From an uncultured Rhodobacter sp. (GTDB taxonomy: Bacteria > Pseudomonadota > Alphaproteobacteria > Rhodobacterales > Rhodobacteraceae): a stretch of 64,000 bases of DNA. Where the stretch lies: NCBI GenBank assembly GCA_945952585.1, contig CAMFII010000003.1, positions 62,001-126,000 of the forward strand. The letters are read 5' to 3'. Below are positions 1 through 64,000 of this stretch, one piece after another; the first letter of the stretch is position 1, and the number at the start of each line of letters is the position of its first letter. A program made the position numbers and the translations under genes. The notes below the pieces were generated by a model. It was not told where the DNA came from, did not search any database, and saw only the letters and a program-made list of their open reading frames with translations.

Positions 1-116
1 ACACGCTTCTTTGCCTTTATGCCTGAATCCTGTCAGATTTCTATGTGACTAGTCGGCCTTGCCCGGATATGAGGGCGCGCACAGCGACCTATTGAGAGCT
101 GAGTTAGAGTAGAGAA
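1..116. other. Left edge, upstream region of galU
   Basis: No gene is supportable here. All three forward frames stop within the first 51 bases with no recognisable protein end, so this is most likely the 5' region of galU. I cannot point to a convincing promoter or a strong Shine-Dalgarno: the bases before the galU ATG are purine-rich (TAGAGTAGAGAA) but not a clean AGGAG. Confidence 0.5.
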
Positions 117-1013
117 ATGACAAAATACAAGGTGACTAAAGCCGTCTTCCCGGTTGCAGGTCTTGGAACCCGCTTCCTTCCGGCGACCAAGTCGATCCCG
201 AAAGAGATCATGACGCTCGTCGACCGGCCCCTGATCCAGTACGCGATCGACGAGGCGCGCGCGGCAGGCATCACCGAATTCATCTTCGTCACCTCGCGCG
301 GCAAAAGCGCGCTCGAGGATTATTTCGATCACGCACCGATCATCGAGGCCGAACTCAAGGCCAAGAACAAGAAAGATCTCCTCGAGGTCCTCAAGGCCAC
401 CGACATGGAGTCGGGCGCCATCGCCTATGTCCGTCAGCAGAAGGCGCTTGGCCTCGGCCATGCCGTCTGGTGCGCCCGGCGCCTTGTGGGCGATGAGCCT
501 TTCGCGGTCCTGCTGCCCGATGACGTGATCGCGGCCGAAAAACCTTGCCTGCAGCAGATGGTCGAGGCCTACGAGGAAACTGGCGGCAACATGGTCGCCG
601 CGATGGAAGTCTCGCCGGCCAAGGCATCGTCCTACGGCGTGCTCGACATCAAGGAAGACATGGGAACGCTTGTTACGGTCAAGGGCATGGTCGAAAAGCC
701 CAAGGCCGAGGAAGCGCCGTCGAACCTTGCCGTGATCGGCCGGTACATCCTGTCGCCAACGGTTCTGGACAACCTCAACCGCATGAAGCAGGGCGCCGGT
801 GGCGAGATCCAGTTGACCGACGCAATTGCCGACGAAATCACCGCTGGCAATCCGGTCTACGGCTTCCGCTTCCGTGGCCAGCGCTATGACTGCGGGTCCA
901 AGGCCGGGTTCCTGCAGGCCACGGTTGCCTTCGGTCTGGCCCGCAGCGACTTGGCCGAGGAGTTCTCGGACTACCTGCACCACATGATCGCGCAGCAGAA
1001 GGCGGCGCAATAA
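117..1013 (+). CDS. galU: UTP--glucose-1-phosphate uridylyltransferase
   Basis: Makes UDP-glucose from UTP and glucose-1-phosphate in the cytoplasm, the sugar donor for exopolysaccharide, capsule and LPS. At 298 aa it has the usual bacterial GalU length. The nucleotide-binding start is plain: AGLGTR at residues 14-19 followed by K25 in the SIPKE segment, then the LGHAVWCA and MVEKPKAEE stretches typical of the family. It is the first gene of a forward run of five; the next start lies 3 bp after its stop, so the glycosyltransferases and sulfotransferase that follow are probably co-transcribed with it. That context suggests the UDP-glucose feeds a surface glycan. Confidence 0.95.
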   Translation: MTKYKVTKAVFPVAGLGTRFLPATKSIPKEIMTLVDRPLIQYAIDEARAAGITEFIFVTSRGKSALEDYFDHAPIIEAELKAKNKKDLLEVLKATDMESGAIAYVRQQKALGLGHAVWCARRLVGDEPFAVLLPDDVIAAEKPCLQQMVEAYEETGGNMVAAMEVSPAKASSYGVLDIKEDMGTLVTVKGMVEKPKAEEAPSNLAVIGRYILSPTVLDNLNRMKQGAGGEIQLTDAIADEITAGNPVYGFRFRGQRYDCGSKAGFLQATVAFGLARSDLAEEFSDYLHHMIAQQKAAQ

Positions 1014-1016
1014 CAG

Positions 1017-2207
1017 GTGGTTGCCCCTCCGGCGCGAATCCTGGACCTGACGCGGCTCGTTTCGCGGATCGGGTCAGGACCGCCGACCGGGGTGGATCGG
1101 GTCGAGTTTGCCTATCTCGACCGGTTCCTGAATGACCCGATCCCCGTCTTCGGCCTTGCCAGGGCCGGGCGGGGATTTTTCTTGCTGGACCGCCGTGGAC
1201 TGGTGCGGTTTCGGCAGTCTCTCGGTAACCCGACGCCGCCGGACCAGGACGGCCGAAGTCTGCTTACTCCCCTCTCGATTGCGAGCGGCCCGCTTGCGGC
1301 CTACTTGCTGCGGCGCCATGTGCCGGCGGGTGCGGACTATTACAACGTCGGACACGCCAACCTGTCCCGCTGGCGGCTAAGGGCGATACGTCGGTTCGCT
1401 CGCTGCCGGGTCACCGTGCTGATCCACGACGTGATCCCTTTACGCCATCCGGAGTTTTCCCGGCCCGACGCCACGGCCAGTTTCCGACGCAAGTTGAAGG
1501 CAGCGGCGTGGGAGGCTGATCGCATCATCTGCACCTGCGCCACCACGGGGGCGGATGTACGCGCAGCGCTCGCCAACCTTGGTCGCGTCCCCCCGATGGT
1601 GATAGCCCCCCTCGGGATCAACCACGTCGAGGCCGTGCCGTCGCAGCGGGTCACCGAGTTGCTGGCGGGAAGACCCTACTTTCTGGCCGTCGGCACGATC
1701 GAGCCGCGCAAGGGCTATGATTTCCTGCTGGACCTTTGGGAGGACATGCACAGGACCCGCCCCAAGGCGGAAACCCCTTGCCTCGTCATCGCCGGCCGTC
1801 GGGGTTGGCGCAATGACGCAGTCTTCCGCCGTCTCGACAGCCTGCCGACGATCGGCGGGACGGTCTTGGAGTTCTCAGACCTGCCGGACGGCGCGATTGC
1901 TGCGCTGATGGACGATGCCGAAGCCTTGCTGTTTCCGTCGTTGGCCGAAGGCTATGGGCTGCCAACGATCGAGGCCGCCGCGCGGGGTTGCCCGGTGCTT
2001 TGCCTTCCCCTGCCGGTATTCGACGAATTGCTAGGTGACTATCCGGTTTACCTGAAGGAATCCGACGGTTATTCTTGGTTGGGAACGATGGACGGGCTGA
2101 TAAAGACAGGCCGGCAGCGCGACAGGACGGAACGACGGAGAAGCACAAGCCGCCGACCGCCTGAATGGGAAAGCCATTTCAACCGCGTCTTAAGCCAGCC
2201 GCTATAG
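1017..2207 (+). CDS. Glycosyltransferase, GT4/GT1 family (GT-B fold)
   Basis: Predicted to transfer a sugar from a nucleotide-sugar donor onto a growing surface polysaccharide. The 396-aa protein shows the C-terminal GT-B signature: a VGTIEPRKG segment near residues 223-231, a VIAGRRGW segment, and an E-x7-E type donor-binding motif in EGYGLPTIE near 310-318. The start is a GTG 3 bp after the galU stop; no ATG fits the N-terminus. Acceptor and donor cannot be read from sequence. The N-terminal acceptor half is arginine-rich and shows no signal peptide, consistent with a cytoplasmic or peripheral enzyme. Function by family and operon context only. Confidence 0.8.
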   Translation: MVAPPARILDLTRLVSRIGSGPPTGVDRVEFAYLDRFLNDPIPVFGLARAGRGFFLLDRRGLVRFRQSLGNPTPPDQDGRSLLTPLSIASGPLAAYLLRRHVPAGADYYNVGHANLSRWRLRAIRRFARCRVTVLIHDVIPLRHPEFSRPDATASFRRKLKAAAWEADRIICTCATTGADVRAALANLGRVPPMVIAPLGINHVEAVPSQRVTELLAGRPYFLAVGTIEPRKGYDFLLDLWEDMHRTRPKAETPCLVIAGRRGWRNDAVFRRLDSLPTIGGTVLEFSDLPDGAIAALMDDAEALLFPSLAEGYGLPTIEAAARGCPVLCLPLPVFDELLGDYPVYLKESDGYSWLGTMDGLIKTGRQRDRTERRRSTSRRPPEWESHFNRVLSQPL

Positions 2208-2246
2208 TCCGATCCAAGAGGCGCGGTATCGGGGGCAGGGCGCGGA

Positions 2247-3257
2247 TTGGACTTGTTCAGGAGTTATAGGCTGCGTCTGATCCGCCGTCGCTGGCGGTTC
2301 CGCGCCTGGCGCAAGGGCCGGGAACTACGCCCGCTCATGAGCCGGGTGCAAAGCATTCGCCGACACGACATCCTGGCCTTCGTCGTCCTGCGCAACGAAC
2401 GTATCCGGCTGCCCTATTTCCTGGACTACTACCGCAAGCTGGGCGTCAATCATTTCCTGATCGTGGACAATGGCTCGACCGATGGCTCGCGGGAATGGCT
2501 GGCAGAACAGCTCGATGTGTCGCTTTGGCATACCGAGGCGAGCTACAAGCGGGCCCGGTTCGGGATGGACTGGCTCAACGGCCTCTTGCGCAGGTATGGG
2601 CATGGTCACTGGACGCTGACCGTCGATCCCGACGAGTTCTTCGTCTACCCATTCTGCGATACCCGCCCGCTTCGGGCACTTACCGACTGGCTCGACAGCT
2701 CGGCGATCCGGTCCTTCTCGGCGATGCTTCTGGACATGTATCCGAAGGGACCGATCGACGCCGAACCCTATCGCGAAGGTCAGGACCCGTTCGAGATTGC
2801 CAGCTGGTTCGACTCCGGCAATTACCAGATCGCGCGGGACAAGACCTATGGCAACCTGTGGATCCAGGGGGGACCGCGGGCCAGGCAGTTCTTTCAGGAT
2901 GTACCCGCCCGGGCGCCGGCACTGAACAAGATCCCGCTGGTGAAATGGCACCGCAACTATGTCTTTGCCAGTTCCACCCACATGCTGCTGCCGCGTGGCC
3001 TGAACCTCGTCTACGACGAGCAGGGGGGCGAAAAGGCATCGGGCTGCCTGCTGCACGCCAAGTTCCTTGATACCTTCCCGGCCAAGGCCGAGGAGGAAAT
3101 GGATCGAAAACAACACTACGCGGCCAGTCACGAGTATCGCGCCTATCGCGAGGGCTTGACCCGTCAGCCCGAGCTTTGGTGCAAGTGGTCGGAGAAATAC
3201 ATCAACTGGCGCCAGCTCGAGATCCTCGGGCTGATGTCGAAGGGAAACTGGGCATGA
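2247..3257 (+). CDS. Glycosyltransferase family 2-like protein
   Basis: A 336-aa GT-A-type transferase of the Glyco_tranf_2_4 kind. It has a basic N-terminus, then an FVVLRNE strand, DNGSTDGS at about residues 74-81 (nucleotide contact) and a metal-binding DPDEFF at about 127-132. A long C-terminal part contains HRNYVF and a HAKFLDTF segment typical of this group. The start is a TTG 39 bp after the preceding stop. Third gene of the galU operon. The DPDE motif recurs in the unlinked transferase at 11.3-13.9 kb, suggesting related first domains. Confidence 0.8.
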   Translation: MDLFRSYRLRLIRRRWRFRAWRKGRELRPLMSRVQSIRRHDILAFVVLRNERIRLPYFLDYYRKLGVNHFLIVDNGSTDGSREWLAEQLDVSLWHTEASYKRARFGMDWLNGLLRRYGHGHWTLTVDPDEFFVYPFCDTRPLRALTDWLDSSAIRSFSAMLLDMYPKGPIDAEPYREGQDPFEIASWFDSGNYQIARDKTYGNLWIQGGPRARQFFQDVPARAPALNKIPLVKWHRNYVFASSTHMLLPRGLNLVYDEQGGEKASGCLLHAKFLDTFPAKAEEEMDRKQHYAASHEYRAYREGLTRQPELWCKWSEKYINWRQLEILGLMSKGNWA

Positions 3258-3270
3258 AGGCGGGCGCTGC

Positions 3271-4968
3271 TTGACCGTCGGGTTCATCATGCTGTGTCAT
3301 ACGGCGCTGGATCGCGCCGCACAGGTGGCCCGCCACCTGGCTGAACGTGGCTGTCCGGTCGTCATCCATATCGACCGGCGCACGAAACGACGCCCCGTCC
3401 ATCGTCTCCACGAATTGCTGAAGGATGTCCCGGACATCCGCTTTTGCCGGCGGCACCCCTGCGAATGGGGCGGCTGGGGTCTTGTCGCCGCCACTCAGAC
3501 GGCCGCCGAGGTGATGTTGAAGGAATTCCCCCAGGTCCGGCATGTGATGCTTGCCTCGGGTTCCTGCCTGCCGCTTCGTCCGGTCGCCGAACTCGTCGAC
3601 TATCTGGATGCCCGGCCACGGACGGATTTCATCGAAAGCGTGACCACCACCGATGTCGGCTGGACCGTCGGCGGGCTGGACGAGGAACGATTCACGCTGC
3701 GGTTCCCGTTTTCCTGGCGCAAGCAGCGCCGGCTGTTCGACGCCTATGTCAAGCTTCAGCGCAGGGTTGGTTTCCGCCGGAACATTCCGGAGGGGATCGT
3801 GCCCCATCTGGGAAGCCAGTGGTGGTGCCTGACGCGTCGCACGCTTTCCGCCATCCTTGAAAGCCCTGACCGGGCCGAGCATGATCGGTATTTCCGCAAG
3901 GTCTGGATCCCCGACGAAAGTTACTTCCAGACCCTTGTGCGGCTCTATTCCGACCAGGTCGAAAGCCGGTCACTGACCCTGTCGAAGTTCGACTTTCAGG
4001 GCAAACCCCACATCTTCTACGACGATCACCTGCAACTGCTGCGCCGGTCAGATTGCTTCATCGCCCGCAAGATCTGGTCCCATGCTGAGCGGCTTTACGC
4101 GACCTTCCTGTCGGATGACATCGCGGGACAGCCCCGGGCCGAGCCCAATCCCGGTAAGATCGATCGGCTGTTCGCAAAGGCCGTCGAACGGCGGACACGC
4201 GGGCGGCCCGGACTTTATATGCAAAGCCGCTTTCCCGGTGCGGAATGGGAACCCAGCCGGACCTGTTCCGCCTATTCCGTCTTCGAAGGCTTCGCCGATG
4301 TGTTTGAAAACTTCGACACCTGGCTTGGTCGGGCGGCCGGAATGCGGGTCCATGGCCACCTGTTCGCGGCGGACAAAGTTCATTTCGCGGGTGGAGAGTC
4401 GGCTTACAGTGGCGCGCTCTGCGACAGCCCGGCGCTGCGCGATCGCAATCCGGCGGCCTTCCTGAGCAGCCTGATCTGGAACACGCGCGGGGAACGGCAG
4501 TGCTTCCTGTTTGGTCCGCGCGACGTGCAGGCGGTTTCTGACCTGCTTGCCGCCGACGTGAATGCCCATGTCTCGGTCATTTCCGGTGCCTGGTCGATCC
4601 CGCTGTTCAAGGCCAACCTCAACTTCGCGGAAATCCGTCGTGAAGCCGCCCGGCTGCAGAAGATCGAGCTGGCTCATCTGGACTTGTTGCGCCGTCCTCA
4701 ATCCAAGGCCCGGGTCAGGGTCTGGACCTTGGCCGAATTCATCGAGAACCCGATGGAACCGCTGCAAACCATCGTCGACGAGATCAGCCCGCGGTCACTC
4801 CGGCGCCTGACAGAGGTGCCGCGGATGACCGACCTGACCGGCTTTGGCCAGTTCCTCCAGAACTTGCGCAATCAGGGGATGCAGCCTGTCCTCATGGGGG
4901 ATTTCCCCGTGGGGAATGACGACCAGCAGGGCGACAACCGCCGCGGCCGTCCTTACCTGGTCCGCTAG
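3271..4968 (+). CDS. Core-2/I-branching-type beta-1,6-N-acetylglucosaminyltransferase with extended C-terminus
   Basis: The first ~300 residues match the GT14 core-2/I-branching fold found in some bacterial glycan clusters: HIDRR near residues 31-35, SGSCLPLRP near 97-105, and IPDESYFQTL near 213-222, where the acidic residue is the likely base. The remaining ~260 residues form a second region without a motif I recognise; a C-terminal family of unknown function (I recall DUF5928) accompanies this enzyme in Rhodobacterales. The start is TTG at 3271, because the ATG at 3253 runs into a stop; an ATG at 3289 is the alternative. Stop and next start are 3 bp apart. Predicted to add a branching amino sugar to the cluster's glycan. 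Confidence 0.75.
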   Translation: MTVGFIMLCHTALDRAAQVARHLAERGCPVVIHIDRRTKRRPVHRLHELLKDVPDIRFCRRHPCEWGGWGLVAATQTAAEVMLKEFPQVRHVMLASGSCLPLRPVAELVDYLDARPRTDFIESVTTTDVGWTVGGLDEERFTLRFPFSWRKQRRLFDAYVKLQRRVGFRRNIPEGIVPHLGSQWWCLTRRTLSAILESPDRAEHDRYFRKVWIPDESYFQTLVRLYSDQVESRSLTLSKFDFQGKPHIFYDDHLQLLRRSDCFIARKIWSHAERLYATFLSDDIAGQPRAEPNPGKIDRLFAKAVERRTRGRPGLYMQSRFPGAEWEPSRTCSAYSVFEGFADVFENFDTWLGRAAGMRVHGHLFAADKVHFAGGESAYSGALCDSPALRDRNPAAFLSSLIWNTRGERQCFLFGPRDVQAVSDLLAADVNAHVSVISGAWSIPLFKANLNFAEIRREAARLQKIELAHLDLLRRPQSKARVRVWTLAEFIENPMEPLQTIVDEISPRSLRRLTEVPRMTDLTGFGQFLQNLRNQGMQPVLMGDFPVGNDDQQGDNRRGRPYLVR

Positions 4969-4971
4969 GGC

Positions 4972-6360
4972 ATGGGAGGGTTCTCCAGCTTCGTGGTGCT
5001 CGGCGGCATGCGCACGGGGTCGAACTATCTTGAGGCAAACCTGAACGCGCTTCCCGGGCTCCACTGTCTGGGCGAACTCTTCAATCCACATTTCTTCGGC
5101 AAGAAGGATCAGGTCGATGCCTTCGGATTTGACCTCGCTGCCCGCGACCGTGATCCCCTTGGGGTGCTCGCCCGGATCAGGGCGGCGCATGACGGCCTGA
5201 CCGGCTTCCGGCTTTTCCACGATCACGACGCCCGGGTTCTGGACGCGGTCCTGTCCGATCCGGGCTGCGCCAAGATCGTCCTGACCCGCAACCCGCTCGA
5301 CAGCTATGTCTCGCTGAAGATCGCGCAGGAAACCAACCAGTGGATGCTGCGCAATCCGAAGAACCTGAAGACCGCGAAAATCAGGTTCGACGGAGAAGAG
5401 TTCGCCGCCCACATCGCCGCCCAGCAAGACTTCCAACAGTCGATCCTGCACGCGCTCCAGGTCAGCGGGCAGACCGCGTTCTACCTTGATTACGAAGACA
5501 TCGGCGATGTTGCGGTGCTGTCCGGACTTGCCCGCTTCCTTGGGATCGACGCAGCCATCGAGGCTCCGGATTCGACCCTGAAGAAGCAGAACCCGGAAGA
5601 AATCGAAACCAAGGTCACCAATCCTGGGGCCATCGCAACGGCCATCCAGCGGCTGGACAGGTTCAACCTGTCACGCACCCCGAATTTCGAACCCCGGCGA
5701 GGTCCTGCGGTTCCGACCATGATCGTCGCACGCGAGGCTCCACTGCTGTTCCTGCCGATCAAGGCCGGTCCGGAGGCCGAGGTTGTGGCCTGGCTTTCAG
5801 CGGTCGGCGGTTCAGTGGAAAGCGGTCTCAGCCAGAAGGACTTGCGGCAATGGAAGCGGGCCCGGCCCGGCCATCGCAGCTTCACCATGCTGCGCCATCC
5901 GGTAGAGCGTGCCTACGCTGCCTTCATCGACCGGGTGCTGAACGGGCAAGCCAGCGAAGTCCGGCGCGCGCTTAAACGTCAACATGGGGTCGACCTGCCG
6001 GAGGGCGCAGAGGCCGGTGAAGCCGCGCAGCTTCGGTCCGGCTTTCTGGGCTTCCTGCGCTTTGTGCGAATGAACCTGTCCGGCCAGACCGCGCTGAAGG
6101 TCGATGCCCACTGGGCGACGCAGGCCGCGATCATCCAGGGGTTTGCCCAGATCGTGCCCCCCGATGCGATCCTCCGCGAGGCGGAAGCGGCCGCAGCCCT
6201 GCGCCAGTTGTCCGAGCAGGCCGGCTGTCCGAGCCGCGACTATTCTCCGGCGCCAGAGCCGAAACATCTGGCGGCGATCTACGATGACGAAATCGAACGT
6301 GCCGCGCAGGATGCCTTCCAGCGCGACTATGTCACCTTTGGCTTCGCACGCTGGCGCTAG
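4972..6360 (+). CDS. NodH-like sulfotransferase
   Basis: Predicted to move sulfate from PAPS to a carbohydrate hydroxyl. The N-terminal half has the 5'-phosphosulfate loop GGMRTGSNYLE at residues 11-21 and a 3'-phosphate segment LTRNPLDSYVSL near 103-114. The second half carries a degenerate copy: a LPIKAG strand near residue 260 and LRHPVERAYAAF near 306-317. The 462-aa protein may therefore be two sulfotransferase-like modules, the second with an altered P-loop. ATG start 3 bp after the previous stop. It is the last gene of the operon and converges on ptsN with a 2-bp gap. The adjacent galU and transferases suggest a sulfated capsule or exopolysaccharide. Confidence 0.75.
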   Translation: MGGFSSFVVLGGMRTGSNYLEANLNALPGLHCLGELFNPHFFGKKDQVDAFGFDLAARDRDPLGVLARIRAAHDGLTGFRLFHDHDARVLDAVLSDPGCAKIVLTRNPLDSYVSLKIAQETNQWMLRNPKNLKTAKIRFDGEEFAAHIAAQQDFQQSILHALQVSGQTAFYLDYEDIGDVAVLSGLARFLGIDAAIEAPDSTLKKQNPEEIETKVTNPGAIATAIQRLDRFNLSRTPNFEPRRGPAVPTMIVAREAPLLFLPIKAGPEAEVVAWLSAVGGSVESGLSQKDLRQWKRARPGHRSFTMLRHPVERAYAAFIDRVLNGQASEVRRALKRQHGVDLPEGAEAGEAAQLRSGFLGFLRFVRMNLSGQTALKVDAHWATQAAIIQGFAQIVPPDAILREAEAAAALRQLSEQAGCPSRDYSPAPEPKHLAAIYDDEIERAAQDAFQRDYVTFGFARWR

Positions 6361-6362
6361 GC

Positions 6363-6827
6363 TCAGGCAGCCTGGGTGGTCCGGGCTTCGGTCAGGATGG
6401 CATAAAGCTTCGCCGGGTCGGTATTGGCCCGAAGTTTCGCGCAGACCGTCGGGTCGCGCATCGTGCGGCTGACAAGCGCCAGCGCCTTCAGGTGGTCGAC
6501 GCCCGAATCCTTCGGCGCAAACAGCGCAAAGACCAGGTCGACCGGCTGGCGGTCGACCGAGTCGAAGTCGAGCGGCTTTTCGAGACGCAGGAAGATACCG
6601 ACTATACCTGGAAGATCCTCCAGCCGCGCGTGGGGCAGAGCGATGCCGTGGCCAACGCCGGTCGGGCCGAGGCTTTCGCGCTCTTGCAGGCCATCGATGG
6701 CCACGGCGGCGTTCAGTCCGTAGGCTTGGGCCCCGATATCACCCAACTCCTGGAACAGGCGTTTCTTGCTGGTCAGGGTGCCGAGAACCCGCACGGCACC
6801 CGGTTTCAGCAGCTTGGAGAGTTCCAT
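6363..6827 (-). CDS. ptsN: PTS IIA-like nitrogen-regulatory protein (EIIA-Ntr)
   Basis: Phosphoacceptor of the nitrogen PTS, which couples PEP and nitrogen status to targets such as potassium transport and stringent response rather than sugar import. At 154 aa it is a standard EIIA-Ntr. The phosphorylated histidine lies in GIALPHARL (H66), with H60 in the preceding VGHG. It follows hpf on the minus strand with a 29-bp gap, the usual partner in proteobacteria; rpoN, often beside them, is not here. Confidence 0.93.
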   Translation of the reverse strand: MELSKLLKPGAVRVLGTLTSKKRLFQELGDIGAQAYGLNAAVAIDGLQERESLGPTGVGHGIALPHARLEDLPGIVGIFLRLEKPLDFDSVDRQPVDLVFALFAPKDSGVDHLKALALVSRTMRDPTVCAKLRANTDPAKLYAILTEARTTQAA

Positions 6828-6856
6828 ATCTAGATCAGTTCCCGCGCCTGCTTGCG

Positions 6857-7432
6857 CTATTTGCTGTTGCGCGGATCGATCCAGCCAATGTTTCCGTCAT
6901 CGCGCCTGTAGACGACATTGACCCCGCCATGCCCTTCGTTGCGGAAGACCAGCATGCGCTGGCCAGCAAGTTCCAGCTGCATCACGGCTTCGCCGACGGT
7001 GATCGAAGGAATCTTCGTCTCCATCTCGGCGATCACGATGGGCTGGAGGCTGTCGGCCTCAGCATCCTCGGTCTCCTCGGATGGGGCGAGGATATAGGAG
7101 GAGCCGGGATCGAATTCAACTGGTGCCGTGCGGTCACGGTGATGGCTGCGCAGACGGCGCTTGTAGCGGCGCAGCTGTTTGTCCAGTTTTTCGCGGCAAC
7201 TTTCGAAAGCGGCATAGACTTCGGCTGCGTGACCCTTCGCCTGCGCTGTCAGGCCGGTCGAAAGGTGGATGACGCTTTCGCAGATGAACTCATGGCCAAC
7301 ACGGCTGAAGACCACGATGCATTCGGTCGGACGCTGGGCGTATTTTTCAACGACCTCGCCCAATTCCGCTTTCACATGGGTCTGCAGCGCCTCCCCGATG
7401 TCGATCTGCTTGCCGCTGATCTGATACCGCAT
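6857..7432 (-). CDS. hpf: Ribosome hibernation promoting factor, long form
   Basis: Binds the 30S decoding region in starvation and dimerises 70S ribosomes. The 191-aa length and two-part structure (N-terminal beta-alpha fold to about residue 100, linker with an acidic stretch, C-terminal dimerisation domain ending in VNVVYRRDDGNIGWIDPR) mark the long form. The start is chosen at the ATG preceded by GGAGGAACC and beginning MRYQISGK; a 37-codon upstream extension in frame lacks family similarity. Upstream of ptsN and separated from lptB by 246 bp containing an inverted repeat, so it probably has its own promoter. Confidence 0.92.
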   Translation of the reverse strand: MRYQISGKQIDIGEALQTHVKAELGEVVEKYAQRPTECIVVFSRVGHEFICESVIHLSTGLTAQAKGHAAEVYAAFESCREKLDKQLRRYKRRLRSHHRDRTAPVEFDPGSSYILAPSEETEDAEADSLQPIVIAEMETKIPSITVGEAVMQLELAGQRMLVFRNEGHGGVNVVYRRDDGNIGWIDPRNSK

Positions 7433-7646
7433 GGTTCCTCCTTCAGATGGTCGCTCGGCCAAGGGGATGCGCGGGTGCCACGACCCGGCCACCTGCGCAT
7501 CCAGAATTCTCGGAAAATCCTCGCCCGGCACTGACTCGCTCACAGGGGGCAGACATTCTGCCTGTGCCGGGAGAGTCGGTAAGGGCGACTTGCGCTTGCA
7601 TCCAGATCATTTGGCGGCAGATCAGCCTGCAAAGTCAACTGCATCG

Positions 7647-7671
7647 TCATGGGATTGTCGTCATCCCATGA
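7647..7671. repeat. 9-bp perfect inverted repeat downstream of lptB
   Basis: TCATGGGAT and ATCCCATGA face each other across a 7-base spacer, starting 8 bp past the lptB stop on the minus strand. It could fold as a hairpin at the end of the lpt transcript or act as an operator upstream of hpf-ptsN. There is no T-run after it on the minus strand, so I do not call an intrinsic terminator. The rest of 7433-7678 shows nothing else I can support. Confidence 0.5.
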
Positions 7672-7678
7672 GCCGGTC

Positions 7679-8440
7679 TCAGCCGATGCGGAAATCCCGG
7701 CCCAGATAGACGCGGCGGACATTCTCGTCCCGCACCACCTCGTCGGTCGTCCCGCTCATCAGCACCGCACCATCGTTCAGGATATAGGCGCGATCGACGA
7801 TCTCCAGCGTCTCGCGGACGTTGTGATCGGTGATGAGCACACCCAGCCCGCGTTCCTTCAGATCGTGGACAAGCTGGCGGATATCCCCGACTGCAATCGG
7901 GTCGACGCCCGCGAAAGGTTCGTCGAGCAGAAGGTATTTCGGCTCGGCCGCGAGGCAGCGCGCGATCTCGACCCGACGGCGTTCGCCCCCGGAAAGTGCC
8001 AGCGCCGGTGCGCGGCGAATATGGGTGATCGAGAAATCCGACAGAAGCTCTTCCAGCCGCTCGCGCCGGCGACGCAGCTCAGGTTCGCGAATCTCAAGGA
8101 CGGCTAGGATGTTGTCCTCGACCGAGAGGCCGCGAAAGATCGAGACCTCCTGCGGCAGGTAGCCGATGCCAAGCCGCGCCCGCCGATACATTGGCAGGCC
8201 GGTGACGTCCCTTCCATCGATGACGATCTGCCCGCCCTCGGGCGAGACCAGACCGGCAATCGAATAGAAGCAGGTGGTCTTGCCCGACCCGTTGGGGCCA
8301 AGCAGGGCCACGACTTCGCCCCGCTGAAGGTGCAGGCTCATGTCACGGATTACCGGGCGGCGCTTGTAGCTTTTGCGCAGGTGCCGCACATGCAGCCCGG
8401 CCGACCCTTCGGCCACGGTAAGGACAGGATCCGGGCTCAC
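7679..8440 (-). CDS. lptB: LPS export ABC transporter ATP-binding protein
   Basis: Cytoplasmic ATPase that powers lipopolysaccharide extraction from the inner membrane with LptF/LptG. The 253 aa carry Walker [10 protein letters not shown] near residues 48-56, the ABC signature LSGGERRR, Walker [13 protein letters not shown] and the switch His in [10 protein letters not shown]. Its ATG overlaps the lptA stop by four bases (ATGA), so translation is coupled. LptFG are not in the window. Confidence 0.95.
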
Positions 8441-8979
8441 GGTTGGGTGCCCGACACCTGGCCGGGGATGAAGACCGTCTGGACGCGACCTTCCATCAGA
8501 CCCGTACCGGTGACCAGATCGACATTGAGGCGCTGCCCCGAGATCGCACTTGTACCTTGGGTCAGAAGCACGTTGCCCGTCATCAGCACGTGCCCGTCAT
8601 CGACCGTATAGACCGCTTCTTGCGATTCCGCCGACTCGCCGGCATTGACCAGCGTCACCCCGCCCGTCGCATGCATCCGCGTGATCTTCTTGGTGGTTTC
8701 GGCGTATTCGACGGTAACCGAAGGTGCGGTCAGCCGCATCTCGCCCTGCACCACCAGCACGTTGCCGGTAAAGATCGCCGTTCCATTCGCCTGGTTGACG
8801 GTGAGCTGGTCAGAGGTCACCTCGACGGGTTTGGTCGGATCGCCCTTCATGCTGCCGAAGGCGACATTCGTGCCCTGAGCCTGTGCCAGTGCGTATGTCG
8901 GCGCCGGCAGCAGAAGAAGGCTCAGGCAGAGCGCGCGCAGCATGAATGGCATCCGGTCTCGCAAATCGGCAAATGTCAT
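8437..8979 (-). CDS. lptA: LPS transport periplasmic bridge protein LptA
   Basis: Forms the periplasmic beta-jellyroll bridge that carries LPS to the outer membrane. The 180-aa product starts with a charged stretch and a hydrophobic segment at about residues 12-32 ending in ALAQA, consistent with a signal peptide. The OstA-like repeat follows: [33 protein letters not shown]. Overlaps lptC upstream by ATGA and lptB downstream by the same arrangement. Confidence 0.9.
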
Positions 8980-9584
8980 TGTTTCGGATCGTATACCAGT
9001 CGAACTCGGCCATTGAAAACCAGAACATACTGCCCCGGCACATTCGGGTCGGGACGGATATGCAGCGTATCCGATGTCAGCGGTCCCATCGGCGCCTGCC
9101 CCTTTACCCCGCCCGTCGCGTCGATCAGCGTTTCGGCCGTCGATCCGGTGACTTCCGGAGCAGAGACGCGATAGCCGGCTGAGTTCGTCAGCGTCACGTT
9201 GCCCTGCATGGCAAAGACCTGCTTCACCGTGTCGACCTGGCCAGCATCCGCCGCAAGATCTGTCACCTCGCCATCGGGCGTCTGCATGGTTCCGACCATT
9301 TCCGAAGCTTTGCCTCGCCCGGGATCGGCGAGATCGGGCCGTGCCTCGGCCGCGTCGATGGTGACAAGGGCGCCGTCGCTGGTCATGCCCGAATATTTGG
9401 GCTGGGTCAGTCGCGGCTCGCGCGCGCGGTCATCCAGTTCCGCCCGGCTGTAGGGCAACGCCTCGGTCGGGTCGATCTTCCGCGAGAGCAGGAAGATCGA
9501 CGACATCAACGCCAGCGCCACCAGCGGCAGCACGATCTTCAACCAGCGGATCAGCCGGGAATAGGCGTTGTCCGCCTGCGCCAT
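8976..9584 (-). CDS. lptC: LPS export system protein LptC
   Basis: Bitopic inner-membrane protein that hands LPS from LptBFG to LptA. A single transmembrane helix lies at about residues 17-35 after a short cytoplasmic N-terminus, and the periplasmic part has the repeated beta pattern (SDGALVTIDAAEARPD, VTLTNSAGYRVSAPE) of the OstA/LptC superfamily. 202 aa, typical. Starts 3 bp after the kdsD stop, within the kdsD-lptC-lptA-lptB run. Confidence 0.88.
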   Translation of the reverse strand: MAQADNAYSRLIRWLKIVLPLVALALMSSIFLLSRKIDPTEALPYSRAELDDRAREPRLTQPKYSGMTSDGALVTIDAAEARPDLADPGRGKASEMVGTMQTPDGEVTDLAADAGQVDTVKQVFAMQGNVTLTNSAGYRVSAPEVTGSTAETLIDATGGVKGQAPMGPLTSDTLHIRPDPNVPGQYVLVFNGRVRLVYDPKQ

Positions 9585-9587
9585 CTG

Positions 9588-10556
9588 TCAGACCACGCCT
9601 GCCCGCAGGCAATCGTGAATATGCAGGATCCCGACCGCCTTTCGGCTGCCTTCGGGATCGACCACGAATAGGCAGGTGATCTTGCGTTCGTTCATCACGG
9701 CCACAGCCTTTTCCGCCAGCGCCTCCGGCCCGATCGTCCGGGGATTGCGCGTCATCACTTCGACGGCGGTGCGGGACAGGAGTCCATCCATATGCCGCCG
9801 CAGGTCGCCGTCGGTGACCACGCCCGCCAGATAACCATCGGCATCGGTCACGCCAACTACGCCAAAGCCTTTTCGGCTGATTTCCAGCAGGACCTCGCTC
9901 ATCGGCGCATGTTCCGGCACCAGCGGCATGGCATCATGCATCAGGTCGCGCACCCGCATGAGCCGGGCGCCCAGCCGCCCGCCCGGATGGAAGACGCGGA
10001 ACTGTTCGGGCGTGAACTGGCGATGCTCCATCAGCGCGATGGCAAGGGCATCACCCAGGGCAAGCGTCATCGTGGTCGAGGTGGTGGGAACGATTCCCGT
10101 ATCGCAGGCTTCAGGCGCGGCGGGCAGGATCAACGCGACATCGCTTTGCCGGATCAGGGTCGACTCGGGCCGCGAGGCGACACCGATCAGCGGGATATCG
10201 AAGCGGCGCGAATGCGCGATCATGTCGGCCAGTTCAGGCGTCTCGCCCGAATTCGACAGCATGAGCAGCACATCACCGCGCATCACCATGCCAAGGTCGC
10301 CGTGGCTGGCCTCGGCCGGATGGACAAATTGCGCAGGCGTCCCCGTCGAGGCGAAGGTGGCCGCGATCTTGCGCCCCACATGGCCGGATTTGCCCATGCC
10401 AGACACGATGACGCGCCCCGGCGCCGCAAGGATAAGGCGGACAGCCTCGTCAAAGGCGCCATCGAGGCTTGCTGAAAGCAACGAGAGCGCATCCGCCTCG
10501 CGCCCGATCACGCGGCGCGCCGTGGTCAGAAAGCTTTCAGTGGTGGAAGAGGTCAT
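9588..10556 (-). CDS. kdsD: Arabinose-5-phosphate isomerase (KpsF/GutQ family)
   Basis: Converts ribulose-5-phosphate to arabinose-5-phosphate, the first step toward Kdo for LPS. The 322 aa have an N-terminal SIS domain, with VSGMGKSGHVGRK near residues 50-62 and LMLSNSGETPEL near the substrate site, and a C-terminal CBS pair from about 205 onward. The start overlaps the end of rnd by 20 bp. The placement ahead of lptCAB links Kdo supply with LPS export. Paralogues serve capsule synthesis, but the neighbours favour the LPS role. Confidence 0.92.
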   Translation of the reverse strand: MTSSTTESFLTTARRVIGREADALSLLSASLDGAFDEAVRLILAAPGRVIVSGMGKSGHVGRKIAATFASTGTPAQFVHPAEASHGDLGMVMRGDVLLMLSNSGETPELADMIAHSRRFDIPLIGVASRPESTLIRQSDVALILPAAPEACDTGIVPTTSTTMTLALGDALAIALMEHRQFTPEQFRVFHPGGRLGARLMRVRDLMHDAMPLVPEHAPMSEVLLEISRKGFGVVGVTDADGYLAGVVTDGDLRRHMDGLLSRTAVEVMTRNPRTIGPEALAEKAVAVMNERKITCLFVVDPEGSRKAVGILHIHDCLRAGVV

Positions 10557-11151
10557 TCGGCTCGTCCCAGCCCAGAAGGTCCAGTTCGGCCCGCGTGGGC
10601 AGGAAGTCGAAGCACCGCTGCGCCAGATCGAGCCGTCCTTCGCGGGTCAAGCGCGCCTCCAGCTCTTCCTTCAGGCGGTGCAGATACAGCACATCCGATG
10701 CCGCGTAATCCTTTTGCGCCTCGGTCAGTTCGACAGAACCCCAGTCGGACGTCTGCTGCTGCTTCGAGACATCGACGCCAACCAGATCAGCCAACAGGTA
10801 TTTGAGCCCGTGGCGATCAGTGAAAGTCCGCACGAGCTTCGAGGCGATCTTGGTACACCAGACCGGAGCAGTCGTGACGCCAAACGCGCGCTTCAGCGCG
10901 GCGATGTCGAAGCGGCCGAAATGAAACAGCTTCACCACCGACGGGTCGGTCAGGAGCCGCTCAAGGTTCGGCGCCGAAGTCTGCCCTTTGGCGACCTGCA
11001 CCAGATGGGCGTTCCCATCACCAGAGGACAGTTGCACGACGCACAGTCGGTCACGACGGGGATCGAGGCCCATCGTTTCGGTGTCGATGGCCACCACGGA
11101 CCCGAGGTCGAGGCCGTCGGGCAGGTCATTCTGGTAGAGGAAAACGGTCAA
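10537..11151 (-). CDS. rnd: Ribonuclease D-like 3'-5' exoribonuclease
   Basis: DEDD-family exonuclease of 204 aa. D23 and E25 in IDTETMG form motif I; HFGRFDIAAL is motif II; YAASDVLYLHRL is the Y-x3-D motif III. It lacks the HRDC domains of E. coli RNase D, giving the short alphaproteobacterial form thought to trim tRNA 3' ends. The start is taken as TTG preceded by AAGGA with 6-base spacing and reading (M)TVFLYQND; an in-frame ATG 75 bp upstream gives an extension without similarity. First gene of the rnd-kdsD-lptCAB run. Confidence 0.88.
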   Translation of the reverse strand: MTVFLYQNDLPDGLDLGSVVAIDTETMGLDPRRDRLCVVQLSSGDGNAHLVQVAKGQTSAPNLERLLTDPSVVKLFHFGRFDIAALKRAFGVTTAPVWCTKIASKLVRTFTDRHGLKYLLADLVGVDVSKQQQTSDWGSVELTEAQKDYAASDVLYLHRLKEELEARLTREGRLDLAQRCFDFLPTRAELDLLGWDEPNDLFHH

Positions 11152-11341
11152 GATCGGTCCTTGCGTGATCGGGTGGCCGGACGACGGCCTTTGGTTGCAG
11201 TATCCGGGCTGTGTCCAAGGCGTCAATGGCGGCAGGTTGTCCCGGTGTCAGGCCGGCGGATTTCGCCATGAAGGTGACGTCATTGCATGGTTGAAGCCTG
11301 GAAGACGGAGCCATTTCCTGGAACGACGACCCAGTTACCGA

Positions 11342-13888
11342 ATGCCGATCATTCAGACAGAGAGCTTTTCGACCGCGCCTGCGCGACGGCCGCGCGTCTT
11401 TGCCGTGTTCTCGTATCGCTACGATGCCCATCTGGTGCCCGGCCTACTGGAGAACATCCGCCCCGCCGTAGACGGTTTCGTTTCCTGCGATGACAGGGAT
11501 GGCCCGCCCGGGCTGAGCGACGAACCGACCCGAAGGGCTGTGCTGTTGCGTGCCGCGCGGAACGCGGGGGCAGACTGGATCCTGGCCGCCGATCCCGACG
11601 AACGCTTCGAGGATGCCCTGGCGCTCAGGATCAGGGACTTCACGCGGCAGGGGCGGAATGTTCTCTGGACCTTCGCCTTGCGCGAAATGCTGTCGGCTTT
11701 CACCTATCGCTCTGACGGGCTGTGGGGCGGCAAGACCCAGATGCGGCTTTTTTCGCTCGACGCGGCCGGCGATGGCGTCGCCAAGGCGCTTCATGGGCCG
11801 TGGGTCGCGCCCCGCGATGGGCTGGTGACCCGCGCAACCGGACTGAACCTTTATCACTTCCGCCCGGCCACGGCCGAACGGCGCCAGCATCGGCGCGATC
11901 TTTACGCCGCCGCCGATCCTGACCGCCTGTGTCAGGGGATCGGATACGACTACCTCGCCGACGAGCGCGGCCTTGCTGCCGAGACGATCCAGCCCGGTCA
12001 GGGATACTCGCCCGTCTTCGTCGAGGATGGTGGGCTCTGGGCTCCGCCGATCCACCTTGTCGGCAAACCGGTCGAGGATCCCGTTCCGGCACGTCTGCGT
12101 CTGATCGGCCATCTGCTGCGCTCGCGTAGCGGCGAGACGGCGTGCCATATTGCACAAGACCTTGCTGCAGCCCGGCCAGACGACCCGGACCTGGCATTCA
12201 TGGCAGGTCTGCTGGCAGCGGATTGCGGTCGTGCAGGGGGAACCGAGATGCCGGCAGCTGCCAAGGAAGAGTCCCTCGCGGGTCGCTACCTTGCCGCCAG
12301 GCTGGCTGCGGCAAATGGCGATACCGATCAGGCCTGTCACATGATGGATAGCGCGCGCGGGGCCTCACCCTCGGCCCTATGGATCGCGCATGCCAACACC
12401 GCGACCTTCGGGCCGCCGGATTTTTCGGCGCCGGATGCTGCCTGGAGAGACCACCTTTCCGGTCCGGCGAGACTTTTCGAAGGACCGCAAAACGGGTCGG
12501 GCAAGATGGCCGTGGTCGTCCTGTCCTACAAGGCGCCGGCACAGTTGCGCCGCGCGGTTGCGTCGGTCCTCGGGCAGGACCGACCTGCGGAAATCGTCGT
12601 GGTCAATTCCGGTGGCGGCGATGCGGCGGGCGTCCTCGGCGACCTCATGCCAAGGCTGCGCCTCGTCGATGTCGAGGAACGGCTTTATGTCGGGGCGGCA
12701 CGGAATGTCGGGATCGATGCGTCGGCGGCGCCCTTTATTACCTTCCTGGCCGCAGATTGCGTCGCCATGCCCGGCTGGATCGCCGGGCGCGAGGCGCGGC
12801 ACGACTCGGGCGCGCTGTCGGTTTCGACCCCGGTCGTCACGCTTGAGCCGGACAATGTGATTTGCCTGGCGAGCAATCTCTACAACTACGGTCGACGCAA
12901 CCCCGCCGCAAACGCCGCGGACATTTCCCATTTCGGACGGTCCTATGCCCGGGCCTTGTTTGACAGGATCGGCTACTTCCCGCCCCACCTGCGCGAAAGC
13001 GAGGATGAGGTCTTCAACTTGGCGGTCGACCAGGTGCAGCTGCCGGTCTGGGCACCGGATGTCCTGACGGGGCACGACGACCCGCAAACCTGGGACAAGG
13101 CGATCGCCGACCGGATGCGGCGCGGTTACCGGATGGCACTTGGGCCGAACGAATCAGCGGGAGGGCGGGCAGACCGCCCATTCCGCCTTTTGCAGGTTCG
13201 ACAGAAAGCGCGTGTCAGCATTGCGGATGACCTGATCGCGCGATCGGCGGGCCTTTCGCTTCGCGATCGTGTTCGCTTGCGCCGACTGGTCCGCAGAATA
13301 GCTGCGATCGAGGCGACCACGTATCGCATCGGAAAGCTCCGGGTCAGACTGGCGCGGATCCTCGCCCGGATCGAGCACGGTTTGCCGAATGCGCAGTTGC
13401 AAATGTGGCTCGCGCAGCGGGCGACAGACCTGTGCCCGCAGAACTGGCGATACCGACTGCGTCTGGGGAAGCTCTGGGCGGCGACCGGCGAGCCGGAGAA
13501 GGCCCTTGCCTGTTTCCAGTTGGCAGCGGGCCTCGCGCCTTTCGCCACCCAACCCGTGCTGGCCTCGGTCGACCTCCTGAGCACTTCGGGTCAGACCGAA
13601 CGAGCCAGGACAATCATTGAACAGGCAATCGTGCTGGCGCCGGGACTCGCGGCGCTACGGTTGGCTGCGGCGCGGATTTCGCTGTCGCTTGGCGACGCCC
13701 ACCTTGCGCTCTTGCATGCGCGACTTGCCATGGCAATCGCGCCCGCAGACCCGGAAACGCACGATCTCCTGGCCGAAGTTCACGCGTCGATGGGGATGAC
13801 CCATGTGGCGGCGATGCGGCAGGCGATGGCGCTGGAGTTACGCAGATTTGATGCTGCGTTGGCTCAGGCCTCGGCTTCGTCGGCCTGA
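11342..13888 (+). CDS. Two-module glycosyltransferase with C-terminal TPR-like region
   Basis: A large protein (848 aa). Module 1, about residues 17-220, resembles the Glyco_tranf_2_4 group: VFAVFSYRYD, SCDDRDG, and a metal-site-like DPDERFED at 84-91. Module 2, about 388-600, is a GT2 fold: AVVVLSYKAP, EIVVVNSGGG, YVGAARNVGID. Its usual DxD position reads LAADCVAMPGW, so metal binding may be altered. From about 690 on the helices repeat in a TPR-like way (LGKLWAATGEPEKALACFQLA, LRLAAARISLSLGDAHLALLHA). The start ATG at 11342 has no clear Shine-Dalgarno; the frame stays open back to an ATG at 11165, overlapping nothing. Stands alone, divergent from rnd. Probable surface-polysaccharide enzyme; substrate unknown. 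Confidence 0.7.
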   Translation: MPIIQTESFSTAPARRPRVFAVFSYRYDAHLVPGLLENIRPAVDGFVSCDDRDGPPGLSDEPTRRAVLLRAARNAGADWILAADPDERFEDALALRIRDFTRQGRNVLWTFALREMLSAFTYRSDGLWGGKTQMRLFSLDAAGDGVAKALHGPWVAPRDGLVTRATGLNLYHFRPATAERRQHRRDLYAAADPDRLCQGIGYDYLADERGLAAETIQPGQGYSPVFVEDGGLWAPPIHLVGKPVEDPVPARLRLIGHLLRSRSGETACHIAQDLAAARPDDPDLAFMAGLLAADCGRAGGTEMPAAAKEESLAGRYLAARLAAANGDTDQACHMMDSARGASPSALWIAHANTATFGPPDFSAPDAAWRDHLSGPARLFEGPQNGSGKMAVVVLSYKAPAQLRRAVASVLGQDRPAEIVVVNSGGGDAAGVLGDLMPRLRLVDVEERLYVGAARNVGIDASAAPFITFLAADCVAMPGWIAGREARHDSGALSVSTPVVTLEPDNVICLASNLYNYGRRNPAANAADISHFGRSYARALFDRIGYFPPHLRESEDEVFNLAVDQVQLPVWAPDVLTGHDDPQTWDKAIADRMRRGYRMALGPNESAGGRADRPFRLLQVRQKARVSIADDLIARSAGLSLRDRVRLRRLVRRIAAIEATTYRIGKLRVRLARILARIEHGLPNAQLQMWLAQRATDLCPQNWRYRLRLGKLWAATGEPEKALACFQLAAGLAPFATQPVLASVDLLSTSGQTERARTIIEQAIVLAPGLAALRLAAARISLSLGDAHLALLHARLAMAIAPADPETHDLLAEVHASMGMTHVAAMRQAMALELRRFDAALAQASASSA

Positions 13889-13979
13889 AAACTGCTGGCC
13901 CGACCTTTACAAGCCCGGTCCGTCAACCCAATGGTGTTGCGAGGAATTGCGCATTTGTTGGTGTTGGGGGCGTTTGCGG

Positions 13980-14984
13980 GTGTCTCGCAGTATTCCACTT
14001 GTCCGGACAGGATCCATCAAGCCTATTGTGGGTTGGATCCAGGAAAACGGTGGCTCGGCTGAGGGCTACATGTCCGGTGTCGGGCTTGGGCGGGTTGATC
14101 TGGAGCAGGCTGAGCGGCCGGTTTCGCTGCTTGCTGCTCTGGCGTTCCTGCGTCGGGTCGCGAAGGAGGAAGGCGCAGCCGACATCGGCTTGCGCATCGT
14201 CAAGAGCGACAGCTTCTGGGAACTTGGCCGGTTCGGCCAACTCGCGGCCGTCGCCAAGACCCCGCGCGATTTGCTCACGCTCGTCTCTCTTGCGACGCCC
14301 CGTTTCTGCAGCCATCAGCGCATCACAATCGACACCCACCCCGCAACACCTACCGTGCGCTTCAAATTGCCTGCGGCTTTCGGTGCGGAAGAGGTCCATC
14401 TGACGCATCAATACAACCTCAAGATGGTCGAATGCATCTGCGCGGGAACCGGACTGACCGGTCCATTCTTTGCGAATATCACCATGCCACCGGATCAAAG
14501 CGGCGGCATCAGCGCACTTCGGCAGTGGTTCGATTGTCCGTTGAGCGTCGCGCCGAATTCAACGCTGGAACTGACGCTGGAGCCGGGCGTCGCCGACCGC
14601 CCCCTCTTGCGCCATCCGGCAACGGTACAGGAGCGGGGGGTATGGTTGCCTTTGCGGGATGAGCTGGATTTCCGGTCCTCTGCCCTGCTGCTGATCGGCG
14701 ACATCCTTGCCGATGAGACCCCGACGGTCGGCCGGCTCGCCGAGCTATCCGGCATGAGTCTGCGCACGATGCAACGGCAGCTCGAAGCCAGCGGAACCAG
14801 CTTTTCCGCGCTGCTCGACGAAGTTCGGCGCAATGCGGCGATTTCCGTCCTGGCCAGCGGCGACGGCAGCCTGTCGGATCTTGCCGCCGGCCTGGGTTAT
14901 GCAGGGCAATCCTGCCTGACCCGCGCCGTTCGGCGCTGGATGGGCGCCCCTCCGCGCGAGCTGCGGGAACGGCTGGCGAGCTGA
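13980..14984 (+). CDS. AraC-family transcriptional regulator (arabinose-binding-type N-terminus)
   Basis: The 334-aa protein has an N-terminal effector region of the Arabinose_bd type (ADIGLRIVKSDSFWELGRFG) and a C-terminal double helix-turn-helix: VGRLAELSGMSLRTMQRQL and LSDLAAGLGYAGQSCLTRAVRRWMG. The start is set at the GTG at 13980, which begins near the family N-terminus and follows GGGGG by about 9 bases; the open frame further upstream is Trp/Arg/Cys-rich and overlaps the previous gene, so it is not credible. Sits 153 bp before efeU in the same direction, so control of iron uptake is possible but unproven. Ligand unknown. Confidence 0.8.
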   Translation: MSRSIPLVRTGSIKPIVGWIQENGGSAEGYMSGVGLGRVDLEQAERPVSLLAALAFLRRVAKEEGAADIGLRIVKSDSFWELGRFGQLAAVAKTPRDLLTLVSLATPRFCSHQRITIDTHPATPTVRFKLPAAFGAEEVHLTHQYNLKMVECICAGTGLTGPFFANITMPPDQSGGISALRQWFDCPLSVAPNSTLELTLEPGVADRPLLRHPATVQERGVWLPLRDELDFRSSALLLIGDILADETPTVGRLAELSGMSLRTMQRQLEASGTSFSALLDEVRRNAAISVLASGDGSLSDLAAGLGYAGQSCLTRAVRRWMGAPPRELRERLAS

Positions 14985-15011
14985 CACGACCCACCCGAAT
15001 TGACGCATGAT

Positions 15012-15033
15012 CCAGAGTCGATTTCGGCTCTGG
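15012..15033. repeat. Hairpin between the AraC gene and efeU
   Basis: CCAGAG and CTCTGG are perfect arms around ten bases, and further wobble/Watson-Crick pairs inside extend the stem. It begins 27 bp after the AraC stop. No T-run follows, so it could be a weak terminator or part of the efeU leader. Nearer efeU the sequence turns T-rich between two short CGAC/GTCG arms (about 15109-15134). I could not match this to Fur, Irr or RirA boxes. Confidence 0.4.
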
Positions 15034-15137
15034 CACGATCAGGTCTTGGCCAAGGCTATGGTTTCCCGCGTGAAAGAACAGGCTTGCGATGCGGCGCCGT
15101 CCTTAGTACGACTTTTTCCGATTCTTTTTGTCGGGAT

Positions 15138-15974
15138 ATGGCTGCCATGCTGTCCGCCTTTCTTGTCATGCTTCGCGAGGGGCTCGAAGCCGCGCTGATC
15201 GTCGGGATCATCGCCGGCTACCTTGCGCGGACCGGCCGGTCGGACTGGCTTCCCGCGGTCTGGATCGGGGTGTTGCTTGCCATTGCGATTTCGCTGTTTG
15301 CGGGGGCCGCAGTGCTACTGGTCGGCGCACAATTCCCGCAGCGCACACAGGAACTTTTTGAAGCGATCGTCGGCGCCGTCGCGGTGGTCATCCTGATCTC
15401 GATGATCTTCTGGATGCGGAAGGCCGCGCGCTCGATCCGCAAGACGATGGAACATGACATCGACAGGGCGCTTGCCGAGTCACGCGGGCCTGTCTGGGCA
15501 CTGATCGGCCTGAGCTTTTTCGCAGTGGCGCGCGAAGGCCTGGAGTCCGTGTTTTTCCTGATCGCGCTCTATCAGCAAAGCCCGGGGCCGCAGGCGCTGA
15601 TCGGCGCGATCCTTGGCATCGCAGTGGCTGCCGCGCTTGGCTTCGCGATCTTCCGGGGTGGGCTAAGGCTTGACCTGAGGCTCTTCTTCCGTTGGACCGG
15701 TGTCGTGATCATCCTCGTTGCTGCAGGTCTTGCCTCGGGCGTGTTGCGCAGCCTGCATGAGGCCGGGGTGTGGAACCTGCTGCAGCAGCCGGTCTGGGAT
15801 CTGACCCGCAGCCTGCCTGTCACCTCGGTTGCCGGCACGATCCTGAGCGGCCTGTTCGGCTATCACGATGCGCCGGTGCTTGGCGAGGTTCTGGTCTGGG
15901 CGCTGACCCTTGGCATGACGCTCTGGCTTTTCCTTCAACCCGCATCGGTCGGGCCCGCCGGACAGGAGGCGTGA
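15138..15974 (+). CDS. efeU: Ferrous iron permease, FTR1/EfeU family
   Basis: Inner-membrane iron permease. Seven hydrophobic segments are visible over 278 aa. The two family R-E-x-x-E motifs are present: REGLEA near residues 13-18 and REGLES near 132-137, whose glutamates line the iron path. The start is ATG 15138 (MAAMLSAF); ATG 15147 three codons in is equally possible, and neither has a strong Shine-Dalgarno. A longer frame from 15000 adds non-hydrophobic sequence and is rejected. First gene of efeU-efeO-efeB-efeM. Confidence 0.9.
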   Translation: MAAMLSAFLVMLREGLEAALIVGIIAGYLARTGRSDWLPAVWIGVLLAIAISLFAGAAVLLVGAQFPQRTQELFEAIVGAVAVVILISMIFWMRKAARSIRKTMEHDIDRALAESRGPVWALIGLSFFAVAREGLESVFFLIALYQQSPGPQALIGAILGIAVAAALGFAIFRGGLRLDLRLFFRWTGVVIILVAAGLASGVLRSLHEAGVWNLLQQPVWDLTRSLPVTSVAGTILSGLFGYHDAPVLGEVLVWALTLGMTLWLFLQPASVGPAGQEA

Positions 15975-15976
15975 TC

Positions 15977-17158
15977 GTGACCGCAACTGAAACACGGACC
16001 CCGCCGCTTTCGCCGCGCACCGCCAGACTGGCGCTTTCCGGCTCTGCCGCCCTTGTCCTGCTTGGGATCGGAGCAGTCTGGTGGGCAGCGAGCCACGCCG
16101 TGCCGGAAAGCACCGAAGGCGAGATCGCGGTGACCATCAACGATGCCGTCTGCGATCCGATGGCCCTGACGGTGCCGGCGGGAAAGTCGACCTTCCGCAT
16201 CCACAACGCCTCGAACCGGGTGCTGGAATGGGAGATTTTGGATGGTGTGATGGTGGTCGCCGAACGCGAGAACATCGCGCCGGGATTGAACTCGACCCTC
16301 ACGGAACGACTGAAGCCCGGGACCTATGACATCACCTGCGGGCTTCTTTCCAACCCACGCGGCACACTCACGGTCATACCCACGGCCGAATCCCAGGCAG
16401 CCATCTCCGCGCCGGAAATGCGGACCTTCATCGGGCCGCTTGCGGAATATCGGGTCTATCTCAACCGGCGGGCGTCGGCCTTGGTCAAGGCGACCGCAGC
16501 CCTGTCCGACCGGATTGAAGCAAAGGACCTCGACGGCGCGCGAGCTGCCTGGATCGAGGCGCGTGAACCCTGGCGGCAGATGGCGCCGGTTGCCGGTCGC
16601 ATGGGCGATCTCGTCAACAGGATGGACCCGCTCGCGATCTATCTGCAGGGGCAGGAATCCGACCCGGCCTTTGCCGGTTTCCACCGGATCGAATACGGCC
16701 TTTGGGCGCAGAACTCCACCGACGGCCTTGCGCCGGTGGCTGCGGGTCTAGCTGCCGACGCTGTCGAGCTTCAGACGCGGATCAAGGCGCTGGAACTGAC
16801 ACCGCCTGACCTTGCCGCGAATGCGGCCGATCTGGCCCGGCGTGTCGCGGATCAGGCGGCTGGCGGACAGGTCCCTTACAGCCAGACCGACCTGACCGAG
16901 TTCACCGCCGATCTGGAGGGCATCACCAGATCCGCGATGCTGGTCGATCCTCTCGTGGCGGCCGCCAATTCCGCAACCTCGGCGGCGCTTCATCAGGCAA
17001 TCGAGGCAACGCAGGCCACACTGACAGGCTTTGCTGTCGACGGGGTCTATCCGCCCTTTTCCGAAGTCGATGCCGGTGGCCGCAAGGCGATTTCCGCCAG
17101 CTTCGAGACGCTATCGACCGCCATTGCGGCCCTGAACCCCGCAATCGGGCTGGAGTAA
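15977..17158 (+). CDS. efeO: EfeO: cupredoxin plus M75 imelysin-like iron-uptake protein
   Basis: Periplasmic partner of EfeU. After a hydrophobic anchor or signal at about residues 17-36 comes a cupredoxin-like domain with two cysteines (NDAVCDP, DITCGLL). The M75 domain follows, whose H-x-x-E motif is seen in GFHRIEYGLW (His about 236). Length 393 aa. The GTG at 15977 is preferred because GGAGG lies 7 bases before it; the GTG at 15971 overlaps the efeU stop but sits too close to that site. The four-base neighbourhood implies translational coupling with efeU. Binds iron or copper in the E. coli model; the exact metal chemistry is debated. Confidence 0.88.
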   Translation: MTATETRTPPLSPRTARLALSGSAALVLLGIGAVWWAASHAVPESTEGEIAVTINDAVCDPMALTVPAGKSTFRIHNASNRVLEWEILDGVMVVAERENIAPGLNSTLTERLKPGTYDITCGLLSNPRGTLTVIPTAESQAAISAPEMRTFIGPLAEYRVYLNRRASALVKATAALSDRIEAKDLDGARAAWIEAREPWRQMAPVAGRMGDLVNRMDPLAIYLQGQESDPAFAGFHRIEYGLWAQNSTDGLAPVAAGLAADAVELQTRIKALELTPPDLAANAADLARRVADQAAGGQVPYSQTDLTEFTADLEGITRSAMLVDPLVAAANSATSAALHQAIEATQATLTGFAVDGVYPPFSEVDAGGRKAISASFETLSTAIAALNPAIGLE

Positions 17159-17162
17159 CAGC

Positions 17163-18500
17163 ATGACAGATTTCCCCCTTCGCACCTCGCGCCGCGGCCT
17201 GCTCGTTGGTGCTGCCGCGCTTGCGACTGCCCCCGCGGCAGCGCTTGCTTCGACCGAAGCCGAACCGCTCCATGCCGCCGATGCGCCGATCGAAGACGCC
17301 GCAAGACTGTCCGACCGGATTTCCCCCTTCGGCCCCCATCAGGCGGGTGTCACCACGCCCCGTCCTGCCAACGGCATGATTGCCTCGTTCCATGTGCTGG
17401 CGGACAGTCCAGCCGATCTTGAGCGGCTGTTCCAGCGCTTGACCGACCGGATCGTCGTTCTGACCAAAGGCGGCCCGGTGCCCGAGGTTGATCCGAAGCT
17501 GCCGCCGACCGACAGCGGCATTCTTGGCCCGGTCCTGACCCCCGATGCGCTGACGGTCACGGTCGGACTTGGCGCCTCGCTTTTCGAGGATCGGCCCTGG
17601 CTGCAACCGGCCAAGCCACGGGCCTTGGTGCGGATGACGCAGTTCCGCAATGACGCGCTGATCGCCGACCTTTCCCACGGCGATCTGGTGATCCAGTTCT
17701 GCGCCAATACGCAGGACACGGTCATCCACGCCCTGCGGGACATCGTGAAGTCAATTCCCGACCAGCTCGTGCTGAAATGGGCGCAAGCGGGCAGTGTTCC
17801 GGTCATCGCGCCGCCGCCCGGCGCCCCGCCGGAAAGCGCGCGCAACTTCCTTGGCTTCCGCGATGGTTCCGCCAACCCGAACAGCGCGGATCCGTCGCTG
17901 ATGGATCAAGTGGTCTGGGTCGGGCCTGAAAATGACGAATCCGGTTGGGCGACGGGCGGCAGCTACATGGCTGTGCGCATCATCCGCAACAACGTGGAGC
18001 GATGGGACCGGACGCCGCTTCTTGAGCAGGAGCGGATCTTTGGCCGGACAAAGGTGACAGGCGCCCCGCTCGACCAGCCTCACGGGACAGAGGCGATGGT
18101 GCCCGATTTCAAGGCCGATCCGCATGGAAAAATCACGCCACTCGACAGCCATATCCGCATGGCCAATCCACGCACCCCGGAGTCACGCGCCAATCTCATT
18201 CTGCGGCGCCCGTTCAACTACGTGAACGGCGTGCTGAAGAACGGCCAGCTTGATCAGGGTCTTCTGTTTATCTGCTGGCAGGCTGACCTCGAAAAGGGGT
18301 TCATCACGGTCCAGCGGCGGCTCGATGGCGAGCCGCTGGAGGAATACGTCAAGCCCGTCGGCGGCGGCTACTTCTTTGCCCTGCCGGGATTTGCCGATGG
18401 CCAGCAGGACTATCTGGGCCGGACGCTGATCGCCTCACTTTCCCCGACAAGCCAGGACTCCAGCCAGTCGGGCCCTTCCACCCATCAGGTCCAGGACTAG
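17163..18500 (+). CDS. efeB: EfeB: Tat-exported Dyp-type haem peroxidase
   Basis: Haem-containing periplasmic peroxidase of the Efe system, proposed to oxidise ferrous iron or act on haem. Residues 8-30 form a twin-arginine signal (TSRRGLLVGAAALATA). The distal GFRDGS motif lies near residue 231 and the proximal haem His in SHIRMANPR near 329. At 445 aa it is full length. Starts 4 bp after efeO and is followed by efeM 24 bp later. Confidence 0.92.
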   Translation: MTDFPLRTSRRGLLVGAAALATAPAAALASTEAEPLHAADAPIEDAARLSDRISPFGPHQAGVTTPRPANGMIASFHVLADSPADLERLFQRLTDRIVVLTKGGPVPEVDPKLPPTDSGILGPVLTPDALTVTVGLGASLFEDRPWLQPAKPRALVRMTQFRNDALIADLSHGDLVIQFCANTQDTVIHALRDIVKSIPDQLVLKWAQAGSVPVIAPPPGAPPESARNFLGFRDGSANPNSADPSLMDQVVWVGPENDESGWATGGSYMAVRIIRNNVERWDRTPLLEQERIFGRTKVTGAPLDQPHGTEAMVPDFKADPHGKITPLDSHIRMANPRTPESRANLILRRPFNYVNGVLKNGQLDQGLLFICWQADLEKGFITVQRRLDGEPLEEYVKPVGGGYFFALPGFADGQQDYLGRTLIASLSPTSQDSSQSGPSTHQVQD

Positions 18501-18524
18501 GGCCGAAAAATCTAAGGAGTCTTC

Positions 18525-19334
18525 ATGCGCACCGTTACCCTTGCCGCAGTCGCCGGCCTTCTTGCCACGACAGGAGCCCATGCGGCCGAACCGCTCGACC
18601 TCGTCGGTCCGGTCAGCGACTACAAGTTGTTCGTGTCGGAACAGACCGACCTTCTGGTCGACGAGACCGAGGCCTTCGTCGCTGCCGTCAAGGCGGGCGA
18701 GGTGGAAAAGGCCAAGGCGCTTTTCGCCCCTACGCGCCAGCACTACGAGATGATCGAACCGATCGCCGAGCTGTTTTCCGACCTTGACGTCGCGATTGAT
18801 AGCCGCGCCGACGACTATGAAAAAGCCGAAGCCGATCCGGCCTTCCCCGGTTTCCACCGGATCGAATACGGCCTGTGGGAGCACAACTCGACCGAGGGGC
18901 TGGATCCGGTGGCCGACCAGCTTCTGACGAATGTGAAGGACCTGCAGGGCCGGATCGAAAGCCTGCCGTTCCCGCCCGAAGTCGTGGTTGGTGGCGCCGC
19001 AGTCCTGATGGAAGAGGTTGCGGCCACCAAGATCTCGGGCGAGGAAGACCGCTACAGTCACACGGATCTTTGGGATTTCAAAGGCAACTTCGACGGCTCT
19101 CAGAAAATCGTCGAACTGGTCAAGCCGCTGATCGCCGACCAGGATCCCGCCTTCATAAAGCAGATCGACGCGAATTTCGAAGTGATCGACGTGACGCTGG
19201 CCAAGTATGAAGAAGGTGACGGCTATGTCACCTACGACAAGCTGACCGATCAGGACCGGATCAAGCTGGCGGCCGCCGTCAATGCGCTGGCCGAGGATCT
19301 CAGCACCCTACGCGGCAAGCTCGGCCTCGACTGA
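18525..19334 (+). CDS. efeM: EfeM-type M75 imelysin-family lipoprotein-free iron-uptake protein
   Basis: A second M75-domain protein in the operon, 269 aa, lacking the cupredoxin domain. It has an N-terminal signal peptide ending near AHA at residues 18-20 and the H-x-x-E motif in GFHRIEYGLWEHNS near residue 110. The M75 domain is closely similar in layout to that of EfeO upstream (same HRIEYGLW core, same YSHTDLWDF/YSQTDLTEF block), suggesting duplication. It ends in a strong terminator, so it closes the operon. Whether it works with EfeO or replaces it under some condition is unknown. AAGGAG precedes the ATG. Confidence 0.85.
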   Translation: MRTVTLAAVAGLLATTGAHAAEPLDLVGPVSDYKLFVSEQTDLLVDETEAFVAAVKAGEVEKAKALFAPTRQHYEMIEPIAELFSDLDVAIDSRADDYEKAEADPAFPGFHRIEYGLWEHNSTEGLDPVADQLLTNVKDLQGRIESLPFPPEVVVGGAAVLMEEVAATKISGEEDRYSHTDLWDFKGNFDGSQKIVELVKPLIADQDPAFIKQIDANFEVIDVTLAKYEEGDGYVTYDKLTDQDRIKLAAAVNALAEDLSTLRGKLGLD

Positions 19335-19361
19335 CACTGCGCCCATCCGAGACGCAACCAA

Positions 19362-19395
19362 CCGCGCAGCCCGCCCCGGCTGCGCGGCTTTTTCT
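19362..19395 (+). terminator. Rho-independent terminator of the efe operon
   Basis: CCGCGCAGCC and GGCTGCGCGG form a perfect 10-bp GC-rich stem with a six-base loop, followed by CTTTTTCTT. It starts 28 bp after the efeM stop. Between it and the tRNA (19396-19482) I see nothing else supportable. Confidence 0.9.
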
Positions 19396-19482
19396 TGCGC
19401 GCACGGCGTCAGGTGCAGACCACATCCACCCCTCTCGGATGGATCACTGTATCTGCGATTTCAGGGGTCTTTCCGAGAGAAG

Positions 19483-19558
19483 TGGTGCCGGTGAAGGGAC
19501 TCGAACCCCCGACCCCATCATTACGAATGACGTGCTCTACCAGCTGAGCTACACCGGC
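19483..19558 (-). tRNA. tRNA-Thr(CGT)
   Basis: On the minus strand the 76-nt sequence folds as a cloverleaf: acceptor arms GCCGGTG/CACCGGC, D arm AGCTCAGCTGGTAGAGC, anticodon stem CGTCA/TGATG around the loop TTCGTAA (anticodon CGT, reading ACG), a T arm with GGTTCGAGTCC, and an encoded 3' CCA. It lies 79 bp downstream of hemY on the same strand. Confidence 0.96.
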
Positions 19559-19637
19559 GACTTCTCTTGCGCGGAGCCGATCTGGCTGCGCGAGCCGCTC
19601 CTTAGCACCGTCGCGGCGGAGTGGGTAGCCCCAATTT

Positions 19638-21071
19638 TCAGGTCTTGGCGGGCGGTTCCGTATCGTCTTCCGAAAGATCATCGGGTTCGGGCGCGGTCTC
19701 TCCAACCAGCAGGGGCAGCAACTCGGACTGGGTGGCGCTTGGACCAGTGGTTTCCTTCGGCTCGCGCCAGGACAGCGTATCAAAGCCGCCGCAGTTGTCG
19801 CACACCGGGGTCCAGCTCGAATGGATGCTGTTGCACTTGTCACAGACCCATTGCGGGCCGCGCGGCGCCGTCAAGGTGCGCGCCAGCCAGCCGCGCACCA
19901 CCGCTTCGTCGGCCCCCTCGCCGCGCTCGATCGCAGCCATGATCGCCAGGCTCCGCCGGGTCGGATGCCGCGTCGGCAGATCGCCAAGCGCACGGCGCGC
20001 GCCGGGAAAATCCTCGGCCGCGAGGTTGAGTTCGGCCAGAAGCATCCGGGTTTCGTCGTTGTCGGGGTTCTGCGACGTCAGGGTGCCGAACCGTTTCAGC
20101 CGCTGAGCCGGGGTTTCGTCGGGCGCAATCTCGGCGAAGGCCGCCGCAAGGTCCGGATGGGGCTGCGAGGCCCAGGCCTTTTTCAGCACGCGGGTTGCGT
20201 TCTTGCTGTCGCCGCGCGCGATATAGCTGCGCGCGGCCATTGCGGCCGCAGGCACCAGATCGGGTGACATGCGGTTCGCCTGGATCGCGGCCTCTTGCGC
20301 CTCGACCGAAGACTCCGAATCCAGGATCGCCTTCGCTTCCTGCAGGGCAAGGACGGCATCGCGGCGGCGGTGAACATCCTTCGGAATGGCACCGCTGCGA
20401 TACTTGGCGCCAAGCGTCGTGCGGGCACCCGACCAGTCGCTGCTTTCGGCCTGAAGTGCCAGAAGCAGATCCTGCGTTTCCTGATGGCGCGGCTTCAGTT
20501 CAAAGGCCTTCTGCGCCAGCTTCAGCGCGGTTTCCTTGTCTCCCTCGTCGAGCTTCTGCTTGATGAGGCCCCTTATACCGATAAAGCGGGACTCGGGATT
20601 GGCCAGAAGGGCCTTGTAGGCTTCGGTGGCCTTCTGGTGATCGCCCGCCGCCTCGGCAGCCTGGGCGGTCAGCAGCGTCGTCAGTTCCGGCTTCTTCAGA
20701 TAGCGCTCGGCCTTCGCCGCACGGCTGAGGGCCAGTTTCGGCTCGCCGGCGGCCAGGGCCTGCATGCCTTCAGAGAAGGCCTGGTAACCCTTCTCGATGC
20801 GGTTGCGGTCGAAGTAGCGGGTGATCGCGGTCTCGTCGCCGTTGATGAAGCGCAGGATCGCCACCACGAAGCCGACAATCCGCAGGACCAGCCAGATCAG
20901 GCCCGTCGCCAGCAGCGCCAGAATCACCGCCTGAAGCGGGCCGAGCGTGAATTCGTAGCCGGACGCAGCAATGCGGACGCCGCCGCCGGTATCGAGAAGC
21001 CATCCTGCGGCAAGCGCGAGAAGAGCGATGATGAGGACGAAGAGAACAACCTTGGTGGCGGACCAGATCAT
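19638..21071 (-). CDS. hemY: HemY-like TPR membrane protein with C-terminal zinc ribbon
   Basis: The 477-aa protein has two N-terminal transmembrane helices (about residues 7-25 and 48-70), the HemY N-terminal domain, and TPR-like helices through about residue 390. Near residues 409-426 it carries two C-x2-C pairs (CDKC and CDNC) in a rubredoxin/zinc-ribbon arrangement like that of LapB. The acidic tail is low complexity. The family is named for its place in haem operons; no enzyme activity is established for this form, and a scaffold role is likely. 9 bp downstream of the Mic60-like gene, with hemD further upstream. Confidence 0.8.
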   Translation of the reverse strand: MIWSATKVVLFVLIIALLALAAGWLLDTGGGVRIAASGYEFTLGPLQAVILALLATGLIWLVLRIVGFVVAILRFINGDETAITRYFDRNRIEKGYQAFSEGMQALAAGEPKLALSRAAKAERYLKKPELTTLLTAQAAEAAGDHQKATEAYKALLANPESRFIGIRGLIKQKLDEGDKETALKLAQKAFELKPRHQETQDLLLALQAESSDWSGARTTLGAKYRSGAIPKDVHRRRDAVLALQEAKAILDSESSVEAQEAAIQANRMSPDLVPAAAMAARSYIARGDSKNATRVLKKAWASQPHPDLAAAFAEIAPDETPAQRLKRFGTLTSQNPDNDETRMLLAELNLAAEDFPGARRALGDLPTRHPTRRSLAIMAAIERGEGADEAVVRGWLARTLTAPRGPQWVCDKCNSIHSSWTPVCDNCGGFDTLSWREPKETTGPSATQSELLPLLVGETAPEPDDLSEDDTEPPAKT

Positions 21072-21080
21072 GGTGTTCCC

Positions 21081-22241
21081 CTATTTCGCCGCAAGGCTGG
21101 CGCTCAGCCCCGCAAGCGCATCCACTGCCGCCTGCCGTTTCGTCGCTTCGGCAATCCATTCCGCCATCGCGGCCTGGGCCGATTCGGGCAGGCTGGCGAT
21201 TCCGGTCAGTGCGGCGGCAACATCGCCCCCGTCCAGCGCGGCTTCGGCCCGCGACAGGATCGCGTCGGGATCGTCACCCTCGCGCGGGGTGAGTGAGCGG
21301 ATGCCTGCCTGCGTCCGCAGGAAAGCGCCCACCCGTTCGCTCCAGGTCGATCCGGCATCCGCGCGCAACGCGGCGGCCAGGGCTTCGCGCGCCGCATCGG
21401 GGAAAGTGCGTTGCAGGTCCACGAGAGTGGGCACGCCACCCGCGGCATCAGCCGAAAGGGCATCTGGAATCGTCAGCCCGGCCGCGCGCAGGTCGTCCAG
21501 TGCGGACGAGAAACTTCCTCCCGCCTCAAGCGCAACAGAGACCCGCCCAAGCGCCAGGTCATTTCGGGCCGCCTGGGCCGAAGCCTGGGCCTCGGAGGCG
21601 ACCTGCTTTGCTGCCTCGGCGGCCGAGGCGAGTTCGGCCTTGGCGTCAGACATCGCTTTCTGGAGGTCAGCCGTCATCGCCGACCCAGCGTTGCCCTGCG
21701 CCTCGACCTGCTGGCGGAGCGCCTGAAGTTCCCGCTCGAATGCTGCGACTGCCGTGGAGGATGCCGCGCCCGCGTCGCCGACAGGTTGCTTTTCGACAGC
21801 CGAGAGACGGGCGTCCAGCGACGCCAAACCCGATTGCAGGGCCGTCACGGCCGCCGATTCGTCCTGTGCAGGGGGCGGCAGTTCGGCCAGCTTGGCCGCG
21901 AATTCGGTGCGCAATGCCTCCAGATCGCCCGAGATGTCCGCAGCGGCAGGGGCCGGAAGGCTGGCCAGCTTCTGCTGGAGGTCGGCAATCGCAGCCTTCT
22001 GGGCCTCTACCTCGGCCTGCAAGGCCGTGACATCAGGCATGGGCCAGCCATTCGGAAGATACCGCGCCAGACCGAATCCGAGCGCTGCAGCGGCTACACC
22101 GCCCAGAAGCAGACCAAGGAAGGTCCCTCCACCGCCGCGCCGGCGGGGCGCGGCAGGAGGCGGATCTTCACGGGGCGTGACGATTTCCTCGATGACTTCG
22201 GCTTCGACCGGCTCTTCAGTCTTGGTGTCCTGTGTCGCCAT
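21081..22241 (-). CDS. Mitofilin/Mic60-like inner-membrane protein
   Basis: The 386-aa protein has an acidic N-terminus, a Pro/Arg/Gly-rich linker, one transmembrane helix at about residues 40-62, a long Ala/Gln/Glu-rich coiled coil at about 70-220, and a C-terminal helical domain. This is the layout of alphaproteobacterial Mic60, the relative of the mitochondrial cristae-shaping protein, which bends membrane and binds outer-membrane partners. The position between hemD and hemY is the position known for this family in Alphaproteobacteria, which strengthens the call over a generic coiled-coil protein. Confidence 0.8.
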   Translation of the reverse strand: MATQDTKTEEPVEAEVIEEIVTPREDPPPAAPRRRGGGGTFLGLLLGGVAAAALGFGLARYLPNGWPMPDVTALQAEVEAQKAAIADLQQKLASLPAPAAADISGDLEALRTEFAAKLAELPPPAQDESAAVTALQSGLASLDARLSAVEKQPVGDAGAASSTAVAAFERELQALRQQVEAQGNAGSAMTADLQKAMSDAKAELASAAEAAKQVASEAQASAQAARNDLALGRVSVALEAGGSFSSALDDLRAAGLTIPDALSADAAGGVPTLVDLQRTFPDAAREALAAALRADAGSTWSERVGAFLRTQAGIRSLTPREGDDPDAILSRAEAALDGGDVAAALTGIASLPESAQAAMAEWIAEATKRQAAVDALAGLSASLAAK

Positions 22242-22313
22242 CAGCCGAATCCTCCCACCTTGATTGGAAGCTGCACTTCCAGTTTGGAGATTAAGCCGCA
22301 GGGTGGCGGGGCA

Positions 22314-23051
22314 TCAAGGCTGTGAGGCTGTAGCAAGTAGACCCGCGACCGCATCGAGCATCGCTTCGCCGTCGGGGCGCAGGGAGACCGAAAGATGCGG
22401 AGGGGAAAAGGTCAGGGACCGGGCCGCAGCCGGACTGATCGCCGCAATCGAAAGCCGGGCGACAGGCGGATTGGCCAGAAGCTGCTGCGACAGCAGCCTT
22501 GCTGTCCGGGGCGAATAGATCGGGGCAATGACTGGAATGTCTTCGGCCAGCAAGTCCCGCGCCTCGGGGGAAAGAGGCAGGGCGTCCTGTCGGTAGACGA
22601 TCGTCTCTTGCGTCTCTAATCCGCCAGAATTGAGTGTCTGTGCCAGGTCGCCGGACACCTCCTGCCCCCGCACATGCAGAAGCGGCCCACGCAAGCCTGA
22701 CCGAAGCACAAGGTCGGCCAGAGCCTGCGCATCGCCCCCGGCGGATTGCGCCTGATACCCGGCTGCGGCGGCTGCCGCGGTGGTCGCATCGCCGACACAC
22801 CAGGCGGAGCTTCCCGCCAAGAGCGAAAGCCGGTGCGCACCCTCGACCCCACTGGCCGAGGTGAAAAGCAAGCCGGTCCAGTCACGGCGTGGCAGATCCG
22901 GGGACAGAAAGACCGGCGCCATCAGGGGGGAATGAACGATCCGCAGGTCGGGGCCGAAGCGGGCCCGAAGGTCTTCGGCCAGCCGCGCGGACTGAGCCGC
23001 GGGACGGGTCAGCAGGAAGGCGGGCGGTCCGTGACGGGATTGTCTGGCCAT
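22314..23051 (-). CDS. hemD: Uroporphyrinogen-III synthase
   Basis: Closes and inverts ring D of the linear tetrapyrrole for haem, sirohaem, cobalamin and bacteriochlorophyll. The 245-aa protein shows the weakly conserved HemD pattern: LLTRPAAQSARLAEDL at the start, LLFTSASGVEGAHRL, and a C-terminal IAAISPAAARSL segment. The ATG at 23051 matches the family N-terminus; the frame stays open for another kilobase upstream but only as antisense of tsaD. Head of the hemD-mic60-hemY run; divergent from tsaD across 45 bp that must hold both promoters. Confidence 0.88.
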   Translation of the reverse strand: MARQSRHGPPAFLLTRPAAQSARLAEDLRARFGPDLRIVHSPLMAPVFLSPDLPRRDWTGLLFTSASGVEGAHRLSLLAGSSAWCVGDATTAAAAAAGYQAQSAGGDAQALADLVLRSGLRGPLLHVRGQEVSGDLAQTLNSGGLETQETIVYRQDALPLSPEARDLLAEDIPVIAPIYSPRTARLLSQQLLANPPVARLSIAAISPAAARSLTFSPPHLSVSLRPDGEAMLDAVAGLLATASQP

Positions 23052-23096
23052 GCTTGCGGTGTTACCTGCGCGATATCCTTCTGACAATCGGCGGTC

Positions 23097-24194
23097 ATGG
23101 GCGGGACGCTTACCTTTCTGGGGCTGGAAAGCAGTTGCGACGATACCGCCGCAGCCGTGGTCCGGCATGCGCCCGACAAATCCCCGCAGATCCTGTCGTC
23201 GGTCGTGTCCGGTCAGACCGATCTGCACGCAGCCTTCGGTGGCGTGGTGCCGGAAATAGCCGCCCGTGCCCATGCCGAACGGCTCGATCTTTGCGTCGAA
23301 CAGGCGCTGGATCAGGCCGGGGTCCGGCTGGATGACCTGGACGGGATTGCGGTGACCTCCGGGCCGGGGTTGATCGGCGGGGTTCTGTCTGGCGTGATGA
23401 CGGCAAAGGGCCTCGCGGCGGGGGCGGGGCTGCCCCTTATCGGGGTCAACCATCTGGCCGGACATGCCCTGACGCCGCGCCTGACGGATGGGCTGCCTTT
23501 CCCCTACCTGATGCTTCTGGTGTCGGGTGGGCATTGCCAGTTCCTGCTTGTGGATGGGGTAGAAGGCTTTCACAGGCTGGGCGGTACGATCGACGACGCG
23601 CCCGGAGAGGCTTTTGACAAGACAGCGAAACTTCTGGGCTTGCCTCAGCCTGGCGGCCCGTCGGTCGAAGTCGAGGCAAGGCTGGGCGATCCGAGACGAT
23701 TTGCCTTTCCAAGACCACTTCTCGACCGGCCCGGATGCGACTTGTCGTTCTCGGGGCTGAAGACGGCGCTGTTGCGGGCCCGTGACGCGCTGATCGCCGA
23801 AAAAGGCGGGATCACGCTGCAGGACCGGCGGGACCTTTGCGCCGGGTTTCAGGCGGCTGTCGCCGAGGTTCTGGCTGAAAAGACCCGTCGCGCGCTTGCG
23901 TCCTATCTGGAACGCAAACCGGCAGAGGCCGCCTTGGCCGTGGCTGGCGGTGTGGCGGCGAACGGGGCAATCCGGTCGGCACTGGAGCATGTTTGCGCGG
24001 CGGCGCGTGTGCGGTTCCTCGCGCCGCCCCTGCGGCTTTGCACGGATAACGCCGCGATGATCGCGTGGGCGGGAATCGAGCGGACGCGCGGTGGCCACCC
24101 GCAGGCCAGCGATCTGGTCGCCCGCCCGCGGTGGCCGCTGGACCAGTCGGCGCCGGCGCTGATCGGCTCTGGCAAGAAGGGGGCCAAGGCATGA
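23097..24194 (+). CDS. tsaD: tRNA N6-adenosine threonylcarbamoyltransferase
   Basis: Catalytic subunit for t6A37 formation on ANN-decoding tRNAs, with TsaB and TsaE. 365 aa. The ASKHA fold begins [14 protein letters not shown], and the metal-binding H-x3-H is HLAGH near residues 118-122. Also present are [10 protein letters not shown] and [10 protein letters not shown]. Stop and gpsA start overlap (ATGA). TsaE is at 35.1 kb in the same window. Confidence 0.95.
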
Positions 24195-25138
24195 TCGGGA
24201 TCATCGGGGCCGGCGCCTTCGGCAGCGCACTTGCCGTCACCCTCGCGCGGGAAGGCCGATCGGTGCGGCTTTGGGCCCGCGATGCCCGCGATCTGGACGG
24301 GCGGATCAGCCGCAAGCTTCCGGGCGTGGAACTGCCCGAAAGCGTCTCTGTTACGGCCGAACTGGCGGATCTTCGTCCCGCCGAGACCGTGCTTCTGGCG
24401 ATTCCGACACAGGCTCTGGGCGGTTTCCTGGCCGAAAATGCTGCCCTTCTGGACGGCAAGGCGCTGGTCGCCTGCTGCAAGGGTGTTGATCTTGCGACGC
24501 TGCGTGGTCCGACAGCTCTAGTGGCCGAGGCTTGCCCCGCCGCGCGTGCCGCGATTCTGACCGGGCCGAGCTTCGCCACGGATATCGCCCGCGGCCTGCC
24601 GACCGCGCTGACGCTTGCCTGCGCGGACGAGGCGACGGGTCACGCGCTTCAGCACCAGCTCTCGACCTCGGCGCTGCGTCTCTACCGGACGACCGATGTC
24701 ACCGGTGCCGAGCTTGGCGGCGCGTTGAAGAACGTGATCGCCATTGCGGCGGGCGTTGTCATCGGCGCGGGCCTTGGCGACTCTGCCCGCGCTGCCCTGA
24801 TGACCCGCGGCTATGCCGAGATGGTTCGACTGGCCCGGTCGCTCGGGGCGCAAGGCGAAACGCTTGCCGGGCTGTCAGGTCTTGGCGACCTTGTGCTCAC
24901 CTGCACGTCGCTCCAGTCGCGCAACTTCCGTTTTGGCCATGCGATTGGTGCCGGCGAGGGTTTCGACCCTGCGGTCACCGTCGAGGGCGTTGCCACGTCC
25001 AAGGCAGTGACGGCGCTGGCGGCCCGGATCGGGGTCGACATGCCGGTCGCCGCCATGGTCGCAGCCCTTGTCGACAACCGGATTTCCCTGACACAGGCCG
25101 TGCAAAGCCTGCTGTCCCGCCCCCTCAAACAGGAGTGA
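24191..25138 (+). CDS. gpsA: NAD(P)-dependent glycerol-3-phosphate dehydrogenase
   Basis: Reduces dihydroxyacetone phosphate to sn-glycerol-3-phosphate for phospholipid synthesis. The 315 aa start with the Rossmann motif [10 protein letters not shown] (residues 6-15). The family blocks [22 protein letters not shown] and the catalytic-lysine segment [13 protein letters not shown] are present. ATG overlaps the tsaD stop, a common pairing in Alphaproteobacteria. Confidence 0.95.
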
Positions 25139-25141
25139 AGA

Positions 25142-25414
25142 ATGCTCGTCGCCTTCGTCGGTCGAGACAAACCCGGCCATCTGCAGACCCGGATCGACAA
25201 CCGTCCCGCGCATGTCGACTACCTCAAGACCTGTGGGATCGTCGTTATGGCCGGGCCGCTTCTCGATGACGCCGGCCAGATGTGTGGCTCGCTGGTGGTG
25301 CTGAATGTCGACACGATAGACCAGGCACGGGCCTGGGCGGCGGCGGATCCTTATGCGAAGGCCGGTCTGTTCGAAAAGTCCGAGCTGATCCAGTGGAACA
25401 AGGTGATCGGCTGA
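25142..25414 (+). CDS. YciI-like protein
   Basis: A 90-aa ferredoxin-like-fold protein of the YCII family. Visible conserved features are the RPAHVDYLKT helix with its His/Asp pair and a DPYAKAGLF segment. Biochemical role is unknown in general; some members act as dimeric hydrolases or dehalogenase-like enzymes. It starts 3 bp after gpsA and its stop overlaps the EVE gene start by one base, so tsaD-gpsA-yciI-EVE is one unit. Confidence 0.85.
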   Translation: MLVAFVGRDKPGHLQTRIDNRPAHVDYLKTCGIVVMAGPLLDDAGQMCGSLVVLNVDTIDQARAWAAADPYAKAGLFEKSELIQWNKVIG

Positions 25415-25833
25415 TGGCGTACTGGCTGTTCAAGTCGGAGCCGGACGTCTGGGGCTGGGACCATCAGGTCGCCAAGGGAGACGAAGGCGAAGAGTGGCAT
25501 GGAGTGCGCAACTATCAGGCGCGCAACAACATGCGAGCGATGAAGATCGGTGATCGGGGGTTCTTCTATCACTCGAACATCGGAAAAGAGATCGTCGGCA
25601 TCGTCGAGGTCATCCGCGAAAGCACGCCGGACAGCACCACCGACGATCCACGGTGGGATTGCGTGTGGATCAAGGCGGTCGAGCCGATGAAACGCCCCGT
25701 GACGCTTGAGGATTGCAAGGTCCAACCGGGTCTGGAGTCCATGGTTCTGGTCAACAACACGCGGCTGTCGGTGCAGCCGGTCACCGAGGCGGAATGGCAG
25801 ATCATCCGGCGCATGGGCGGGCTGGACGGCTGA
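25414..25833 (+). CDS. EVE domain protein
   Basis: 139 aa, almost entirely one EVE domain (PUA-like fold, related to YTH readers): MAYWLFKSEP at the start and the WHGVRNYQARNNMR signature near residues 29-42. EVE proteins are thought to bind modified bases in DNA or RNA. The ATG shares its first base with the YciI stop. An open frame 132 bp further upstream is out of keeping with the family start. The pairing with a t6A enzyme in the same operon is suggestive but is a common housekeeping arrangement. Confidence 0.88.
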   Translation: MAYWLFKSEPDVWGWDHQVAKGDEGEEWHGVRNYQARNNMRAMKIGDRGFFYHSNIGKEIVGIVEVIRESTPDSTTDDPRWDCVWIKAVEPMKRPVTLEDCKVQPGLESMVLVNNTRLSVQPVTEAEWQIIRRMGGLDG

Positions 25834-25880
25834 GGACTGCTGCCCCATGATCCCCGGGGAAAGCCTTCGGGGAGTCTGAT

Positions 25881-26273
25881 ATGCAGTTCTGGACGGTGAT
25901 CATTGCGGCGGCGGCGGCCTATGTCTTTGGCGCAGCCTGGTACATGGGCCTGTCCCGGGCCTGGCTGACTGCGGCCGGCATCGCGGTGGGGCCAGATGGT
26001 CGCCCGTTACGGCGTGGCGCCATGCCTTTCGTGATCGGGGCCGTCCTGCTGATCCTCGTGGCCGGGATGATGCGCCACATCTTCCAGATGGCCGGACTCG
26101 ACACGTTTCTGGAAGGTCTGATGGGTGGCTTCGGCCTTGGCGCATTCATCGTGCTGCCCTGGATCGCCATGAACTATGTCTATGCCGGCCGGCCTCGGAA
26201 CCTGACGTTGATCGACGGCGGCTATGCCGTCATCGCCTGCACGATCATTGGTATCGTCCTTGGCATCATGTAA
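25881..26273 (+). CDS. DUF1761-like small membrane protein
   Basis: 130 aa with four hydrophobic segments (about residues 3-22, 49-68, 78-100, 108-129), consistent with a DUF1761 integral membrane protein. The N-terminal VIIAAAAAYVFGAAWYMGL is typical of that family. Function unknown. A 6-bp stem (25851-25856 with 25868-25873) places the ribosome-binding GGGGAG in a hairpin just before the ATG. It ends 4 bp before a minus-strand terminator. Confidence 0.75.
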   Translation: MQFWTVIIAAAAAYVFGAAWYMGLSRAWLTAAGIAVGPDGRPLRRGAMPFVIGAVLLILVAGMMRHIFQMAGLDTFLEGLMGGFGLGAFIVLPWIAMNYVYAGRPRNLTLIDGGYAVIACTIIGIVLGIM

Positions 26274-26277
26274 GAAA

Positions 26278-26309
26278 AGGAGGGCCCCGACCCCGGACGG
26301 GACCCTCCT
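26278..26309 (-). terminator. Minus-strand hairpin with T-run, second terminator after the DUF2853 gene
   Basis: Read on the minus strand, AGGAGGGTCCCG and CGGGGCCCTCCT pair over about 12 positions with one G-U, followed by TTTTCTTAC. It lies just beyond the convergent DUF1761 stop, so it probably catches read-through from the minus-strand gene. On the plus strand no T-run follows. Confidence 0.65.
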
Positions 26310-26392
26310 GCCACCCCACGCGCACCCAAGGTGCCTCGTGATCTGAATAAGGGTCCGGGCGTCCTGCCCCGATGAAGCCAGACTAAATCAAA

Positions 26393-26423
26393 CGGCGCCC
26401 TCGGACAAATGCCAAGAGCGCCG
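26393..26423 (-). terminator. Rho-independent terminator of the DUF2853 gene
   Basis: On the minus strand CGGCGCUCUUGG pairs with CCGAGGGCGCCG, 12 bp including two G-U pairs that only form on this strand, followed by TTTGATTT. It begins 30 bp after the stop of the DUF2853 gene. Confidence 0.75.
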
Positions 26424-26452
26424 CTTTCGATTCAAATGTGAATGTCAGGCGA

Positions 26453-26794
26453 TCAGCCGTAGACCTTTTCTTTGCCGAAGTGCTTGACCAGCAGGTAATA
26501 GACGACTGCGCGGTACTTGTTGCGCTCGGACTTGCCGTAGGTGTCGATGACCGCCGCAAGGGCCTCATCAAGCTTGGGGCTGTCGGCGAGGCCAAGCTTC
26601 TTCTTCAGGAAATTGGTCTTGATCGTTTCAAGTTCCGACTGGTCGGTGCCGGCAACAGTCGAGCTGTCGGCGTTATAGATCGCCGGACCGCAGCCGATGG
26701 TCACCTTGGTCAGAAGCGCCAGGTCCGGCTCTACCTTGCACTTGCCCCGCAAATCATCGGCATATTTCGCAATCAGTTCGTCGCGCTTGCTCAT
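26453..26794 (-). CDS. DUF2853 family protein
   Basis: A 113-aa small soluble helical protein with the recognisable start MSKRDELIAKYADDL and a C-terminal YRAVVYYLLVKHFGK. This family is common in Alphaproteobacteria and of unknown function. The ATG at 26794 is preferred because AGGAG stands 10 bases before it; the TTG three codons earlier is too close to that site. Monocistronic by its flanking terminators. Confidence 0.8.
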   Translation of the reverse strand: MSKRDELIAKYADDLRGKCKVEPDLALLTKVTIGCGPAIYNADSSTVAGTDQSELETIKTNFLKKKLGLADSPKLDEALAAVIDTYGKSERNKYRAVVYYLLVKHFGKEKVYG

Positions 26795-26951
26795 TCCAAA
26801 CAATCTCCTGCTGGCGCGCCCTGTTGCCGGCGCGCATATCCCCTCGCCCCCAAAACGCCGGGCGCAGGGTGGCAGGTTAGGGAAACGGCGTCATTGCTCA
26901 AGCGAAATATTGGCGCCGCGTCAGCCGGAAGAGGGACATGCAGAATGCAAG

Positions 26952-26976
26952 CGGCCCCGCCAGCGATGCGGGGCCG
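26952..26976 (-). terminator. Terminator hairpin after ahcY
   Basis: CGGCCCCGC and GCGGGGCCG form a perfect 9-bp stem with a 7-base loop, 22 bp past the ahcY stop. On the minus strand the following bases are CTTGCATT, a weak T-tract; on the plus strand TTCCTTTCC follows. Probably functional for ahcY on stem strength. Confidence 0.65.
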
Positions 26977-26997
26977 TTCCTTTCCCGGAAGGGAAGA

Positions 26998-28386
26998 TCA
27001 ATAGCGATAGTGGTCCGACTTGAACGGCCCGTCGACACCGACGCCGATATAGGCCGCCTGTTCGGGGCGAAGCGCCGTCAGTTTCACGCCGATCTTCTTC
27101 AGATGCAGACGTGCCACCTTCTCGTCCAGGTGCTTCGGCAGGATATAGACGCCCGGCGCGTAGTCCTTGCCGCGCGTCCAAAGCTCGATCTGCGCCAGCA
27201 CCTGGTTGGTGAAGCTGGCCGACATGACGAAGCTCGGATGGCCGGTGGCGTTGCCAAGGTTCAACAGGCGCCCTTCGGACAAAAGGATGATCCGGTTGCC
27301 CGAAGGCATCTCGATCATATCGACCTGGTCCTTGATGTTCGTCCATTTGTGATTGCGCAGGGCGGCAACCTGGATCTCGTTGTCGAAATGACCGATGTTG
27401 CCGACGATCGCCATGTCCTTCATCTCGCGGATATGCTCGATGCGGATGACGTCCTTGTTGCCGGTGGTGGTGATGAAGATATCGGCGGTGGCAACCTCGT
27501 CTTCGAGCAGGGTCACTTCGAAGCCATCCATCGCCGCCTGAAGCGCGCAGATCGGATCGACCTCGGTCACCTTCACCCGCGCACCGGCGCCGCGAAGCGA
27601 GGCGGCAGAGCCCTTGCCGACATCGCCGTAACCGCAGACGACGGCGACCTTGCCGGCCATCATGGTGTCGGTGGCGCGGCGGATGCCATCGACCAGCGAT
27701 TCCTTGCAACCGTACTTGTTGTCGAACTTCGACTTCGTCACGCTGTCATTGACGTTGATCGCCGGGAAGGGCAGCAGGCCTTTCTTGTGCAGATCGTAAA
27801 GGCGATGGACGCCCGTCGTGGTTTCTTCCGAGACGCCCTTGATGGCATCGCGCTGCTTGGTGAACCAGCCCGGCGACAGGGCAAGCCGGGTCTTGATCTG
27901 GTTGAAGAGGCACACCTCTTCGTCGCTGGTCGGAACGGCAATCAGATCGGTCTCGCCGTTTTCCACGCGAGCCCCGAGCAGGATGTAAAGCGTCGCATCC
28001 CCGCCATCGTCGAGGATCATGTTGCAGGTGCCTTCCTTGAACTGGAAGATCTGGTCGGTGAACTTCCAGTAGTCCTCGAGCGTCTCGCCCTTGTGGGCGA
28101 AGACCGGAACGCCAGCCGCGGCGATGGCGGCGGCGGCATGGTCCTGGGTCGAGAAGATGTTGCACGAGGCCCAGCGCACTTCTGCACCAAGCGCGACCAG
28201 CGTCTCGATCAGGACTCCGGTCTGGATCGTCATGTGGAGCGAGCCGGCAATGCGCGCGCCCTTCAGCGGCTTGCTGGTTCCGAACTCCTCGCGCAGCGCC
28301 ATCAGGCCGGGCATCTCGGTCTCGGCGATGGTCAATTCCTTGCGGCCGAAGTCGGCCAGTCCGATATCCTTGACGTGATAGGTCAC
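26998..28386 (-). CDS. ahcY: S-adenosylhomocysteinase
   Basis: Splits S-adenosylhomocysteine to adenosine and homocysteine, relieving product inhibition of methyltransferases. 462 aa. The start follows the family exactly ([14 protein letters not shown]). The NAD-binding [15 protein letters not shown] and the C-terminal HYRY seal are present. The initiation codon is a GTG with AGGAG six bases before it; the upstream open frame lacks similarity. In photosynthetic Rhodobacter ahcY lies next to the reg/hvrA genes; here it is separated from them by three genes. A dyad at 28447-28472 lies in its 5' leader. Confidence 0.95.
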
Positions 28387-28446
28387 GACGGTCTCCTGCG
28401 CGTATCCTTGAATTCGGCCTCCACATAGCAGCGAAGGAGGGGTTCG

Positions 28447-28472
28447 GCAACGCAGGCACGGCAAAGCGTTGC
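28447..28472. repeat. Dyad in the ahcY leader
   Basis: GCAACGC and GCGTTGC are perfect 7-bp arms with a 12-base spacer, 61-86 bp upstream of the ahcY start. Adjacent GGTTCGG...GGCAACC sequence could extend pairing. It may be an operator or an mRNA structure. I could not fit it to the SAH or SAM-II riboswitch consensus by eye. Confidence 0.4.
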
Positions 28473-28578
28473 GGCAACCGCCCAAAGGCCGGTCTACGCA
28501 GGTGGCCGAAATCGGAGGGCAAGGCTTGAGGGGCCGACCGACCTTTGTCATTCTCCGCCCGGCAAGGAAGGGCTCGGA

Positions 28579-29181
28579 ATGGCTAAGGCACCGGCAAGGG
28601 CGTGGCAGAGGATGCTGTCGGGGCGAAGGCTTGACCTCCTGGATCCGACGCCAGTCGATATCGAGATCGAGGATATCGCGCATGGACTTGCCTTCGTCGC
28701 GCGATGGAACGGCCAGACCCATGGGGACTGGCCCTATTCGGTGGCCGAGCATTCGATCCTGGTCGAAGAACTGTTTTCCCGAATGAATCCCGATGCGCCT
28801 GCAAAGTGGCGGCTGGCCGCACTGCTGCATGACGCACCGGAATATGTCATCGGCGACATGATCAGCCCTGTGAAGGCGGCTGTCGGCCCGTCATATGGCG
28901 AACTGGACCAGCGGCTGGCGGCAGCGGTCCACCTTCGCTTTGGCCTGCCCGCCCTGTTGCCGACGGCGGTCAAGACAGCGATCAAGAAGGCGGACCGTGT
29001 CTCAGCCTGGATGGAGGCGGTGCAGATCGCCGGCTTTCGGCGCGACGAGGCGGACCGGCTGTTCGGAGCGCCGGACGGCGCCCTGTTGCGCGGTCTCGGG
29101 ATCCGGCTGCGGCCGCCCAAGGACACGCGCGAGGCCTTTATCCGGCGCCACGAAGACCTGCTTGGGGCCTTTCAGTCTTGA
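28579..29181 (+). CDS. HD-domain phosphohydrolase (YfbR-like)
   Basis: 200 aa with the metal-binding His/Asp set of an HD domain: VAEHSILV (His about 58), [12 protein letters not shown] (HD about 83-84) and a downstream KKADRVSAW Asp. The layout resembles YfbR-type 5'-deoxynucleotidases and related HD hydrolases. Substrate not readable from sequence. Divergent from ahcY across 192 bp. Its 3' end overlaps the end of a minus-strand small ORF by 10 bp. Confidence 0.75.
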
Positions 29182-29318
29182 GAGGGCCGCAGGGACGGCA
29201 TCCAACGATGGCGGGCATCCCTTTGACTGCTCCCCTCGTGCTCACGATGCACGGGCGGCTTCTGGAACGGCTTCTGACCCAAGGCAATCATCAGGGAGCC
29301 TGAAAGAAGTTCTAACAT
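29172..29318 (-). CDS. Small ORF, 48 codons, unknown function
   Basis: A minus-strand reading frame starting ATG with AAAAGGAGA 5-6 bases upstream, a better ribosome-binding site than most genes here. The product begins MLELLSGSLMIALG, hydrophobic enough for a short membrane or signal-like segment, followed by a basic, His-rich tail ending RPSQD. It is divergent from the LysR gene (99 bp between starts) and converges on the HD gene with a 10-bp overlap. I recognise no family. The ribosome-binding site and position argue for translation; lack of known homologues argues for caution. Confidence 0.35.
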   Translation of the reverse strand: MLELLSGSLMIALGQKPFQKPPVHREHEGSSQRDARHRWMPSLRPSQD

Positions 29319-29417
29319 GTTTCTTCTCCTTTTCATGATTGATTGCTAAGAAACCTAGCCGTCTGTTCGATACAGGGCGAGTCAGGAATGATTTTCCGGT
29401 GTAAGGTGATCTAACAT

Positions 29418-30287
29418 ATGGATTGGCGACGCATACCCTCGCTGACATCCCTGCGCGCGTTCGAGGCCGTGGCCCGGACATCCGGATTCAGCGTCGCCGC
29501 ACGCGAATTGAACGTGACACACGCCGCGATTTCACAGCAGGTTCGCGGCCTTGAGGCGGAACTGGGTGTGCCACTGGTTATCCGCAGCGGACGCGGCATG
29601 GAGCTTACGGTTCAAGGTGAGGCACTGGCTGCCGCCCTGAGCGAAGGCTTCGGAACCATCGAAGCCGCGATCATGGCCCTGGCCGCTCAGGACAAGGACC
29701 GCCCGGTACGGGTCACCGCTACGGCAGCCTTTACTTCGGAATGGCTGATGCCCAGGTTGCGTGACTTCTGGAAGACGCATCCCGACATTGCCATCAGCCT
29801 GCACCCCGATCCCCGGCCGGTCGATCTGCGCAGGGATGGGATGGACTTGGGTGTGCGTTACGGGCGTGGCAACTGGCCCGGCGTCCAGGCTCAACTTCTG
29901 ACCTCGGCACGGATGGTGGTTGCGGCTGATCCGTCGCTGGTTCCGGAGCCCGGCCCATTGTCGCTTGAACGGCTGCAGTCACTGCCTTGGGTGCTGATGA
30001 GTGACTGGCCTGAACAGCGTGCCTGGCTGGAAAGCATCGGCCTAGACTTGAGCCAGCTTCATGTAACAGTCGTGCTCACTGAAGAGCTGGCGATGACCGC
30101 CGCCCGGCAAGGTCTGGGGCTGGTTGTGCAGGACCGGGCGCTTGTGGATCAGGATATCGCCAGCGGCAGGCTTACGCTGGTTCATGACCGGGCAGATACC
30201 CTGCCCGCCTATTTCCTTGTGACTGCGCCGGGGCCTCTCAGGCGCCCGGCGCAAATCTTCTACGATTGGCTGGTAAGCCAGGTCTGA
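29418..30287 (+). CDS. LysR-family regulator, GcvA-like
   Basis: 289 aa: N-terminal winged helix (about residues 6-65, with SLRAFEAVARTSGFSVAARELN and HAAISQQVRGLEAELG), then a periplasmic-binding-protein-like effector domain (RVTATAAFTSEWLMPRL, LGVRYGRGNWPG). The SLRAFEAVAR start and GxGNWPG segment place it in the GcvA/AmpR-like subgroup. LysR proteins usually control a divergent neighbour; the only divergent candidate is the 48-codon ORF at 29172-29318. AAGGTG precedes the ATG. Not part of the reg cluster in the Rhodobacter arrangement I know. Confidence 0.85.
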   Translation: MDWRRIPSLTSLRAFEAVARTSGFSVAARELNVTHAAISQQVRGLEAELGVPLVIRSGRGMELTVQGEALAAALSEGFGTIEAAIMALAAQDKDRPVRVTATAAFTSEWLMPRLRDFWKTHPDIAISLHPDPRPVDLRRDGMDLGVRYGRGNWPGVQAQLLTSARMVVAADPSLVPEPGPLSLERLQSLPWVLMSDWPEQRAWLESIGLDLSQLHVTVVLTEELAMTAARQGLGLVVQDRALVDQDIASGRLTLVHDRADTLPAYFLVTAPGPLRRPAQIFYDWLVSQV

Positions 30288-30293
30288 TCCGGA

Positions 30294-30608
30294 TCAGATC
30301 GCCAGATCCTCGGGCGATTTGCCGGCGGCCAATGCCGCCTCGAACCAACGGGGCTTGCGACCGCGGCCGGACCAGGTTTCGCTGCTGTCGGCGGGATTGG
30401 CATATTTCGCGACGGCCGGAGCCCGCTTGCGCGGAGCAGTCGTGCCGGTCAGTTCCGCCAAAGTGAATCCAAGTGCACGCGCCTTTTCTTCCAGTTCGGC
30501 CAGCGCCACTTTCTTCTTGCGATCCTCGAAGGTCGCGATTGCCTTGCCAACTTGCGCTTGCAACTCTTTAAGCTCTTTCAACGAGAGTGTATTCAGATCG
30601 ATGTTCAT
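30294..30608 (-). CDS. hvrA: H-NS-family nucleoid protein, HvrA-like
   Basis: 104 aa: an N-terminal oligomerisation helix (about residues 8-50, Lys/Glu-rich) and the C-terminal H-NS DNA-binding core with TWSGRGRKPRWFEAALAAG near 77-95. Place and size match HvrA/Spb, the light-responsive H-NS-like regulator downstream of regA in Rhodobacter. A dyad overlaps its ribosome-binding site. In a non-phototroph it would still act as a nucleoid protein; no photosynthesis genes are in this window to decide. Confidence 0.82.
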   Translation of the reverse strand: MNIDLNTLSLKELKELQAQVGKAIATFEDRKKKVALAELEEKARALGFTLAELTGTTAPRKRAPAVAKYANPADSSETWSGRGRKPRWFEAALAAGKSPEDLAI

Positions 30609-30618
30609 TCGAAAAATC

Positions 30619-30633
30619 CCCTGTCGGACAGGG
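30619..30633. promoter_or_regulatory. Palindrome over the hvrA ribosome-binding site
   Basis: CCCTGTC and GACAGGG flank a single central base. On the hvrA mRNA the second arm contains the AGGGG that serves as Shine-Dalgarno, so a 6-bp hairpin with a 3-base loop could hide it. As DNA it could equally be a dimeric operator just upstream of the ATG at 30608. Confidence 0.5.
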
Positions 30634-30709
30634 CTCTCTTAAAGCGCCAATTCCCGGATTTCAACAATTGGATTGGTCGATCCAACGAACTCGGCGGAAA
30701 ACTGAAGAT

Positions 30710-31264
30710 TTACCGTGGGCTTCGCTTTGCCAATATTCTTTGCAATGTGCGACGATGCATATTCAGGCGTCGTGCCGTTTCTGAAACATTTCGTTCGCAA
30801 AGCTCATAGACCCGCTGGATATGCTCCCAACGCACACGGTCTGCAGACATGGGGTTTTCCGGTGGTGGCGGCAGGGCTTCGCCCCTGGACAGCAAGGCAT
30901 TGGTGATGTCGTTCGCATCCGCCGGCTTTGACAGATAGTCGATTGCGCCGATCTTTACCGCAGCTACCGCCGTTGCAATCGCCCCATAGCCGGTCAGGAC
31001 CACGATCCGGCAATCCCGCCGCCGCTCGCGCAGCGCCTCGACGACATCAAGCCCGTTCCCATCCTCTAGCCTCAGGTCAACCACGGCATAGGCAGGGGGC
31101 CGCGAAGCTGCAACAGCCTTTCCGGCCGCAACGCTTTCAACCGTCTCCGGCACAAAGCCCCGTTTTTCCATGGCTTTCGCCAGCCGCTTCACGAAGGGTT
31201 CGTCATCGTCAACCAGAAGAAGAGAGCGGTCGGCGCCGAGCTCTGCGAAATCAGGATCCGACAT
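30710..31264 (-). CDS. regA: Redox response regulator RegA/PrrA/ActR
   Basis: 184 aa: receiver domain with the acidic pocket VDDDEP (residues 18-23), phosphoacceptor D63 in VVDLRLEDG and a conserved Lys in YLSKPAD, a short proline linker (PPPPENP), then a Fis-type helix-turn-helix near 150-180 (NVSETARRLNMHRRTLQRIL). D63 and the total length are those of R. capsulatus RegA. Phosphorylated by RegB, it controls respiration, carbon and nitrogen fixation genes, and photosynthesis genes where present. GGAGGAAGAC precedes the ATG. Confidence 0.95.
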   Translation of the reverse strand: MSDPDFAELGADRSLLLVDDDEPFVKRLAKAMEKRGFVPETVESVAAGKAVAASRPPAYAVVDLRLEDGNGLDVVEALRERRRDCRIVVLTGYGAIATAVAAVKIGAIDYLSKPADANDITNALLSRGEALPPPPENPMSADRVRWEHIQRVYELCERNVSETARRLNMHRRTLQRILAKRSPR

Positions 31265-31330
31265 GTCTTCCTCCGACTTTCAAATTCGTATTCTGTCTTA
31301 TGTCTTCTGCCATGCTGGGTCAAACCCAAG

Positions 31331-31960
31331 TCAGGACCGGCCCGCGAAGCAGGCGACGCGGTCCGCCATCTCTTCGGCGGTTGTTTCTCGCCGGAAGAAA
31401 TCGGCGAATCCGGTCCCCGGGAGAACGAGGTAGGTGAAGGTCGAGTGATCAACGAGGTAGTATTTGCCGCCGCCGTCCTGCTTTCGGTAGAATACGCGAT
31501 ACGCTTGTGCCGCCTGCCGGATCTGGTCGGGACTTCCAGTCAGGCCGATCATCTTTGGATGCATGTTCTTCGCGTAATCGGCCATGACTTGCGCTGTATC
31601 CCGATCCGGATCGATGGTGATGAACAGCGGAGTGACCGAAATTCCCCGCTCTTCCAGAATATCCACCGCTTCGGAATTGCGCAGATTGTCCAACGGACAG
31701 ACATCCGGGCACGACGTATAGCCGAAATAGACCAGGGTCGGCTCGGTAATCACATCCTTGTCGGTCACGGTCTGACCCTGCCCGTCTATCAGCGTAAAGG
31801 GCCCGCCTATCGCTCCTGCACCGCCAGCAATCTGACCATTACGGCAGGCGGCAAAGGGATCCGTTTCAGGGCCAAGGACCTGCCAGGCCTGCCAGCCAAG
31901 GAAGCCCGCCGTCACGACAAGTGCCGCGCCAGCAACGAGCCGCCGCATCTTCTCTGTCAT
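31331..31960 (-). CDS. senC: SCO1/SenC/PrrC copper-binding protein
   Basis: Membrane-anchored thioredoxin-fold protein that delivers copper to cytochrome oxidase and can influence RegB signalling. A single N-terminal helix is at about residues 7-25. The copper ligands are C84 and C88 in SCPDVCP and the His in YLVDHSTF near residue 176. The ATG at 31960 is used; a GTG at 31987 in the same frame is possible. 209 aa. Sits between regA and the divergent regB, as in other Rhodobacterales. Confidence 0.9.
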   Translation of the reverse strand: MTEKMRRLVAGAALVVTAGFLGWQAWQVLGPETDPFAACRNGQIAGGAGAIGGPFTLIDGQGQTVTDKDVITEPTLVYFGYTSCPDVCPLDNLRNSEAVDILEERGISVTPLFITIDPDRDTAQVMADYAKNMHPKMIGLTGSPDQIRQAAQAYRVFYRKQDGGGKYYLVDHSTFTYLVLPGTGFADFFRRETTAEEMADRVACFAGRS

Positions 31961-32041
31961 CGCAAGAGCCCCCAGCGGATTGATCACCCTGTCCTGCCGG
32001 AATAGTTAGCAATAGTCCATGGTTTCAAGGGATATGCCGCC

Positions 32042-33427
32042 ATGTCTGCCGTCAGCTTTGACCTTCTGGGCCGGGATACCCGGAGCTATTGGGTCAAGCT
32101 GCGCACCCTGATCCTGCTGCGCTGGCTGGCAATCACAGGCCAGGTCGCCGCGATCATCACCGCAATGGTCTTTTTCGACCTTGTCCTGCCGATGGGGCTT
32201 TGCGCGCTGGTCATCGGCGCCGCGGTCATCGCCAACATGACGGCAAGTTTCGTCTTCCCCGAGAACAAGCGCCTTACCGAAGCCGAGGCGATGACGATGC
32301 TGTTGTTCGATGTCTCGCAATTGGCACTACTGCTCGGGCTGACCGGCGGGTTGCACAACCCTTTCGCGATCCTGATCCTGGCGCCGGTAACGATCTCGGC
32401 CAGTGCACTGGAGTTGCAGACAACCATCATTCTGGGGATCGTTGCGATCTTCCTTGTTACGGTCATCACATTCACCAACCTGCCGCTTCGTTTCGCCGAC
32501 GGCTCGGTATTATCGGTGCCAGGGATCTTCGAGTTCGGCTTCTGGTTGGCCATCGTCATCGGGATCATCTTTCTCGCCATCTACAGCCGCCGGGTCGCAA
32601 CCGAAATCCGGTCGATGTCGGACGGTCTTCTTGCAACACAGATGGCCCTGTCGCGCGAACAGAAGCTGACCGATCTGGGCGGAGTGGTCGCCGCGGCGGC
32701 GCACGAGCTTGGGACGCCGCTTGCGACGATAAAGCTCGTCAGCAGCGAGTTGTTCGACGAGCTTTCGGACTGGCCGGAACTGCAGGAAGACGCAGGGCTG
32801 ATCCGCAGTCAGGCCGACCGCTGCCGCGACATCCTTCGGTCGATGGGGCGGGCGGGCAAGGACGATCTGCACCTGCATCAGGCGCCGATCGCCGCCGTTC
32901 TGCGCGAAGCAGCGGAACCGCACATGAAGCGCAGGAAGGAAATCGTCTTTTCGCAAGGGCCCGGGGGCCTGGGCGATGTAAGGCAACCGACGATCCTGCG
33001 CAGCCCGGAAATCATTCACGGCCTTCGCAATCTGGTTCAAAATGCCGTCGATTTCGCCGAAAGCCGCGTCTGGGTCGATGCCTTCTGGAGCAACCGGCAC
33101 ATTACTGTCCGGGTGTCCGACGATGGTCCCGGCTACCCGCCCAATGTCCTTGGCCGGATCGGCGATCCCTTCGTTCGCAACCGGCGTGAAGCCCAGCCAG
33201 AGGCAAAGCGGCCGGAGTATGAAGGCATGGGCCTTGGCCTGTTCATCGCCAAAACCCTGCTGGAACGGTCAGGCGCGAAACTGACCTTTGCGAATGGCAC
33301 CGACCCCTTCCTGAACAGCGAGGAAAATCCGGAACGCTCGGGCGCGGTTGTCGAGGTTGTCTGGCCGATCGACAGGATCCGCGTTTCGGACTCGGTCACC
33401 GGAGAGAACCAACCGATCATGCCTTAG
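32042..33427 (+). CDS. regB: Redox sensor histidine kinase RegB/PrrB/ActS
   Basis: 461 aa. Six hydrophobic helices within residues 25-185 include the quinone-sensing box GGLHNPF near 102-108. The H-box HELGTPLATIK places the phosphorylated His at 221. The redox-active Cys in DRCRDILRSMG is at about 261. The ATPase domain has NLVQNAVDFA and GMGLGLFIAKTLLE. All the residues known to matter in RegB are present. Divergent from senC across 81 bp, and followed by the DivL-like gene. Confidence 0.96.
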   Translation: MSAVSFDLLGRDTRSYWVKLRTLILLRWLAITGQVAAIITAMVFFDLVLPMGLCALVIGAAVIANMTASFVFPENKRLTEAEAMTMLLFDVSQLALLLGLTGGLHNPFAILILAPVTISASALELQTTIILGIVAIFLVTVITFTNLPLRFADGSVLSVPGIFEFGFWLAIVIGIIFLAIYSRRVATEIRSMSDGLLATQMALSREQKLTDLGGVVAAAAHELGTPLATIKLVSSELFDELSDWPELQEDAGLIRSQADRCRDILRSMGRAGKDDLHLHQAPIAAVLREAAEPHMKRRKEIVFSQGPGGLGDVRQPTILRSPEIIHGLRNLVQNAVDFAESRVWVDAFWSNRHITVRVSDDGPGYPPNVLGRIGDPFVRNRREAQPEAKRPEYEGMGLGLFIAKTLLERSGAKLTFANGTDPFLNSEENPERSGAVVEVVWPIDRIRVSDSVTGENQPIMP

Positions 33428-33494
33428 GCCTTCCATTTACCTTCCCTTAAGCATCTCGCCCCAGGGTTGAACTTGGCCTGGTCGGGGGAAGGGA

Positions 33495-35078
33495 TTGGAA
33501 AGCTGGTTGTCGATTGTCACGGTATTTCTGGTTTCACTGGCGGCCGCGCTTGCGGGCCTGGGCCTGCTCCTCGTCTTGCCGCGCAAGGCCGACAACCGGC
33601 GCGTGCCCCTGCTCGATGCAGCAACGCCAGAGACGCTTTTCCTTTTCGATGGGGAAATCCTGGTCGACGCCTCTCCGACGGCGCGGGCCCTCATCGCCGG
33701 CTCCAGCCTGCGCGGTCCCCCCTGGCAGCGGCTGATGGCGTTTCTGGTGCGGCATTTCCCTGACATCGAAGACCGCCTTCGCACGTTGCCCGAGGAGGGC
33801 AGGCTTGTGCTTGAAGCCGGACAGGGAGGCGCACTGACGCCCCTTGCCGTCGTCGCAGAATTGCGGTCCGGGCTGGTGCAGATCAGACTGACGGATCCCG
33901 ATGCGGACCGCAGCGCGGCCGTCGATCCGCTTACACAGCGTGCAACGGCCGAAGAGCTGGAACTGCTCCGCGCGACCGTCGGGCTGACGCCGCATCCCGT
34001 CTGGGTCCAGAATGCCGCGCAGGAGGTGATCTGGTGCAATGGATCGTATCTCGGACTTGCCGTTCATGGCGGCCAAGAGCTGTCCTGGCCACTGCCGAAG
34101 CTGTTCCGGCTGGAGCAGCAGCGCCAGCAGCGCATTCGACTGGTTCCTCCTGGGAAAGCGCCGCTATGGTTCGAGGTGGTCACGGCCCCGCTTGAGGATG
34201 GCGTGATCGCTTTCGCCCAGCCAATCGACGACCTCGTCCAGGCAGAAGGCACCCTTCGCGAATTCACTCAGACCCTCACCAAGACCTTTGCCAGCCTGCC
34301 GATCGGTCTGGCGATCTTCGACCGGCAGAGAAAGCTCGCGCTGTTCAACCCGGCATTGGCGGACCTGACCACGCTCGTGCCCGAGTTCCTGATCGGTCAC
34401 CCGACGCTGTTCGACTTTCTCAACCAGTTGCGCGACCGCCAGATGATCCCCGAGCCAAAAGACTTCGCGAGCTGGCGCAAACGTCTGACCGATCTCGAAA
34501 AGGCCTCATCGATCGGACAGTTTGATGAGCACTGGAATCTTCCGGGCGGACAGACGTTCCGAGTGCTAGGCCGGCCCCATCCCGAAGGTGCCCTTGCGCT
34601 TCTGTTCGAGGATGTCACCCTGCAGATGAGCCAAACGCGCCGCGACCGGGCGAATGTCGAACTTGGCCAGGCCATCGTCGATTCCGTGTCCGATGCTGTC
34701 GCCGTCTTTGGACCCGGAGGCGATCTTGTCCTCACAAACGCCGCCTATGCCGCGACATGGAACCATGATCCGATGGAAGTCTTCACCGGCGGATTGCACG
34801 ACATTGGCGAACTGGCCCTGTTCTGGCGAAACCTGTCTTCCTCGACGCCGGCCTGGACAGAAATCGAAGAGGTTGTTCGTGGAAAGGTCCCGGCACCCGC
34901 GGCTGGCTGGCCGATCCGGCTGCAGGACGGGCGCGGTCTGCTCTGCCGCGTGGTTTCGCTGACCGGCGGGGCGACAATGGTGGAATTCAGTCTGGCTACA
35001 CAGGCCGAGATTGCTCCGGTCGAAGAGTTTGGATCGCCCCTGCCCTTTGTCTCGCAGCGGCATAGGGGTATGGGCTAG
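33495..35078 (+). CDS. divL: PAS-domain membrane protein, DivL-like without kinase domain
   Basis: 527 aa. A transmembrane helix at about residues 5-27, then at least two PAS-like modules: about 275-375 (LPIGLAIFDRQRKLALFNPALADL, matching the PAS_7 type) and about 395-500 (DSVSDAVAVFGPGGDLVLTNAAY). An earlier one near 150-250 is likely. The protein ends 30 residues later with no HisKA or HATPase. Its place just before tsaE-amgK-murU-addBA is the divL locus of other Alphaproteobacteria as I remember it, and Rhodobacter capsulatus has a PAS-only DivL acting on the CckA-ChpT-CtrA pathway. TTG start with GGGGAAGGGA before it. The name is an inference from position and domains. Confidence 0.6.
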   Translation: MESWLSIVTVFLVSLAAALAGLGLLLVLPRKADNRRVPLLDAATPETLFLFDGEILVDASPTARALIAGSSLRGPPWQRLMAFLVRHFPDIEDRLRTLPEEGRLVLEAGQGGALTPLAVVAELRSGLVQIRLTDPDADRSAAVDPLTQRATAEELELLRATVGLTPHPVWVQNAAQEVIWCNGSYLGLAVHGGQELSWPLPKLFRLEQQRQQRIRLVPPGKAPLWFEVVTAPLEDGVIAFAQPIDDLVQAEGTLREFTQTLTKTFASLPIGLAIFDRQRKLALFNPALADLTTLVPEFLIGHPTLFDFLNQLRDRQMIPEPKDFASWRKRLTDLEKASSIGQFDEHWNLPGGQTFRVLGRPHPEGALALLFEDVTLQMSQTRRDRANVELGQAIVDSVSDAVAVFGPGGDLVLTNAAYAATWNHDPMEVFTGGLHDIGELALFWRNLSSSTPAWTEIEEVVRGKVPAPAAGWPIRLQDGRGLLCRVVSLTGGATMVEFSLATQAEIAPVEEFGSPLPFVSQRHRGMG

Positions 35079-35123
35079 GGGCAAACCGCTTGCGGTCGGC
35101 CGGCCGGTCGATAGATTCAGGCC

Positions 35124-35603
35124 ATGGCCATGCCCGACAGACAAATCACCCTCTCGCTGCCTAACCCCGACGCGACCGACCGGCTGGCCAAGGCCTTGGC
35201 GCGGACCGGTCAGGCAGGGGACATTATCCTGCTGGAAGGTCCGATAGGTGCGGGTAAATCGCATTTCGCCCGTGCCTATATCCGGGCGCGGCTTGGGCGG
35301 GAGGAGGACGTTCCCTCGCCGACCTTTACCCTCGTTCAGGAATATGACGGCCTTCCCCCGATCTGGCATGCCGATCTTTACCGCCTGAGCCACCCGGACG
35401 ACCTGCTCGAGCTTGGTCTGGAAGAGGCACTTGGCCGCGACATCTGCCTTGTCGAATGGCCCGACCGCTTTGGATCGGCGCGCCCCGCCGAAGCGTTGAC
35501 GCTGGCATTGCGGGCCGAAGGCGACGGGCGGACTGCAACGCTGGCTGGCGGCCCCGCCTGGCAGGATCGGCTGGACAGCCTCGGAGCACTCCTTCGTGAC
35601 TGA
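35124..35603 (+). CDS. tsaE: tRNA threonylcarbamoyladenosine biosynthesis ATPase TsaE
   Basis: 159-aa P-loop ATPase that supports the TsaB-TsaD complex in t6A synthesis. Walker A EGPIGAGKSHFARAYI near residues 38-53, then VPSPTFTLVQEYD and WHADLYRL, and the VEWPDR segment. Two possible ATGs at the start (35124 and 35130). Its end overlaps amgK by 8 bp, so the two are coupled. Confidence 0.93.
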   Translation: MAMPDRQITLSLPNPDATDRLAKALARTGQAGDIILLEGPIGAGKSHFARAYIRARLGREEDVPSPTFTLVQEYDGLPPIWHADLYRLSHPDDLLELGLEEALGRDICLVEWPDRFGSARPAEALTLALRAEGDGRTATLAGGPAWQDRLDSLGALLRD

Positions 35604-36609
35604 CCGGGCCGCGCTGATCGCCGATTTCCTGCAAGGCTGCGGCTGGGGCAAAGCCGAGCGGCGCTTTCTGGCCGGCGATGCCTCGGCCCGGAGGTACGAG
35701 AGGCTCACGCTCAACGGGCAAACTGCCGTCCTGATGGATGCCCCGCCCGAAGACGGGGAAGATACGGAAAGCTTTGTGCGGATAGCCGGCCATCTGCACG
35801 CGATCGGCCTGTCGGCGCCACGCATCCTGGCACAGGACATCGCGCGCGGCCTGTTGCTGCTCGAGGACCTTGGCGATGGTGTCTTTGCCCGGCTGATCGA
35901 GCGAGACCCCGGTTGTGAGGAACCGCTCTACAAGGCCGCGGTCGAGGTTCTGGCGCAGATCGAGCGTAACGCCCCGCCCCCCGCGCTTGCCAACCTGACC
36001 GCTGCCGACTGGGCCGATGCCGCTGCCTTTGCGCTCGACTGGTACCGTTTTGCGATTACCGGGGACCGGATCGAAACCGCGGCCTTCAGAAGCATCCTGA
36101 CCGAAACGCTGGTTCGATACGCCGACGGCCCCCGGGTGATGATCCTGCGCGACTATCATGCCGAGAACCTGCTTTGGCTTCCCGACAGGCAGGCGCTTGC
36201 CCGGGTCGGGGTCCTTGACTTCCAGCTCGCGCAGCTTGGCCAACCCGGTTACGACCTTGTCTCGCTCTTGCAGGATGCACGGCGTGACATCGGGCCGGAG
36301 GTCGAGCACAGGATGATCCGGCACTATCTGACCCAGACTGGCCGCGGCGAGGCGGGCTTCGAACCGGCCTATGCGGCGCTTGGCGCCCAGCGGGCGCTGC
36401 GCATTCTTGGGATATTTGCCCGCCTGTCCCTGGTCGGCGGAAAGCCAGGCTATGTCGACAAGATCCAGCGTGTCTGGATCCAGTTGCAGCGTAACCTGGA
36501 ACGGCCCGAACTGGCGGCGCTGGCCTCGATCTGCAAGGCCACCTTGCCCGAACCGACGCCGGAAAGACTGGAAAGGATCCGCGACCAATGCGGCCACCAC
36601 GCGCCCTGA
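35596..36609 (+). CDS. amgK: Anomeric MurNAc/GlcNAc kinase
   Basis: Phosphorylates the anomeric carbon of N-acetylmuramate and N-acetylglucosamine released from murein, the first step of the recycling route that bypasses de novo UDP-MurNAc synthesis (and fosfomycin). 337 aa with an APH-type kinase fold: LLLLEDLGDG hinge, catalytic LRDYHAENLLW near residues 180-190 and metal-binding VLDFQLAQ near 206-213. GTG start inside tsaE, and its end overlaps murU by 22 bp. The amgK-murU pairing makes this assignment firmer than a generic aminoglycoside-phosphotransferase call. Confidence 0.87.
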   Translation: MTDRAALIADFLQGCGWGKAERRFLAGDASARRYERLTLNGQTAVLMDAPPEDGEDTESFVRIAGHLHAIGLSAPRILAQDIARGLLLLEDLGDGVFARLIERDPGCEEPLYKAAVEVLAQIERNAPPPALANLTAADWADAAAFALDWYRFAITGDRIETAAFRSILTETLVRYADGPRVMILRDYHAENLLWLPDRQALARVGVLDFQLAQLGQPGYDLVSLLQDARRDIGPEVEHRMIRHYLTQTGRGEAGFEPAYAALGAQRALRILGIFARLSLVGGKPGYVDKIQRVWIQLQRNLERPELAALASICKATLPEPTPERLERIRDQCGHHAP

Positions 36610-37292
36610 TGCTGTTTGCAGCCGGTTTCGGCACCCGCATGGGGCCGCTGACCGCTGACCGCCCGAAACCGCTGATCCCGGTCGCCGGGCGACCGCTGAT
36701 CGACCATGCCCTGGACATCGCCGAAGCCGCCGGTTGTGCGCCCATCGTCGTGAACCTCCATTACCGTGGCGACCAGCTTGCCGATCATCTTTCGGGCCGA
36801 CGCCTGCACCTTTCCTGGGAGCGGGACGAAATCCTCGAGACCGGCGGTGGGCTGAAGCAGGCACTGCCACTCCTGGGTGACGACCCCGTGCTGACGCTCA
36901 ACACCGACGCGATCTGGACGGGCGCCAATCCGCTTTCCGAACTGTCGGATCGCTGGTCAGATGACATGGACGGCCTTCTATTGCTGCTGCCGGTGGAACA
37001 GGCCACGGGCCATTCGCCAAAGCCGGACTTCACCCTGGCCGATGACGGTCGGATCCAGCATCCACCGATTCCCGGGCGCCCCGGCTACGTGTACCTTGGT
37101 GCACAGCTGTTGCGGGCGGGTGGGCTTGCTGAAATTCCGGAACGATCGTTCTCTATCTGGCTGCTCTGGCGCCGGATGATGGAGGTCGGGCGGCTATACG
37201 GCATGGTCCATGAGGGCGGATGGTGCGATGTCGGCCATCCGGGCGGGATCACCGAGGCAGAGGCACTTCTTGCGGCATCCGGACATGTTTGA
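36588..37292 (+). CDS. murU: N-acetylmuramate alpha-1-phosphate uridylyltransferase
   Basis: Joins UTP to MurNAc-1-phosphate, returning recycled sugar to the peptidoglycan pathway. 234 aa with a nucleotidyltransferase start FAAGFGTRMGPLTADRPKPL (residues 10-29), TLNTDAIW as the metal-binding segment, and ETGGGLKQAL. Overlaps amgK upstream and addB downstream (8 bp), so it is deep in a coupled operon. Confidence 0.87.
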   Translation: MRPPRALMLFAAGFGTRMGPLTADRPKPLIPVAGRPLIDHALDIAEAAGCAPIVVNLHYRGDQLADHLSGRRLHLSWERDEILETGGGLKQALPLLGDDPVLTLNTDAIWTGANPLSELSDRWSDDMDGLLLLLPVEQATGHSPKPDFTLADDGRIQHPPIPGRPGYVYLGAQLLRAGGLAEIPERSFSIWLLWRRMMEVGRLYGMVHEGGWCDVGHPGGITEAEALLAASGHV

Positions 37293-40224
37293 CCCTGGGT
37301 CATCCCACCTGTTCACGCTGCCCCCTGGCGCGGACTTTGCAGCGGCCCTCGTCGCGGGGCTCAAGCTGCGCCTGGCGGACGAACCCCCGGAAGCAATTGC
37401 CCGCGTTGAGCTTTACCTCAATTCCGGACGGATGCTTAAGGCAGTCCGCGACTGCTTCATTGCCGATGGTGCGGGATATCTGCCGCGACTGCGGCTGGTC
37501 ACCGATCCCTTCCTGCCCGCGGACGAGGCAATTCCGCCGCCGATCCCGCCCCTTCGCCGGCGGTTGGAACTGACACAACTGATCGCAAGGTTGCTGGATT
37601 CCCAGCCCGACCTCGCGCCACGCGCCGCGATCTATGACCTTGCCGACGGCCTCGCCAACCTGATGGACGAAATGCAGGGCGAAGGCGTTTCGCCAGAGGC
37701 GCTGTCGGCGCTCGACGTGTCCGATCACTCGGCACATTGGAAGCGAGCGCAGGATTTCCTGGCAATCGTCGCGCCATTCTTCACCGGTGACGCACCCCCG
37801 GACGCCGAGGCACGGCGGCGGATGGTGGTCAAGGCGCTTGTGCGCCGTTGGCAGCGCACGCCACCCGATCACCCTGTCCTGATTGCCGGATCGACCGGGT
37901 CGCGCGGGACCACCGCGCTTCTGATGCAGGCCGTGGTCGCACTTCCGCAAGGGGCGGTTATTCTGCCCGGGGTCGATGGCGACATGCCGCTCTCCGCCTG
38001 GTCAGAACTGGACGACGCCCTGACGGCAGAGGATCACCCCCAGTTCCGCTTCCGCCGTCTGATGGAACTGTGCGACCGAACCCCCCGCGATCTGCGCCCC
38101 TGGACCCCCTGCACCCCGCCAGCACCAGAGCGCAACCGGCTGATCTCGCTGTCGCTGCGGCCCGCGCCGGTCACCGACCGTTGGTTGACTGAGGGGCAGC
38201 ACCTGCCGGACCTGCGGCTCGCCACAGAGGGAATGACGCTGATCGAGGCGCCCTCGCCCCGGGCCGAGGCACTGGCTGTGGCCCTGATCCTGCGTGATGC
38301 GGCCGAAGCCGATCGCGAGGTGGCTCTGGTGACGGCCGACCGGTTGCTGGCACGTCAGGTCGTCGCGGCGCTTGATCGCTGGGGCATTACGCCCGACGAC
38401 AGCGCGGGTCAGCCGCTAGGCGCTTCGGCCCCCGGGCGGTTCTTGCGCCATGTCGCGGCGCTGTTTGGCGAGAAGCTTACCGTCGAAACCCTGCTCGTGC
38501 TGCTGAAGCACCCGCTCACCTCGTCTGCTGGCGGGCGAGGACCACATCTGTTGTTCACCCGTGCGCTTGAGTTGCACCTGCGCCGCCACGGCCCGCTGTT
38601 TCCGACTTCCGAGGCGCTGGTGGCTTGGGCCGCCGGCCACAAGGACCCCACAGCCGAGGGCTGGGCGCGGTGGATCGGCGATGCCGTCTGCAACCTCGAT
38701 CGCTGTAGCACCCGACCGCTATCCGACCATGTCGCCCGGCACCGCGCCGTTGCCGAGACCTTGGCGCGCGGACCCTGGTCTGAAACGACCGGCGCCCTTT
38801 GGGAACGGGAATCCGGCCAAACTGCACTGGCCGTGATCGAGACTCTCGCCCACGAAGCGCCCAACGGCGGCAACATGACCGCAGCCGAATACCGGGACCT
38901 CTTTTCCTCTCTCGTGAACCAGACCGAGGTGCGCCAGTCGCTGGCCGTGCATCCGAAAATCCGCATCATCGGCACCCGCGAAGCGCGCGAGTGTCGTGCC
39001 GACCTGGTGATCCTTGGAGGTTTGAACGATGGCGTCTGGCCAAAGCTTCCGTCGCCCGATCCCTGGCTGAACCGGCAGATGCGCAAGGCGGCGGGGCTTC
39101 TGCTGCCGGAACGACAGATCGGCCTTTCCGCGCATGACTACCAGCAGGCGGTCGCGGCGCGTGAAGTCATCCTGACCCGCGCGTTCCGCGATGCGGAGGC
39201 GGAAACCGTGCCGTCGCGTTGGATCAACCGGCTGACCAACCTGATGGCGGGTCTGCCCGACCGGAATGGACCCGAGGCGCTTAAGGCCATGCGCGACCGT
39301 GGCCGGCTGTGGCTTGATCTGGCAAAGGTGCTGGACAGCCCGGATGGGCCTGTTCCGTCTGCACGCCGTCCGGCGCCCCGCCCGCCCGTCGCGGTTCGTC
39401 CCCGGATGTTGCCGGTCACCGGGATTTCCCGGCTGATCCGAGACCCCTATGCGATCTACGCCCGCTACATCCTGCGGCTGTTCCCGCTCGACCCGCTGCG
39501 TCCCGCGGCAGATGCGCTGGCGCGCGGATCGATCCTGCACCTGATCCTTGAGCGCTTCATGCGGGAGCAGATTGAGGAAACCGCGGAAATGGCGCGGCTG
39601 CGCCTTCTGTCGATTGCAGACGACATCCTCGCGCAAGAGGCCCCATGGCCAGCAGCGCGGACCCTGTGGCGCGCCCGGCTGGAGCGGGTCGCCCCGGCCT
39701 TCATCGCCCGCGAAAGGGCTGCCGAAGGCACGCCACTGATCCTCGAGGAGCGCGGGGCGATCCAGTTGCCTGGCCTCGACTTCACCCTGACCGCCCGCCC
39801 CGACCGGATCGACGAACAGCCCGACGGGCTGCTGCACATCCTGGACTACAAGACCGGTTCACCGCCGTCGAAGAAGCAGCAGGCCGCCTTCGACAAGCAG
39901 CTCCTCCTCGAGGCGGCAATGGCCGAACGCGGCGGCTTTGCCTCGCTCGGACCAAGGGAGGTGGCGCGGATCACCTATGTCGGGCTCGGCGCGGGGGCCA
40001 AGGTCGAGACGACCGAGATCACCGCCGACCTGCTGGAGAAGGTCTGGCAAGAGTTGCTGGCGCTGATCCGAATGTATGGCCGCGAGGACCAGGGCTATGC
40101 CTCGCGCCGCGCGATGTTCGGCGAGCGGCAGGCGGGCGATTATGACCATCTGGCACGCTTCGGCGAATGGGACATGTCCGACCCGCCGGTTGCCCTGACC
40201 CTTTCGGCGGAGGGTGGGGAATGA
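37285..40224 (+). CDS. addB: Double-strand break repair protein AddB
   Basis: Helicase-like and nuclease subunit of AddAB, the alphaproteobacterial counterpart of RecBCD. 979 aa. The inactive-helicase part runs through most of the protein (VILGGLNDGVWPKLPSPDPWLNRQ is typical). The C-terminal RecB-type nuclease shows GSILHLILERFM and the catalytic LDYKTGSPPSKKQ near residue 855. The ATG at 37285 starts within murU and fits the family; a frame 25 codons longer is antisense-like. Followed immediately by addA (ATGA overlap). Confidence 0.93.
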   Translation: MFDPGSSHLFTLPPGADFAAALVAGLKLRLADEPPEAIARVELYLNSGRMLKAVRDCFIADGAGYLPRLRLVTDPFLPADEAIPPPIPPLRRRLELTQLIARLLDSQPDLAPRAAIYDLADGLANLMDEMQGEGVSPEALSALDVSDHSAHWKRAQDFLAIVAPFFTGDAPPDAEARRRMVVKALVRRWQRTPPDHPVLIAGSTGSRGTTALLMQAVVALPQGAVILPGVDGDMPLSAWSELDDALTAEDHPQFRFRRLMELCDRTPRDLRPWTPCTPPAPERNRLISLSLRPAPVTDRWLTEGQHLPDLRLATEGMTLIEAPSPRAEALAVALILRDAAEADREVALVTADRLLARQVVAALDRWGITPDDSAGQPLGASAPGRFLRHVAALFGEKLTVETLLVLLKHPLTSSAGGRGPHLLFTRALELHLRRHGPLFPTSEALVAWAAGHKDPTAEGWARWIGDAVCNLDRCSTRPLSDHVARHRAVAETLARGPWSETTGALWERESGQTALAVIETLAHEAPNGGNMTAAEYRDLFSSLVNQTEVRQSLAVHPKIRIIGTREARECRADLVILGGLNDGVWPKLPSPDPWLNRQMRKAAGLLLPERQIGLSAHDYQQAVAAREVILTRAFRDAEAETVPSRWINRLTNLMAGLPDRNGPEALKAMRDRGRLWLDLAKVLDSPDGPVPSARRPAPRPPVAVRPRMLPVTGISRLIRDPYAIYARYILRLFPLDPLRPAADALARGSILHLILERFMREQIEETAEMARLRLLSIADDILAQEAPWPAARTLWRARLERVAPAFIARERAAEGTPLILEERGAIQLPGLDFTLTARPDRIDEQPDGLLHILDYKTGSPPSKKQQAAFDKQLLLEAAMAERGGFASLGPREVARITYVGLGAGAKVETTEITADLLEKVWQELLALIRMYGREDQGYASRRAMFGERQAGDYDHLARFGEWDMSDPPVALTLSAEGGE

Positions 40225-43200
40225 TGCGGGACGCCGCCAGCATCCGACAGGTTGAGGCCGCAGATCCGGGCGCGTCGACCTGGCTTTCGGCCAATGCCGG
40301 TTCGGGCAAGACCCGCGTCCTGACCGACCGGGTGGCACGTCTTCTGCTGAACGGGGTCGAGCCTCAGCGCATCCTGTGCCTGACCTACACCAAGGCAGCC
40401 GCGTCCGAGATGCAGAACCGGCTGTTCCGGCGCCTAGGCGAATGGGCGATGCAGGACGAAGCGGCGCTGCGCGCTTCGCTGGCCGGGCTCGGCGCAGAGG
40501 GGCCGGCGGATGAACAGATACTCGCGGCGGCCCGAAGGCTGTTTGCCCGCGCGATCGAGACGCCCGGCGGGCTGCGCATCCAGACGATCCATTCCTTCTG
40601 CGCGTCTCTCCTGCGCCGCTTTCCTCTGGAGGCTGGAGTTTCCCCGCAATTCGTCGAGCTCGATGATCGCGCCGCGCGCCTGATCCGCGATGAGATCATC
40701 GAAGAGATGGCCGAGTCGCTGGCCCCCGACGCCGTTGCGGCCATTGCCCGTCATTTCACCGGCGATAGCCTCGACGACCTTGCCGAAGACGTTGCGCGGA
40801 GCCGATCGCATTTCCCCGGCGGTTATGACCGCGCCGCAGCCCTGAGACAGTTTGGTCTGACAGAAAGTGCCACGATAGAGACTGTTCTGGCTTCGGTCCT
40901 TCTTGGGGGCGAAGAGCTGTGGCTGCCCAGGGTAGTGGATGTTCTGGCTTCCGGCAGCGCCAACGACAGCAAGGCCGCAGCGCGGCTTGCGGCCTTTTCG
41001 TTCTCCGACCCGGATCTGGAAATACTCGAGGACGTGTTCCTGACGGGGTCCTCGGCGCAACAGCCATTTACCGCGAAGATCGGCGGGTTCCCGACCAAGG
41101 CGACCCGCGCCGCACTTGGACCGCTTCTTCCGCCCCTCGAGGCGTTGATGCTTCGGGTCGAGGCGGCACGGGCCAACCGCATTGCCCTTCGTGCCGCCGA
41201 ACGGATGGTGGCGCTTCACCGCTTCGCCGACGCCTTCCTGCCGGAATACGAGGCGCGGAAGGCGGCAAGAGGCAAACTCGACTTCGACGACCTGATTGCC
41301 AAGGCCCGCCAGTTGCTGACCGACCCTTCGGTCGCGCAATGGGTGCTGTTCCGGCTGGATGGAGGCATCGACCACATTCTCGTCGACGAGGCCCAGGACA
41401 CGAGCCCGGAACAATGGCGGGTGATCGAGCTTCTGGCGCAGGAATTCACCGCCGGCCGCGGCGCCCGCGATATCGACCGCACGATTTTCGTCGTGGGGGA
41501 CAAGAAGCAGTCGATCTATTCCTTCCAGGGCGCAGACTTGCAGGCCTTTGACCGGATGAAGGTCGAGTTCCGCACAAGACTAGCGCAGGTGGACCTGCGG
41601 CTTGCCGACCTGACGCTGGACCATTCCTTCCGCTCGTCCCGCGCGATACTCGACCTTGTCGACCGCACGTTCGACCCGGAGACGGGCCGCGGCCTTGGCA
41701 CCCAGGTTCACCACATAGCGTTTCACGAGGCGCTTCCGGGCCGTGTCGATCTGTGGCCCGCCATCGAAAGGACCGAGGACCCTGAGCCGGGCGACTGGTT
41801 CGATCCGGTCGATCTTGTCACCGAGGAGCATCACAACGCCCGCCTTGCCCGGAAGATCGCCGACCAGATCATCGGATGGCTGGCCGAGGGGGTGCAGATT
41901 CCGCTATCCGACGGGCAATCCCGACGCTTGTCGGCTGGGGACATCCTGATCCTGGTTCAGCGCCGGTCCGGGCTGTTCGGTGAGATCATCCGCGCCTGCA
42001 AGGCGGCGGGCCTGCCCATCGCCGGGGCCGACCGGCTGAAGCTCGGCGGCGAGATTGCCGTGCGCGACCTGACGGCGCTTCTGTCGTTCCTCGCGACCGA
42101 CGATGACGAGTTGTCGCTTGCGGCGGTCTTGCGGTCGCCGCTGTTCGGCTGGACGGAACAGGACCTATTTTCGCTTGCACAGGGTCGAAAAGGCGGCCTG
42201 TGGGAAACCTTGCGCGGCGCGGTGGATCGTTACCCCGAGACCGTCGCCATGCTGCGCGACCTCCGTGACCAGTCCGACTTCCTGCGGCCTTACGACCTGA
42301 TCGAACGGGCCCTGACCCGGCATGATGGGCGACGGCGGTTGATCGCCCGCCTGGGCGACGAGGCAGAGGATGGAATTGACGAGCTTCTGACACAGGCGCT
42401 CGCCTATGAACGGAGCGAGGTGCCCAGTCTGACTGGTTTCCTTGGCTGGCTCACCGCGGAAGAGATCGAGGTGAAGCGCCAAATGGAAAGCGCTGGCGGC
42501 CGCATCCGGGTGATGACGGTGCACGGCGCAAAGGGCCTTGAGGCGCCGGTGGTCATCCTGCCGGAAACGCAGGATCGCAAGGCGCCTGCGGGTGAAGATA
42601 TTGTCCCGCTTGCGACAGGAGCCGCCGCTTGGCGAATGCGGGCCGAGGATAGCCCCCCTGCGCTGGCAGCCGCGCAGGCACAAAGGCAGGCGGCTGCAGC
42701 AGAAGAGAGTCTGCGCCTGCTCTATGTCGCGCTGACCCGCGCCCAGTGTTGGTTGATCGTCGCAGCGGCAGGGTCGGTAGACAGCCCAGGCTGCTGGTAC
42801 CAGATCGTGACGCAAGGCATGCATTCCGCTGGAGCAGAGCCGCTTTCCGACGGAACGCTGCGACTCGCTCACGGGGAATGGCCCGGGCCATGCGGGATCG
42901 CGAGCGAAGCGCCAAACACCGAATGCGCCTTGCCGGACTGGGCCCGCCGTCCCGCTCCCGATGCGCCTTCCCCGCCGCCGATCCTGTCGCCGTCAGACCT
43001 GGGGGGGCCCAAGGTCCTGCCCGGCGATTCCGATCCCGCGCTGCCGGAGCTTGCCAAGCAACGCGGGACCGCCTTGCACCTTCTGCTCGAATTGCTGCCC
43101 GCGTTGCCGCCTGCCGCCTGGTCGGCCGCGACGGATCAACTGCTCTACGACGCTGATCCAACCGAACGCGCATTTGTGCTGGAGCGCGCTGCGGGCATCT

Positions 43201-43547
43201 TGACCCACCCTACCTTCGGAGTGCTGTTCGGCAGCGGATCCCTGGCCGAAGTGGAGGTGTGCGGTCAGGTCCTTGGCCAGACAATGGCCGGAACGATAGA
43301 CCGGCTGGTGATCACGGCCGATCGGGCAACGGTAATCGACTTCAAGTCGAACCGTGTCGTCTCAGAGAGGCCCGAGGATGTGCCCGAAGGCATCCTTCGG
43401 CAGATGGGCGCCTACACCGCCCTTCTCGAGCAGATTCATCCGGGCAAAGCCATCGACGTGGCAATCCTGTGGACCGAGGGGCCAAGCCTGATGCCCCTGC
43501 CCCGCGATCTGGTCATGGCGGCCTTGCAAAGGATCACCGTCCCTTGA
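40221..43547 (+). CDS. addA: Double-strand break repair helicase-nuclease AddA
   Basis: UvrD-type 3'-5' helicase plus RecB nuclease, 1108 aa. Walker [12 protein letters not shown] near residues 25-35, motif Ia [11 protein letters not shown], Walker [14 protein letters not shown], motif [17 protein letters not shown], late motifs [15 protein letters not shown] and LLYVALTRA. The C-terminal nuclease core is [10 protein letters not shown]. Starts at ATG 40221, overlapping the addB stop, with GGAGGGTGGGGA before it. Processes broken ends for RecA loading. Confidence 0.95.
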
Positions 43548-43618
43548 CGGCCCCGACCCCCGTCCATAGGTTCAGGTCCGACCTCTTCCCCATCAGCTTG
43601 TGCCTGGGAGACCCCAAC

Positions 43619-43945
43619 ATGGCCACCAATACCGTCGCCGTCACCGATGCCACCTTCGATGCCGAAGTCCGCAAGTCGGATGTTCCGGTTGTCGTCGATT
43701 TCTGGGCCGAATGGTGCGGCCCCTGCCGCCAGATCGGCCCGGCTCTGGAAGAGCTGGCCGCCGAATATGCCGGCAAGGTGAAGATCGTCAAAGTCAACGT
43801 CGACGAGAACCCGGACAGCCCAGCCGTTCTGGGCGTGCGCGGCATTCCGGCGCTGTTCCTGTTCAAGAACGGCGAGGTCGTCTCGAACAAGATCGGCGCT
43901 GCGCCGAAGGCCGCGCTGGCAAACTGGATCAACTCCGCGATCTGA
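43619..43945 (+). CDS. trxA: Thioredoxin
   Basis: Cytoplasmic dithiol reductant, 108 aa, with active site WCGPC (residues 32-36) and the cis-proline loop [13 protein letters not shown] lies 8 bases before the ATG. It follows addA by 71 bp in the same direction, the usual neighbour in Alphaproteobacteria, and ends in an intrinsic terminator. Confidence 0.96.
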
Positions 43946-43970
43946 TCCTTGTTCGGTTACCGAATTGAAG

Positions 43971-43993
43971 GGGCGCCTCCGGGCGCCCTTTTG
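43971..43993 (+). terminator. Rho-independent terminator of trxA
   Basis: GGGCGCC and GGCGCCC form a 7-bp stem with loop TCCG, followed by TTTT, 26 bp after the trxA stop. Ends the long divL-like to trxA run. Confidence 0.85.
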
Positions 43994-44055
43994 CTTGGCG
44001 GGTTGTGCTGCTTTGGTGCCACCGCCATATTCCGCGGAAGTCAAAGGAGGCGCTG

Positions 44056-44613
44056 ATGGCCGAAGACAAGTTTCCCGGCTGGCATGGCACGACCATCCTT
44101 GCCGTTCGGCGGGGTGGTGAGGTTGTCGTCGCGGGCGATGGCCAGGTCAGTCTGGGTCAGACGGTCATCAAGGGCACGGCCCGCAAGGTGCGCCGCCTGT
44201 CACCCGGCGGCCGCGACATCGTCGCCGGGTTTGCCGGTTCGACCGCCGATGCCTTCACCTTGCTTGAACGGCTGGAAAAGAAGCTCGAAGCGCTGCCGGG
44301 TCAGTTGGCGCGCGCCTGTGTCGAGCTCGCCAAGGACTGGCGCATGGACAAGTACCTGCGCAATCTCGAGGCGATGCTGATCGTGACCGACGGGCGCGAC
44401 CTGTTCGTCATCACCGGCGCGGGCGATGTTCTGGAACCCGAACATGATGTCGCGGCTATCGGCTCCGGCGGCAATTTCGCGTTGGCGGCTGCGCGGGGCC
44501 TGATGTCCACCGATCTGGCGGCGGAAGACATCGCGCGTCGGGCCATGGCGATCGCGGCCGACATCTGCGTCTACACCAACGGCAACCTGACCGTCGAACG
44601 GATCAGTGCCTGA
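44056..44613 (+). CDS. hslV: ATP-dependent protease peptidase subunit HslV
   Basis: Threonine peptidase of the HslUV (ClpQY) chamber. 185 aa: the chain is [20 protein letters not shown] with the nucleophile Thr at about residue 10-11, so a short propeptide has to be removed, unlike the E. coli enzyme where only Met precedes Thr. RKVRRL and [14 protein letters not shown] are family blocks. AAAGGAGG lies 5 bases before the ATG. Separated from hslU by the DUF2157 gene. Confidence 0.95.
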
Positions 44614-44614
44614 T

Positions 44615-45685
44615 ATGGCGCAAGATAGCCTGACCCGCGACGATCTTCGGGCGGCTGTGGCCGCGGGCGTTCTGACCGAGGCGCAGGCGGCGCGCCTGCT
44701 GACGATCAGCGAGGAGCGTCTGGGATATCGCAAAACGCTCGGCCCGGAGGACGAACCTTTTGAGCTCTTCCGTGGTTTTGCCGAGATCTTCGTCTCGGTC
44801 GGGCTGGTGCTGCTGATCTCGGGTATCCTCGCGGTGGGGCAGATCCTTGGTGGTGCGATCCTGCCTTTCCTTGCCGCAGGGCTTTGCTGGATCTTCGCGC
44901 GCTACTTCACGCTGAAACGGCGGATGGCACTTCCCAGCATCGTGTTGGTCATCGGTTATGCCCTTGGCGTAGCGATCGGGGCTGCACTGATCCTTTCCAG
45001 CGTCTTCGGGCCCGAGTCACATCCGCGGCTTGTTGCGCTGCTGTACTCGTTGATCTGCCTGGCGGCCCTTGCCCTGCATTTCCGCGTCTTCAAGGTGCCT
45101 TTCACGGCGTTGCCAATGGGAATTGCCGCAAGCCTGCCGGTCTTCATCGCCGTGGATCTGGTCTTTCCCTTTGGCGACATGACTTTCGACTGGACCGCGC
45201 TTTTCGATCTGGCGGTTGGCAGCGGGCTGCCGGTCGCGACGCTGATCTTCGGGCTAGTCATGCTGGTCGCCGGCCTTTGGTGCGACACGAAAGACCCCTA
45301 CCGGCTGGGCCGCTGGTCCGCGACCGGCTTCTGGTGCCACCTTCTTGCTGCGCCCGCGCTGGTGAACACCGTGGCGCTCACCGCCTACAACCAAGGGGAT
45401 GTGGCAGGAAACCTGCTGCTGGCGCTGGCGCTGGTGGTGATCGGCCTTCTGGCACTGATCATCGACCGGCGCAGCTTCTTGACGGCGGGGATCGGTTATC
45501 TGGGCCTGTTGATCGCGTGGGTGCTGCGGTCGGGGGACAGCAGCCTTTCGCTTGCGCTTCTGCTTCTGATCCTTGGCGCCTTCCTGACCGCAATCGGCAC
45601 CTACTGGACTCAGTTACGCAGTGCCTTGATGCGCGCCCTTCCCGATTTCCCCGGCAAGGACCGGCTTCCGCCTTATGCAGATTAG
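44615..45685 (+). CDS. DUF2157 multi-spanning membrane protein
   Basis: 356 aa. Residues 1-45 are a soluble helical region (LTRDDLRAAVAAGVLTEAQAARLL) typical of DUF2157, followed by about ten hydrophobic helices to the C-terminus. Function unknown. The ATG at 44615 is 1 base past the hslV stop; a GTG at 44606 overlapping hslV would add three residues. It splits the hslV-hslU pair, so it is probably expressed with the protease. Confidence 0.75.
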   Translation: MAQDSLTRDDLRAAVAAGVLTEAQAARLLTISEERLGYRKTLGPEDEPFELFRGFAEIFVSVGLVLLISGILAVGQILGGAILPFLAAGLCWIFARYFTLKRRMALPSIVLVIGYALGVAIGAALILSSVFGPESHPRLVALLYSLICLAALALHFRVFKVPFTALPMGIAASLPVFIAVDLVFPFGDMTFDWTALFDLAVGSGLPVATLIFGLVMLVAGLWCDTKDPYRLGRWSATGFWCHLLAAPALVNTVALTAYNQGDVAGNLLLALALVVIGLLALIIDRRSFLTAGIGYLGLLIAWVLRSGDSSLSLALLLLILGAFLTAIGTYWTQLRSALMRALPDFPGKDRLPPYAD

Positions 45686-45762
45686 GGCCGACCCGTCACG
45701 ACACCGCATTGCCCGCCCGATAGGCCCGCATATATGACAACGCAAACTCCGAGGAGAGAGCG

Positions 45763-47058
45763 ATGACCAACCTTACCCCGCGAGAGATCGTCTCGGAGCT
45801 GGACCGTTTCATCATCGGCCAGAACGAGGCCAAGCGCGCCGTCGCCGTGGCAATGCGCAACCGCTGGCGGCGCAAGCAGCTGGGCGACGATCTGCGGGAC
45901 GAGGTCTATCCGAAGAACATCCTGATGATCGGGCCGACCGGCGTCGGCAAGACCGAGATCAGCCGCCGTCTGGCGAAGCTGGCCAAGGCGCCCTTCCTGA
46001 AGGTCGAGGCGACGAAGTTCACCGAGGTCGGCTATGTCGGCCGCGACGTGGACAGCATAATCCGCGATCTGGTCGATGCCGCCATCGTCGAGACCCGGGC
46101 ACGGATGCGCGAGGATGTCCGCGCCAAGGCGCATCGCGGCGCCGAAGATCGGGTCATCGAGGCCCTCGCCGGCAAGGATGCGCGCGAACAGACCCGCGAG
46201 ATGTTCCGCCAGAAGCTGAAGCGGGGCCAGCTGGACAATACCGTTATCGAGCTTGAGATCGCCGATGCCGGCCCTGCCATTCCGGGGATGGCGATGCCTG
46301 GCATGGAAGCACAGATGCAGGGGCTTCAGGACCTGTTCAAGGCCTTCGGCCAGCGCCGGACCCGCAAGAAAATGACGGTCGCCCAAAGCTACGACATTCT
46401 CATCGGGGAAGAGGCCGACAAGCTTCTGGATGATGAAACCGTTCACAAGGCCGCTCTCGAGGCGGTCCAGCAGGACGGCATCGTGTTCATCGACGAGATC
46501 GACAAGGTCGCGGCCCGGGCCGAAACGCGCGGGGCGGATGTAAGTCGCGAGGGCGTGCAACGCGACCTGCTGCCGCTGATCGAGGGGACGACGGTTTCGA
46601 CCAAATACGGGCCGGTCAAGACCGACCATATCCTGTTCATCGCCTCCGGCGCTTTCCACATCGCCAAACCGTCGGACTTGTTGCCCGAACTTCAGGGGCG
46701 ACTGCCGATCCGCGTAGAGCTTCGCGCCCTGACCGAAGGCGACTTCGTGCGCATCCTGACCGAGACGGACAATGCGCTGACCCGGCAATATTCAGCACTC
46801 ATGGCGACCGAGGAAGTCAGCGTTACCTTCACAGATGACGGGATCGCGGCGTTGGCGCGGATCGCGGCCGAAGTGAACGCCAGCGTCGAAAATATCGGGG
46901 CGCGGCGGCTTTACACAGTGATGGAACGGGTGTTCGAGGAACTGTCCTTCTCTGCCCCCGACCGCAGCGGTCAGGCAGTCACCGTCGATGCCGCATTTGT
47001 CGAGGCAAATCTGGGCGCTCTTTCGCGGTCGGCAGATCTCAGCAGGTATGTGCTCTGA
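45763..47058 (+). CDS. hslU: HslUV protease ATPase subunit HslU
   Basis: AAA+ unfoldase that feeds HslV. 431 aa with Walker [10 protein letters not shown] near residues 57-65, the GYVGRDV pore loop, Walker B VFIDEIDK, and the C-terminal SRYVL tail that docks into HslV. An I domain of about 120 residues lies between. GGAGAGAG precedes the ATG. Confidence 0.96.
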
Positions 47059-47143
47059 TCCCGGGCGGCCAGCTTGACGGCAGTTTGAGCGGCTGTGCAT
47101 TCTCTGCGGAAGAAGCCGACAAGTCGCAGTGGAGTCCCTGGCA

Positions 47144-48268
47144 ATGATGCGTTCGCGAGTTCTGGTCATTGCCCTTTTGGTCGTTCTGGCCGCCTGCGGA
47201 AGCCGCGGCACCATTACCGTTGACCCGGCAGCGCGGGGAGTCGGCACGATCGAGACGATCTTTGTCGGAACCACCCGGAGCTATGATGCCGCGACAGGCG
47301 AGTTCGGGTCCAGCCGATCGAGCAAGCTTTCGCTTGCCAAGTACGACATCTCCATACCGCCCGATCGCAATCCGGGCGAGATTCGCTGGCCGAAAGAGGG
47401 GCGTGCGCCGGATCCAACAAGGGATTTCGTGACAACCAGCGCCGTCCTTTATCCTGACGCCAAGGGGTTCGAGCGCGACCTGCACCGGGCAATCGCTTCG
47501 AAACCGCCCCAGGAGCGCACGGTCGTCCTGTTTGTTCACGGCTTCAACAACACTTTCGCCGAGGGGCTCTACCGGATGGCCCAGTTGGTGCATGACCTCG
47601 ATATGCCCGGCATTGCCGTCCATTATTCCTGGCCTTCGGCGGCCAAGCCTCTGGGCTACGTTCACGACAAGGATTCAGCCCTTTATGGTCGCGACGGCTT
47701 CGAAAAGCTGTTCAACGACATCGTAGCGGCAGGAGCGGACAAGATCATCGTGGTCGGACATTCCATGGGATCGCAGCTTCTGGTCGAATCCCTGCGCCAG
47801 ATGGATATCCGCAATCCGGCGAACCTGAAGCGGCATCTCGGCGGCGTGGTGCTGCTATCCCCGGACATAGACGTCGAGGTCTTCCGGTCGCAGGCAGCGA
47901 CCTTCACCAACCTGCCCGAGCCGTTCTTCATCTTCACCTCGAACAAGGACAAGGCGCTGCGACTGTCATCCTTCATCACGATGGAGCCGAACCGCCTCGG
48001 CAACATGCCGGATGGCAGCCAGCTGGCCGGCTTGAATATCCAGGTTATCGACACGACGGCCTTCTCGACCGGATCGGGGCATTTCAACGTCGCCACTTCG
48101 CCTGAGCTGATCGCGCTGCTTGGCAAGATGGACGCGGTCCAGGCGGCCTTCAACCAGGACCAGGCAGGCAGGCCGGGCATCCTTACCGGACTGGTGCTGA
48201 CCGCGCGCGGCGCGACGGATATCGTTCTGAAACCGGTCGAAGGCCTGAACGACGCGCTTCAGCAGTAG
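47144..48268 (+). CDS. Alpha/beta hydrolase lipoprotein (DUF900/COG4782)
   Basis: 374 aa. The signal peptide ends in LAAC (lipobox Cys at residue 18), so a lipoprotein is predicted. The hydrolase fold has VLFVHGFNNTF (oxyanion strand) and the nucleophile Ser in VGHSMGSQLL near residue 206, with a late His in GSGHFNV. Substrate unknown; members have been described as esterase-like. Start at the ATG 47144 with GGAG upstream; a GTG 15 bp earlier is in frame. Convergent with the smr gene, 6 bp apart. Confidence 0.82.
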   Translation: MMRSRVLVIALLVVLAACGSRGTITVDPAARGVGTIETIFVGTTRSYDAATGEFGSSRSSKLSLAKYDISIPPDRNPGEIRWPKEGRAPDPTRDFVTTSAVLYPDAKGFERDLHRAIASKPPQERTVVLFVHGFNNTFAEGLYRMAQLVHDLDMPGIAVHYSWPSAAKPLGYVHDKDSALYGRDGFEKLFNDIVAAGADKIIVVGHSMGSQLLVESLRQMDIRNPANLKRHLGGVVLLSPDIDVEVFRSQAATFTNLPEPFFIFTSNKDKALRLSSFITMEPNRLGNMPDGSQLAGLNIQVIDTTAFSTGSGHFNVATSPELIALLGKMDAVQAAFNQDQAGRPGILTGLVLTARGATDIVLKPVEGLNDALQQ

Positions 48269-48274
48269 GCCGGT

Positions 48275-48871
48275 TCAGCGCGTCCGCCGGAGATAGACGT
48301 AGTAGGCTCCACTGCCGCCATGTTTCAGGTGCGCTTCCGCGACCTGAAGGATGGCAGGCCCAAGGGGCGGCATGCGTAGCCATTGCGGGACGTTGTGCTT
48401 GAGCACGCCAACCCGTTGCGGGATCGGCCCATCATCTTCGAACCGCTTGCCCTTGCCGGTGATGACAAGGACAAGACGCAGGCCTTGTGACTGGGCGTTC
48501 AGGATGAAGCGGATCAGTTCGGGATGCGCCTCGGCCAATGTGAGCCCATGAAGATCGATGCGTGCCTCGGGCGACAGCTTTCCGCGGCTCATCCGGGTGA
48601 AGGCCTTGGCATCCATGCGCAGAGGTGCCCGCGCCATGCTGTCCGAGATCGAGGGACTCAGGTCGTGACCAAGGACCGTCTGCGCCCGTTCGCCGATCCG
48701 GAATGCCGGAACGGGCTGGGCCGGTTCTGGTCCGGGCGCGGAGTCCGAACTCGCTGATGCGCGCAGCTGTTCCATTGCCTTCGATTTTTGCGGGTGGAGC
48801 GGTTGCGCGGTTCGCGCGACGCTCTGCCAGAGGTCTTCTTCCTCTGGCCGAAGGGTGCGGCGCCGTGACAT
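48275..48871 (-). CDS. Smr domain protein
   Basis: 198 aa. A variable N-terminal half with Pro/Ala linker and a C-terminal Smr domain: IDLHGLTLAEAHPELIRFI near residues 121-139 and LVLVITGKGKRFED. Small MutS-related domains cut branched or structured nucleic acids; a role in RNA or DNA turnover is inferred from the domain only. Starts 2 bp after the mltA stop on the minus strand. Confidence 0.87.
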   Translation of the reverse strand: MSRRRTLRPEEEDLWQSVARTAQPLHPQKSKAMEQLRASASSDSAPGPEPAQPVPAFRIGERAQTVLGHDLSPSISDSMARAPLRMDAKAFTRMSRGKLSPEARIDLHGLTLAEAHPELIRFILNAQSQGLRLVLVITGKGKRFEDDGPIPQRVGVLKHNVPQWLRMPPLGPAILQVAEAHLKHGGSGAYYVYLRRTR

Positions 48872-48873
48872 CG

Positions 48874-49896
48874 TCAGCCGTTGGAGGCCATCGCGAAGGC
48901 CAGGTCGATCGGCATAAGCACGATCAGCCGGCCCGGATCCTTGATGCGCCCGGCGTCCAGACCTGCCTTGCGGCCGGTGCCAAAGAAGATGTCGGCCCGC
49001 TGCGCCCCCTTGATTGCGCCCCCGGTGTCCTGCGCGATCATCAGCCTGCGCATCGGTTCGGCGCCGTCCTTTTCGATCCAGACCGGCGCACCCAGAGGAA
49101 CATGGGCCGGATCGATCGCCACGCTTCGGCCAGCCATGATCGGTCGGCCCAAGGCGCCGATCGGCCCCTGGTTCGGGGCAAGGTCGGCAATCTTGCGGAA
49201 GAAGACAAAGGAGGGGTTCGTGTTCATCAGCGTTTGCCCCGCCCCGGGATTCTGCCGCACCCAGTTCTGGATGACGTCTGCGGAAACCTCGCTTTCGTCG
49301 AAGATCCCGCGGCGGATCAGTTCCTGTCCGATCGAGCGATAAGGCTGGTTGTTCTTGCCGGCATAACCGACGCGGATGACATGGCCATCCGGCATACGGA
49401 TGCGGCCAGACCCCTGAACCTGAAGGAAGTAGACATCCACCGGGTCGGCAAGCCAGGCAAGCTCCAGCCCACGTCCCCGTAGCACACCCGCCCCGTCAAT
49501 GTCGGCGCGTGAATACCATGGGGCGCCGTCGGTCAGATCCGGCGGTCGGCGGTAGATCGGGTAGGCAAAGCGTGGCGTCCGAACCGGAGAGCCATCAAGC
49601 TCGGGTTCGAAATAACCGGTGAACAGCGCCGGGGGCGAACCAGAGATCGTCGGGCGGAAGAACAGCTCGAAGAATGCCTTGGCGCCGTCCGGCTGCGTGT
49701 CGCGGGCCAGCGCGCAGATCGGACGCCACACCGGATCGTCGAGCTTGTCGCAGGTTTCGACGAAGACCCGCAGGGCCTGGGCGTGATCGTCGCTTTCCCA
49801 GCCGTCGAGCTGGTCGAAAGTCAGGACTTGGGCGTGAGCGGGCCCGCTGGTCATCGCCAGGACCGATAGGGCGATGGCGCGCAACAGAACCCGCAT
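48874..49896 (-). CDS. mltA: Membrane-bound lytic murein transglycosylase A
   Basis: Cleaves the MurNAc-GlcNAc bond to 1,6-anhydro ends. 340 aa with a cleavable signal (residues 1-22, ending PAHA), so this copy may be periplasmic rather than lipid-anchored. The MltA domain has FTGYFEPELDGS, and the 3D (double-psi beta-barrel) part carries catalytic Asp residues in AIDPAHVPLG and AQDTGGAIKGAQRADIF. Start at ATG 49896, 10 bp after the Tim44-like stop. Its products could feed AmgK-MurU. Confidence 0.92.
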   Translation of the reverse strand: MRVLLRAIALSVLAMTSGPAHAQVLTFDQLDGWESDDHAQALRVFVETCDKLDDPVWRPICALARDTQPDGAKAFFELFFRPTISGSPPALFTGYFEPELDGSPVRTPRFAYPIYRRPPDLTDGAPWYSRADIDGAGVLRGRGLELAWLADPVDVYFLQVQGSGRIRMPDGHVIRVGYAGKNNQPYRSIGQELIRRGIFDESEVSADVIQNWVRQNPGAGQTLMNTNPSFVFFRKIADLAPNQGPIGALGRPIMAGRSVAIDPAHVPLGAPVWIEKDGAEPMRRLMIAQDTGGAIKGAQRADIFFGTGRKAGLDAGRIKDPGRLIVLMPIDLAFAMASNG

Positions 49897-49906
49897 CGCC
49901 CCGCCT

Positions 49907-50572
49907 TCATTCCCCGGTTGCGACCAGTTGCCAGTTCGGATCGTCGGCACCCATCTTGCGGGCAAAGGTCCAGACGTCGCGCTGGCGTTTCGCCGCGGTC
50001 GGGCTTCCCTCGACCACCTCGCCGGCACGGTTGCGCACGACGGACGTCAGTTCCCCCACGAAGCGGACGGTGATCTCTCCCTCGCGCGTGGCGGGGTCGA
50101 AAGTGGCGTTCTGCAGGGCAAGTTCGCGCAGGCCGACGAAATGGCTGTCAATCGTCAGGCCTTCGCGTTCGCGCGCCTCGACAACCTCTGTAAAGGACGC
50201 ATGCACATCTTCGGAAAGGAAGGGCTTGATCGAGGCGAGATCGCCCTTCTCGAAAGCCATCAGGATCATCTCGTAAGCGCCGCGCGCGCCGGACAGGAAG
50301 CTGACAACCGAAAATCCGGGCTCGGCTGACTTCATCGCCGCAAGCGCCTTGGCCGCAGGGCTGCCATCGGGAACATTGTCGACGATGTCACGATCCGCGC
50401 CACCCTCGATCACCTCGAAATTCCGCGGGCTGGGCCGGACAGGGGCGACATCTTCCAAAGGCAGGGGGGGCTTCTCAAATCCCTCTCTCGTCCCCAAGAC
50501 GCTACGCAGCTTGAGGACAAGGAACACCGCGACCGCGGCAAGAACGAGAAGCTGGATCAGCGACGAACTCAT
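49907..50572 (-). CDS. Tim44/TimA-like membrane-associated protein
   Basis: 221 aa with one N-terminal helix (about residues 6-24), a proline-rich linker and a C-terminal Tim44-like domain (GAYEMILMAFEKGDLASIKPFL, DVWTFARKMGADDPNWQLVATG). This bacterial relative of the mitochondrial import motor subunit is common in Alphaproteobacteria and usually sits by mltA and secB, as here. GAGG lies 5 bases before the ATG at 50572; a longer frame to 50647 lacks similarity. Divergent from fxsA. Confidence 0.85.
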   Translation of the reverse strand: MSSSLIQLLVLAAVAVFLVLKLRSVLGTREGFEKPPLPLEDVAPVRPSPRNFEVIEGGADRDIVDNVPDGSPAAKALAAMKSAEPGFSVVSFLSGARGAYEMILMAFEKGDLASIKPFLSEDVHASFTEVVEAREREGLTIDSHFVGLRELALQNATFDPATREGEITVRFVGELTSVVRNRAGEVVEGSPTAAKRQRDVWTFARKMGADDPNWQLVATGE

Positions 50573-50679
50573 GGACACCTCGAATTGGCCGGCGCGGAGT
50601 TGTTTAGCCGTCCTGTTGCGCCTTATGTAGGTGAGGGGGGACCCCAAGTCTACCGCCCGGCCGGATCGAGAGGGAAACT

Positions 50680-51180
50680 ATGTCGTTTTTGGCGCTGATC
50701 GTTGTGCTGTCGCTTGTGGAAATTGCGCTTTTCGTCACGGTAGGCGGCTGGCTTGGTCTGTGGTGGACCATGGCGATCATTCTGGGAACCGCGTTGGTTG
50801 GGATCCTGCTGATCCGGGCGCAGGGCGTGCGGGCACGCGAACAGCTGCGTCTGGCGATGCTTTCCCGCGACGATCCGTCGCCGGTCCTCGCCAATGGTGC
50901 CTTCGCGGTGGTTTCCGGGCTGCTGCTGATCCTGCCGGGATTTTTGGCGGATGGCCTTGGCCTTCTCCTGCTTTTGGCGCCGGTGCGGCAATTGGTCATC
51001 GACCGGCTATCGCGGGGGGCATCCCGGAAGATGGCGCAGATGGCGGAAGACGGGGCTTTCGTCGTCACCTATGGCGGGGTGGCGCGCGGGGCAGGGCGCC
51101 GCGATGACGTGATTGATGGTACCTGGGAGGAGCTTCCCGACGACGAGCGCCGCCCGCCCTCGGGCTGGACGCGGCATTGA
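50680..51180 (+). CDS. fxsA: FxsA family membrane protein
   Basis: 166 aa with helices at about residues 2-19, 26-47 and 78-100, then a soluble tail with GGVARGAGRRDDVIDGTWEEL. In E. coli FxsA (suppressor of F exclusion of phage T7) is an inner-membrane protein of unclear normal role. Divergent from the Tim44-like gene across 107 bp and 69 bp before secB. Confidence 0.87.
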   Translation: MSFLALIVVLSLVEIALFVTVGGWLGLWWTMAIILGTALVGILLIRAQGVRAREQLRLAMLSRDDPSPVLANGAFAVVSGLLLILPGFLADGLGLLLLLAPVRQLVIDRLSRGASRKMAQMAEDGAFVVTYGGVARGAGRRDDVIDGTWEELPDDERRPPSGWTRH

Positions 51181-51249
51181 GACCGCATCTGCGACCTGAT
51201 AGAGAAGGCGCCAACGGCCAGTCCGGCCTGGCAATATTGGGAGAGTGAG

Positions 51250-51750
51250 ATGGCGGAAGCCAACGGAAACGCCACGGCCGAAGCGCCGCAGATCCGCATG
51301 CAGGTCCTCGCGCAGTTCATCCGTGACATGTCCTTCGAGAACATCGTCGCGCAGAAGGGGTTGCAGGGCACAGAGGTCAATCCCGACGTGACCGTGCAGG
51401 TCAGCCTTGACGCCCGCAAGCGGCCCGTCGACCACCAGTTCGAGGTCATCACCAAGTTCCGTGTCACCTCGAAGAACAAGGTCAACGGAGAGTCGCTGTT
51501 CCTCCTGGAACTCGAATATGGCGGGATCTTCCATGTCGAAGGCGTTCCGGAAGATCAGTTGCACCCGTTCCTGCTGATCGAATGCCCGCGCCTGCTGTTC
51601 CCCTTCGTCCGGCGCATCATTTCGGACGTGACCCGCGATGGCGGCTTCCCGGCGCTAAACATCGACACCGTGGATTTCCTTGCGCTTTATCGCCAGGAGC
51701 TCGCCCGTCGCGCCGAAAGCCAGAAAGCCCCGGGGCAGGCCCTGTCCTAA
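51250..51750 (+). CDS. secB: Protein-export chaperone SecB
   Basis: Keeps preproteins unfolded and passes them to SecA. 166 aa, with the typical RMQVLAQFIRDMSFENI start and the YGGIFHVEGVPEDQLHPFLLIECPRLLFPF core holding the SecA contact region. GGGAGAG precedes the ATG. Its end overlaps the convergent dnaQ by four bases. Confidence 0.95.
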   Translation: MAEANGNATAEAPQIRMQVLAQFIRDMSFENIVAQKGLQGTEVNPDVTVQVSLDARKRPVDHQFEVITKFRVTSKNKVNGESLFLLELEYGGIFHVEGVPEDQLHPFLLIECPRLLFPFVRRIISDVTRDGGFPALNIDTVDFLALYRQELARRAESQKAPGQALS

Positions 51751-52454
51751 GATCCCACGCCTGCGCGCTTTTTCCAGATCGCCGCGTCTCCCAGCGCGGC
51801 GATAAAGGCGGCGTGGGCCTCTTCCTCGTCTTTGGTGAGACGAGGCGAAAGCGGCTGAGGCCTGGGCCGCGGGCGCCAGACCGGCGCGGAGGATGAAAGA
51901 CTGCCCTGGCTGGCCTCCGACGTCAGAACCAGATCCGGCTGGCGCCCTCCGATCAGCTCCAGATAGACCTCAGCCAGAATCTCGCTGTCGAGCAACGCGC
52001 CGTGTTTTTCGCGCGCCGAGTTGTCCACGCCGAAGCGGCGGCACAGCGCGTCAAGCGAGGCGGGCGCGCCCGGAAACCGTTGGCGCGCGATAAGAAGGGT
52101 GTCGATCGCGCGGTCAAAGGCGATCTGCGGCAGGCCGACCCATTCCAGCTCGGCATTCAGAAAGCGCATGTCGAAGGCCGCGTTGTGGATGACAAGACGC
52201 GCGTCGCCGAGAAAATCGAGGAAGTCCTGGGCGATTGCCCGGAAGAGCGGCTTGTCGCGCAGGAAATCGTCGCCCAGACCATGAACCTCGAACGCCTCTT
52301 TCGGCATCATGCGCTGCGGGTTGATGTACTGGTGATAGGTCCGGCCCGTCGGCAGATGGTTGAACAGCTCGACCGCCCCGATCTCGACGATGCGATGGCC
52401 TTCGGACGGCTCGAAGCCGGTGGTTTCGGTATCGAGGACGATTTCACGCATCAC
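51747..52454 (-). CDS. dnaQ: DNA polymerase III epsilon subunit
   Basis: Proofreading 3'-5' exonuclease. 235 aa: Exo I DTETTGFEP at residues 7-15, Exo II HNAAFDMRFLN near 96-106 and Exo III with EKHGALLDSEILAEVY. The C-terminal tail that binds the alpha subunit is proline-rich. Overlaps coaE upstream by 11 bp. Last gene of the leftward maf-aroE-coaE-dnaQ unit that starts at the predicted origin. Confidence 0.94.
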   Translation of the reverse strand: MMREIVLDTETTGFEPSEGHRIVEIGAVELFNHLPTGRTYHQYINPQRMMPKEAFEVHGLGDDFLRDKPLFRAIAQDFLDFLGDARLVIHNAAFDMRFLNAELEWVGLPQIAFDRAIDTLLIARQRFPGAPASLDALCRRFGVDNSAREKHGALLDSEILAEVYLELIGGRQPDLVLTSEASQGSLSSSAPVWRPRPRPQPLSPRLTKDEEEAHAAFIAALGDAAIWKKRAGVGS

Positions 52455-53037
52455 GCCCGCTCCGGATGTAGTTGACCAATGCCTCGACCCCGGCGCGGAC
52501 CGAGGGGATGGACAGGGTCTCGATGATATGGGTGGCGCGCCGACGTTTTTCCGGGTCGGGCATCTGGCGCGACAGGATGAGGCCGAATTGCTGTTCCGTC
52601 ATTCCAGGGCGGGCGAGCACGCGGGCTCGCTGCAGCTCGGGTGGCGCCGTGACAAGCAGTGTCGCATCGAGCGTAGCCTCCGCACCGGTCTCGAACAGAA
52701 GCGGGATGTCGAGGACCACGATATCTGCGCGCGCTTTCTCGATGAATTCCTTCCGATCGGCGGCAACCAGCGGATGAACAATCGTTTCGATTTGACCCAG
52801 CGCAGTGGGATCTATGGCAATCCAGGCCTTGAGCGCGGTCCGATCAATTCCGCCGGCGGCAAGCGCCGGAGGATGGAGGCGCGACAGCGGCGCGACGGCC
52901 GCGCCGCCGGGCGCGTAGAGACGATGGACAGCGGCATCGGCATCCCAGACGGGAATGCCAAGGTCAACGAACATCGCCGCAGTGGTAGATTTGCCCATGC
53001 CGATCGACCCGGTCAGGCCAAGCCGGTAAGGGGTCAT
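52444..53037 (-). CDS. coaE: Dephospho-CoA kinase
   Basis: Final step of coenzyme A synthesis. 197 aa with P-loop GSIGMGKST at residues 10-18, the DADAAVHRLY lid and a VLDIPLLFETG segment. The ATG overlaps the aroE stop (ATGA). The open frame 19 codons further upstream lies inside aroE and is not needed. Confidence 0.93.
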   Translation of the reverse strand: MTPYRLGLTGSIGMGKSTTAAMFVDLGIPVWDADAAVHRLYAPGGAAVAPLSRLHPPALAAGGIDRTALKAWIAIDPTALGQIETIVHPLVAADRKEFIEKARADIVVLDIPLLFETGAEATLDATLLVTAPPELQRARVLARPGMTEQQFGLILSRQMPDPEKRRRATHIIETLSIPSVRAGVEALVNYIRSGRDA

Positions 53038-53873
53038 GCGGCAAGCACCGCGGCGCGGGTTTCGGCATCGACCTCGGGGCGGACACCGAACCAACGCTCG
53101 AAGCCAGGCGCCGCCTGGTGCAGCAGCATGCCGAGGCCATCGACCGTGGTACAGCCCCGCATTGCCGCCTGTTGCAGGAACGTCGTCTGCAGCGGGGTAT
53201 AGACCAGGTCCGTCACCAGAGCCGAAGAGGACAGGTTGTCGAGCGGAACGACGAGATCAGGCTTGCCCGTCATGCCAAGCGCCGTAGTGTTCACCACGGT
53301 GGCGGCATCCTCCAGGAAATTGCCGATCTGAACCCATTCCTCGACCACGAGTTTCGCGCCGAAATCCGACCGCAGCGCCTCGGCCCGGGCGCGGGTGCGG
53401 TTGGCGATCCGGATTTCCGGAACGCCGACCTCGATCAGCGCGGCCACGACTGCCCGGGCAGCGCCGCCGGCGCCAAGCACCACGGCGGGGCCGGCTGATG
53501 GGGCCCAATGGGGCGCCTCCTGCCGAAGGTTGGCGATGAAGCCGGATCCATCGGTGTTATCGGCGAAGACCTTGCCATCCTTGCGGAAGATCAGGGTATT
53601 GGCAGCCCCGATCAGCGCCGCGCGATCGGTGACGATATCGGCAAGCGCCAGCACGGTTTCCTTGTGGGGGATCGTGACGTTCAGCCCGACGAAGCCGACG
53701 CGGGGCAGGAACTGCAGGGCTTCCTTGAGATCGGCCTGGCCGATATCCATCGGGATATAATGACCCTTGATCCCGTAGCGTTTGAGCCAATAGCCGTGCA
53801 GAGCCGGCGAGCGGCTGTGCGCGATTGGGGAGCCGATCACGCCGGCAAGGGGAATACGCGGCAGGTCAGTCAT
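53034..53873 (-). CDS. aroE: Shikimate dehydrogenase (NADP)
   Basis: Reduces 3-dehydroshikimate in aromatic amino-acid synthesis. 279 aa: substrate motif [17 protein letters not shown] near residues 15-31, catalytic Lys in [16 protein letters not shown], and the nucleotide loop [10 protein letters not shown]. Starts 4 bases into the maf end. Confidence 0.94.
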
Positions 53874-54478
53874 GCGGGGATGAAACCTCTCATCCCGAGA
53901 TACCCGAGCAACGGCAACAACGGAAGCCCGAGAACCGAGAAATAGTCGCCCTCGACCGTTTCGAAAAGCCGGATGCCCTCACCCTCAAGCAAGTAGCAGC
54001 CAACGCTGTAGCGGGCCATTTCCCAGTTCCGCGTGAGATAGTCGTCAAGATAAGTTTCGGAGAAGGTCCGCATCGTGAGGCGCGCTGTCGCGATGTGACG
54101 CCAGATCGGTTCGCCATCGTCGTACAGGACAACCGCCGAATGGAGCCTGTGCGTTTCGCCCCGAAGGCGCAGAAGCTGTGCACGGGCCACGGCAAGGCTG
54201 GTGGGCTTGCTCCAGACCTCTCCCTGGAAGTCCAGCGTCTGGTCGCATCCGATGACGAGGGCCCGAGGGTTCTTGTCGGCGATCTTGCGGGCCTTCATCT
54301 CGGCCAGCGTATCGGCGATATCGCGCGGCTTCGCGTCTTCGGCAACCAGCGCCTGCATGATTGATTGTTCATCTACGCGGGCGGCAACGGGCAGGACATT
54401 CACGCCAGCCGCATCCAGTAGCCTTTTCCGAACTTCGGACCGCGATGCCAGGATGATCTCTTTGGGGAGGAGGGTCAT
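53870..54478 (-). CDS. maf: Maf/YceF-family nucleotide pyrophosphatase
   Basis: House-cleaning nucleoside triphosphate pyrophosphatase, 202 aa. The [17 protein letters not shown] signature is at residues 8-24 and the catalytic Asp in [12 protein letters not shown]. The Ser-Lys pair VWSKPTS follows. The first leftward gene beside the predicted origin: a perfect DnaA box begins 6 bp upstream of its ATG, so initiation protein bound there may affect its transcription. This is the 'RP001' position known next to alphaproteobacterial origins. Confidence 0.88.
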
Positions 54479-54879
54479 GAGGCTGTGGATAATCCTGATA
54501 TGTTCCTGCGGCCGTTTACGGGGACCATCGCGGCTGATCGGCAAAAGCATCCTTCACCCGAGGATCTTGTCACGCGAGGTCCGGACTTGTCCACGACGGG
54601 AGAAAATTTACAGGCTGGTGTGGGCAAAGATATCAAGGCCGAGATTGAGGATTCGATCCACAGGTGATCATGGGTCGTCTATGTCGTAATTTATTGATAA
54701 ATAGCGATTTTATATGCGTATTGCAGATGAGAGATAGTTTCTGCGCAAGTTTCCCACAGCCTTTGCCTTGTGGATGCCTGCCGGGAGAAACCCAGAAATC
54801 CCGTTGTCCAGAGGACCAACAGCATCATTCCTTTAAAGACTCTTATCTGATTAGAAGAAGAAGTAGAGAAGAGGGAACC
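54479..54879. other. Predicted chromosomal replication origin (oriC)
   Basis: A 401-bp gap between leftward maf and rightward hemJ without a coding frame I believe. It holds a perfect DnaA box on the minus strand (54484-54492, TTATCCACA), a box similar to the Caulobacter G-box (CGATCCACA, 54654-54662), and boxes with two mismatches at 54587-54595, 54619-54627, 54750-54758 and 54769-54777. The AT-rich run 54681-54720, unusual in this GC-rich DNA, would suit unwinding. Two GANTC sites occur (54650, 54838). Flanking genes match the conserved alphaproteobacterial origin neighbourhood. No CtrA sites of the TTAA-N7-TTAA form were seen. Confidence 0.75.
54484..54492 (-). promoter_or_regulatory. DnaA box, perfect consensus
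   Basis: TTATCCACA on the minus strand, identical to the strongest E. coli R-box, 6 bp upstream of the maf start codon. Outermost left box of the predicted origin. Confidence 0.85.
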
Positions 54880-55329
54880 ATGGGCGACTTTCTGGCCGAG
54901 TACTATTCCTGGACCAAGGCTTTTCACATCATTTCCGTGATCGCCTGGATGGCTGGCCTGTTCTACCTGCCCCGGCTCTTCGTCTATCACAGCGAGGCCG
55001 TGGAAGCCGGAAGCGAAACCGATCGGTTGTTCCAGACGATGGAACGGAAGCTTCTGCGGTTGATCATGAATCCGGCGATGGTGGCGACCTGGATCTTTGG
55101 TCTGGCGCTGGTCTTCACCCCGGGAATCGTCGACTGGAGCATGGTCTGGCCCTGGACAAAGGCGGCGGCTGTTCTGGGAATGAGCTGGTTCCATCACTGG
55201 CTGGCCCGACGGCGAAAGGATTTCGCTGCAGGTCAGAATCTGCGGACCGGCCGGCAGTTCCGGATGATGAATGAATTACCCACCCTCTTGATGCTGGTGA
55301 TCGTGTTGTCGGTGGTCGTGAAGTTCTGA
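54880..55329 (+). CDS. hemJ: Protoporphyrinogen oxidase HemJ
   Basis: Oxidises protoporphyrinogen IX to protoporphyrin IX at the inner membrane. 149 aa with four hydrophobic helices. The conserved His lies in KAFHIISVIAWMAGLFYLPRL (about residue 17), a second in SWFHHWLARR, and the C-terminal NELPTLLMLVIV helix is typical. GAGGGAA precedes the ATG. First rightward gene beside the origin; hemE, which occupies this place in Caulobacter, is absent here. Confidence 0.9.
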   Translation: MGDFLAEYYSWTKAFHIISVIAWMAGLFYLPRLFVYHSEAVEAGSETDRLFQTMERKLLRLIMNPAMVATWIFGLALVFTPGIVDWSMVWPWTKAAAVLGMSWFHHWLARRRKDFAAGQNLRTGRQFRMMNELPTLLMLVIVLSVVVKF

Positions 55330-55460
55330 AAGGTTGACTTGCGGCGGCGGCAGACGTATTGAACCGAGCGCTGAGCCGTCCGGCCCAGACCTTTCCCGTG
55401 CCATATTCCTGACCGCTCCCGCCTTTGGGACAGCTGTCATTGCTTCGCGAGCTGCCTCCC

Positions 55461-56732
55461 ATGACCAGAGAACGCCTGAACCTGTCCGACCTTAAGGCCA
55501 AGACCCCGGCCGATCTTCTGGCAATGGCAGAAGAGTGGGAGATCGAGAACGCTCCTTCGATGCGCAAGGGCGAGATGATGTTCTCGATCCTGAAGGAGCA
55601 TGCCGAGGAAGGGTACGAGATCGGCGGCGATGGCGTTCTGGAGGTTCTGCAGGATGGTTTCGGCTTTCTGCGCTCGCCCGAGGCGAACTATCTGCCGGGT
55701 CCCGACGATATCTATGTCTCGCCGGAGATCCTCCGCCAGTTCTCGCTGCGGACCGGCGACACGATCGAAGGGGTGATCCAGGCACCGCGGGATTCCGAGC
55801 GCTATTTCTCGCTGACCAAGGTGACGCGGATCAACTTCGATGATCCGGAAAAAGCGCGGCACAAGGTTCATTTCGACAACCTGACACCGCTTTATCCCGA
55901 TGAGCGGCTGAAGATGGAAGTCGAGGATCCGACCATCAAGGACCGCTCCGCGCGGATCATAGACCTAGTCGCGCCGATCGGGAAGGGTCAGCGCGGGCTG
56001 ATCGTGGCGCCGCCGCGGACCGGCAAGACCGTGCTTCTCCAGAACATCGCCCATTCCATCGCGACCAACCATCCGGAATGCTATCTGATCGTCCTGCTGA
56101 TCGACGAGCGGCCGGAGGAAGTGACCGACATGCAGCGGAGCGTGAAGGGTGAGGTTGTGTCCTCGACCTTTGACGAGCCTGCGACCCGCCATGTTGCCGT
56201 CGCCGAAATGGTGATCGAAAAGGCAAAGCGGCTGGTCGAGCACAAACGCGACGTGGTGATCCTGCTGGATTCGATCACCCGGCTTGGCCGCGCCTTCAAC
56301 ACCGTCGTGCCGTCGTCCGGTAAGGTCCTGACCGGCGGTGTCGATGCCAATGCGCTTCAGCGGCCGAAGCGGTTCTTCGGTGCGGCGCGAAATATCGAAG
56401 AAGGCGGGTCGTTGACGATCATCGCCACGGCCCTGATCGATACCGGCAGCCGGATGGACGAAGTGATCTTCGAAGAGTTCAAGGGCACCGGCAACTCGGA
56501 AATCGTGCTGGACCGCAAGGTCGCGGACAAGCGGGTGTTCCCAGCCATGGACATCCTGAAATCCGGCACGCGGAAAGAGGATCTGCTGGTCGACAAGGGC
56601 GATCTGCAGAAGACTTATGTGCTGCGCAGGATCCTGAACCCGATGGGCACGACCGATGCCATCGAGTTCCTGATTTCCAAGCTGAAGCAAACCAAGACCA
56701 ACGCCGAATTCTTCGAGTCGATGAATACCTGA
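55461..56732 (+). CDS. rho: Transcription termination factor Rho
   Basis: Hexameric RNA helicase. 423 aa: N-terminal helical domain and cold-shock RNA-binding domain ([13 protein letters not shown]), Walker [12 protein letters not shown] near residues 182-192, Walker [17 protein letters not shown] and the R-loop segment. ATG at 55461 (MTRERLNL) matches the family; a TTG at 55425 in frame is rejected. Between hemJ and this start (55330-55460) no gene is seen. Confidence 0.95.
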
Positions 56733-56762
56733 CACGGTATTTTCTGTTCGGATCTCGCTTCG

Positions 56763-58049
56763 ATGGACACGATCTATGCCTTGGCATCCGCCCGGGGGAA
56801 AGCCGGGCTTTCCGTTGTCCGGATCTCTGGACCGCAGGCGCATGAGGTCGTGCGGACCCTGACCGGAAGTGTGCCGGTGGCCCGTCGTGCCAGCCTGCGC
56901 CACTTGCGCTGGAACGGCGATATTCTCGATGATGCGTTGGTCCTGGTCTTTGAGGAGCGGGCGAGCTTCACGGGCGAGAAAGTCGCCGAGCTTCAGCTTC
57001 ATGGAAGCGTTGCGACCGTTTCGGCCGTTCTCACAGCGCTTGCCGAGCAGCCCGGGTTGAGGATTGCCGAGCCAGGTGAGTTCACGCGGCGCGCGCTTGA
57101 AAACGGGCGGCTCGACCTGGCTCAGGTCGAAGGGCTGTCGGACCTGATCGAAGCGGAGACCGAGGCACAGAGGAAGCAAGCGCTCGAGGTCTTTTCGGGG
57201 GCTATCGGGACGCGCGTTGGTGTCTGGCGGGAAATGATCGTGCGAGCGGCCGCCTTGATCGAAGCAACCATCGACTTTGCCGACGAGGATGTGCCGGTGG
57301 ATGTCACGCCAGAAGTGACGGATTTACTCGGTCGTTTGCTTGTGGAATTGCGCAGGGAGACTTCCGCCTCGGTCGCGCGAGAAAGAGTGCGGGATGGCTT
57401 CGAGGTTGCGATCCTGGGCGCGCCAAATGCCGGAAAATCTACTCTTCTCAATACATTAGCGCGAAGAGACGTCGCAATAACCTCTGACATCGCTGGGACC
57501 ACCCGCGATGTGATTGAGGTTCGTATGGATTTGAAAGGTCTGCCCGTGACCTTCCTGGACACCGCCGGGCTGCGGGAGTCGCAGGATCCGATCGAGATGA
57601 CGGGAATCAACAGGGCCCGACTTCGTGGCGAAGCGGCAGATCTGCGTGTGTTGCTTGTGGAAGAGGGGCAGGATCGACCAACATTCGATCTTGGGCCGGA
57701 CGATCTGGTCGTGGTCGGGAAGTCCGACAGGACACCTGGCCCGGGCTTGCGAGTGTCTGGGGAAACTGGCGAAGGCGTAGCCGAGTTGATCGATGCGATC
57801 CACGAACGACTTTCGAAGAAGATGCCAACTGGTGGAATTCTGATCCGTGAGCGGCAACGCATGGCTGTCTTGCGCGCGATCGGCTTTGCGGAATCGGCGA
57901 TGGATGAGATAAGCAATGGGCTTGGCCGCCACGAGCTTGCGGCTGAGGAATTACGGCTGGCGGCCAGGGCGTTGGATTCGGTTGTCGGGCGGGTGGATGT
58001 GGAGGATCTTCTAGGGGAGATCTTTGCCCGCTTCTGCATTGGGAAATGA
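56763..58049 (+). CDS. mnmE: tRNA modification GTPase MnmE
   Basis: With MnmG, installs the cmnm5 group on U34 of several tRNAs. 428 aa: N-terminal formyl-THF-binding domain ([19 protein letters not shown]), a G domain inserted in a helical domain ([12 protein letters not shown] near residues 219-230, IAGTTRD, DTAGLR), and the C-terminal FCIGK with its functional Cys. Some stretches near 57.4-57.5 kb are visibly less GC-rich than the neighbours. Ends just before the mnmG ribosome-binding site. Confidence 0.94.
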
Positions 58050-58054
58050 AGGAG

Positions 58055-58070
58055 TGTTTCACGTGAAGCA
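58055..58070. promoter_or_regulatory. parS centromere site 1, at the mnmG start
   Basis: TGTTTCACGTGAAGCA, one mismatch from the ParB consensus TGTTTCACGTGAAACA. The GTG of the central CACGTG is the proposed mnmG start codon. About 3.4 kb from the predicted origin and 3.3 kb before parB. Confidence 0.88.
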
Positions 58071-59925
58071 TTTCGATGTTGTCGTCATTGGCGGCGGGCA
58101 TGCCGGAACCGAGGCTGCCCATGCGGCGGCGCGCGCGGGTGCAGAGACCGCGCTGATTACGCTTTCCCGGGGCGGAATAGGCGTGATGTCATGCAACCCG
58201 GCGATTGGAGGGTTGGGGAAAGGGCACCTCGTTCGCGAAATTGACGCGCTTGATGGTGTGATGGGGCGGATTGCCGATCAGGCCGGAATCCAGTTCAGAA
58301 TGCTGAACCGGCGCAAGGGGCCTGCAGTGCGGGGTCCGCGGGCGCAGGCCGATCGTCGGATCTATCGTCACAAGATGCTGGAAGCGACCTTGGCTCAGGA
58401 GCGCCTGACCGTGATCGAGGGCGAGGTGGTCGACCTCCGGATGGAGGCTGGCAAGATCACAGGTGTTGTTCTCGCAGCCGGTGAGACGCTGGATGCCCGG
58501 GCTGTCGTCTTGACAACGGGTACCTTCTTGCGGGGCGTCATCCATATTGGCGACAAGAGTCATGCGGGTGGTCGGATGGGTGACCGTCCCTCGATCCAGC
58601 TGGCCGAACGCCTCGGAGAGATCGCCATCGGACGTGGACGGCTGAAAACCGGGACCCCGCCGCGGCTTGATGGCAAGAGTGTGCGCTGGGATATTCTGGA
58701 ACGGCAGTACGGCGATGAAGAGCCGGTCATGTTTTCGTTCCTGAACAAAAAGCCCTTTGCCCGCCAAATCTGGTGCGGTGTGACGGCAACGAACGCGGCT
58801 ACCCATGACGTGGTCAGAGCGAACCTGACGCGTTCGGCGATGTACGGAGGCCATATCGAGGGTATTGGCCCGCGTTATTGCCCATCCCTTGAAGACAAGG
58901 TCGTTCGTTTTTCGGACAAGACGGCTCATCAGATCTATCTGGAGCCGGAGGGGCTTGATGACGATACGATCTACCCCAACGGGATTTCGACCTCCCTTCC
59001 GGCTGATGTGCAGGAAGAATATGTTCGGACGATACGGGGCCTGGAAGAAGCGAAAATTCTCCAACCAGGATATGCCATCGAATACGACTATTTCGATCCT
59101 CGCGCGCTAGGTCCGACGCTGGAGCACGGCGAGATCGACGGGCTGTTTTTTGCCGGACAGATCAACGGAACGACCGGCTACGAAGAGGCTGCTGCGCAGG
59201 GTCTTGTTGCGGGTTTGAACGCGGCACGACTTGCTGGCGGGCAGGCGCCCGTGACATTCAGCCGGAGCCAAAGCTACATCGGTGTCCTGATCGACGATCT
59301 TGTGACGCGAGGCGTAACTGAGCCCTACCGGATGTTTACCTCGAGGGCCGAGTACCGCCTGACCCTACGAGCTGATAACGCCGACCAAAGACTGACGCCG
59401 CTCGGCATTGAGGCTGGCTTGGTTTCCCCGGGCCGGGCGGCCGAGTTTGATGTCAAGATGACGCAACTGCGCGGTGCGATAGATGAGCTTCAAGGGACTA
59501 CGTTGACGCCCAACGAGGCTGAGTTGCGTGGCGTCAAGGTCAGCCGGGACGGGGCAAGGCGGTCGGTGTTCTCACTCCTGGCCTTTCCGGATGCCGATCT
59601 GGCGGAGTTCGGAGGGCTTTCCGCAACGATGGATGGCCTGCCACCGGCGATGAAGGAGCAAGTCCAGATCGAGGCCCTGTATGCGCAGTACGCGGACAGG
59701 CAAGAAGCCGACGTTGCCGCATTGCGCCGGGATGAGGCGGTAGGGATTCCGCCTGACTTTGATTATTCAAGCCTTTCGGGCCTGTCGAACGAACTGAAGC
59801 TGAAGCTTTCGCGAGTTCGGCCAGCCAGCCTTGCACAAGCGTCACGGGTCGATGGGATGACGCCCTCCGCGCTGACACTCATCTTGGCGAAGCTTCGACA
59901 GAAGGCCCAACGTCGTGCATCCTGA
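58063..59925 (+). CDS. mnmG: tRNA uridine-5-carboxymethylaminomethyl synthesis enzyme MnmG
   Basis: FAD-binding partner of MnmE. 620 aa with the dinucleotide motif [15 protein letters not shown] at the N-terminus, [22 protein letters not shown], and [11 protein letters not shown]. Two GTG starts are possible: 58063 ([11 protein letters not shown]), with AAGGAG 8 bases before it, and 58054 (VFHVKH), which resembles some family N-termini but overlaps that site. Both fall in or against parS. Ends 11 bp inside rsmG. Confidence 0.93.
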
Positions 59926-60538
59926 GCTTATCCCGGCAGCTGGGCTGTTCGACGATCCGGAGTTGCGCGGAAAACTTGAACTGTTCGCGGCCTTGGTTGC
60001 AAAGTGGAACCCCTCGATCAATCTTGTTTCACGCGATAGCCTCCGTGACTTGTGGTCCAGGCATATTGCTGACAGCTTGCAGCTTCTGGAGGTGATACCG
60101 ACAGAACCGAGCCGCTGGTTGGATATGGGCAGCGGTGGCGGTTTCCCCGGTGCCGTTGTAGCTATTGCTGCGAAGGTCAAGGGCTGGAAGACCGAGTTCA
60201 TCCTTGCTGAGTCTGACCAACGGAAGGCAGCGTTTCTGCGGACCGTTTCACGTGAAACAGCGGTTGGATTCGATGTTCGCGCGGAGAGAATCGAACAAAT
60301 GCCGCCACAGTCTGCCGATGTTGTATCCGCGCGGGCTTTGGCGCCGTTGATTGATCTGTGTGACTATGCAGTCCGCCACGTCGCGGACGATGGGCTGGCG
60401 ATATTCCCAAAGGGCCAGGGGGCCGACCAAGAGATTATGGAAGCCCGGCGGCTATGGAACTTCCAAGTTACGGCGCAGGCAAGCCATACTGACCCGAGCG
60501 CAAAACTTCTGCTTTTGAAAGGCTTGCGACGTGCCTGA
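59915..60538 (+). CDS. rsmG: 16S rRNA (guanine-527-N7) methyltransferase
   Basis: SAM-dependent methylation of G527 in 16S rRNA. 207 aa: [22 protein letters not shown], the SAM motif [15 protein letters not shown] near residues 69-83, and TVSRETAV. The last segment is the codon image of parS site 2. GTG start overlapping mnmG; its end overlaps parA by 8 bp. Confidence 0.93.
60244..60259. promoter_or_regulatory. parS centromere site 2, inside rsmG
   Basis: CGTTTCACGTGAAACA, one mismatch from consensus at the first base, with the palindromic core intact. In frame it encodes V-S-R-E-T of RsmG, a known place for parS in gidB genes. Confidence 0.88.
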
Positions 60539-61358
60539 CCAGCAAATTTCGCGACAGACGCGTATTCTTGCCGTTGCAAACCAGAAGGGCGGCGTCGGTA
60601 AGACGACGTCGACGATAAACTTGGCCGCAGGGTTGGCCGAGATTGGCGCTCGAGTAGCAATCGTCGATCTGGATCCACAGGGAAATGCGTCAACAGGCCT
60701 CGGGATTGATGCGAACAGCCGCAAGCTGAGCAGCTATGACCTTCTGCTCGAAGAGGCATCGCCACTCTTGGTCTTTCAGGAGGTCAAGGCAGGGCGTCTC
60801 TGGATCTGCCCGGCGACAGCGGATCTTTCGTCGACGGACATGGAGCTTGTGTCAAACGAACGGCGGAGCTTCCTGCTAAGGGATGCGCTTCGTCAGCCGG
60901 CGATCGCGAAATTTGGTTTCGACTTCATTCTGATCGATTGTCCGCCATCCCTGAACTTGCTCACCGTAAACGCGATGGTGGCGGCAGACGCAGTCCTGGT
61001 GCCTTTGCAGGCAGAGTTCTTTGCGCTCGAAGGGTTGTCGCAGCTTATGCTTACCCTCCGCGAAGTTCGGCAAACGGCAAACCCGGACCTTCGCATCGAG
61101 GGCGTGTTGCTGACGATGTACGACACGCGGAACAACCTGTCGCTTCAGGTTGAGCAGGATGCGAGGGAAACGTTGGGCGATCTTGTGTTTCCGATCGTCA
61201 TTCCTCGCAACGTACGCTTGAGCGAGGCACCGTCCTTTGCCCAATCGGTCCTCGAATACGATCCCACTTCAAAGGGTGCGGAGGCATACAGGGCTCTTGC
61301 GAGGATTATTGCTGCGCGCCAGGGCCTGCAATTGGAGAATGAGGGGGTCGCCAGATGA
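60531..61358 (+). CDS. parA: Chromosome-partitioning ATPase ParA
   Basis: Deviant Walker ATPase that moves ParB-parS complexes on the nucleoid. 275 aa with KGGVGKTTSTINLAAGLAE near residues 19-37, DLDPQGNASTGLG and LIDCPPSLNLLTVNA. GTG start within rsmG. Overlaps parB by ATGA. Together with three parS sites it makes a full partition module by the predicted origin. Confidence 0.95.
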   Translation: MPDQQISRQTRILAVANQKGGVGKTTSTINLAAGLAEIGARVAIVDLDPQGNASTGLGIDANSRKLSSYDLLLEEASPLLVFQEVKAGRLWICPATADLSSTDMELVSNERRSFLLRDALRQPAIAKFGFDFILIDCPPSLNLLTVNAMVAADAVLVPLQAEFFALEGLSQLMLTLREVRQTANPDLRIEGVLLTMYDTRNNLSLQVEQDARETLGDLVFPIVIPRNVRLSEAPSFAQSVLEYDPTSKGAEAYRALARIIAARQGLQLENEGVAR

Positions 61359-62269
61359 GCGATAAGCGGACGGAACGGCGGGGGCTGGGTCGAGGTCTTT
61401 CGGCGCTGATGGCTGATGTGAACCTCTATGCGCAACCAAATCCTGCGGAAGCCAAACCGCAGCGGCCCGAGCTTTTCGTGCCGATTGAGTTTCTAATTCC
61501 GAACCCCGATCAACCGAGGCGGACGTTCAGCCCTGAAGCGCTTGAGGATCTAGCCGGCTCTATCCGAGCAAAAGGTGTGATCCAGCCGTTGATCGTACGC
61601 CCTCTCGGAAACGGGACCTACGAGATCGTCGCGGGTGAGCGGCGGTGGCGAGCCGCCCAGATCGCTCAGCTGCACGAGCTGCCCGTTCTGGTTCGTGAAC
61701 TCAGCGACTCTGAGGTTCTGGAAGTTGCAATCATCGAGAACATCCAGCGCGCCGACTTGAATGCGATCGAGGAAGCGATGGCGTATCGGCAACTGATGGA
61801 CAAGTTCGGCCACACGCAGGAAAAGCTTGCAGATGCCCTTGCCAAAAGCCGCAGCCATATAGCCAACCTCCTCCGCCTTCTCAATCTACCGGAGGAAGTG
61901 CAAGCCTATGTCAGGGAAGGAAAACTGACCGCTGGACATGCGCGCGCGCTCGTATCGACGCCGGACCCAGCTGCGCTTGCCCGCATGATCATGGCTCGAG
62001 GAATGTCGGTCCGTCAGGCGGAAGAGCTGGCCCAGTCAGCTCAGAGCAAGAGTCGTACGGCGCGACCTCGAAAGGAGAGCGCCTCTCAAAAGGATGCCGA
62101 CACCTTGGCGCTTGAGGGCGACCTGTCCGCCAATTTGAAGATGGCTGTCCGGATCGAGCACGAGGGCGCGTCGGGCCGCGGGCGGCTGATCGTTGTCTAC
62201 AACAATCTGGACGATCTTGATCTTCTTTGCCGCGCTCTTTCGCAGCTACCTCGCGATGGCTCGGTCTGA
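61355..62269 (+). CDS. parB: Chromosome-partitioning protein ParB
   Basis: CTPase that loads at parS and spreads as a clamp. 304 aa: a basic start RRGLGRGLSALMADV (the ParA-stimulating region), NPDQPRRTF, the CTP-binding GERRWRAAQIAQ near residues 94-105, a helix-turn-helix (TQEKLADALAKSRSHIANLLRLL) near 149-171, and a C-terminal dimer domain. Convergent with hemW, 2 bp between stops. Confidence 0.95.
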   Translation: MSDKRTERRGLGRGLSALMADVNLYAQPNPAEAKPQRPELFVPIEFLIPNPDQPRRTFSPEALEDLAGSIRAKGVIQPLIVRPLGNGTYEIVAGERRWRAAQIAQLHELPVLVRELSDSEVLEVAIIENIQRADLNAIEEAMAYRQLMDKFGHTQEKLADALAKSRSHIANLLRLLNLPEEVQAYVREGKLTAGHARALVSTPDPAALARMIMARGMSVRQAEELAQSAQSKSRTARPRKESASQKDADTLALEGDLSANLKMAVRIEHEGASGRGRLIVVYNNLDDLDLLCRALSQLPRDGSV

Positions 62270-62271
62270 CG

Positions 62272-63492
62272 TCACACCAAAAGCTCGCGCAAGACGGCGT
62301 TCAGGACCAATCGCCCCTCCTCGGTTGCTGACAGCCATCCGTCCTTGATTTGAAGCTTTCCCATCTCGACCAAGGGAGAAATGCGCTCCATGGGGAGGCC
62401 TGCAACGCTAATGCTGGCGGCGCGGCGCAGTTCGACTCCGTCTCGCAACCGCAATCCCATCATCAAGAACTCTTCAAATCTATCGTTGACTGTCAGTATC
62501 TCCCTTGCGTTCTCTCCTGAACCGGATGACCTGACGGAATTGAGCCAAGCCGATGGGCTGCTCCATTGGCTTGTAGCGTGGCGTTGTCCGCCTAACGTCA
62601 GTCGGCCGTGCGCCCCGGGGCCGACACCGACATAGTCCCCACCTTGCCAGTACACCAGATTGTGCCGTGACTCCTGGCCCGGCGCTGCATGATTTGACAG
62701 CTCGTAGGCCGGTAGCCCAGCAGCCTCACATAACTCTTGCGTCACCGAAAAAAGATCGACCGCAAGATCCTCGTCTGGCAAGCCGCGAAGCAGGCCCTTA
62801 TGGAATCGCTCCGCGAAGACGGTCCCGTCCTCAATCGTTAGCTGATAAAGGGAAAGGTGGTCGGCTGCGAGCGAAAGCGCCTTGGAGAGTTCGCGGCGCC
62901 AATCCGCCAGCGACTGCCCTTGCCGCGCATAGATCAAGTCAAAATTGACCCGGTCAAACACTGCCCGCGCTTTTTCATAGGCCGTGATCGCCTCTTTTGC
63001 GCTGTGCATCCGACCGAGTCTGCGAAGGTCCTCATCGTTGAGGGCCTGAATGCCCATTGAAACTCGGTTCACACCCGCATCGCGGTATCCTTGCAGCCTT
63101 CCGGCCTCTATCGAGGTTGGGTTTGCCTCCAAGGTAATTTCAACGTCATTCGCAAAAGACCAGGCCTGGCGGATTGCCTCGAGGATGCCGTTCACAGTCT
63201 GGGGCTCCATCAACGACGGAGTGCCTCCACCAAAGTAGACCGATCTAACGGTCCTGCCCGGCGTCTCTAGTGCCTGCCTCCCGATATCCCGCTGGTAGGC
63301 AGCCAACCACTCGAGTTGGTCGATCTGGCCGGCTACATGGCTATTGAAATCGCAGTAGGGGCATTTCGAAAGGCAAAACGGCCAATGCACATAAACGGCA
63401 AAACCCCCAGCTTGCCAATCCTCTAAACCATCCGCCACGGCGCCAATCGGGCCGCTCGTCAATTCCTGAAGGGGTTGGGTGGAGCGTTTCAC
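62272..63492 (-). CDS. hemW: HemW-like radical SAM protein
   Basis: Radical-SAM haem chaperone, formerly taken for oxygen-independent coproporphyrinogen oxidase. 406 aa. The cluster motif CLSKCPYC gives Cys 40, 44 and 47; three cysteines without the extra HemN Cys favours HemW. YFGGGTPSLM and VNRVSMGIQ follow. The start is GTG at 63492, overlapping the rdgB stop by four bases (GTGA), so it is likely coupled; the codon lies in parS site 3. A shorter start nearer EDWQAGGFAVYVHW cannot be excluded. Confidence 0.88.
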   Translation of the reverse strand: MKRSTQPLQELTSGPIGAVADGLEDWQAGGFAVYVHWPFCLSKCPYCDFNSHVAGQIDQLEWLAAYQRDIGRQALETPGRTVRSVYFGGGTPSLMEPQTVNGILEAIRQAWSFANDVEITLEANPTSIEAGRLQGYRDAGVNRVSMGIQALNDEDLRRLGRMHSAKEAITAYEKARAVFDRVNFDLIYARQGQSLADWRRELSKALSLAADHLSLYQLTIEDGTVFAERFHKGLLRGLPDEDLAVDLFSVTQELCEAAGLPAYELSNHAAPGQESRHNLVYWQGGDYVGVGPGAHGRLTLGGQRHATSQWSSPSAWLNSVRSSGSGENAREILTVNDRFEEFLMMGLRLRDGVELRRAASISVAGLPMERISPLVEMGKLQIKDGWLSATEEGRLVLNAVLRELLV

Positions 63493-63500
63493 GTGAAACA
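63485..63500. promoter_or_regulatory. parS centromere site 3, at the rdgB-hemW junction
   Basis: CGTTTCACGTGAAACA on the plus strand, one mismatch from consensus. On the minus strand it encodes the last residues and stop of rdgB and, through the GTG of its core, the hemW start. About 1.2 kb past parB. Confidence 0.88.
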
Positions 63501-64000
63501 GCCCCCGACGAACTTGCGGAATGCCTCGGCGCGATGGCTGATTTTGTTCTTCTCCCAGCGATCAATTTCTCCGAATGTCTGGTCAAAGCCATCTGGCTGA
63601 AAGATCGGATCAAAGCCGTGACCCTGGTCCCCGCGCATTGGCCATACGATTTGGCCGCCAATTTGTCCTTGAAAAACAGCATCATAGCCGTCGGGCCAAG
63701 CAAGAACGAGCGTACAGACGAACCGCGCGGTCCAAGGTTTCGGCGCTCGCTTCGAAAGAAGCTCCTCATGTACGCGGGTCATCGCCATGACGAAGTCTCG
63801 CCCATTTGGCGTCTCGGCCCAATCTGCTGTCCAAACGCCGGGAGCACCACCGAGGGCATCGACCTCAAGCCCGCTGTCGTCGGCCAGCGCTGGAAGCCCC
63901 GCGGCAGATGCAGCCGCGTGGGCCTTGATCCTGGCGTTTCCGACAAAGGTCGATTCCGTCTCCGCCGGTTCCGGAAGACCCAATTCCCCGGCAGAGATCA
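63489..64000 (-). CDS. rdgB: Non-canonical purine NTP pyrophosphatase RdgB/HAM1 (5' end outside window)
   Basis: Hydrolyses ITP, dITP and XTP to keep deaminated purines out of nucleic acids. The N-terminal ~30 residues are beyond the right edge; the visible part reads ISAGELGLPEP, then FVGNARIKAHAAASAAGLPALADDSGLEVDAL, GVWTADWA and a C-terminal GFDPIFQPDG and SHRAEAFRK, all RdgB landmarks. The stop overlaps hemW by GTGA. Its C-terminal GGCFT is the translation of parS site 3. Confidence 0.93.
   Translation of the reverse strand, partial: ISAGELGLPEPAETESTFVGNARIKAHAAASAAGLPALADDSGLEVDALGGAPGVWTADWAETPNGRDFVMAMTRVHEELLSKRAPKPWTARFVCTLVLAWPDGYDAVFQGQIGGQIVWPMRGDQGHGFDPIFQPDGFDQTFGEIDRWEKNKISHRAEAFRKFVGGCFT

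What the first reader, a model, noticed from the sequence alone, without database searches (positions are those of the whole stretch)
54479..54879. Predicted replication origin between maf and hemJ
The gap contains a perfect TTATCCACA box beside maf, a G-box-like CGATCCACA, several weaker boxes and a 40-bp AT-rich run in otherwise GC-rich DNA. Gene direction switches here: maf-aroE-coaE-dnaQ leave to the left, hemJ-rho-mnmE-mnmG-rsmG-parAB to the right. In Caulobacter and relatives oriC lies between hemE and the maf-type gene; here hemJ takes the hemE side. That substitution and the lack of visible CtrA sites would make this a variant origin layout.
Basis: partly seen in the sequence, partly recalled or inferred. 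Interest (0 to 1): 0.75.

Follow-up and report, generated by a model that had tools for sequence, protein, structure and literature searches.

The report
Chromosome replication origin of a Rhodobacteraceae bacterium
The stretch between the maf and hemJ genes is almost certainly where this bacterium starts copying its chromosome; its place is the usual one in its family, and the short repeat where the DNA may open differs from the textbook form.

Summary
The 401-bp maf/hemJ gap has 8 DnaA-box-like 9-mers (at most 2 mismatches; shuffles average 1.1, 0 of 2000 reach 8), a perfect IHF consensus and the most AT-rich 40-mer of 164 kb examined. All 3 parS-like sites found in the 3.9-Mb draft lie within 9 kb to its right. 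Sampled GC skew in four single-contig family chromosomes favours an origin here.

The 'variant layout' is the family's commonest: maf faces hemJ directly in 77 of 91 family genomes examined. It is not universal: 6 keep hemE before hemJ, and 4 others keep a PF03618-like gene. Outside the family the order is mostly maf-hemE-hemJ-rho. Print already places the Rhodobacteraceae oriC beside maf.

What may be new is at the hemJ end: last box, GC-rich spacer, CTA..CATCAT triplets, AT-rich tract. This looks like the DnaA-trio unwinding module but with 3'-GTA-5' where Bacillus has 3'-GAT-5'. Alphaproteobacterial DnaA has Tyr (one Phe) at the Asn187 position in 59 of 59 examined. The link is inferred, and phase-locking of the triplets to the box, clear in close relatives, was not significant in more distant family members.

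The parts
54479..54879 (.). predicted chromosomal oriC: 401-bp gap between divergent maf and hemJ
   Evidence: box cluster beyond chance; same layout in 77 of 91 family genomes examined
54484..54492 (-). DnaA box 1, TTATCCACA (perfect)
   Evidence: family register peak at gap position 8, 42 of 110, at most 2 mismatches, within 2 bp
54587..54595 (+). DnaA box 2, TTGTCCACG
   Evidence: family peak at 111, 42 of 110
54619..54627 (-). DnaA box 3, TTGCCCACA (weak)
   Evidence: family peak at 143, 30 of 110
54654..54662 (+). DnaA box 4, CGATCCACA (weak)
   Evidence: family peak at 174, 50 of 110
54687..54699 (-). IHF-type site TATCAATAAATTA, perfect to WATCAANNNNTTR (consensus recalled); overlaps the box-like TTATCAATA at 54692, which has no listed family peak
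   Evidence: perfect sites in 17 of 110 family gaps, shuffled 2; 14 of 18 sites in this register
54689..54728 (.). central AT-rich run, most AT-rich 40-mer of the 164 kb examined
54750..54758 (+). DnaA box 5, TTTCCCACA (weak)
   Evidence: family peak at 273, 62 of 110
54769..54777 (-). DnaA box 6, GCATCCACA (weak)
   Evidence: family peak at 293, 71 of 110
54804..54812 (+). DnaA box 7, TTGTCCAGA (weak); the family's box just before it (peak at 315, 59 of 110) has no counterpart with at most 2 mismatches here
   Evidence: family peak at 326, 55 of 110
54813..54816 (.). 4-bp spacer GGAC between last box and triplet run
   Evidence: 4 bp is the commonest spacer in close relatives, 32 of 71 measured
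54817..54828 (-). triplets CAA CAG CAT CAT on the + strand (3'-GTT GTC GTA GTA-5' on the - strand): candidate variant DnaA-trios
   Evidence: runs of 4 or more C[AT]N triplets in 53 of 110 close-set gaps (shuffled 6.5) and 12 of 47 more distant family gaps
54829..54862 (.). pyrimidine/AT-rich tract, candidate unwinding element
   Evidence: family AT content 0.70-0.81 over gap positions 341-380
53870..54478 (-). maf
   Evidence: NCBIfam Maf models, below cut-offs
54880..55329 (+). hemJ
   Evidence: TIGR00701 above cut-off
55461..56732 (+). rho
   Evidence: TIGR00767 above cut-off (residues from 55464)
60531..61358 (+). parA
   Evidence: ParA-type families, below cut-offs
61355..62269 (+). parB
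   Evidence: TIGR00180 above cut-off
58056..58069 (.). parS-like site, 1 mismatch (consensus recalled)
60245..60258 (.). parS-like site GTTTCACGTGAAAC
63486..63499 (.). parS-like site GTTTCACGTGAAAC

Best explanation
This is the chromosomal replication origin (oriC) of a Rhodobacteraceae bacterium. DnaA loads on about seven mostly weak boxes spread over 330 bp. IHF bends the AT-rich centre and brings the left boxes (1-4) to the right boxes (5-7). From box 7 a DnaA filament extends over the short spacer onto the triplet array and opens the AT-rich tract beside hemJ, where helicase is loaded. ParB on the three parS-like sites to the right then segregates the new origins. Shown by sequence: the sites, their shared register in relatives, the skew in relatives and the parS cluster. 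Inferred: DnaA and IHF binding, the opening site and every step in cells.
For: 8 boxes against 1.1 by chance; best box density and AT run in the 164 kb examined. Boxes with at most 1 mismatch: 2.55 per gap in 110 relatives, 0.096 shuffled, and 2.47 in 47 further family gaps, 0.113 with single-base shuffles. Seven of the window's eight sites lie on shared register peaks (positions come from an alignment, which may favour this, but unaligned positions agree). Perfect IHF consensus in register. All 3 parS-like sites (at most 1 mismatch) found in the draft lie 3.2-8.6 kb right of the gap. In four single-contig chromosomes the split at hemJ is best or near-best; 3.9, 6.7, 9.7 and 3.8% of rotations do as well. 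Same-genus draft G120: skew negative in 9 of 11 stretches on one side, positive in 1 of 1 on the other. The dnaA, hemE and hemH loci have at most 2 boxes per 400 bp.
Against: GC skew around the gap in this genome is weak and the switch not crisp. The genome is a 21-contig draft: cumulative skew could not be drawn, and box clusters were not scanned over all of it. In G101 the best split is 12% of the chromosome away; in G003 three stretches just right of hemJ are slightly negative. In two of the four skew genomes (G093, G101) hemE lies between maf and hemJ, so they test the region rather than this exact gap. Seven of the eight boxes have 2 mismatches. There is no experiment.
Confidence: 0.94

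Rival explanations
1. The gap is only a divergent maf/hemJ promoter region with DnaA-regulated transcription; replication starts elsewhere, for example near dnaA or at the relocated hemE.
For: DnaA boxes also occur in promoters; maf and hemJ are divergent.
Against: The dnaA, hemE and hemH loci show no box cluster; hemE sits in a short gap beside hemC. Skew in relatives and parS point here. In the 9 family genomes with hemE or a PF03618-like gene between maf and hemJ, boxes (1-3 with at most 1 mismatch) lie within the 450 bp (or shorter gap) before hemE or hemJ. In Paracoccus marinus no maf was found but the hemJ-end element is present.
Confidence: 0.04
2. The hemJ-end triplet block is a hemJ leader or promoter element rather than part of the origin.
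For: It lies within 40-90 bp of hemJ in the family. In 17 other-family loci only 2 have a run of 4 or more C[AT]N triplets in the 130 bp before hemE.
Against: 0 of 19 other-family loci have such a run in the 130 bp before hemJ, so it does not follow hemJ. In a second set, runs occur in 20 of 47 stretches of 450 bp before hemE against 4.2 shuffled, 11 of the 20 at -90..-40.
Confidence: 0.25
3. The triplets are ordinary DnaA-trios read one base over, as 3'-TAG-5' with a central adenine, so DnaA recognition is not different.
For: The published search pattern accepts 3'-NAN-5' within 16 bp of a box (PMC8287927, section 14 part 1), and such runs are longer than chance in the family (mean 5.70 against 4.29 shuffled).
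Against: Runs of 4 or more of that loose pattern are common by chance (85 of 110 shuffled, 103 observed). In this window the shifted frame gives only two triplets after box 7. The captured pair would be 3'-TA-5', not the preferred 3'-GA-5' (PMC10721633, passages).
Confidence: 0.4

Closest known systems
Predicted oriC of Rhodobacteraceae (DoriC/Ori-Finder; Ketogulonicigenium vulgare PMC4793288; 101 genomes PMC6699656)
   Same: oriC adjacent to maf, said to be conserved in the family; predicted with proximity to parAB and a local GC minimum as criteria (passages)
   Different: The passages read do not describe the hemJ side, the box register or the triplet element; supplements were not read
Caulobacter crescentus Cori
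   Same: about 400 bp (404 bp in print), DnaA boxes, one IHF site, AT-rich run of 40 bp (PMC1914354, passages)
   Different: Flanked by hemE and COG1806; five CtrA sites in print, none with at most 1 mismatch here
Basal unwinding system (BUS) with DnaA-trios, Bacillus subtilis and others (PMC8287927, PMC10721633)
   Same: DnaA box, GC-rich spacer of about 4 bp, repeated trinucleotides, then AT-rich DNA
   Different: Triplets 2-4 mostly 3'-GTA-5' instead of 3'-GAT-5'; DnaA has Tyr at the Asn187 position and Lys at the Arg202 position

Membership tests
Bacterial DnaA-dependent chromosomal oriC | cluster of DnaA boxes beyond chance | tested here: met
   8 against 1.10 shuffled, 0 of 2000
Bacterial DnaA-dependent chromosomal oriC | AT-rich unwinding region | tested here: met
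   most AT-rich 40-mer of 164 kb; second AT-rich tract conserved
Bacterial DnaA-dependent chromosomal oriC | GC-skew switch | tested here: inconclusive
   supported in 4 sampled relatives; weak in this draft genome
Bacterial DnaA-dependent chromosomal oriC | initiation in cells | not testable with these tools
   needs marker frequency or a replicon test
Rhodobacteraceae maf-type oriC | origin gap beside maf | tested here: met
Caulobacter-type Cori | hemE and COG1806 as flanking genes | tested here: not met
   hemE on another contig; no PF03618 match in the draft
Caulobacter-type Cori | IHF site | tested here: met
   54687-54699, perfect consensus
Caulobacter-type Cori | CtrA sites TTAA-N7-TTAA | tested here: not met
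   none with at most 1 mismatch here; in relatives 10 of 110 gaps have a perfect site, shuffled 2.0
BUS / DnaA-trios | published rule: DnaA box within 16 bp of at least three 3'-NAN-5' triplets | tested here: not met
   at box 7 at most two; a run of three follows box 4, away from the candidate unwinding tract
BUS / DnaA-trios | form: box, GC-rich spacer of about 4 bp, in-phase trinucleotides, AT-rich DNA | tested here: inconclusive
   box 54804-54812, GGAC, CAA CAG CAT CAT; phase to box clear in close set (56 of 71) but not in the distant family set (12, 9 and 5 of 26)

The most novel reading that the evidence does not exclude
Rhodobacteraceae origins use a DnaA-trio variant: the box-proximal triplet is often canonical 3'-GAT-5' (middle T on the + strand in 34 of 53 gaps), but triplets 2-4 are mostly 3'-GTA-5' (middle A on the + strand in 43, 49 and 46 of 53). 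It goes with a class-wide change of base-reading DnaA residues: Tyr (one Phe) at Asn187 and Lys at Arg202 in 59 of 59 sequences examined. If so, alphaproteobacterial DnaA captures another base or register when it opens DNA.
Probability: 0.25. Interest if true: 0.6.

Novelty: new member of a known kind. Interest (0 to 1): 0.33.

Why it matters
It fixes the origin of this chromosome and shows how its flank may have arisen: within one family there are origins with a PF03618-like gene and hemE, with either alone, and with neither, while an origin region stays beside maf. The triplet array by the last DnaA box, with the altered DnaA residues, gives a cheap test of whether the Bacillus DnaA-trio rule holds in Alphaproteobacteria.

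Tried and rejected
1) Alternative origin at dnaA, hemE or hemH: no box cluster. 2) CtrA control: none in the window with at most 1 mismatch; across 110 gaps perfect sites occur in 10 (shuffled 2.0) and sites with at most 1 mismatch in 36 (shuffled 23.4), so a role in some relatives is not excluded. 3) GANTC sites: 114 against 182.8 shuffled. 4) My first claim that lack of hemE is family-wide: wrong. It came from the closest HemJ matches (115 of 117); the wider set shows 6 of 91 family genomes with hemE before hemJ. 5) A family-only CTA-to-CAT switch: weakened, since CATCAT also occurs in 7 of 47 other-family stretches and CTACTA in 7 of 47; only proportions differ (CAT 132 of 245 triplets in the family, 19 of 91 in others). 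6) Phase-lock of triplets to the box: 56 of 71 in the close set, none seen in 13 other-family stretches, 12 of 26 in the distant family set; related sequences probably inflate the first figure. 7) DnaA residues explaining family differences: rejected, they are class-wide.

Limits: family genomes were taken by HemJ match. In one search, 105 of 120 matched; 13 of these only weakly (E above 1e-8) and 15 not at all, so 28 of 120 were not examined; of the 92 strong ones 91 were (G102 left out, its match starts at the contig edge). Some of the 80 named loci carry other titles (Rhizobium, Planctomycetota). In one search, 57 of 58 class genomes matched rho; 20 stretches were fetched, mainly best matches. 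DnaA residues come from the 30 best loci of each. Paper supplements were not read; PMC5043019, the only paper holding both 'DnaA-trio' and 'Alphaproteobacteria', was seen as a listing only.

Full report
WHERE. The window is contig C3:62001-126000 of a 3.91-Mb, 21-contig draft. A same-genus genome, G120, has a HemJ 91% identical on a contig of 1,199,516 bases, the length of the Tabrizicola rongguiensis J26 contig; most titled relatives there are Rhodobacteraceae.

THE OBSERVATION. All listed features are there. The gap has 8 sites with at most 2 mismatches to TTATCCACA, against 1.10 in shuffles and 0 of 2000 as high. The best 400 bp elsewhere, in the rest of the window and five 20-kb stretches of C3, has 3. 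The gap's best 40-mer is 75% AT, at most 70% elsewhere in the same 164 kb.

CONSERVED ANATOMY. Among 117 loci with close HemJ (36, one, 80; the window included), 115 have divergent maf and hemJ with a gap of 337-469 bp, median 400. After removing near-duplicates, 110 gaps hold 2.55 boxes each with at most 1 mismatch, 0.096 shuffled, peaking at shared positions and strands; seven of the window's eight sites lie on those peaks. Perfect IHF sites occur in 17 of 110 gaps, 2 shuffled, 14 of 18 sites in the window's register. In 47 further, more distant family gaps of the same layout, boxes number 2.47 per gap against 0.113 with single-base shuffles.

SEGREGATION AND SKEW. Three parS-like sites with at most 1 mismatch were found in the draft, all at C3:120056-125499, window 58056, 60245 and 63486. 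In single-contig chromosomes G003, G093, G101 and G055 (20, 20, 10 and 10 stretches of 20 kb) the split at hemJ scores 0.071, 0.040, 0.035 and 0.049; the best split lies 2.3, 0.7, 12.3 and 2.6% of the chromosome away, and 3.9, 6.7, 9.7 and 3.8% of rotations do as well. G055 and G003 have maf directly facing hemJ; G093 and G101 have hemE between them. Against a crisp switch: three stretches right of hemJ in G003 are slightly negative, and skew around the gap in this genome is weak.

LAYOUT. Of 19 loci from other families, 16 show maf-hemE-hemJ-rho; one has hemE-hemJ-rho with no maf found, one lacks hemE there, one is cut short. 15 of the 19 have a PF03618-like gene in the stretch; in two read gene by gene it lies between maf and the origin, with a ferrochelatase gene between hemE and hemJ. 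In L158 the hemE to PF03618 gap is 407 bp. In the family, 91 of 92 genomes with a strong HemJ match were examined: maf faces hemJ directly in 77 (30, whose gaps run 166-471 bp, median 395); 5 have maf-hemE-hemJ and 1 hemE-hemJ with no maf in the stretch; 4 have maf-PF03618-like-hemJ; 2 have aroE-hemJ without maf; 2 have neither maf nor hemE found. Of the 5, three also have the PF03618-like gene. So both single-loss states exist, and the simplest history is stepwise loss or removal of these genes beside an origin that stayed. In this genome hemE is on C2 beside hemC, hemH at C3:165098, and PF03618 has no match. Print already states that oriC beside maf is conserved in Rhodobacteraceae (PMC4793288, passages), and origins of 101 family strains were predicted (PMC6699656, passages). 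Flank changes are also known from Wolbachia (PMC1914354, passages).

THE hemJ-END ELEMENT. The most conserved block of the gap lies between the last box and hemJ. Runs of 4 or more in-phase C[AT]N triplets occur in 53 of 110 close-set gaps against 6.5 shuffled, all 53 at -90 to -40 from hemJ, and in 12 of 47 more distant family gaps. In other families they occur in 20 of 47 stretches of 450 bp before hemE against 4.2 shuffled, 11 of the 20 at -90 to -40, but in only 2 of 17 within 130 bp of hemE in the first set, and in 0 of 19 within 130 bp of hemJ. From the box end to the run, 4 bp is the commonest distance in the close set (32 of 71) and 56 of 71 share one phase; 13 other-family stretches show none; measured to CATCAT, the distant family set gives 12, 9 and 5 of 26, not a clear preference. 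CTA and CATCAT stay in phase in both sets, 45 of 49 and 15 of 19. In the window: box TTGTCCAGA 54804-54812, GGAC, CAA CAG CAT CAT 54817-54828. The form resembles the published unwinding module (PMC8287927, passages and section 14 part 1), though the window fails its rule of three 3'-NAN-5' at this box. Published trios are 3'-GAT-5' with 3'-GA-5' preferred, and thymine at the centre is poor in B. subtilis (PMC10721633, passages). Here triplets 2-4 have central T on the read strand in 43, 49 and 46 of 53 gaps, in runs picked for C[AT]N. Read one base over, the family run is 3'-TAG-5' with a central A; I cannot exclude that.

DnaA. The genome's DnaA aligns without gaps to B. subtilis DnaA (8btg) over this segment. 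At Asn187 (contacts the central adenine) and Arg202 (contacts the guanine), 31 of 31 family sequences have Tyr and Lys, and 28 of 28 others have Tyr (27) or Phe (1) and Lys. The change is class-wide in this sample and only consistent with a different reading of the triplets.

VERDICT. A chromosomal oriC of a known kind at a known family location (0.94). The open, testable part is the variant trio (0.25, lowered). Searches for prior description: with listings capped (12 of 49; 12 of 25); no listed title or abstract start described alphaproteobacterial trios; subscription papers and supplements were not covered.

Noticed in passing
L242:4500-5210: In Paracoccus marinus no maf was found by the origin; aroE is the left neighbour, yet AACAACATCATC before hemJ is present, with a near-parS palindrome (TTTCACGTGAAGC) inside the gap.
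   Followed up: partly
L365, L391, L411, L412: Four family genomes keep a PF03618-like gene between maf and hemJ but no hemE; L357 and L416 keep hemE without a PF03618-like hit: both single-loss states of the origin flank.
   Followed up: partly
L001:1492-3575: The relocated hemE lies head to head with hemC in the window genome and in G147; no hemC was found beside hemE in G055.
   Followed up: partly
L167: Contig CAMFHT010000067.1, titled uncultured Rhizobium sp., encodes a HemJ identical to the window's and is probably mislabelled.
   Followed up: no
window:58056-63499: The three parS-like sites all fall in or at the ends of genes to the right of the gap (mnmG start, rsmG, near 63486), none to the left.
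   Followed up: partly
rows: 28 of 120 family genomes have no HemJ match or only weak ones (23-38% identity); what flanks their origin was not examined.
   Followed up: no
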